Below are positions 1 through 24,252 of a stretch of DNA of 24,252 bases, piece after piece (positions within the stretch are counted from its first letter, which is position 1; every line of letters begins with the position of its first letter). Below the pieces are notes generated by a model that was not told the DNA's origin, made no database searches, and saw only the letters and a program-made list of their open reading frames with translations. The position numbers and the translations under genes were made by a program. Source of the stretch: a virus; the IMG/VR virus record IMGVR_UViG_3300007533_000017, positions 1 through 24,252 of that record; one strand, given 5' to 3'.

Positions 1-546
1 AGTTTCTCGAACAACTACAGCGCCAGCCAAGCGGCGATCAACGAGTTCAAGATGTTCCTGAATCCCGAGCGCACCTCGTTCGGTCAGGACCTCTGCCAAC
101 CCGTCTACGTCGAGTGGCTGCTTGCCGAGACGCTGGCTCGTAAGATCGTTGCCCGCGGGCTGCTCGAGGCTCAGCGCGACCCCGCGCAATACGACCTGTT
201 CGCGGCCTGGACACTTTCGGATTGGTCCGGGCACATCAAGCCGGCGGTCGATGCGTCGAAGCTGGTGCGAGGTGAAAAGGAAAAGGTGGACGCAGGGTTC
301 ACGACGCGCGGTCGCTCGACCAGGGAACTGACAGGATTGAAATTCTCGAAGGTCGTCAAGCAGCTGCGGAAAGAAAACGAAGCGCTCGTCGAAGCGAATG
401 CGCCGCTGATGCAACTCGAGGCGATGAAGAAAGCGCCGCCTCCGGCAGACGAGCCCGACGAAACCGATCGCGAGGACGACGAGGACGAGGACAACGAGGA
501 CGCGTCTGCTCTTTCGAGCAGCAAGGTAGTCGCCCTGTTGTCCTGA
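1..546 (+). CDS. Phage portal protein, lambda family, C-terminal part (5' truncated)
   Basis: The reading frame is open from base 1, so the gene begins upstream of the window; 181 residues are visible. The portal forms the dodecameric ring at the capsid vertex through which DNA is pumped and to which the neck attaches. The visible part begins with an FSNNYSASQAAINEF segment, then an R-T-S-F-G-Q-D-L-C-Q-PVYVEWL segment. This matches the conserved 'YSSxRAAL...PVYxxWL' pattern of lambda gpB-type portals. A basic/coiled stretch follows, then a very acidic tail (DEPDETDREDDEDEDNED, about residues 147-164 of the visible part), which is common at portal C-termini. The next gene, a head protease, begins 11 bases after the stop behind a GAAGGA ribosome site, the usual lambda-like order. 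The family call rests on motif recognition and gene order. The missing N-terminus cannot be assessed. Confidence 0.85.
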   Translation, partial: SFSNNYSASQAAINEFKMFLNPERTSFGQDLCQPVYVEWLLAETLARKIVARGLLEAQRDPAQYDLFAAWTLSDWSGHIKPAVDASKLVRGEKEKVDAGFTTRGRSTRELTGLKFSKVVKQLRKENEALVEANAPLMQLEAMKKAPPPADEPDETDREDDEDEDNEDASALSSSKVVALLS

Positions 547-557
547 AGGAAAATGCA

Positions 558-1967
558 ATGAAGATTTGGCTTCTAGAGCCCACCGTAGCCGCCGACATGC
601 GGGCTGCTCGCGACTCGGGACTAGCGCCCACCGCGGAGCAGCAAGCCGCCTATGAGGCGCGCGAGAGAGCCGCGATCACGGCTCGCGATGGCGTACCCCG
701 CAACCTGAGCATCGCCGGCAACGTCGCGGAGATTCGGGTCGAGGGCGTACTGACGGAAAAGCTCGACTTCTTCGCGTTCCTGTTCGGCGGCGGAAACACG
801 ACGTACCGGTCGATCCGTGACGCCGTAGCGGCTGCGGAGTCGGACCCGAACGTGCGCCAGATCATCTACACGATCAGCAGTCCGGGAGGCGACGCGGCGG
901 GGCTGTTCGAGACCCTGGCGGCAATCGACGCGGCACAGAAACCGGCAACGGTCCTGGCGTCTCAGGCGACATCGGCAGCGTACGCGATCGCTGCGGTCGC
1001 CGGGAAGATCAAGGCGTCAACGCCAGCGTCAATGTTCGGCAGCATTGGCGTCGCGGCATCGTTCCTGAACCTCGAAGAGGTCGTGGACATCACCAACACC
1101 GAGTCCCCAGACAAGCGCCCAGACATCAACAGCGAAGAGGGCAAGAACGTCGTGCGAAAGCAGCTCGACGGAATCTTCGACGTATTCGTGGACGCGATCG
1201 CGCAGGGGCGAAACGTCGATACCAAGCAGGTCGTGGAGAACTATGGGCGCGGCGCCGTCGTGGTCGCCAAGGAAGCCAAGCGTCTGGGCATGATCGACTC
1301 GGTTCCGTCGCGAGGCGTCTCGGGAGCGCGCGCGGAAAACGACGCGGCGCCGGTCGCGCAAGGCGATGGCGCTCCCGAAGCATCAAATGGATCCGGCCCA
1401 GTCGCCGACGACAGAGCCGGCGCGGATCAGGTTACCCAACCAGCCCCACAGCGGGGCAATCAACCAAGTGCATCCGCCACTCAGGGCGGGGCCGCTAACG
1501 AAAGAAGGAAGCTCATGACGAAAGAAGAGCTGCGAGCCCAGCATCCCGAGCTGTACACGGCGGTGCTGATGGAAGGCGAAAAGGCAGGAACCGAAAAGGG
1601 ATACGCTGCCGGCGTCGCCGAAGGCAAGGAAGAGGGACGCAAACTCGGTCTCGAGGAAGGCGCCAAGGAAGAGCGCGAGCGCGTCGAAGCCCACCTCGAG
1701 ATGGGGAAGAGCTGTGGCGCCATGGACATGGCACTCGAGCACATCTCGTCCGGCGTGAGCCTGATGAACCAGAAGGTTTACGCGGGATACACGGCTGCCG
1801 CGGTGAACAAGCGCGACAGTGACCTTCGACAGGCCGACAGCGACAAGGCTGGCGAGGCCGTCAACGGCGCCAAGACTACCTCCGAGCCCGCTCAGAAGAG
1901 CGCGATCGACCAGGCGCTCGACCTGCGTGAGGCACACGTCGCCGATGTCGTGGAGGCGAGCAAATGA
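558..1967 (+). CDS. S49-family head maturation protease with C-terminal scaffold region
   Basis: A 469-residue protein like lambda gpC: a serine peptidase of the SppA/S49 family that cleaves scaffold and capsid proteins inside the prohead. Residues 55-250 form the peptidase domain. The SSPGG turn lies at 107-111, and the presumed nucleophile Ser139 lies in QATSAAYAIA. GSIGV is at 161-165, and Lys186 (PDKRPD) is a candidate for the catalytic lysine of the Ser/Lys dyad. Residues 255-319 are a low-complexity linker rich in Ala, Gly, Pro and Gln. Residues 320-469 are charged and helical, with repeated Glu/Lys/Gly units (EGKEEGRKLGLEEGAKEE), typical of phage scaffolds. The ATG at 558 is supported by GAAGGA seven bases upstream; an ATG at 553 is out of frame. 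The stop overlaps the decoration gene (ATGA). The protease-scaffold fusion with an internal start is treated as a separate feature. Confidence 0.92.
   Translation: MKIWLLEPTVAADMRAARDSGLAPTAEQQAAYEARERAAITARDGVPRNLSIAGNVAEIRVEGVLTEKLDFFAFLFGGGNTTYRSIRDAVAAAESDPNVRQIIYTISSPGGDAAGLFETLAAIDAAQKPATVLASQATSAAYAIAAVAGKIKASTPASMFGSIGVAASFLNLEEVVDITNTESPDKRPDINSEEGKNVVRKQLDGIFDVFVDAIAQGRNVDTKQVVENYGRGAVVVAKEAKRLGMIDSVPSRGVSGARAENDAAPVAQGDGAPEASNGSGPVADDRAGADQVTQPAPQRGNQPSASATQGGAANERRKLMTKEELRAQHPELYTAVLMEGEKAGTEKGYAAGVAEGKEEGRKLGLEEGAKEERERVEAHLEMGKSCGAMDMALEHISSGVSLMNQKVYAGYTAAAVNKRDSDLRQADSDKAGEAVNGAKTTSEPAQKSAIDQALDLREAHVADVVEASK
1515..1967 (+). CDS. Nested in-frame scaffold protein (lambda Nu3-like)
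   Basis: An in-frame ATG at 1515 (codon 320 of the protease gene) is preceded by a strong ribosome site, AGGAAG, about four bases away. It sits exactly where the low-complexity linker ends and the helical scaffold segment (MTKEELRAQHPEL...) begins. Translation from here would give a 150-residue free scaffold sharing the C-terminus of the protease. This is the arrangement known from lambda C/Nu3, where free scaffold outnumbers the protease fusion. The product is highly charged with Glu/Lys-rich helices and a GAMDMALEHI segment. The arrangement is visible in the sequence; that both products are made is inference. Confidence 0.75.
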   Translation: MTKEELRAQHPELYTAVLMEGEKAGTEKGYAAGVAEGKEEGRKLGLEEGAKEERERVEAHLEMGKSCGAMDMALEHISSGVSLMNQKVYAGYTAAAVNKRDSDLRQADSDKAGEAVNGAKTTSEPAQKSAIDQALDLREAHVADVVEASK

Positions 1968-2377
1968 GTATCACGATCACCGACAACGACACCGGAACCG
2001 TGGTCGTCGAGAAGACGGCCGCGAAGGACGACACGCTCAACCTGGCGTCGGACGCTACGGTCAAGGCGGGGACCATCCTCGCCCGTGACAGCAGCTCTCT
2101 CAAGCTGGTCGTTTTCGTCAAGGGCGGCTCGACCAACGAGAACGGCGTCCCGAAGGCGGTCCTGGCTTACGAGCTGGACGGAAGCTCCGGAGACAATCCG
2201 GTCCGGGTCATGACCGGCGGAATCGCCGACAAGAACCGACTCGTCATCCACGCGGATGGCGACAACGCAAACGTCGATGCAGCGGTCCTGGACCAGCTTC
2301 GCGACTACGGCATCGCCGCGATCGATGTGGCGCAGCTGGGACGTGACGACAACCCGCAGGACACCGTCGACTCCTGA
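1964..2377 (+). CDS. Head decoration protein, lambda gpD-like
   Basis: A 137-residue protein starting in an ATGA overlap with the protease/scaffold stop, which suggests translational coupling. Gene order and content match the head decoration (gpD/HDPD) family. These proteins sit as trimers on the outside of the expanded capsid and stabilise it. Visible features are an N-terminal beta-rich stretch, AGTILARDSSSLKLVVF (about residues 46-62, the 'G-x-V-L-a-r' element common in this family), then PKAVLAYELDG (about 68-78). A C-terminal LDQLRDYGIAAIDV segment is also typical. Length is near the usual 110-140 residues. It lies directly upstream of the major capsid gene, as D precedes E in lambda. 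Being surface-exposed, it is one plausible acceptor for the downstream sugar-modifying enzymes, but that link is speculative. Confidence 0.85.
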   Translation: MSITITDNDTGTVVVEKTAAKDDTLNLASDATVKAGTILARDSSSLKLVVFVKGGSTNENGVPKAVLAYELDGSSGDNPVRVMTGGIADKNRLVIHADGDNANVDAAVLDQLRDYGIAAIDVAQLGRDDNPQDTVDS

Positions 2378-2385
2378 TCAAACTA

Positions 2386-2425
2386 GGCGGACGCTGACGA
2401 GCCCGATGGCTGCGTAGCGTCCGCC
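2386..2425 (+). promoter_or_regulatory. Perfect 10-bp inverted repeat in the capsid-gene leader
   Basis: GGCGGACGCT (2386-2395) and AGCGTCCGCC (2416-2425) are exact inverted repeats separated by 20 bases, just after the decoration-gene stop. No T-run follows, so this is not a normal intrinsic terminator. It more likely acts as an mRNA processing or stability hairpin at the 5' side of the capsid message. The rest of the 153-base gap (2378-2530) holds a second small hairpin near 2502-2514 (GAGG/CCTC), the ribosome site GGAG at 2519-2522, and a short ORF starting at 2460. Confidence 0.6.
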
Positions 2426-2459
2426 GCCAACCACAGGATCAATCGAAGAGGGTCCACCG

Positions 2460-2555
2460 ATGTGTCCGGGTTCGCTCCGCTGTGAGCGCGCCCGGGGGCG
2501 GAGGTGCGTCCTCGCATTGGAGAACAGAAAATGGACGCAACTACGCTCCGAATGA
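2460..2555 (+). other. Possible short upstream ORF overlapping the capsid start
   Basis: An ATG at 2460 lies seven bases after AGAGGG (2447-2452), a better ribosome site than the one for the capsid gene. It opens 31 codons (MCPGSLRCERARG...) ending in TGA at 2553-2555, 25 bases inside the capsid gene in another frame. The peptide is Arg/Cys-rich and has no recognisable family. It could be a leader peptide that couples or tunes capsid translation, or chance. It is recorded because the ribosome site is strong and the gap is otherwise unexplained. Confidence 0.3.
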
Positions 2556-3610
2556 TTCGGCGGTACGAGGAACGAGCCCCCGCCACCAAGTTCTTGATGG
2601 GCTTCTTCCAGACGCCCGCCGAGAACTTTCACACCAGCGAAAAGGTCAAGGTCGACATCCAGCGAGACGGTCGCGACATCGCGATCGCCATCAAGGACCT
2701 GTCGATGGGGCCTCGGCACAACGACAACTCGAAGTGGACCAGCCGAGAAATCGAGCCGGCGATCTTCGACGAAGAGGGCGCGGTCAAGTCGTGGGAACTG
2801 CTCAAGCGGCAGCCCGGGCAAGACCCGTTCATGGACCCGAACTTCGTCAACAACGCGATGGGCGACGCCTTCACGCTGTTCTCGAAGTTGGAAGCCAAGG
2901 TCATTCGCTCCGTCGAGCTGATGTGTAGCCAAGTGCTACAGACCGGCAAGGTGACGCTCGTCGACAGCGACGGGAACGCGATGTACGAGGTGGATTTCCA
3001 GTCGAAGGACACCCATTTTCCGACCGTCACGATCCCGTGGCACCCGGAAGGATCTGCAGGCGACCCGCTGGGAGACCTCGACGATCTGGGCAATGTGCTG
3101 CGCAAGCACGGCATGGGCACACCTCGGCAACTCGTGTTTGGGACGTCCGCATGGAAGCGCTTCGTGGTCAATCAGGAGGTCAAGGACCAACTGGACAACC
3201 GGCGATACGAGCTGGGTCGAATCCAGCCGTCGCGGCGCGCGCCCGGCGCAACGTTCCGCGGAACGATCTGGATCGGCAACTACGAGTTCGAGATGTGGGT
3301 ATACGACGGCTCGTACCTCGCACCCGACACCGGCGAAGATACGTTCTACGTCAGCGAGAACAACGTGATCATGCTCTCGGAAGAGGCGCGGCTGGATCTC
3401 ACGTTCGGCGCGATCCCGCTCATCCGTGAGCCCGAAAGCGTCGCTTCGCGGTTCCTCCCTCCCCGGATCTCGATCGCGGGACGCGGAACCGACCTGACCA
3501 CCAACGCCTGGATCAGCCCGGACAACAAGCGGCTGATGGTTTCTGCCGGAAGCCGCCCGGTTCCGATCCCGACCGCGATCGATTCGTTCGGCTGCCTGAC
3601 GGTTGCCTGA
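2531..3610 (+). CDS. Major capsid protein, lambda gpE family
   Basis: A 359-residue major capsid protein with the HK97 fold, the shell subunit of the icosahedral head. A GTG at 2504 would add nine residues. ATG 2531 is preferred because GGAG (2519-2522) lies eight bases upstream and the product then begins MDATTLRMIRRYE, a natural family start. Recognisable parts are an N-terminal PATKFLMGFF segment, KVKVDIQRDGRDIAIAI, a long E-loop/spine region (about 60-135), and a P-domain with LRKHGMGTPRQLVFG. Near the C-terminus is NNVIMLSEEARLDLTFGAIP, typical of gpE-type proteins (lambda gpE is 341 residues). It follows the decoration gene and precedes a gpFI-like gene, the lambda order. The stop and the next ATG share one base (TGATG). 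Confidence 0.92.
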   Translation: MDATTLRMIRRYEERAPATKFLMGFFQTPAENFHTSEKVKVDIQRDGRDIAIAIKDLSMGPRHNDNSKWTSREIEPAIFDEEGAVKSWELLKRQPGQDPFMDPNFVNNAMGDAFTLFSKLEAKVIRSVELMCSQVLQTGKVTLVDSDGNAMYEVDFQSKDTHFPTVTIPWHPEGSAGDPLGDLDDLGNVLRKHGMGTPRQLVFGTSAWKRFVVNQEVKDQLDNRRYELGRIQPSRRAPGATFRGTIWIGNYEFEMWVYDGSYLAPDTGEDTFYVSENNVIMLSEEARLDLTFGAIPLIREPESVASRFLPPRISIAGRGTDLTTNAWISPDNKRLMVSAGSRPVPIPTAIDSFGCLTVA

Positions 3611-4104
3611 TGCCCTCGAATCGCGAACTGAAACGTGAGGCCGAGGCGCTTGGCGAAGAGCTGGGCGTCTCGGTCGACACGGCAGGTCTGAACAACGCGA
3701 AGCTCGTGGACTTGGTCTCGGAGCTCAAGGCGAAGCGCGGCGACGCGCCCGTCGAGAGCCACGAGCCCGAGCAGCCACGGGTCTCGTCGTTGACCCGGGC
3801 GGCGTCGCGACCAGCCGAGCCGGAGCCTTTCGAGGAGCCGGAGCCGTCGGCACCGGAGCCGCAGACCGAGCCCGATCCGCCCGCCCCAGAGCCCGTCAAC
3901 GGCGCTCCGGAGATGGGCGGACCACCGGATCCCAAGCCTGCCGCGCCTGCGCTCAAGTACCCGTACACGGTCGCGCAGGGCAAGGCGTGCACGAGCCTCC
4001 GCGGGATTCTCGGTCCTGGTCAGCAAGCCAACCCCGAGTACTTCAGCGGCGGACAGCGCACGCTCGATCAGTTGGTCGACAAAGGCATCGTCATCAAGCG
4101 GTGA
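3610..4104 (+). CDS. Lambda gpFI-like DNA packaging accessory protein
   Basis: A 164-residue protein whose ATG shares one base with the capsid stop. Residues 1-45 look like a small helical (HeH/Rho-N-like) module: RELKREAEALGEELGVSV, a turn, then AKLVDLVSELKAKRG. This resembles the start of lambda gpFI, which helps terminase engage proheads. A Pro/Glu-rich linker (about 46-118, many EPEP repeats) leads to a compact C-terminal domain (119-164) ending RTLDQLVDKGIVIKR, similar in position to the gpFI end. Order E-FI is as in lambda. Its stop overlaps the GTG of the first glycosyltransferase gene. The linker is much richer in proline than in lambda gpFI. Assignment rests on architecture and context; an unrelated capsid-associated protein remains possible. 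Confidence 0.6.
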   Translation: MPSNRELKREAEALGEELGVSVDTAGLNNAKLVDLVSELKAKRGDAPVESHEPEQPRVSSLTRAASRPAEPEPFEEPEPSAPEPQTEPDPPAPEPVNGAPEMGGPPDPKPAAPALKYPYTVAQGKACTSLRGILGPGQQANPEYFSGGQRTLDQLVDKGIVIKR

Positions 4105-4808
4105 CGGTGCTCGCGGCACTGGCGGCGATACCGGGGCGCGCGGACATTCTGCCCGCCGTCCTGGAGTCGTTGCGCTCGCAGGTAGACCGACTCTGCGTCT
4201 ACCTGAACGGGTGGGACAGCGTTCCGGAATGCGTCCGAGATCTGGCGGACGAGCATGTCTTGTCCGCCGAGAACGAAGGCGCAGAACGGAAACTCTGGTG
4301 GGCGCCGGAGCACGAGGGCATCTACCTCTCGTGTGACGACGACTTCTGCTATCCGCCTGACTACGCCGCGACCATGAGCGCCGCGGTGGGCCGGTTCGGC
4401 GGACAGGCGATCGTTACTGCGCACGGGCGGCAGTACCGAGAGCGAGCCAGCACCGTCCATGACGTGGTGCCGGGCTCGGTCGGGATGTACTACCGGAACG
4501 TGCGCGAGCGGTGGGTCAACTACGGCGGCACCGGCGTCATGGCGTGGGATGCGGGCAAGGTCCGGGTGCCACGCTATTGGCAGCACCGGAACATGCTGGA
4601 CGCGCAGCTCTCGGCGTGGGCGAACCGCAGCCAGATCCCGATGTGGCTCATTCGCCACGAAGGGCACTGGCTCGAGACCTATCGCCCGCTAGACCCGCAG
4701 GGGATCTTTCGGTCCTCGCAGCGAGAGCAACACCGGCGACGCAGCGCCATCATCGCAGAGCACGGACGGACACACGGATGGCGCTTGTACCGCGCGGCAG
4801 AACAGTAG
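4101..4808 (+). CDS. GT-A (family 2-like) glycosyltransferase
   Basis: A 235-residue predicted cytoplasmic glycosyltransferase, first gene of the modification cassette. The start is taken as GTG 4101, overlapping the gpFI-like stop (GTGA). The product then opens VTVLAALAAIPGRADILP, matching the N-terminal beta-strand and 'A-I-P-x-R' of small GT-A enzymes. LCVYLNGWD (31-39) is the second strand. IYLSCDDDFCYPPDY (74-88) contains the DDD (79-81) expected to bind the metal and sugar nucleotide. A later YGGTGVMAWD segment resembles the acceptor-side 'GG.G.l..r' region. No membrane segment is visible, so the acceptor is probably soluble, such as a protein or nucleotide-linked sugar. Donor and acceptor cannot be told from sequence. 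Confidence 0.8.
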   Translation: MTVLAALAAIPGRADILPAVLESLRSQVDRLCVYLNGWDSVPECVRDLADEHVLSAENEGAERKLWWAPEHEGIYLSCDDDFCYPPDYAATMSAAVGRFGGQAIVTAHGRQYRERASTVHDVVPGSVGMYYRNVRERWVNYGGTGVMAWDAGKVRVPRYWQHRNMLDAQLSAWANRSQIPMWLIRHEGHWLETYRPLDPQGIFRSSQREQHRRRSAIIAEHGRTHGWRLYRAAEQ

Positions 4809-6091
4809 CCAGCAAGCCCGCCGAGCTGATGCGATGGGACGTCCTGAACGAGATTCTCGACGTCACGGAGCAGCGGCGCTTTCTGGAGATCGGCGTCCAG
4901 GCCGGCGCGTGCGGCGCCCGGGTGAGCGCGTCTCCCAAGTGGGGCGTTGACCCATGCCCGAAAGGCAGCGCCGGCAACCGCTACCGCAAGCTGTTTCGCG
5001 GCACGTCGGATGCGTTCTTCGAATCACTCGACCCGGCTCAGCGCTTTGACGCCGTGCTGGTCGACGGTCTGCACCATGCCGACCAGGTGCTGCGTGACGT
5101 CGAAAACGCACTCCGGCACCTGGCTCCCGGCGGGTTCATCGTCCTGCACGACTGCAACCCGCAGTCCGAGATCGCTCAGCGTGTCCCGCGCGAAACAGGC
5201 GTCTGGAACGGCGACTGCTGGAAGGCCATGGTCCGGCTACGACAGCGCCCGGACCTCGACGCGTTCACGGTCGACTCGGATCACGGCATCGGGGTCGTGC
5301 GACCGGCACGCAACCCGGAGCCGCTGACCGATGTCCCGTCAGATCTGCATTACCGCCACCTCGAGCAGAACCGTGAGCGACTTGTCGGGCTGGTCCCGGC
5401 TAGGCGCTGGCGCGAGCGTGTCGGACCGCCACTCTGTATGGGCCGCGTCGTCGTCATGTCGGCGATCTTTGGCGGCAGGGACGCGCCGATCGCTGCCCCG
5501 AGAAACGACGCCGAACAATACGTGATGTTCACCGACGGCGACGGATCCGCTGGCTGGGAAGTCCGGGAAGTCCAGCCCGCCGAGCACCCGAGAGCGGAGG
5601 CGCGCCGGCACAAGACACTGGCGCTCGACATGGTCGACGGCGATGTCGTGGTCTGGGTCGACGGGCGCATAGAGGTCACGAAACGACCGCTGCTGCCGCT
5701 TTTGCGCCGCGCTCTGAACGGTGCCGACATCGCAGCGTTTCCGCATCCATGGCGCGATTGTGTGTACGAAGAAGCCCGCGAATGCGGCGACCTCGGCAGG
5801 GCAGACTCCGCGGCACTCGAGCGACAGATCCAAGACTACCGCGACGCCGGACTACCCGAACACGCCGGGCTCTGGAACACGATGGTCGTGGCTCGCCGCA
5901 GAACCGACCAGATGATTCAGCTTGGTCGCGATTGGTGGGCTGAGTTGAACCGGCACACACTACGCGATCAGGTCAGTCTCCCGTACCTGCTTTGGCGGGA
6001 CGGCATCCGCTGCGGCAAACTCGGCGACGACGTCTATCGAGACGGATCCAGTCAACACTTCATCCGCGGCAAGCACGCGCAGGCAGCGTGA
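4778..6091 (+). CDS. Fusion: SAM methyltransferase + DUF616 (TOD1/MUCI70-type) glycosyltransferase-like domain
   Basis: A 437-residue two-domain enzyme. ATG 4778 overlaps the previous gene by 31 bases; ATG 4829 is an alternative start that loses 17 residues. Residues 19-180 are a class I methyltransferase: RFLEIGVQAG (34-43, SAM-binding loop), FDAVLVDGLHHADQVLRDV (90-108), and APGGFIVLHDCNP (116-128). Residues 223-420 match the DUF616/TOD1-MUCI70 domain seen in sugar-modifying proteins. These include VVVMSAIFGGRD (224-235), QYVMFTD (247-253), RRHKTLAL (276-283), the acidic DVVVWVDGRIEV (289-300) and WWAELNRHTLRDQVSLPYLL (386-405). Together it could methylate and glycosylate the same glycan. 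The gene ends in a GTGA overlap with the next. A separate downstream gene (7023-7667) carries the same second domain alone. Confidence 0.75.
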   Translation: MALVPRGRTVASKPAELMRWDVLNEILDVTEQRRFLEIGVQAGACGARVSASPKWGVDPCPKGSAGNRYRKLFRGTSDAFFESLDPAQRFDAVLVDGLHHADQVLRDVENALRHLAPGGFIVLHDCNPQSEIAQRVPRETGVWNGDCWKAMVRLRQRPDLDAFTVDSDHGIGVVRPARNPEPLTDVPSDLHYRHLEQNRERLVGLVPARRWRERVGPPLCMGRVVVMSAIFGGRDAPIAAPRNDAEQYVMFTDGDGSAGWEVREVQPAEHPRAEARRHKTLALDMVDGDVVVWVDGRIEVTKRPLLPLLRRALNGADIAAFPHPWRDCVYEEARECGDLGRADSAALERQIQDYRDAGLPEHAGLWNTMVVARRRTDQMIQLGRDWWAELNRHTLRDQVSLPYLLWRDGIRCGKLGDDVYRDGSSQHFIRGKHAQAA

Positions 6092-7029
6092 AAGACCTTT
6101 TTCTCCAGAGCCTCCGGGAGCAAACGCAGCCCATCCGCGGCGCATCGGTGCTGCTCTGGGGATTCTCGGGCGCTGGCTTTCCGGGCGGCGACGGAGCCCG
6201 CGAGGCGGAACGCGCGCTGTCCGAGGTCGGCGTCGATACCGTCTACTCGCACAGGCTCGACCCGAAATCGCGCGAAGCCCTCTCCCGCAGTTACGACGTC
6301 GTCATTGTCACCAACACCCGGATCGGCGAGCTGGTCCGCCACGATGCCGCGGTCTGGGAACGCGCGCCGAAACGCGCACTCTGGTTTTGGGACCTCCGCC
6401 CCGGCAAAGTCGCGGCCCCGCTACGAGGCGCGCCGACCCACGTTTTCCTCAGCTACCGCGGCGAGTGGACGTCACCGCAAGGCGAGCGATACCACCCCGA
6501 CCAATGGCGCGACTCACTCGGCGTTCCGGTCGGATACTGCCCGCAGGGGTCGCCGATGCGGGAGCCGGCGCCAAAGCCCGGCGGGCATCAAGTGCTGTTC
6601 ATCGGCGACCTGAACAACGCCGTGTACCACCGCGGCCGTTCCCAGATCGCCCGAGCACTGGGCGCAAAGGTCATCAATTCCCGCACCCGCGACGGTCGAC
6701 TCAACGTCGAGTCCCGGATGCCCGAGTTGTACGCGAGCGCCCGATTCTCGCTTAGCATGTCGCCGCTGGCACCCGGCTACACCTCGGTCCGAACCTACTC
6801 GATCCTGGCGTGCGGCGGCTGCTTGCTGCTGCACCGGTTCCCAGGCGCCGATGAGATTTTCACCGATGGCGAGAACGCCATCCTGTTCGACTCGACCGAC
6901 GAAGCGAGCGCCAAGATGCGCGAAGCCGACCGCGACCGCATCGCCGAAAACGGGCGAAAGCTGCACGCGACCCGCCACACCGTGGCCCACCGAGTCGCCG
7001 ATATCTGCCGCCGAGTCCTCTGTTGCTGA
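6088..7029 (+). CDS. CgeB-like GT-B glycosyltransferase
   Basis: A 313-residue protein with the two-lobed layout of GT-B enzymes of the CgeB/glycosyltransferase-group-1 type. GTG 6088 overlaps the previous stop (GTGA) and is the natural start. The N-terminal lobe includes SVLLWGFSGAGFPGGDG (20-36) and SYDVVIVTNTRIGELV (68-83). The C-terminal nucleotide-sugar lobe begins with QVLFIGDLNN (168-177). It carries RMPELYASARFSLSMSPL (210-227), SVRTYSILACGGCLLL (233-248), then ADEIFTDGENAILFD (254-268). That last pattern of 'R.ye..acG..ll' followed by 'G.n.i.y' is the diagnostic CgeB signature. No membrane anchor is seen. It ends seven bases inside the next gene. Donor and acceptor are unknown. Confidence 0.78.
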   Translation: MKDLFLQSLREQTQPIRGASVLLWGFSGAGFPGGDGAREAERALSEVGVDTVYSHRLDPKSREALSRSYDVVIVTNTRIGELVRHDAAVWERAPKRALWFWDLRPGKVAAPLRGAPTHVFLSYRGEWTSPQGERYHPDQWRDSLGVPVGYCPQGSPMREPAPKPGGHQVLFIGDLNNAVYHRGRSQIARALGAKVINSRTRDGRLNVESRMPELYASARFSLSMSPLAPGYTSVRTYSILACGGCLLLHRFPGADEIFTDGENAILFDSTDEASAKMREADRDRIAENGRKLHATRHTVAHRVADICRRVLCC

Positions 7030-7667
7030 CCGTAGTCACTGCCATCTTCGGCAAAGGGTTTCGGTTGCACGATCCGGTCGAGCATTGGAGCGGCTGCCGG
7101 TTCGTGTGCTTCACGGACCGCAATGACCTGAAGTCATCCGTCTGGAAATTCAAGCGCCAGTCGCACAAGTTGACACCGCGGCGCGCGAATCGCCACGTCA
7201 AGACGCTGCTGCACCGATACGTCGACGGGCCGACGCTCTACAGCGACTCCGAGTTCAGGTTGGTCAAGGATCCGCAGCCGATCGTCGCTGCCGCCCTCGA
7301 GCGCGCACCCATCGCAGCAACCAAACACCCGCGCCGAGCGTGTCTGTTCGACGAGGCAGATTTCTGCCTGCTGAAAAAGCGTGTCGAATCGCCTCGGATG
7401 CTACGAGAGCAGGCTGACCGATACGCCGCCGAGGGAATGCCGCGCGGATTCGGACTGACCGCAAACAACATCCTGGCACGCCGCGGCGACGAAGATAGCG
7501 AGCGCATCGGAGAGCTTTGGTGGTCGGAACTGGATACCGGTTCCGAACGCGACCAAGTAAGCCTTCCGTACGTGCTCTGGAAGACCGGCATCAAGCCATC
7601 GATAATCCAGGGCGCTTACAATCACCTCGACTGGATCGAGCGCAAGAAGAGCCGGCGGCAGTACTGA
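7023..7667 (+). CDS. Stand-alone DUF616 (TOD1/MUCI70-type) glycosyltransferase-like protein
   Basis: A 214-residue protein with the same domain as the C-terminal half of the methyltransferase fusion. The only upstream start not leading out of frame is TTG 7023, overlapping the previous gene by seven bases. Shared landmarks are VVTAIFGKGF (4-13), CRFVCFTDRND (25-35), RRANRHVKTLL (53-63), an acidic strand LYSDSEFRL (72-80) in place of VVWVDGRIEV, and WWSELDTGSERDQVSLPYVL (166-185). The overall order and spacing match the fusion domain, so the two are paralogues, although divergence is high outside the landmarks. The domain is annotated in plant and bacterial sugar-related proteins, but its reaction is poorly defined. 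It is likely cytoplasmic. The stop shares one base with the next ATG (TGATG). Confidence 0.68.
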   Translation: MLTVVTAIFGKGFRLHDPVEHWSGCRFVCFTDRNDLKSSVWKFKRQSHKLTPRRANRHVKTLLHRYVDGPTLYSDSEFRLVKDPQPIVAAALERAPIAATKHPRRACLFDEADFCLLKKRVESPRMLREQADRYAAEGMPRGFGLTANNILARRGDEDSERIGELWWSELDTGSERDQVSLPYVLWKTGIKPSIIQGAYNHLDWIERKKSRRQY

Positions 7668-8194
7668 TGGAATTCGACAAGTACCGCAGGCTCGGCGCCT
7701 ATCACTGGCGCGAGTATGAACGGCAGAGCATCTATCGCGCATACGTCGACGAGCTGCTCCCGTGGATCGAGGGCGACCGCGTACTCGACGTCGGCGCAGG
7801 CGATGGCCTGATATGCCACAAGCTCGGCGCTGTCGGTGTCGAGCTGGACCCGCTTGCGGTCGAGTTGGCGAACAAGCGCGGAGCCAACGTATTCAGCGGC
7901 GACGCCGGAGCGCTACCGTTCGATCCGGAGTCGTTCGACGCTGTCCTGATGGGCGACGTAATCGAGCACCTCGAGGATCCGGCGCCCGCGCTGCGAGACG
8001 CTTACCTAGTGCTCGTCACCAACGGTCGGCTGTACGTCACCACGCCACCAAAGCGCACGCCGATCCGCAAATACCACTACCGAGAGTACACGTCAGTCAC
8101 GTTGCTGGACCAGGTCGAGCCTTTCGGGTTCTCTGCCGCCGGCACGCCGTTTACTCGACACGAACGGATCCACGCGGTGTTCCGGAAACGCTGA
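7667..8194 (+). CDS. Class I SAM-dependent methyltransferase
   Basis: A 175-residue methyltransferase of the Methyltransf_11/UbiE-like type, compact for the family. ATG 7667 shares one base with the preceding stop; a longer frame upstream lies entirely inside the previous gene. VLDVGAGDGL (39-48) is the SAM-binding motif I, GVELDP (57-62) the acidic loop after strand 2, and FDAVLMGDVIEHLEDP (90-105) the motif IV region. GRLYVTTPPKR (120-130) is the motif VI-like strand. The C-terminal REYTSVTLLDQVEPFGF resembles sugar/lipid O-methyltransferases that act on glycan chain ends. Placement among glycosyltransferases suggests a carbohydrate acceptor, but this is inference. Confidence 0.85.
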   Translation: MEFDKYRRLGAYHWREYERQSIYRAYVDELLPWIEGDRVLDVGAGDGLICHKLGAVGVELDPLAVELANKRGANVFSGDAGALPFDPESFDAVLMGDVIEHLEDPAPALRDAYLVLVTNGRLYVTTPPKRTPIRKYHYREYTSVTLLDQVEPFGFSAAGTPFTRHERIHAVFRKR

Positions 8195-8802
8195 TGGCAC
8201 TGGTCATCCCGGGGCGGCTGGTATTCATCCACGTCCCGAAGACAGCTGGAACGTGGGTCAAGCAGGTTCTGAGGCCGCAAATCGGCGGCGTCATCTACAC
8301 CAGAACCAACCACGGCAACCCGTGGGCAAAGGCCGGGCACCCGGACCTCGAGGATCTCCGGGACATCGATGGCTTCCGGATGGCATTCGTTCGCCACCCG
8401 GTCGACTGGTGGCTGTCGTTCTTTCGGCACCGCATGCGTCGCGGTAGCTGGAACCTGGAGCTCGAGCTTGACCGGTCGATCATGACCAAGTCGATCGACC
8501 GGTACATCGAGAACATCCTCAAGAATCAGCGCGGTTTCGCGAGCCGGATGTTTGCCGAATTCGTTGGCGAGCCAGGATCCGAAATCGACTTCATCGGCAA
8601 GCAAGAGAACTTCGGCGCCGACCTCAGGCGCGGTCTCTCACTCGCCGGATTCGACGTCAACGCGCTAGACCTGAGCGCCGGTCGCAAGAACTCGGGCGGA
8701 AAGAAAACCGCTCACTACCGATTCTCCGCTGACCAGCAACGACGACTCAGCGAAGCCGAGCAGCAGGGAATCGAGCGTTTCGGCTACGAGCCGTGGCACT
8801 GA
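8194..8802 (+). CDS. PAPS-dependent sulfotransferase family protein
   Basis: A 202-residue protein with both landmarks of the sulfotransferase fold. The 5'-phosphosulfate-binding loop is VFIHVPKTAGTWV (10-22), and the 3'-phosphate-binding element is MAFVRHPVDWWLSFFRHR (63-80), including the Arg-His-Pro characteristic of carbohydrate sulfotransferases. It would move sulfate from PAPS to a hydroxyl or amino group, here probably on a sugar. Length is close to the small bacterial/viral members. The ATG overlaps the methyltransferase stop by one base, and the gene runs ten bases into the next. No signal peptide or membrane helix is visible, so the reaction is expected in the cytoplasm where PAPS is available. 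Confidence 0.85.
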   Translation: MALVIPGRLVFIHVPKTAGTWVKQVLRPQIGGVIYTRTNHGNPWAKAGHPDLEDLRDIDGFRMAFVRHPVDWWLSFFRHRMRRGSWNLELELDRSIMTKSIDRYIENILKNQRGFASRMFAEFVGEPGSEIDFIGKQENFGADLRRGLSLAGFDVNALDLSAGRKNSGGKKTAHYRFSADQQRRLSEAEQQGIERFGYEPWH

Positions 8803-9338
8803 TAACCGCAATCGCCTACGACCCGGAACGAAACCTAGGGCGGGCGTACAACGAGATCATGGGCACGGTGTGCCCGGGTGACTGGGTTTGCTTCCTAGAT
8901 CATGACGCGATGTTCACGACTCGCGACTGGTACCGGCAGATCCTGAAAGCTATCGCCGAAAACCCGAAAGCCGGGCTGCTGACCGCGGTCACGAACAGGA
9001 TCGGAAACAAGGAACAGATCGCGCCCGGCTGCCCGCGCTCGCACGACATGCGGGAGCACTTCCGGTTTGGCGCAGCTCTGCGAGACCAGCACGGCGCTGC
9101 AGTTCGAGACATCACGAACAAGCATCTCGTGAGCGGCATCGTGATGTGTCTATCCCATGAGACGTGGGAGCAGATGGGCGGATTCGCTGATGGATTCTTC
9201 GGCGTCGACAACGACGCTCACCGCGCGGTCCGCAAAACAGGCAAGCGCGTCTACCTGATGCCAGGTCTCTACGCATATCACTGGTATCGCGGCGACGGCG
9301 TCGGTCACCAGAAAGCACCCAAGGCTAAGCGCCGATGA
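8793..9338 (+). CDS. GT-A (family 2-like) glycosyltransferase, last cassette gene
   Basis: A 181-residue protein starting at GTG 8793 inside the sulfotransferase gene and ending in ATGA with the first neck gene. It begins ALITAIAYDPERNLGRAYNE (2-21), the 'N-x-G-x-A-x-N' element of GT-A enzymes. It has GDWVCFLDHDAMFTTRDWY (29-47), whose D-H-D is the likely metal/nucleotide-sugar site. It then has KHLVSGIVMCLSHETWEQMG, FADGFFGVDNDAHRAVRKTG and a closing YHWYRGDG. This is the small bacteriophage/capsule-type glycosyltransferase pattern, with an N-terminus shortened relative to typical 230-300-residue enzymes. No membrane segment is seen. The sugar and acceptor are unknown. Tight coupling to the neck gene suggests expression with virion genes. 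Confidence 0.78.
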   Translation: MALITAIAYDPERNLGRAYNEIMGTVCPGDWVCFLDHDAMFTTRDWYRQILKAIAENPKAGLLTAVTNRIGNKEQIAPGCPRSHDMREHFRFGAALRDQHGAAVRDITNKHLVSGIVMCLSHETWEQMGGFADGFFGVDNDAHRAVRKTGKRVYLMPGLYAYHWYRGDGVGHQKAPKAKRR

Positions 9339-9715
9339 GCCTACGAGAACAAGCCGCCGCGGATCTGACGACCATCGTCGAGGACACCGACGGATTCGGG
9401 TGGCCTATCACCGTGACGGCACCGGACGGAACAAGCGCTGACCTCGTCGGGCTCTCGTCGGACATCGCGCAAACTATCGATCCGGACACAGGGCAAGCGG
9501 TCAGCGGCAGGCACGCGCATGTGTTCCTGCGGCTCTCGTCGCTCACTACCGCAGGGCTCGGAATCCCGCGCGGTATCGCGGACGCGGGCAGCGATCCGTG
9601 GGTCGTCACGTTCGACGACATCGACGGAACCGAGCACTCGTTCAAGGTCATGGAGGCGTTGCCTGACCGCGCGATCGGTGGGGTGGTCTGTCTGCTTGAG
9701 GCTTACAAGACATGA
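9335..9715 (+). CDS. Head-tail joining (FII-like neck) protein
   Basis: A 126-residue protein that resumes the structural order after the cassette. Its ATG overlaps the glycosyltransferase stop (ATGA), and its stop overlaps the next start (ATGA). It starts SLREQAAADLTTIVEDTDGF, then WPITVTAPDGTSADLVG and HVFLRLSSL. It continues with PWVVTFDDIDGTEHSFKVME (about 89-108), a beta-strand pattern typical of small head-completion/joining proteins such as lambda gpFII (117 residues). Such proteins sit below the portal, close the filled head and form the docking surface for the tail. Function is assigned by size, beta-rich pattern and position just before the tail terminator-like gene; no diagnostic catalytic motif exists for this family. 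Confidence 0.62.
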   Translation: MSLREQAAADLTTIVEDTDGFGWPITVTAPDGTSADLVGLSSDIAQTIDPDTGQAVSGRHAHVFLRLSSLTTAGLGIPRGIADAGSDPWVVTFDDIDGTEHSFKVMEALPDRAIGGVVCLLEAYKT

Positions 9716-10356
9716 GCCAGATCACGACGCTGATCGACAAGCAAGACAACGTCGAGCTTATTCGCGACGAGATTGCCTCGATTCTCGCTGTCGAGCAGCA
9801 GAACCAGCAGGCGCTCGCCACCGCCGACGGGCAGGATCCGGATCTCTGGAAGCTCCGCGTTTACCGTGAGCGATCGAACCCGTGGGCGGAATTCCAGCCC
9901 GCGCCCGAGTCGCCGGTCGATGACGTGTCGCCGATCGTAAACGTCTGGTTCGACACCGAATCGTTCGACGAATCCAGGAGCAACACGGTCCGTAATCAGC
10001 ACGCGACCGCGACCTACAACATCGACTGCTACGGCTACGCGAAGTCCGAATCGGACCCGGGTGGTGGGCACAAGCCCGGCGACCGAGAGGCGGCGCTTGT
10101 ATCTCAGCGTGCCGCGCGACTATGCCGCAACATCCTGATGGCGGGTCACTACACCTACCTGGGGATGCGCGGCGTCGTCTGGAAACGCTTTCCGCGATCC
10201 ATCGAGACGTTCCAGGTTCCGATCGACAACCGCAACGCGATCAAAGTCGTCGACACTCGTCTGGCTCTGCTGGTTCAGTTTTCCGAGTTCTCGCCGCAGG
10301 TCGAGCCAGTCGAGCTTGAGCTGCTTTCGGTGACGGTCCGCTTCGAGGAAGACTGA
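9712..10356 (+). CDS. Putative tail terminator/tail completion protein
   Basis: A 214-residue protein between the neck gene and the sheath gene, the position of tail-completion proteins in Mu-like and other myophages. Such proteins cap the growing tail tube and join it to the neck. Visible features are an N-terminal helix VELIRDEIASILAVEQQNQQ (14-33), a strand with WKLRVYRERSNPW, then PIVNVWFDTESFDESRSN and the compact ATATYNIDCYGYAKSES strand pair. These resemble the 'V.V......Y.id.Y' core of terminator-like folds. A C-terminal RLALLVQFSEFSPQVEPVEL strand follows. Unlike most neighbours, the gene is followed by a 117-base gap before the sheath gene. The assignment is from size and context. 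Confidence 0.52.
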   Translation: MSQITTLIDKQDNVELIRDEIASILAVEQQNQQALATADGQDPDLWKLRVYRERSNPWAEFQPAPESPVDDVSPIVNVWFDTESFDESRSNTVRNQHATATYNIDCYGYAKSESDPGGGHKPGDREAALVSQRAARLCRNILMAGHYTYLGMRGVVWKRFPRSIETFQVPIDNRNAIKVVDTRLALLVQFSEFSPQVEPVELELLSVTVRFEED

Positions 10357-10473
10357 CCGGTCATCGCGCAAGCCGACTACGACTACACCGCGGGATAGCC
10401 GCAGGTACATCACAACTGGGGACCGCTCGCCTTCGCGCGAGGGCGCACCCGTCCATCGAAAGAGGAATCAACA
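10357..10473 (+). promoter_or_regulatory. Leader of the tail sheath gene with short hairpins
   Basis: A 117-base non-coding stretch in an otherwise gap-free operon. It starts in a perfect 10-base palindrome, TGACCGGTCA (10354-10363), overlapping the previous stop. It contains a small hairpin, CTCGC (10426-10430) with GCGAG (10437-10441). The sheath ribosome site AGAGGA (10461-10466) lies seven bases from the ATG. No clear sigma-70 promoter or T-run terminator is visible. It may carry mRNA stabilising or translation-enhancing structure for a high-copy product. Confidence 0.45.
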
Positions 10474-11952
10474 ATGGATGTTGACGCATCTGCCGTTGCC
10501 CGCGTGGTAGGCATCACAACCGAGTTCAAGGACCTGCGCGCCGGCGGCGTGCTGTTCCTGCCGCAGCGCATTGCGTTGTTTGCGCAGGGGTCCACGAGCG
10601 CGACGTACTCCACGGACAAGTTCCAGATTACGAGCGCGTTTCAAGCCGGCAGCCGCTACGGGTTCGGTTCTCCGATCCATCTGGCGGCTCGCGAGCTATT
10701 CCCGCTCAACGGTGACGGTGTCGGGACCATCCCGGTCACGGTCTACCCGATGGAGGATGCGTACGACGCCGTCGCGGCGACCGGAACGATCACGCCGACC
10801 GGTACCCAGACGTCGCAGAAGGCGTATCGGGTGAAGGTAAACGAGATCCTTTCGGATGCTTTCACGCTCGCGGTCGATGCGACGGTCGCCGATGCGTGCG
10901 ACGAGATCACCGCGGCGATCAACGCCACGCTCGAGATGCCGATCACCGCCACGGACAACGACACCGATGTTGGTGTCACGGCGAAGTGGGCTGGTGAATC
11001 CGGCAACGACATTTACATCGAGATCGTCGGCGAGGAAGCCGGCATCACGTTTGCGGTCAGCCAGCCGAGCGGCGGGCTCATCAACCCGGATGTCGATACC
11101 GAGCTCGCCAAGGTCGGCGACGTTTGGGAGTCGATGGCGCTCAACGCGCTCAACGTCGACGACACCGACACGCTCGACAAGTACCAGACCTGGGGTGAGG
11201 GTCGCTGGGGAACGCTGGTTCGCAAGCCGCTCATCGTGTTCAGCGGAAACACAGACACCACGGTTGCGGACGCGATCGTCGAGTCGGACTCGCGCAAGGA
11301 CGACCGCGTCAACGCGCAGCTCGTGGCGCCCGGGTCCAAAAGCCTTCCGTTCGTGGTTGCCGCTCGACAGCTTGCGCGGATCGCCAAGGTGGCGAACAAC
11401 AACCCGCCGCGCGACTACGGCAGCCAGCGCGCCACCGGGCTCACGCCTGGCGACGACGGCGACCAGTGGGACTACACGCAGCGCGATCAAGCCGTGAAGG
11501 CCGGCAGCTCGACCATCAAGGTCGACGATGGCGTGGTGAAGGTCAGCGACGTCGTGACGTTCTACCACCCGCAGGGCGATCCGCTGCCCGCGTACCGGTA
11601 CGTGGTCGACGTCGTGAAGGTGCAGAATATCATCTTCAACGTCGATCTGCTGTTCAACAACGAGGAATGGGACGGCGCGCCGCTCATCCCGGATGACCAG
11701 CCGACCGTGAACCGCGACGCCAAGAAACCCAAGATGGCGAAGGCGGAGGTCAATGCGATGATCGACAGCCTCGGGCTGAACGCGATCGTCAGCGACCCTG
11801 AATCCGCGAAGGCGCAGACCACCGCGAACATCAACGCGCAGAATCCGAAGCGGCTCGATATCGCGCTCACGGTTCCGATCTCGGGCAACGCCAACATCAT
11901 CAGCATCGATCTCAACTTCGGCTTCTTCTTCGGGAGTCAAGCCGCAGCCTGA
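10474..11952 (+). CDS. Contractile tail sheath protein, Mu gpL-like
   Basis: A 492-residue protein, almost the length of Mu gpL (about 495). The sheath surrounds the tail tube and contracts to drive it through the envelope. The N-terminal part has PQRIALFAQGSTSATYSTDK and FGSPIHLAARELFP, then GVGTIPVTVYPMED. This is the usual opening of Mu-like sheath proteins, with the conserved glycine/ring-contact residues of this family. The middle (about 100-200) is an inserted beta-domain with YRVKVNEILSDAFTLAVD. The C-terminal sheath-handshake region carries YTQRDQAVKAGSSTIKVDDG and VVTFYHPQGDP. It ends LDIALTVPISGNANIISIDL, as in the family. AGAGGA seven bases before the ATG supports the start. A 100-base gap follows before the tube gene. 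Confidence 0.93.
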   Translation: MDVDASAVARVVGITTEFKDLRAGGVLFLPQRIALFAQGSTSATYSTDKFQITSAFQAGSRYGFGSPIHLAARELFPLNGDGVGTIPVTVYPMEDAYDAVAATGTITPTGTQTSQKAYRVKVNEILSDAFTLAVDATVADACDEITAAINATLEMPITATDNDTDVGVTAKWAGESGNDIYIEIVGEEAGITFAVSQPSGGLINPDVDTELAKVGDVWESMALNALNVDDTDTLDKYQTWGEGRWGTLVRKPLIVFSGNTDTTVADAIVESDSRKDDRVNAQLVAPGSKSLPFVVAARQLARIAKVANNNPPRDYGSQRATGLTPGDDGDQWDYTQRDQAVKAGSSTIKVDDGVVKVSDVVTFYHPQGDPLPAYRYVVDVVKVQNIIFNVDLLFNNEEWDGAPLIPDDQPTVNRDAKKPKMAKAEVNAMIDSLGLNAIVSDPESAKAQTTANINAQNPKRLDIALTVPISGNANIISIDLNFGFFFGSQAAA

Positions 11953-12052
11953 CGGGCTGACATAACCAGCGACGACTAGTCGCGACCCCGCTGCTCTGGG
12001 CGCCTCGATGCGCTTTCGGAGACGCACGGGTGCGCGCTGAAAGGACCATGAA
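11953..12052 (+). promoter_or_regulatory. Leader of the tail tube gene with short hairpins
   Basis: A 100-base non-coding gap between sheath and tube genes. It contains GCGAC (11969-11973) pairing with GTCGC (11979-11983), and further short inverted repeats around CGCAC/GTGCG near 12024-12035. The ribosome site AAAGGA is about seven bases before the tube ATG at 12053. A nearby ATG at 12048 is out of frame and stops after five codons. No promoter hexamers or T-run are convincing. Like the capsid and sheath leaders, it precedes a gene whose product is needed in many copies. Confidence 0.45.
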
Positions 12053-12436
12053 ATGGCAGCAGTAGGAGGCTCGATCGAGTCCGTCTCGATCCGTGGGCGT
12101 CTGTTCCCCGTGGCGGCAGATGCGGACGCAACGCTGAAACTTGGCGGCTTCGAGAACGAGGTTCAGGCGAACGGAGACGGCTCGGCTCGCATCGTCAAAA
12201 GCCGCGTGCCTTGGGGCATCGACGGTCTGCAGATCGAGATCGATCACGACCGAGCAGATCTCCAGTTTCTCTGGGAGGTATCGGCCGAGCAGGACTACGT
12301 GGTCATCACGCTCACGATGGCGTCCGGCCACACCTACCAGGGTCGCGGGATGATCACCGGTGAGTTCGGCGGCAGCACACAAAGCGCAACCGCGCCCGTC
12401 AACATGATGGGTCCCGGTGAGGCGACGCTGCAATGA
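12053..12436 (+). CDS. Tail tube protein, Mu gpM-like
   Basis: A 127-residue protein in the position and size range of Mu gpM (118 residues). The protein forms hexameric rings that stack into the inner tube. It begins AAVGGSIESVSIRGRLFPVA, then DATLKLGGFENEV and SARIVKSRVPWGIDGLQIEI, the typical beta-sandwich strands of Mu/P2-type tubes. Later it has YVVITLTMASGHTYQGRGMI and GEFGGSTQSATAPVNMMGPG near the end, a pattern shared by Mu-like tube proteins. The start at ATG 12053 is set by AAAGGA upstream. The stop overlaps the chaperone start (ATGA). Strong call from sequence pattern plus the sheath-tube-chaperone-tape measure order. Confidence 0.9.
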   Translation: MAAVGGSIESVSIRGRLFPVAADADATLKLGGFENEVQANGDGSARIVKSRVPWGIDGLQIEIDHDRADLQFLWEVSAEQDYVVITLTMASGHTYQGRGMITGEFGGSTQSATAPVNMMGPGEATLQ

Positions 12437-12837
12437 GCGATCCCAAGGTGAACCGCGATACCGCGGAAGAGGAGTTCGACCGCTTCGCCGATCTGATGGA
12501 CCTGGACTTCGACGAGTCCAAGATGAACGACGAGGACAAGAAGTCGCTGCGCGAGGCGCGGGACGTCTTCGTCAAGAACGTGATGTCCGGTCACCTCGTG
12601 GTCGACGAGAAGGGGCAGCCCGTCTACACGACCAGGAGCACGGGCGAGCAGATCACGTTCTACGAGCCCAACGGCGCCGCCTTCATGGCGATGGACTCGA
12701 AGAAGAAGAACGAGGATGTCGGCAAACAGTTTGCGCTATTGGGTGCGATGACGAAGCTGGATCGGCAGAAGTTCGCCACTATGCCGAACCGCGACCTTCG
12801 GGTCTGCAACACGATCATGCTGCTTTTTTTGGGGTGA
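12433..12837 (+). CDS. Tail assembly chaperone, short form (upstream of frameshift)
   Basis: A 134-residue acidic protein, starting in ATGA with the tube gene and ending in TGA just after a T-run. It begins SDPKVNRDTAEEEFDRFADL and includes KKSLREARDVFVKNVMSGHL, then ITFYEPNGAAFMAMDSKKKN. This is the helical, charged profile of tail-assembly chaperones that bind the tape measure and control tube polymerisation. In Mu, lambda and relatives this gene is expressed as a short form and, by -1 frameshift, a longer form. Here the reading frame ends in MLLFLG and TGA, with the frameshift signal only nine bases before the stop. Family assignment rests on place between tube and tape measure, length and the frameshift site. 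Confidence 0.85.
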   Translation: MSDPKVNRDTAEEEFDRFADLMDLDFDESKMNDEDKKSLREARDVFVKNVMSGHLVVDEKGQPVYTTRSTGEQITFYEPNGAAFMAMDSKKKNEDVGKQFALLGAMTKLDRQKFATMPNRDLRVCNTIMLLFLG

Positions 12838-13073
12838 GGGTGGCGACGCCGCTCGTGCGAAACGGCTGCGACCACCACCATCCTCCGGACAAAGAGAGCG
12901 GCAAAGAGCGGCACACATTTATCGCCGTGCACAGCGAAATGCTCGCCCAAATCTGCGCTGACTACTCGTCGCTGCCAGACCCGCGAACGTTGAGCGCCAT
13001 CGAGATCCGCTGGTTCTACGAGAACATGCGCAAGAGCCTGCACGAAGCAACGAAACCGAGAAAGACGAAGTAG
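12433..13073 (+). CDS. Tail assembly chaperone, -1 frameshift fusion form
   Basis: A -1 slip at T TTT TTG (12825-12831) would join the first 133 residues to an 80-residue extension read in the next frame, giving about 213 residues. The extension begins GVRVATPLVRNGCDHHHPPD and carries HTFIAVHSEMLAQICADYSS. It ends LSAIEIRWFYENMRKSLHEA before a basic tail, which resembles the T-part of G/GT-type fusions. The downstream frame has no suitable start of its own and fills the otherwise empty 12838-13073. It ends directly against the tape measure start (GTG 13074). Both facts argue it is used through frameshifting. Slip efficiency is unknown. Confidence 0.8.
12825..12831 (+). other. Programmed -1 ribosomal frameshift slippery heptamer (T TTT TTG)
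   Basis: In the 0 frame the codons are CTT TTT TTG GGG TGA, with the heptamer fitting X XXY YYZ exactly. Both tRNAs can re-pair in the -1 frame on TTT TTT. A stem can form after a seven-base spacer: GGTGG (12839-12843) with CCACC (12872-12876), enclosing GCCG (12848-12851) with CGGC (12863-12866). That spacing is normal for -1 stimulatory structures. Confidence 0.8.
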
Positions 13074-15224
13074 GTGGCTGGGCGCTTCTCGATCGATGCG
13101 GTCTTTCGCGTCAAGGACAAGTTTACTCGTCCGCTGGCGAAGATGCGCAGCAAGATGGACCGATTCACTCGGTCGGCTTCTATCGGGATGAGCCAGCTGA
13201 ATACGGCGGCGGATCGGTATATCGGCGGGCTGAAGAAGATCGGAATCGCTGCTGGCGCAGCAGCGATCGCTGCTGGCGCAGCATTCAAGAACATCGTCGA
13301 TACCGGGGCAGACTTCGAGCAGACGCTAACCAACGCAGCGGCGAAGTTCCCTGGGCAGATACGTGCAGGCACAGAGGAATTCAAGCGTCTGCGCGACGCC
13401 GCGGCGAACGTCGGTGCGACCACAGAATTCACTGCGTCGCAGGCAGCCGAGGGGCTTAACTTCCTGGCGATGGCAGGCATGGACGCCACGCAGTCCGTGT
13501 CTGCGTTGCCTGGCGTCGTTGACCTCGCGACGGCTGCACAGGTCGAGCTTGGGCAAGCGACCGACATGGCGACCGATACGCTCGGCGCTTTTGGGCTCGC
13601 AACGAAGGACGCGACGCAGCTCGGAAAGAACCTGTCTCGCGTCAATGACGTCATCGCGAAAACGACAACGTCAGCAAACACGACCGTCGAGGACATGTTC
13701 GAGGCGATCAAGAACGGAGGCCCTGTCGCGACGTCTGCCGGTGCGTCGATCGAGACCTTCTCCACGCTTGTCGGGGAGATGGCAAACGCAGGCATCAAGG
13801 GATCGAAGGCTGGCAACACGCTCAAAAACGTGTTCGTCAGGCTACAGGCTCCAGCTGCTGCAGGCGCCTCGGCACTCAAGGACCTGGGAGTTCAGACCAC
13901 CGACGCATCCGGCAACATGCGGGACGTCGTCGACATCCTCGGCGACCTAAACGGCGCCATGGAGGGCATGGGGTCCGCGGAACGCGCTGCGAATCTGGAT
14001 GCGATCTTCGGCAAGCGCGCGATCGCAGGTGTCAGCGTATTGCTACAGAGCGGATCCAAGCGGCTCAACGAGTACCGCGGAGAGATCAACAAGGCGGCAG
14101 GCGCGTCCAAGGACATGGCGGACACGATGCGCAACACGACCACGGGCGATCTGAAGACACTTCAGTCTGCGGTCGAGGCGGTCAAGATCGCGATCTTCGA
14201 GGTCGTGAAAGGGCCGCTTCGTGAGGTCATCTCGAGCATGACCGAATGGGCGCGAGCAAACCGCGAGGTAATCGCCAGCGGGATCAAGGACTTTGTTCAG
14301 GGCTTCGTCGACAATCTTCCGCAGATCGTCAAGTGGGGGAAACGGATCGGGATCATCGTTGGTGTGTTCACCGCCGTGGCGATCGCGGTCAAGGCAGTCG
14401 CTGCCGCCACGGCGCTGTGGAACGCGGTGCTGGCAGCCAACCCGTTCACGCTGATCGCCATGGCGATCATTGCTGCAATCGCGCTCATCATCGCTTTCTG
14501 GCCCGAAATCTCCGCGTTCTTCATACGCATCTGGGAGGGCATCAAGGAAGTTTCGGAGCGCATCGGTTCCGCGGTCGGCGGGTTCGTCGAGTCGGTCTGG
14601 GGTCCAATCAAGACGTTTCTGACCGGCGCATTCGAGTTCGTGGTCGGCATGCTGTCGATCATCCTGATGCCGGTGTTCGGTATTTTGCGTCCCGTTTTTG
14701 CCGCATTCGCTGCCGGCGCTCAGTTCGTAAAAGACAACTGGGGACCCATCTCGGCGTTCTTCTCTGCGATCTGGGAAGGGATAGTCGCGGTGTTCAACTT
14801 CGGCAAAGAGGCGGTCATGGGCGTCATCACCGAGAACGTCGAGCGGTTCAAGGCGGCGTGGTCTACGCTGACCGACTTTTGGGAAGGGCTGTGGAACGGC
14901 ATCGTTGACGTGTTCTGGTCCATCTTCGGACCGATCTTCGACGCCATCGGATCGGCGGTCGAAAAGGTCCAGAAGCTCGGCAAGACGACGATCGGATCGT
15001 TCTTTCTGGGTGGCGACGACGACGCTGCCAGTGGCGAGCGAACCGGTGGCGCCTCTGACCGTCAAGTCGTCACACCATCTGATCGCGTGTCGCGCAGCAT
15101 CGAGGAACGCCGCGATTCGGTCGACATCAACGTACGCCCAGACCAAGGCGCCAGCGCGTCGATGTCGCGCAAGCCGCGTAGCCCCGGCATCGGTCTTTCG
15201 CTCCAGCCCTCCGGCGGCATCTGA
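13074..15224 (+). CDS. Tail tape measure protein, TP901/Mu type
   Basis: A 716-residue tape measure, in the usual size range for Mu-like phages. It sets tail length and is ejected ahead of the DNA. The GTG start at 13074 directly follows the chaperone-fusion stop. Residues 1-55 are basic and helical, then comes an Ala/Gly-rich stretch with a duplicated IAAGAAA unit. Residues 75-350 match the TP901-type core: TGADFEQTLTNAAAKFPG, VGATTEFTASQAAEGLNFLA, then VTxT-style repeats around GVVDLATAAQVELGQATDM. VSVLLQSGSKRLNEYRGEI closes the core. Residues about 424-475 form a long hydrophobic hairpin (IGIIVGVFTAVAIAVK then NPFTLIAMAIIAAIALII), typical of membrane-penetrating tape measures. The Trp-rich WPEISAFF/WGPI/WEGI repeats follow, then a charged, disordered C-terminus that ends at the gpN-like start. 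Confidence 0.93.
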   Translation: MAGRFSIDAVFRVKDKFTRPLAKMRSKMDRFTRSASIGMSQLNTAADRYIGGLKKIGIAAGAAAIAAGAAFKNIVDTGADFEQTLTNAAAKFPGQIRAGTEEFKRLRDAAANVGATTEFTASQAAEGLNFLAMAGMDATQSVSALPGVVDLATAAQVELGQATDMATDTLGAFGLATKDATQLGKNLSRVNDVIAKTTTSANTTVEDMFEAIKNGGPVATSAGASIETFSTLVGEMANAGIKGSKAGNTLKNVFVRLQAPAAAGASALKDLGVQTTDASGNMRDVVDILGDLNGAMEGMGSAERAANLDAIFGKRAIAGVSVLLQSGSKRLNEYRGEINKAAGASKDMADTMRNTTTGDLKTLQSAVEAVKIAIFEVVKGPLREVISSMTEWARANREVIASGIKDFVQGFVDNLPQIVKWGKRIGIIVGVFTAVAIAVKAVAAATALWNAVLAANPFTLIAMAIIAAIALIIAFWPEISAFFIRIWEGIKEVSERIGSAVGGFVESVWGPIKTFLTGAFEFVVGMLSIILMPVFGILRPVFAAFAAGAQFVKDNWGPISAFFSAIWEGIVAVFNFGKEAVMGVITENVERFKAAWSTLTDFWEGLWNGIVDVFWSIFGPIFDAIGSAVEKVQKLGKTTIGSFFLGGDDDAASGERTGGASDRQVVTPSDRVSRSIEERRDSVDINVRPDQGASASMSRKPRSPGIGLSLQPSGGI
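13245..13283 (+). repeat. Short tandem duplication inside the tape measure gene
   Basis: ATCGCTGCTGGCGCAGCA occurs at 13245-13262 and again at 13266-13283, an exact 18-base repeat with a 21-base period. It encodes the repeated IAAGAA residues near the tape measure N-terminus. In-frame duplications of this kind are one way tape measures change length. Confidence 0.7.
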
Positions 15225-16579
15225 TGGCTTCGTTCGTCCCGCCCCGGATCGCGGGTCTGCTGGGCTTCGGCTCGCAATCCTGGGAAGACCGAATCAAGGA
15301 AGCCGCCTACACATCACCCGGCGGCACCCGGATCCGATTCGACTTCGAAGACGTCCGCCGCGAAACCGAGAAGCGGACCACCGCGTTCAGCTTCCCCGGC
15401 TTGAACGAGCAATACGTCCAAGACAACGGCTACGGCTCGCGGAAGTACCCACTGCGGTGTTTCTTCTGGGGCTCGGAGCACGACCGAATCGCCACAGCGT
15501 TCGAGGCGGCGCTCTTGGAAAAGGGCGTCGGCAAGCTCGAGCACCCGCTGTACGGGACGTTTCAGGTCATCCCGTTCGGCACGATCACCAGGCGCGACGA
15601 CCTGAAGACCGCGGCGAATCAGACGATCGTAGAAGTTACGTTCTGGACCACGTTGCGCGCGATCTACCCGACCGACCAAGCGAACCCGAGGAACGAAATC
15701 CTCGACGCACTCATCGGCTTCGACGTCGCGGCTGCGCAGCAATTCCAGGACAGCACGAGCCTACTCAGCACCGTTCAGAAGGTCGACATGCGGGCAACGG
15801 TCCGCGGCTTTCTGCGGGGCGTGAGCGCCGCGCTGCAGTCCGTCTCGGACGCCACGACCGCGGTAAACCGCGAGTTTCGCGACCTGCAGAGCACCGTGAA
15901 TCTCGGGCTCGACGTGCTGGTCGGGCAGCCTCTGCTGCTGGCGCAGCAGGTCTCGAATCTGATCAAGGCGCCGGCGCGCGCACTGGCTGGCATTCAGTCG
16001 CGCCTCGACGCATACGCCGGACTCGCCGACAGCATCTTCGGTTCCTCCGCCGGCAGCCCCGGCGACGCGCTCACGAGCGGCACCGGTCTCGCGCTCCGCA
16101 CCACGAAGGTGGCCAACGACTTCCACGCCTCGGACCTATTCGCCATGAACGCAGTGGGCGGCTCGGTCCGCTCGACGGTCGAGAATCAGTTCGACACCAA
16201 GCCAGAGGCACTCGCCGCCGCCGAAAGTGTCCTGTCTCAGTTCGACGACGCGATCACTTGGCGAGAGGCTGGCTTCGGGGACCTGTCGACCATCGACGAC
16301 ATCGGCGAGTATCAGGTCGACACCGGAGGCTCGTACCAGGCACTGCACCGCGCGGTCTCGCTGGCTGCCGGGTTTCTGGTCGAGATTTCGTTTTCGCTGG
16401 TAGCCGAGCGCCGCATCGTGCTCGACCGTCCGCGGACGATTATCGACTTGAGCGCCGAGCTGTACGGCAGCGTGGAGAACGACCGGCTCGACTTCATGAT
16501 CAACAGCAACAGCTTGACCGGTGACGAGATCCTGGAACTGCCGCGCGGCAAACTGATCCGCTACTACCCGACGGCGTGA
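15224..16579 (+). CDS. Mu gpN-like protein (DNA circularisation N-terminal domain)
   Basis: A 451-residue protein starting one base inside the tape measure stop (TGATG). The N-terminal domain matches the DNA_circ_N family of Mu gpN. Its landmarks are SQSWEDRIKEAAYTSPGGTR (17-36), RRETEKRTTAFSFPGL (44-59), and YPLRCFFWGSEHDRIATAFE (75-94). GVGKLEHPLYGTFQVIPFGT (101-120) completes the pattern. Mu gpN is about 491 residues and is a baseplate/tail-tip component needed for hub assembly; despite the family name its structural role is clear from Mu. The middle is helical. The C-terminal part ends ELPRGKLIRYYPT, a common end for this family, where the protein meets the hub. One base separates it from the gpP-like gene. 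Confidence 0.88.
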   Translation: MASFVPPRIAGLLGFGSQSWEDRIKEAAYTSPGGTRIRFDFEDVRRETEKRTTAFSFPGLNEQYVQDNGYGSRKYPLRCFFWGSEHDRIATAFEAALLEKGVGKLEHPLYGTFQVIPFGTITRRDDLKTAANQTIVEVTFWTTLRAIYPTDQANPRNEILDALIGFDVAAAQQFQDSTSLLSTVQKVDMRATVRGFLRGVSAALQSVSDATTAVNREFRDLQSTVNLGLDVLVGQPLLLAQQVSNLIKAPARALAGIQSRLDAYAGLADSIFGSSAGSPGDALTSGTGLALRTTKVANDFHASDLFAMNAVGGSVRSTVENQFDTKPEALAAAESVLSQFDDAITWREAGFGDLSTIDDIGEYQVDTGGSYQALHRAVSLAAGFLVEISFSLVAERRIVLDRPRTIIDLSAELYGSVENDRLDFMINSNSLTGDEILELPRGKLIRYYPTA

Positions 16580-16580
16580 A

Positions 16581-17705
16581 ATGGTTCTCGGACTGTTCGA
16601 GAAACCGGACCCGGACGAGGTCGCGGTAACGATAGAGAACCGCCCAGCATCGGGCGCCAGCACGCTCGCCACCGTGGCAAACAAGCTGTTCGGCGGCAGC
16701 GGCGAGTTCCGGTTCTGGTCGGACATCAACATTCGCCTCTCCATCGACAGCTACTCGACCGTGTCGTTTACGGCGCCGTTCGAGGCTGAGCGCGAGGAGT
16801 TTCGCGAGACCTTCCGCCCGTTTTCGTACAAGCGGATGGAGGTGCGGGTCGGCGGCAACGACCTGTTTACCGGCACTATGGTCGGTGTGTTCCCCGAGGC
16901 GGACGCAGAACAACGCTCTGTCAAGGTTGACGGATACGCACTACCCGGCGCGCTCAACGACTGCCACGAGCCCGCCGACCGAGTTCCGCTCGAGTTCGAC
17001 GGGCTTTCGTTTCGGCAGATCGCTGACGCGCTCGTAGAACCGTTCGGGTTCACGGTCGAATACAAGGACGTCCCGCGATCTGCATTCGAGAAGGTCAAGC
17101 TGGAGGTCGATCAGTCGCCGCAAGAACTGCTGTCCAAACTCGGCAAGCAGCTCGGAATCGTCCTGAGCAACACCGCCGAGGGCAACCTACTGTGCTGGAA
17201 ATCGGTCGAGCCCGGCAACCCGGTCGCGCGCCTGACCGAAGGCAACAGCCCGGTCGGCAGCGTGTCGGCATCGTTCTCGCCGCAGTCTTACTGGAGCCAG
17301 ATCACCGGCTTTGCGAAAACCAAGCACGGCAAGCTAGGCAACCAGTACACCGAGCGTAACCCGTTTCTCGACGCGGTCGTGCGCCCCAACTCGGTGCAGC
17401 TCGACGACGTGGAGCCTGCGGATGTACCGGCGGCAACACGCGCGCGACTCGGTCGCATGCTGGCCAACACCGCAACCTACGAGGTCGGCGGCATCCCCGG
17501 CTGGCGCGACCCGCAAGGCAACCTCTGGGCGCCGAACACAACCATCACGCTAGTCGCTCCCAGCGTCATGGTGTACCGCGAGTACGAGTTTCTGATCCGC
17601 GCCGTGAACCTGACGCAGAACGGTGACGAGCTTTCGTCATCGCTCGAGTTGGTGTTGCCGGGCGCGTTCTCGGGCAAGTCGCCCTCGTCACTGCCATGGG
17701 ACTGA
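16581..17705 (+). CDS. Baseplate hub protein, Mu gpP-like
   Basis: A 374-residue protein, close to Mu gpP (about 379), the gp27-like trimeric hub at the tail tip. It begins one base after the gpN-like stop. Landmarks include FWSDINIRLSIDSYSTVSFT, SYKRMEVRVGGNDLFTGTMV and SVKVDGYALPGALNDCHEPA. The RQIADALVEPFGFTVEYKDV stretch resembles the first hub domain, and SPQELLSKLGKQLGIVLSNT follows. The C-terminal half, YEFLIRAVNLTQNGDELSSS then LELVLPGAF, is the standard close for this family. The hub connects tube and spike. It overlaps the spike gene by ten bases. Confidence 0.9.
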   Translation: MVLGLFEKPDPDEVAVTIENRPASGASTLATVANKLFGGSGEFRFWSDINIRLSIDSYSTVSFTAPFEAEREEFRETFRPFSYKRMEVRVGGNDLFTGTMVGVFPEADAEQRSVKVDGYALPGALNDCHEPADRVPLEFDGLSFRQIADALVEPFGFTVEYKDVPRSAFEKVKLEVDQSPQELLSKLGKQLGIVLSNTAEGNLLCWKSVEPGNPVARLTEGNSPVGSVSASFSPQSYWSQITGFAKTKHGKLGNQYTERNPFLDAVVRPNSVQLDDVEPADVPAATRARLGRMLANTATYEVGGIPGWRDPQGNLWAPNTTITLVAPSVMVYREYEFLIRAVNLTQNGDELSSSLELVLPGAFSGKSPSSLPWD

Positions 17706-18196
17706 TCGGACAGGTGCTCTCGTTCGCTCGGCGCGTCGTCGAGGGAGTCCCGAGAGCCGACGTCAAGGGCGATCCGGGAGGCGGAGCCAACCACACGGTT
17801 CAGCATTTTGCGCCACCCGGAGACGATAGCCAGCCTCTGCCAGGCGACACCTACGCAACGACGAGCGTTCGGGGTTCCGGGCACGATGTCGCGGTTGCCT
17901 ACGCCGATCCGAAGAATGCCGGCGAGGCTGCGGCGGGCGAGGTACGACGGTACGCGCGCGCGGCAGACGGAACGCCGGTCTGCGAATTTTGGCTCAAGAG
18001 CGATGGAGCCGTCGAGATCACGAGTATCGCTTCCGGGAGCGTTGTCACGATCAACGGAGTCACGATCGACCAAGACGGGAACATCTCAACACCCGGCGAC
18101 GTGACGGCAAACGAAGGCGCGTCCTCGGTAACGCTCGGCACGCACACGCACCCGACCGCAATGGGCCCCTCGGGATCGCCAACGCCTGGTAGCTGA
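17696..18196 (+). CDS. Membrane-piercing spike, Mu gp45-like (baseplate assembly V type)
   Basis: A 166-residue protein in the spike position after the hub. Residues 1-110 form an OB-like domain (RADVKGDPGG, QPLPGDTYATTSVRG, AGEVRRYARAADGTPVCEFW). Then comes a beta-helix with hexad-like repeats: GAVEITSIASGSVVTINGVT, IDQDGNISTPGDVTANEGAS. The end, LGTHTHPTAMGPSGSP, contains His150-x-His152. That HxH matches the iron-binding tip of Mu gp45 and other phage spikes. It is shorter than Mu gp45 (about 197), with a slimmer N-domain. The stop shares one base with the next ATG. Confidence 0.9.
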   Translation: MGLIGQVLSFARRVVEGVPRADVKGDPGGGANHTVQHFAPPGDDSQPLPGDTYATTSVRGSGHDVAVAYADPKNAGEAAAGEVRRYARAADGTPVCEFWLKSDGAVEITSIASGSVVTINGVTIDQDGNISTPGDVTANEGASSVTLGTHTHPTAMGPSGSPTPGS

Positions 18197-18636
18197 TGGC
18201 TCTCGATCCCGACGGTCTCGAGGCTGACCTGGCGTCGCTTGCTGCGTCCGGGTTCGGCGACACCGCATCCGCGGCGCAGGCATGGGCAGACGCGGTCGAG
18301 TCGTACGCCGCGGCAATTATCCCGGCATCAACGACTGTCAGCACTGCCGCGGCCACGCTGAAAGGCGCGCTCCAGACCGCTTTCGACTCAGGAGCCGCAG
18401 CCGGCGGCATGGAGACCGCGTTTGCCAGCTTCGCCTCGACGGTCGGCACCGGCATGGCGCCGTCGTTTACCGCGACGCCTCCGCCGGGTGAGGTCGGGTT
18501 CGCCTCGCAGTTCGCCGGAACGCACCCAGAAACACACGCCGCAGCTGGCGCTCAAGTCGCCTCGCTGATCGATGCGTGGATGAAGACCGGGACCGCGACG
18601 CCAAGCGCTGGCGGCTCGCCGGTCAATTGGAGTTAA
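18196..18636 (+). CDS. Small baseplate-region protein of unknown function
   Basis: A 146-residue protein, not recognised as a named family. It is Ala/Gly/Ser-rich with two long amphipathic helices (about 20-60, AAQAWADAVESYAAAIIP and TVSTAAATLKGALQTAF; about 68-85). A Pro/Gly turn (PPPGEVGFASQFAG, about 95-108) and a final helix HAAAGAQVASLIDAWMKTG follow. No signal peptide or catalytic motif is visible. It lies between spike and gp46-like genes, overlapping the spike stop by one base, so it is most likely a virion or baseplate-assembly protein. Similar-sized unassigned genes are common at this position in Mu-like genomes. No role is claimed. Confidence 0.7.
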   Translation: MALDPDGLEADLASLAASGFGDTASAAQAWADAVESYAAAIIPASTTVSTAAATLKGALQTAFDSGAAAGGMETAFASFASTVGTGMAPSFTATPPPGEVGFASQFAGTHPETHAAAGAQVASLIDAWMKTGTATPSAGGSPVNWS

Positions 18637-18638
18637 GG

Positions 18639-18947
18639 ATGACACTCGGACGCGACAGAATAGCCGGATACGAGGCAGCGATTCACGTGGGATCGGACCT
18701 GCGCGAATACAGCACCTTCACGTCCGAGATCGATCTGGTGGCGGATTCGCCGAACCCGCAGGGTGGCGACGGATTCCCGGCTCGCGGCTTCATGGTCCTT
18801 GCTGGCAGCGGAACCGTTGAGGTCAAGACCGCGATGGGCAACACACGAGCACTGACCGGTGGCGACCTGGTCGGGAAGTTCATCCCGTGCGCAATCACGG
18901 CAATCACCGACAACACCGCCGTTGACCGCATCCTGGTTATCTGGTGA
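18639..18947 (+). CDS. Small protein resembling GTA-type spike base proteins
   Basis: A 102-residue beta-rich protein. ATG 18639 is chosen over an in-frame ATG at 18576 inside the previous gene, because GGAG (18629-18632) precedes it and the prior stop is at 18636. The pattern ARGFMVLAGSGTVEVKTAMG, then ALTGGDLVGKFIPCAITAIT, then ILVIW at the end looks like the 'alyvgg.G.v.v...dg...tf..v..G..lP.rv..v...t' pattern of RCAP_Rcc01079-type spike base proteins from gene transfer agents. This resemblance is weak and from memory. It would place the protein at the base of the spike or fibres. It ends in a GTGA overlap with the gp46-like gene. Confidence 0.5.
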   Translation: MTLGRDRIAGYEAAIHVGSDLREYSTFTSEIDLVADSPNPQGGDGFPARGFMVLAGSGTVEVKTAMGNTRALTGGDLVGKFIPCAITAITDNTAVDRILVIW

Positions 18948-19381
18948 CCGACGTACTGCTGCGCCACACCAGCGACGGCGGAGACATCGAGTACGTCAAC
19001 GGCAGGGCCACCCTGTCGGAGGGTCTCGAGACCGCGGTCTATCTGTCGCTGTTCGGCGGCAACGAGTCAGACAGCGGGCTCGAGGGTGACGACCCGATCG
19101 AGTGGTGGGGCAACAAAACAGAGAACCTCGAGTCACGTAAACTGCGCAGCGAAACGCAACACCTGCTGCGGTCCATCCCGCTCGTTCCCGCGAACCTGCG
19201 ACGCATCGAGGACGCGGTCATCTCTGACCTCGGCTGGATGACCGGCACCGACGCGATCGCAACGTTCGTCGGCGCGTCGGCGAGCATCCCGAACCGGGAC
19301 ACCGTGCAGATCGATATACGGATCGAGATCGACAACGAGCAGTTTTCGTTCTCGTTCACTGAGCAGACGCGGCGGCAATGA
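18944..19381 (+). CDS. Baseplate wedge protein, Mu gp46-like (gp25/W family)
   Basis: A 145-residue protein, about the length of Mu gp46 (143). It begins at GTG 18944 inside the previous stop. Landmarks are TSDGGDIEYVNGRATLSEGL (9-28), LETAVYLSLFGGN (28-40), EWWGNKTENLESRKLRSETQ, and DLGWMTGTDAIATFVGASAS. All are typical of the gp46 family, which includes a conserved Trp-rich 'yWGn' element. It is a wedge protein that caps the sheath at the baseplate. The gene ends in an ATGA overlap with gp47-like, as expected for the gp46-gp47 pair. Confidence 0.9.
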   Translation: MTDVLLRHTSDGGDIEYVNGRATLSEGLETAVYLSLFGGNESDSGLEGDDPIEWWGNKTENLESRKLRSETQHLLRSIPLVPANLRRIEDAVISDLGWMTGTDAIATFVGASASIPNRDTVQIDIRIEIDNEQFSFSFTEQTRRQ

Positions 19382-20574
19382 GCCTCACGATCCCCACGAC
19401 ATCCCAGGTCTCGTCGGACATCGTCTCGCAGATCGAGGCGGAGATCTCGCAGACCGTCCCGCTGCTCCCGAAAGCTTTCACGCGCGTGCTCGCGAAGGCG
19501 CTGGCGGGCGTGCTGATGCTCCTGTTCAAATACTGCGGGTTCGTCTTCCTGCAGATGTTCGTTCAGCACGCCACGCTGGACGAGACGACGATCAACGGCA
19601 CAGTCGTCCGCCCGCTCGTCCTGCTCGGCGAGCTATTCGGCGTCGGGCAACCGCAAGCCGCGACGCGCGCTGAGCTAACGATCGAACTGACCGTCGACAA
19701 CCAAGACAGCAGCACCGTCAATGCTGGGCTGCAGCTGTTGCGCAAAGAAACCGGCGTCATCTACCTGACCCAAAGCGCGATCGTGCTCGATGCTGCGACC
19801 AAGTCGGTCGACGTCATCGCTTCGTCGGACCAAGACGGGAACGGCGGCGCGGGATCGATTGGCAATCTCGAGGTCGGAGACACGATCGAACTGGCGAACC
19901 CGATCGCCGGACTGGTGCGCGAGGCTGAGGTTACAGCCGAGGTCACGGCTGGGGCCGACGCAGAGACTGCCGCAGCGTACCGCCAGCGGATTATCGATCG
20001 CGTCCAGAAGAAGCCACAGGGCGGCGCATACGCCGACTACGAGCAGTGGGCGGAGGAGGTCGAAGGCATAATCAACGCCTACCCGTACACCGGAGATCCG
20101 GGCGAGGTAGACGTCTACTGCGAGGCTACCGAGGCGAGCTCCGGAAGCGCCGATGGATTCCCGACGTCGGCGCAGTTGGATGACGTGCTTGAGAGCATCG
20201 AGCAGAACGTTGCTGGAGTGGCGACGCGGCGACCCGTCAACGCTGCGGTGAATGTGCTTTCGATTACCAGGACTGAGATCGACTTTACGATCGACGGTCT
20301 TGACGGAGAGAATTCGGCGCAGATGCAGACCGACATCACGAGCGGCATCGAGGAGTTTCTGCTCTCCCGTGAACCGTTCATCGTTGGCCTGTCGGTACTG
20401 CCGCGAAAAGACCGAATCACAACCGCAGAGGTCAGCGGAATCGTGTCGAGCATCGTGCATGCTGCGGGAGGCGCGTTCGATACTGTGACGATGCTGATCA
20501 GCGGCACCGAGTTCAATTCGTACGAGCTAGGCGAAGGCGAGAAGGCGAAAGCCGGAACCGTGCAGTTCGTCTGA
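19378..20574 (+). CDS. Baseplate J-like protein, Mu gp47-like
   Basis: A 398-residue Baseplate_J-family protein, the main wedge protein that surrounds the spike and connects to the fibres. Family landmarks are a long N-terminal helix region (LKYCGFV-type hydrophobic segment near residues 40-60) and GQPQAATRAELTIELTVDNQ. Next comes an Ig-like strand block with GLQLLRKETGVIYLTQSAIV. The hallmark 'AETAAAYRQRIIDRVQKKPQGG' region (about 196-217) matches 'd.E.....R......p...G' of the family. VDVYCEAT and DDVLESIEQNVAGVATRRPV complete the core. Mu gp47 is about 380 residues. The 7-base gap to the fibre gene replaces the usual contact with a gp48 gene, which here lies further downstream. Confidence 0.93.
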   Translation: MSLTIPTTSQVSSDIVSQIEAEISQTVPLLPKAFTRVLAKALAGVLMLLFKYCGFVFLQMFVQHATLDETTINGTVVRPLVLLGELFGVGQPQAATRAELTIELTVDNQDSSTVNAGLQLLRKETGVIYLTQSAIVLDAATKSVDVIASSDQDGNGGAGSIGNLEVGDTIELANPIAGLVREAEVTAEVTAGADAETAAAYRQRIIDRVQKKPQGGAYADYEQWAEEVEGIINAYPYTGDPGEVDVYCEATEASSGSADGFPTSAQLDDVLESIEQNVAGVATRRPVNAAVNVLSITRTEIDFTIDGLDGENSAQMQTDITSGIEEFLLSREPFIVGLSVLPRKDRITTAEVSGIVSSIVHAAGGAFDTVTMLISGTEFNSYELGEGEKAKAGTVQFV

Positions 20575-20581
20575 GTAAGCC

Positions 20582-21589
20582 ATGGCGATCAAACCAAGCG
20601 ACAGATACCCCGGGCAAACCGACGCCGCCGCCGGCTGGCCGTACGGCAAAGCGAGGAATAAGCAAAACGTCACCGATACCACGGGCACGCCGCTCGAAAA
20701 GGACTGGGTGTCGGACTGGTTCGGATTCCAGCAGGCGATCCTCGACGAAGCCAACATCGACCCATCGGGCGACCCGGACAAGGTCGGAACCAGTGACCTC
20801 GTCGACGCTATCCACGCAATCAACCCGATCGAGATCGGCGGCACGGTCAGTCCGTCGAGCCAGCTGATCTTCAACGGCGATCTGCACCTGGCGTCCGGCA
20901 CGTTCGAGTCCGATGCCGACGCGACGTTCCGTGGATCGTTCGACGTCGAGGGCGCGGCGACGCTCACCGGTCAAATCACCGCATCCGGAGCGGACCTCAC
21001 CGGAGCACCGACGTCAGTCGACGACCTGAGCGTAGACGGCACGCTGTCCGTCACGTCGCTGGCTAGCTTTGCCGATGACGTCTCGATGGACGCTGACCTC
21101 GACGTTACCGGCGCCGCGGGTCTCGGCTCCGCAATCGTGCAGAATGACCTCGACGTGGTCGGTAATCTCAGTGTCGACGGCACGACCCTCCTGTCGGATA
21201 CGGTGACTTTTTCGGTGCCGTTTGCGGCGAGTGGTGGGATTCTGGGCGGTGGCCCGTATGTGCTGCTGGGTGCCGGGCACGTTCGATATCGCGTCGTCAC
21301 CCTTCCTGACGATCAGGACACGTCGGTGGGTCCCGATGATGGCGATATCTTCTACGTCCCGATCGGCAATACGCCGACGACGGATCGAACGATCACGCTC
21401 AAGAACGCGAGCGAGGGCGAACGCCTGGATTTCGTCTACGAGGGCTCGGCGAACGGGTACGTCTTCGAGGACGCGGCGGGCAACCAAATCCTCCACAACG
21501 GCAGCCAGGTCCGCATGTCATCGACCGCCGAGCGGATGGCATTCATCTACGTAGATGGCACATGGCGGCTGCACACGAGTCTGGCATGA
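20582..21589 (+). CDS. Tail fibre protein with repetitive beta-shaft
   Basis: A 335-residue fibre-like protein seven bases after the gp47-like gene. Residues 1-80 contain the baseplate-attachment type segment: SDRYPGQTDAAAGWPYGKAR, NKQNVTDTTGTPLEKDWVSD, WFGFQQAILDEANIDPSGDP. This combination is common at the N-terminus of phage fibres. Residues about 110-215 are a repetitive, glycine-punctuated shaft built of short units such as DLSVDGTLSVTSLASF, DLDVTGAAGLGSA and DLDVVGNLSVDGTTLL, suggesting a triple beta-helix. The C-terminal third has GPYVLLGAGHVRYRVVTLPD, GDIFYVPIGN and a short end FIYVDGTWRLHTSLA, which may form a cap. It probably forms trimers. No chaperone gene follows on the + strand. 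After the stop only 26 bases separate it from the convergent lipoprotein gene, with no obvious terminator. Confidence 0.75.
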   Translation: MAIKPSDRYPGQTDAAAGWPYGKARNKQNVTDTTGTPLEKDWVSDWFGFQQAILDEANIDPSGDPDKVGTSDLVDAIHAINPIEIGGTVSPSSQLIFNGDLHLASGTFESDADATFRGSFDVEGAATLTGQITASGADLTGAPTSVDDLSVDGTLSVTSLASFADDVSMDADLDVTGAAGLGSAIVQNDLDVVGNLSVDGTTLLSDTVTFSVPFAASGGILGGGPYVLLGAGHVRYRVVTLPDDQDTSVGPDDGDIFYVPIGNTPTTDRTITLKNASEGERLDFVYEGSANGYVFEDAAGNQILHNGSQVRMSSTAERMAFIYVDGTWRLHTSLA

Positions 21590-21615
21590 CGGACGACATG
21601 AAGCTGACTCGCGAT

Positions 21616-22398
21616 CTATAACGGACACGGGCCGCACTCTGCTTGTATCGGTCCTGAGTCGTCTCCAGTTGAAACACAGAATCTGTCCACAGCTCCAGGC
21701 GCGTCACCGCCACACCAAACCGCTCCGCCTTCCCACTCTAGCTTATCGCCGTCGCACGCACTGGACGCCCCGGAGCAGTACTCGAGCAATACTGTCTGCT
21801 CGATCTTTTCTGCGTAATAGATCTCACCATCTTTCACGCACGATGGACCGTCGTCCCATTGAGTGTATTGTTTTCCGTCGCATCGACTCGCGATGACCGT
21901 GTAACCCGGATCTTGCGTTCCGTCCTGGCACATGGCGCCTTTGATCAGGAAGTTGCACCCGTCGCAGCACGGACCATCCGAGCATTCGCACCCATTACTC
22001 GGCGCTGAATCAGTTCCGGAATCGACCGCGCGGCCACTATCTGCATGGGCTGAGTCGGCAGTTTCCGCGCCGTCGTTTGCTGCGTCTTGGTGTTCTCTTT
22101 TTGCGTCATGGCTCACGTCGACACGAGCGTCTGCTGAGTTCGAGCCGGAGTCTGGACTGCCATGCGCGTCTCGCGAATCAGATGCATCATACCCGCCGGC
22201 GCCCATGCCGGCGTCGTCTCCAGGGGCTGCCGCTCCGTCAGTGGTGACGCGCACGTCGCTTCGATGCCCAGCATCTGTGGACTGGACCGGAGAACGAGAC
22301 GCGGCGTCAGTCCCGGCGTCTCCCAGCACTACGGACACATCCCCGGATCCATCGCCGCATCCCGCGACAGCAAACACCAAAAAAGCCAACCGTCTCAT
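21616..22398 (-). CDS. Secreted Cys-rich lipoprotein (moron gene)
   Basis: A 260-residue minus-strand protein in the middle of the tail region. The N-terminus MRRLAFLVFAVAGC has a short basic start, a hydrophobic core and a lipobox VAG-Cys14. Gly follows the Cys, consistent with outer-membrane sorting. Residues 15-134 are a low-complexity, Asp/Ala/Ser/Gly-rich linker with DAG/DAS repeats, a style common in myxobacterial lipoproteins. Residues 135-260 hold 14 cysteines. The block CECSDGPCCDGCNFLIKGAM (137-156) resembles a disintegrin-like 'C-x-C..GpCC..C' cluster seen in myxobacterial secreted proteins. Codon use and direction differ from phage neighbours. ATG 22398 overlaps the upstream regulator's stop (ATGA), with AGAGGG nearby. 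A lysogenic-conversion or exclusion role at the host surface is inferred. Confidence 0.75.
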   Translation of the reverse strand: MRRLAFLVFAVAGCGDGSGDVSVVLGDAGTDAASRSPVQSTDAGHRSDVRVTTDGAAAPGDDAGMGAGGYDASDSRDAHGSPDSGSNSADARVDVSHDAKREHQDAANDGAETADSAHADSGRAVDSGTDSAPSNGCECSDGPCCDGCNFLIKGAMCQDGTQDPGYTVIASRCDGKQYTQWDDGPSCVKDGEIYYAEKIEQTVLLEYCSGASSACDGDKLEWEGGAVWCGGDAPGAVDRFCVSTGDDSGPIQAECGPCPL

Positions 22399-22577
22399 CT
22401 CGCCCTCTTTTTCCGTCTAGGTGTGTCGGCGGGAAACAGCTCCCGATACTTCTCCCGCATCACGAACCGGACGGCGTCACTAATCGACGCCAACCCGAGC
22501 GACCTCGCGACGTCTTCAAACACGCGCCTGTCGTCTTCGCTGATCCGCAGCAGGAACCGGGATTGCTTCTCGCCCAT
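22395..22577 (-). CDS. Ribbon-helix-helix-like regulator
   Basis: A 60-residue basic protein. The frame extends to an ATG at 22637, but ATG 22577 is preferred because a good promoter would place the transcript start near it and the first 20 residues of the longer version lack structure. The pattern is SRFLLRISEDD (strand), RRVFEDVARSLGLAS (helix A), ISDAVRFVMREKYREL (helix B), then the basic tail RRKKRAR. This fits the beta-alpha-alpha layout of RHH/CopG-type DNA-binding proteins that act as dimers. Its stop is ATGA-coupled to the lipoprotein start. A perfect palindrome (22586-22595) sits over the candidate -10, so self-repression is likely. A toxin-antitoxin partner is not seen. Confidence 0.65.
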   Translation of the reverse strand: MGEKQSRFLLRISEDDRRVFEDVARSLGLASISDAVRFVMREKYRELFPADTPRRKKRAR

Positions 22578-22583
22578 GATCCG

Positions 22584-22611
22584 ATTGTACGTACACCGGG
22601 CAAAGTGTCTA
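22584..22611 (-). promoter_or_regulatory. Candidate sigma-70 promoter for the moron genes
   Basis: Read on the minus strand, TAGACA (22606-22611) and TACAAT (22584-22589) each match five of six consensus bases and are 16 bases apart. The expected transcript start, about seven bases downstream, falls at or next to the ATG of the regulator at 22577, suggesting a leaderless message. This is the only good sigma-70-like promoter I see in the window. Confidence 0.55.
22586..22595. promoter_or_regulatory. 10-bp perfect palindrome overlapping the -10 element (operator candidate)
   Basis: TGTACGTACA reads the same on both strands and overlaps the -10 hexamer of the moron promoter. A second inverted pair, CCGGG/CCCGG, flanks the -35 region (about 22596-22616). 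The position is right for a repressor such as the small RHH-like protein encoded immediately downstream. Confidence 0.5.
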
Positions 22612-22671
22612 CCCGGCGCCCCGTCGATTGTCCGCAAGTGCCCGGAATTGCCGCAGCCTTAGCGCAGCCAC

Positions 22672-24177
22672 ATGCCGTTTTTCCGCATATTCCAGCACCT
22701 GTTGCCGCGTGCTCGCGCGTGGAATCTGGTCGCAGAAAAGAAGCTCAGGCAGCTCTTCGTCGGTCTCTCGAAAAAGCCCGAGGAGATCCGCGAGTTCGCG
22801 GACCTCGTCTATTACGACCTGTTCCCGGACACGACGCGCGAGATCGCGGCGTGGGAAAAGCAGTTCGGGCTACCGACCGCGAGCACTGAGCAGCAACAGC
22901 GCGACAACGTATCGGCTCACTGGCAGTCGCAGGGCGGGCAAGATCGAGAGTACATCGAGGGTGTGCTAGCGGCTGCAGGGTTCGACGTCACGCTTCACGA
23001 GTGGTGGCACACGTCCGCCGGTGAGGTGCTCAGCTTCGACGGTGTCGATGGCTACGTTGAGGTTTCGCACGACGCCGACTTCGATGTCATCGAGTGGAAC
23101 ACGTCGTGGACCATATCCTGCTGGTTTCGACTCGAGCCGGTCAACTCAAGCGAGCAGACCATCATCGCCAAGGCGAGCGCTAGCGGTACGCAGCAGGGAT
23201 GGTGGGTCGAGGTTACGGCATCTGGGAATATCCAGGTAGCACTGGTCAACGACTGGGGCGGCGGCAATCGTGTGTTCGGAGCGTCTACGTCATTCGGGAA
23301 CCTGGACGACGATGACTGGCACCACCTCGTTGTCACCTACGACGGCAGCGGATCTCGCTTCGGTCTGACGTGCTGGGTAGACAACGTATCGTCCACGTTT
23401 TCCGGCAGCGGGGACACCATCAGCGCCACGATGGCGACGTCACGAGACGTCGAGATCGGGAGGCGCGACGACACAAACTACTGGCCCGGAACGTCGGGCG
23501 GCACACCGGTAGCCGGATACCTCGACGAGGTTGCGATCTGGTCCGGCGTCGAGATGAACGCATCGCAGGTCGCGGACCTGTACAACAGCGGAGGCGTCGT
23601 CGATTACACAACACTCGACACGGCGGACGACCTGGTCGCTTACTGGAGAATGGGCGAAGGCGCGTCGTTCCCCAACATTCCAGACGAGAGCGGAAACGGT
23701 CACTCCGGCACCATGACCGACATGTCTGCAACGGATCTCGTTGAGCGAGACACGCTGCAGCCCGGAACGGTACCACCGTACGTGGCCCGCGACCCAAACG
23801 ATTACGCCGAGTCCGCACTCATCGGAACAGAGCAGTGTTTCGAGGAGCCGAACAACGACGTTCAGTGCACCGACACCCTGGACGGTCCGCCGCGGTGCAA
23901 CGCATTCCCGGTAACCGAGGCTAGCTACCTGGTCAACAAGAGTCTTGGCGTGAACATACCGCCTCCTCTGCCTACCGACCCGGATCGGTTCCCGTATTTC
24001 ATCTACGTCGGAGACGAAACGTTTCCAGACAAAGTCACGATCCCGCGCAGCCGCAAGGACGAGTTCGAGCGACTGCTGCTCAAGCTGTGCCCGACGCAGC
24101 ACTGGATCGTTTTGCGCGTGAACTACGAGCTGGATTTCGGAATCTTCGACTCCACCTTTGACGACTCGTTTGAGTAG
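22672..24177 (+). CDS. Mu gp48-like (DUF2313) tail protein with inserted LamG/concanavalin-type lectin domain
   Basis: A 501-residue protein. ATG 22672 is the first start after an in-frame TAG at 22660; its ribosome site is weak. Residues 1-115 match the start of gp48/YmfQ (DUF2313): EEIREFADLVYYDLFPDTTR, EIAAWEKQFGLPTASTEQQQ and DREYIEGVLAAAGFDVTLHE. Residues 117-352 are a LamG-type jelly roll: SFDGVDGYVEVSHD, TSWTISCWFRLE, WHHLVVTYDGS, AGYLDEVAIWSG, then LVAYWRMGEG with DESGNGHSGTMTD. Residues 366-501 return to DUF2313, ending FPDKVTIPRSRKDEFERLLL then KLCPTQHWIVLRVNY, the usual family end. Ordinary gp48-like proteins are about 200 residues. The lectin insertion suggests direct sugar binding at the baseplate. 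It lies after the fibre and moron rather than directly after gp47-like. Confidence 0.85.
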   Translation: MPFFRIFQHLLPRARAWNLVAEKKLRQLFVGLSKKPEEIREFADLVYYDLFPDTTREIAAWEKQFGLPTASTEQQQRDNVSAHWQSQGGQDREYIEGVLAAAGFDVTLHEWWHTSAGEVLSFDGVDGYVEVSHDADFDVIEWNTSWTISCWFRLEPVNSSEQTIIAKASASGTQQGWWVEVTASGNIQVALVNDWGGGNRVFGASTSFGNLDDDDWHHLVVTYDGSGSRFGLTCWVDNVSSTFSGSGDTISATMATSRDVEIGRRDDTNYWPGTSGGTPVAGYLDEVAIWSGVEMNASQVADLYNSGGVVDYTTLDTADDLVAYWRMGEGASFPNIPDESGNGHSGTMTDMSATDLVERDTLQPGTVPPYVARDPNDYAESALIGTEQCFEEPNNDVQCTDTLDGPPRCNAFPVTEASYLVNKSLGVNIPPPLPTDPDRFPYFIYVGDETFPDKVTIPRSRKDEFERLLLKLCPTQHWIVLRVNYELDFGIFDSTFDDSFE

Positions 24178-24180
24178 AGC

Positions 24181-24252
24181 ATGGCTGAAGTAACCAGAAG
24201 CGCAGCGCAGACCGCCGCTGACACGATCACCAACGAGACGTCAGAGGGAGCC
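24181..24252 (+). CDS. Start of an additional protein (3' truncated by window)
   Basis: An open frame begins at ATG 24181, three bases after the gp48-like stop, and runs to the window edge without a stop (24 codons: MAEVTRSAAQ then TAADTITNETSEGA). GAG upstream is a weak ribosome site. Position after a gp48-like gene suggests a fibre or other adsorption protein, but the visible part is too short to identify. Confidence 0.5.
   Translation, partial: MAEVTRSAAQTAADTITNETSEGA

Follow-up and report, generated by a model that had tools for sequence, protein, structure and literature searches.

A LamG domain inserted before the presumed fibre-docking segment of a Mu gp48-type baseplate wedge protein

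In phages with simple contractile tails, receptor recognition is usually credited to the tail fibres. How the fibre is held by a wedge protein has been described in Mu, where its N-terminus is anchored on gp48 residues 133-155, a "fiber docking loop" (PMC11915804); in phage XM1, the gp48 equivalent gp17 has flexible, unresolved parts and these take part in spike binding (PMC10457771). Two other systems carry added modules. Gp119 of phage Vp4 is a BW3 protein with two carbohydrate-binding module (CBM) folds, and a GFP-Gp119 fusion decorates sensitive host cells; Gp177, a homologue without the CBMs, gives no cell decoration (PMC11406892). Inserts in evolved Dit proteins restore adsorption to EPS-bearing hosts (PMC10688798). 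Because a BW3 wedge protein with a CBM has already been published, the principle of an add-on CBM is not new. The gp48-LamG architecture that we describe here, in a viral stretch of 24,252 nucleotides (the window), is real and unusual, but other phages are already known to carry comparable add-on binding modules. Within the limited set of literature searched, a LamG domain at the fibre-docking site of a Mu-type gp48 appears to be undescribed.

The gp48 backbone and the limits of the insert

The 501-aa open reading frame (Table 1) encodes a Mu gp48-type baseplate wedge protein of the PF10076/PHROG 4920 family, which our profile searches confirmed. PF10076 (Phage_Mu_Gp48) matched residues 8-110 with E 2e-9 in Pfam, and the score of 37.8 bits against a curated cut-off of 37.4 makes the family match significant; phmmer placed residues 2-110 on Mu gp48 5-118 (9ki1_a, E 4e-5). 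The PF10076 profile alone gave no match in the C-terminal half of the window protein, and PHROG 4920 (E 5e-39) matched both the N-terminal and the C-terminal stretches. Directly upstream lie gp44/P-like, GP46-like and Baseplate_J (gp47/J-like) genes, as assigned by Pfam and PHROG, and the gene that begins just downstream resembles the start of an 833-aa protein found behind gp48 in L149, the nearest relative. The initial annotation had reported a LamG domain within a gp48-like baseplate protein. Pfam indeed puts both families in this one frame, and the placement of the LamG on the baseplate agrees with the wedge family and with the gp44/gp46/gp47-type gene context. The sheath of the window virus is closest to those of gammaproteobacterial phages, and one clade member, L101, sits in a Myxococcota MAG.

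Table 1. Features of the gp48 locus, with positions in the window.
Feature	Position	Strand	Basis
gp47/J baseplate wedge gene	19378..20574	+	Baseplate_J, E 4e-38
Tail fibre gene; its N-terminal anchor is shared by the clade	20582..21589	+	PHROG tail fibre
Gene for a BW3-type, gp48-like baseplate wedge protein (501 aa) with a LamG domain inside it	22672..24177	+	ORF, Pfam, PHROG
gp48 backbone, N-terminal part, residues 1-112, conserved HEWW at end	22672..23007	+	PF10076, phmmer, alignments
Inserted segment, residues 113-367	23008..23772	+	single gap against L149 and other close relatives
LamG (Laminin_G_3) core, residues 123-300	23038..23571	+	Pfam
Jelly-roll closing strands, residues 321-348 (LVAYWRMGEG...DESGNGHSGTM)	23632..23715	+	AF2 insert model; shared motif
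gp48 backbone, C-terminal part, residues 368-501	23773..24174	+	PHROG 4920, PF10076 match of L149, VIA-align
Presumed fibre-docking segment, residues 368-440, kept downstream of the LamG	23773..23991	+	place with respect to the docking loop of Mu gp48
Next gene, start only (MAEVTRSAAQTAADTITNE...), cut by contig end	24181..24252	+	translation

Two minus-strand genes sit as a pair between the fibre gene and gp48. One (21616-22398) is lipoprotein-like, with a lipobox VAGC, an Asp/Ala/Gly-rich linker and a Cys-rich end with CECSDGPCCDGC; the other (22395-22637) is small and ribbon-helix-helix-like. L149 has a related lipoprotein-like gene in this slot, and a weak match points to one in L145 and L146 as well. 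The pair could possibly be a moron, serving for example in superinfection exclusion.

We found 135 distinct relatives, of which 130 are complete, by scanning phages as well as viral and genome contigs. In L149, which shares with the window the gene order J, fibre, minus-strand lipoprotein-like gene and gp48, the gp48 protein has 247 aa and no insert; it aligns with the window protein at 53% identity with a single gap, 251 residues long, so that the insert stands in place of four L149 residues (ELPA). On L149 gp48, PF10076 covers residues 6-223 (profile 2-142 of 150), running through the junction. Because of this single gap and of the match through the junction, both halves of the window protein are taken as one family domain and the LamG as an insert. 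The N and C parts together align to the whole of the insert-free protein, which is how internal inserts of evolved adhesion-device proteins are recognized. In close relatives PPYVARDP follows directly after HEWW with nothing between. The architecture first proposed (gp48 at 1-115 and 366-501, LamG at 117-352) therefore stands, with its limits refined to an insert of residues 113-367. The accompanying figure of about 200 residues for ordinary members holds for the Mu and YmfQ types but not for the window's relatives, whose median length is 271 aa (n=130). In a PF10076 scan of 398 genomes of one phylum (G005), most open frames were near normal size; the longest frame inspected there, L129 (622 aa), owes its length to a GC-rich open frame running on upstream, and no domain is inserted in it.

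Predicted folds and fibre docking

Laminin_G_3 was matched with E 6e-15 in the whole protein and 1.6e-15 in the insert alone (Pfam), at 56.1 bits against a curated cut-off of 27.6 and over profile positions 1-150 of 151. With the LamG as query, phmmer matched nothing in the PDB, and a DNA pattern for AYWRMGEG matched nothing in the viral contigs searched. When the insert was modelled by itself with AF2, from an alignment with 17 phage LamG relatives, a complete LG fold was predicted (pLDDT 80, pTM 0.86), with structural matches of Z 15-20 to LG modules (PAPP-A, neurexin/laminin) and pentraxins and of Z 20.3 to 4dqa, a putative carbohydrate-binding protein. The motif LVAYWRMGEG...DESGNGHSG (residues 321-346) also stands at the domain end in the phage LamG domains of L096, L208 and L212. 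In the insert model these closing strands lie inside the predicted fold with pLDDT of about 76-93, in agreement with the earlier view that DESGNGHSG closes the jelly roll.

LG folds can bind glycans, but also proteins and other ligands. The best structural matches of the model include PAPP-A, dimethylformamidase and neurexin domains, which cannot be presumed to bind glycans; it is from the predicted fold that we infer sugar binding by the window LamG.

In the AF2 model of the full-length protein, the backbone cores were confident and the LamG was poorly predicted, because the alignment was too shallow there. The top VIA-align row was Mu gp48 (9ki1_b), with aligned model residues between 88 and 484 placed onto the contiguous stretch 96..176; 58 residues superposed with an rmsd of 2.0 Å and a modest Z of 5.5, and the row is a true homologue that spans the insert. 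The structure prediction proposed in the initial annotation has thus brought both ends onto one Mu gp48 domain, which supports a backbone that would fold as in ordinary members with the LamG looped out.

Window residue 110 aligns with Mu gp48 residue 118 (phmmer), which places the insert after the wedge-core domain and ahead of the docking segment. From this position in the alignment we presume that the docking segment is retained and that the window gp48 docks its fibre. We located the fibre anchor in 120 relatives, upstream of gp48 in 19 and downstream in 101. The fibre gene between gp47 and gp48 is a clade-specific order, found in 19 relatives including L081, L091, L149 and L153.

Add-on modules in relatives and the glycan cassette

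The profile search suggested for other insertions in gp48-like proteins turned up one more large insert at the same site: both flanking motifs could be located in 98 relatives, and a large segment separates them in only two, the window and L065. In L065 (3001-4692), a gp48 homologue, HEWW is followed at once by seven 44-aa repeats (SPDGINW...WSPEL); they look propeller-like by eye and give a weak DUF6242 match below the cut-off. Modules also occur at the C-terminus: L110 (3001-5259) is a 753-aa gp48 homologue with two LamG domains there, and in L135 a LamG-like sequence begins at the C-terminus and is cut by the contig end, with no Pfam match in that part. The window, L065, L110 and L135 are scattered on a quick tree of a small sample, and this distribution suggests that the modules were likely acquired repeatedly, as independent gains. 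A broader reading would make the gp48/BW3 pre-docking site a permissive slot that Mu-type phages repeatedly load with unrelated modules, so that recognition is re-tooled from the wedge, possibly together with a glycan-modifying cassette; we consider this an unlikely generalization at present. LamG domains are widespread among phage proteins of various kinds. In L096 (1-6642), a frame that is open across the whole 6.6-kb locus encodes LamG domains and is probably one giant adhesin-like protein; one of these domains is the closest LamG relative that we found for the window (32%).

The window also holds a methyltransferase, glycosyltransferase and sulfotransferase cassette at 4511-9335, flanked by the major capsid gene and the head-closure gene. 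Its glycosyltransferase (7023-7664) and sulfotransferase (7762-8799) have homologues in the L135 and L147 records, in which the cassette is found past the head-closure gene, unlike in the window; L147 has a plain gp48, and its sulfotransferase match is weak and holds stops. Cassette homologues were not detected in L110, with its two LamG domains, nor in the other clade records tested. The cassette is found in 2/2 LamG-bearing clade records (window, L135) versus 1/9 others, for which a one-sided hypergeometric calculation by hand, with kinship ignored, gives 3/55 = 0.055. A link between the LamG and the glycan cassette had been raised as a possibility; the homologues in the window and L135 speak for it, but those of L147 beside a plain gp48 and their lack in L110 do not, and the co-occurrence is suggestive at most of what would be a weak link.

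Proposed role and comparison with known systems

Based on these findings, we propose that the LamG may serve as an auxiliary adsorption module beside the fibre, in the manner of the evolved Dit inserts and of the Vp4 Gp119 CBMs, a reading by analogy that we hold to be the most likely, with moderate confidence. In this gp48/BW3 protein of a simple contractile tail, a complete inserted LamG jelly roll follows the wedge-core domain and precedes the fibre-docking segment, and it would project from the edge of the baseplate next to the fibre anchor. Each virion would carry six copies if the Mu stoichiometry of one gp48 per wedge applies. The LamG would then bind a host surface polysaccharide or glycoconjugate, in a multivalent way and auxiliary to fibre-based recognition. 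Display on the virion, a glycan ligand and a role in adsorption are what we infer for a LamG insert known from a single metagenomic virus record. Given the precedent of Vp4 Gp119, it is reasonable to suppose, as the initial annotation did, that adsorption would not depend on fibres only.

The position of the insert could also point to a structural role. Adjoining the fibre-docking segment, and with structural relatives that include LG domains in protein-protein complexes (neurexin, PAPP-A), the LamG might position or lock the fibre, through contact with it or with an adjacent wedge protein, without touching the host. However, about 130 relatives, including the sister L149, do without it; relatives that lack the insert have a fibre anchor of the window's type; and the module at this site in L065 is unrelated, which fits poorly with a conserved contact surface. 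We therefore regard a purely structural role as improbable. Less probable still is that the LamG holds the virion near its hosts by way of an environmental polysaccharide (EPS, mucilage or biofilm matrix) and does not act in receptor recognition. The presence of phage LamG domains in such varied proteins and the ability of LG folds to bind glycans would suit this idea, but it is hard to tell from the adsorption model, as the evolved Dit case shows that EPS binding can itself belong to adsorption.

An assembly chimera or a fortuitous passenger insert has also to be weighed, as the evidence comes from one linear record of 24 kb. Both junctions are in frame within one 501-codon frame, GC3 is alike in the N part (0.79), the insert (0.77) and the C part (0.76), and no direct repeat pairs the two junctions, so that we judge an assembly chimera unlikely. 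If the large insert that L065 independently carries at this site and the C-terminal LamG sequences of L110 and L135 are added, either form of accident appears very improbable.

If the adsorption role is true, a binding module in the fibre-holding wedge protein would let the baseplate grip the cell in its own right, and such a wedge-borne module could affect host range and the contraction trigger. The evolved-Dit principle, so far known mainly from phages of Gram-positive hosts, would extend to Mu-type baseplates, and the insertion site before the docking segment would be a point that tolerates whole domains.

Among described proteins, Mu gp48 (BW3, PF10076 Phage_Mu_Gp48/DUF2313, 9ki1) shares with the window protein the backbone family, the predicted core fold, the place in the baseplate gene order and, by position, the fibre-docking role. 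It has 180 aa in the PDB chain and no added domain, whereas the window protein has about 250 residues added just before the docking segment. The PHROG 4920 proteins of the Shewanella phages SppYZU01 and SFCi1 belong to the same family and the same tail gene set; proteins of this type have 269-273 aa and no LamG, and their fibre gene lies downstream of gp48, whereas that of the window lies upstream. The evolved Dit of lactococcal skunaviruses resembles the window protein in having an internal insert, there a CBM, with N and C parts that align with the whole classical protein (PMC10688798), but Dit is a siphophage hub ring protein with BppA-like inserts and the window gp48 is a wedge protein with a LamG. 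Gp119 of the Bacillus phage Vp4 is, like the window gp48, a third wedge protein with carbohydrate-binding-type folds, which Deep-Blue Gp177 and A511 gp105 are without (PMC11406892). Gp119 has been shown to bind host cells, whereas the window LamG is known from its sequence and predicted fold. Vp4 belongs to the Herelleviridae, has a Gram-positive host and carries CBM16-like and Xyn10B CBM-like folds on another backbone, while the window virus has one LamG on a simple baseplate of Mu type.
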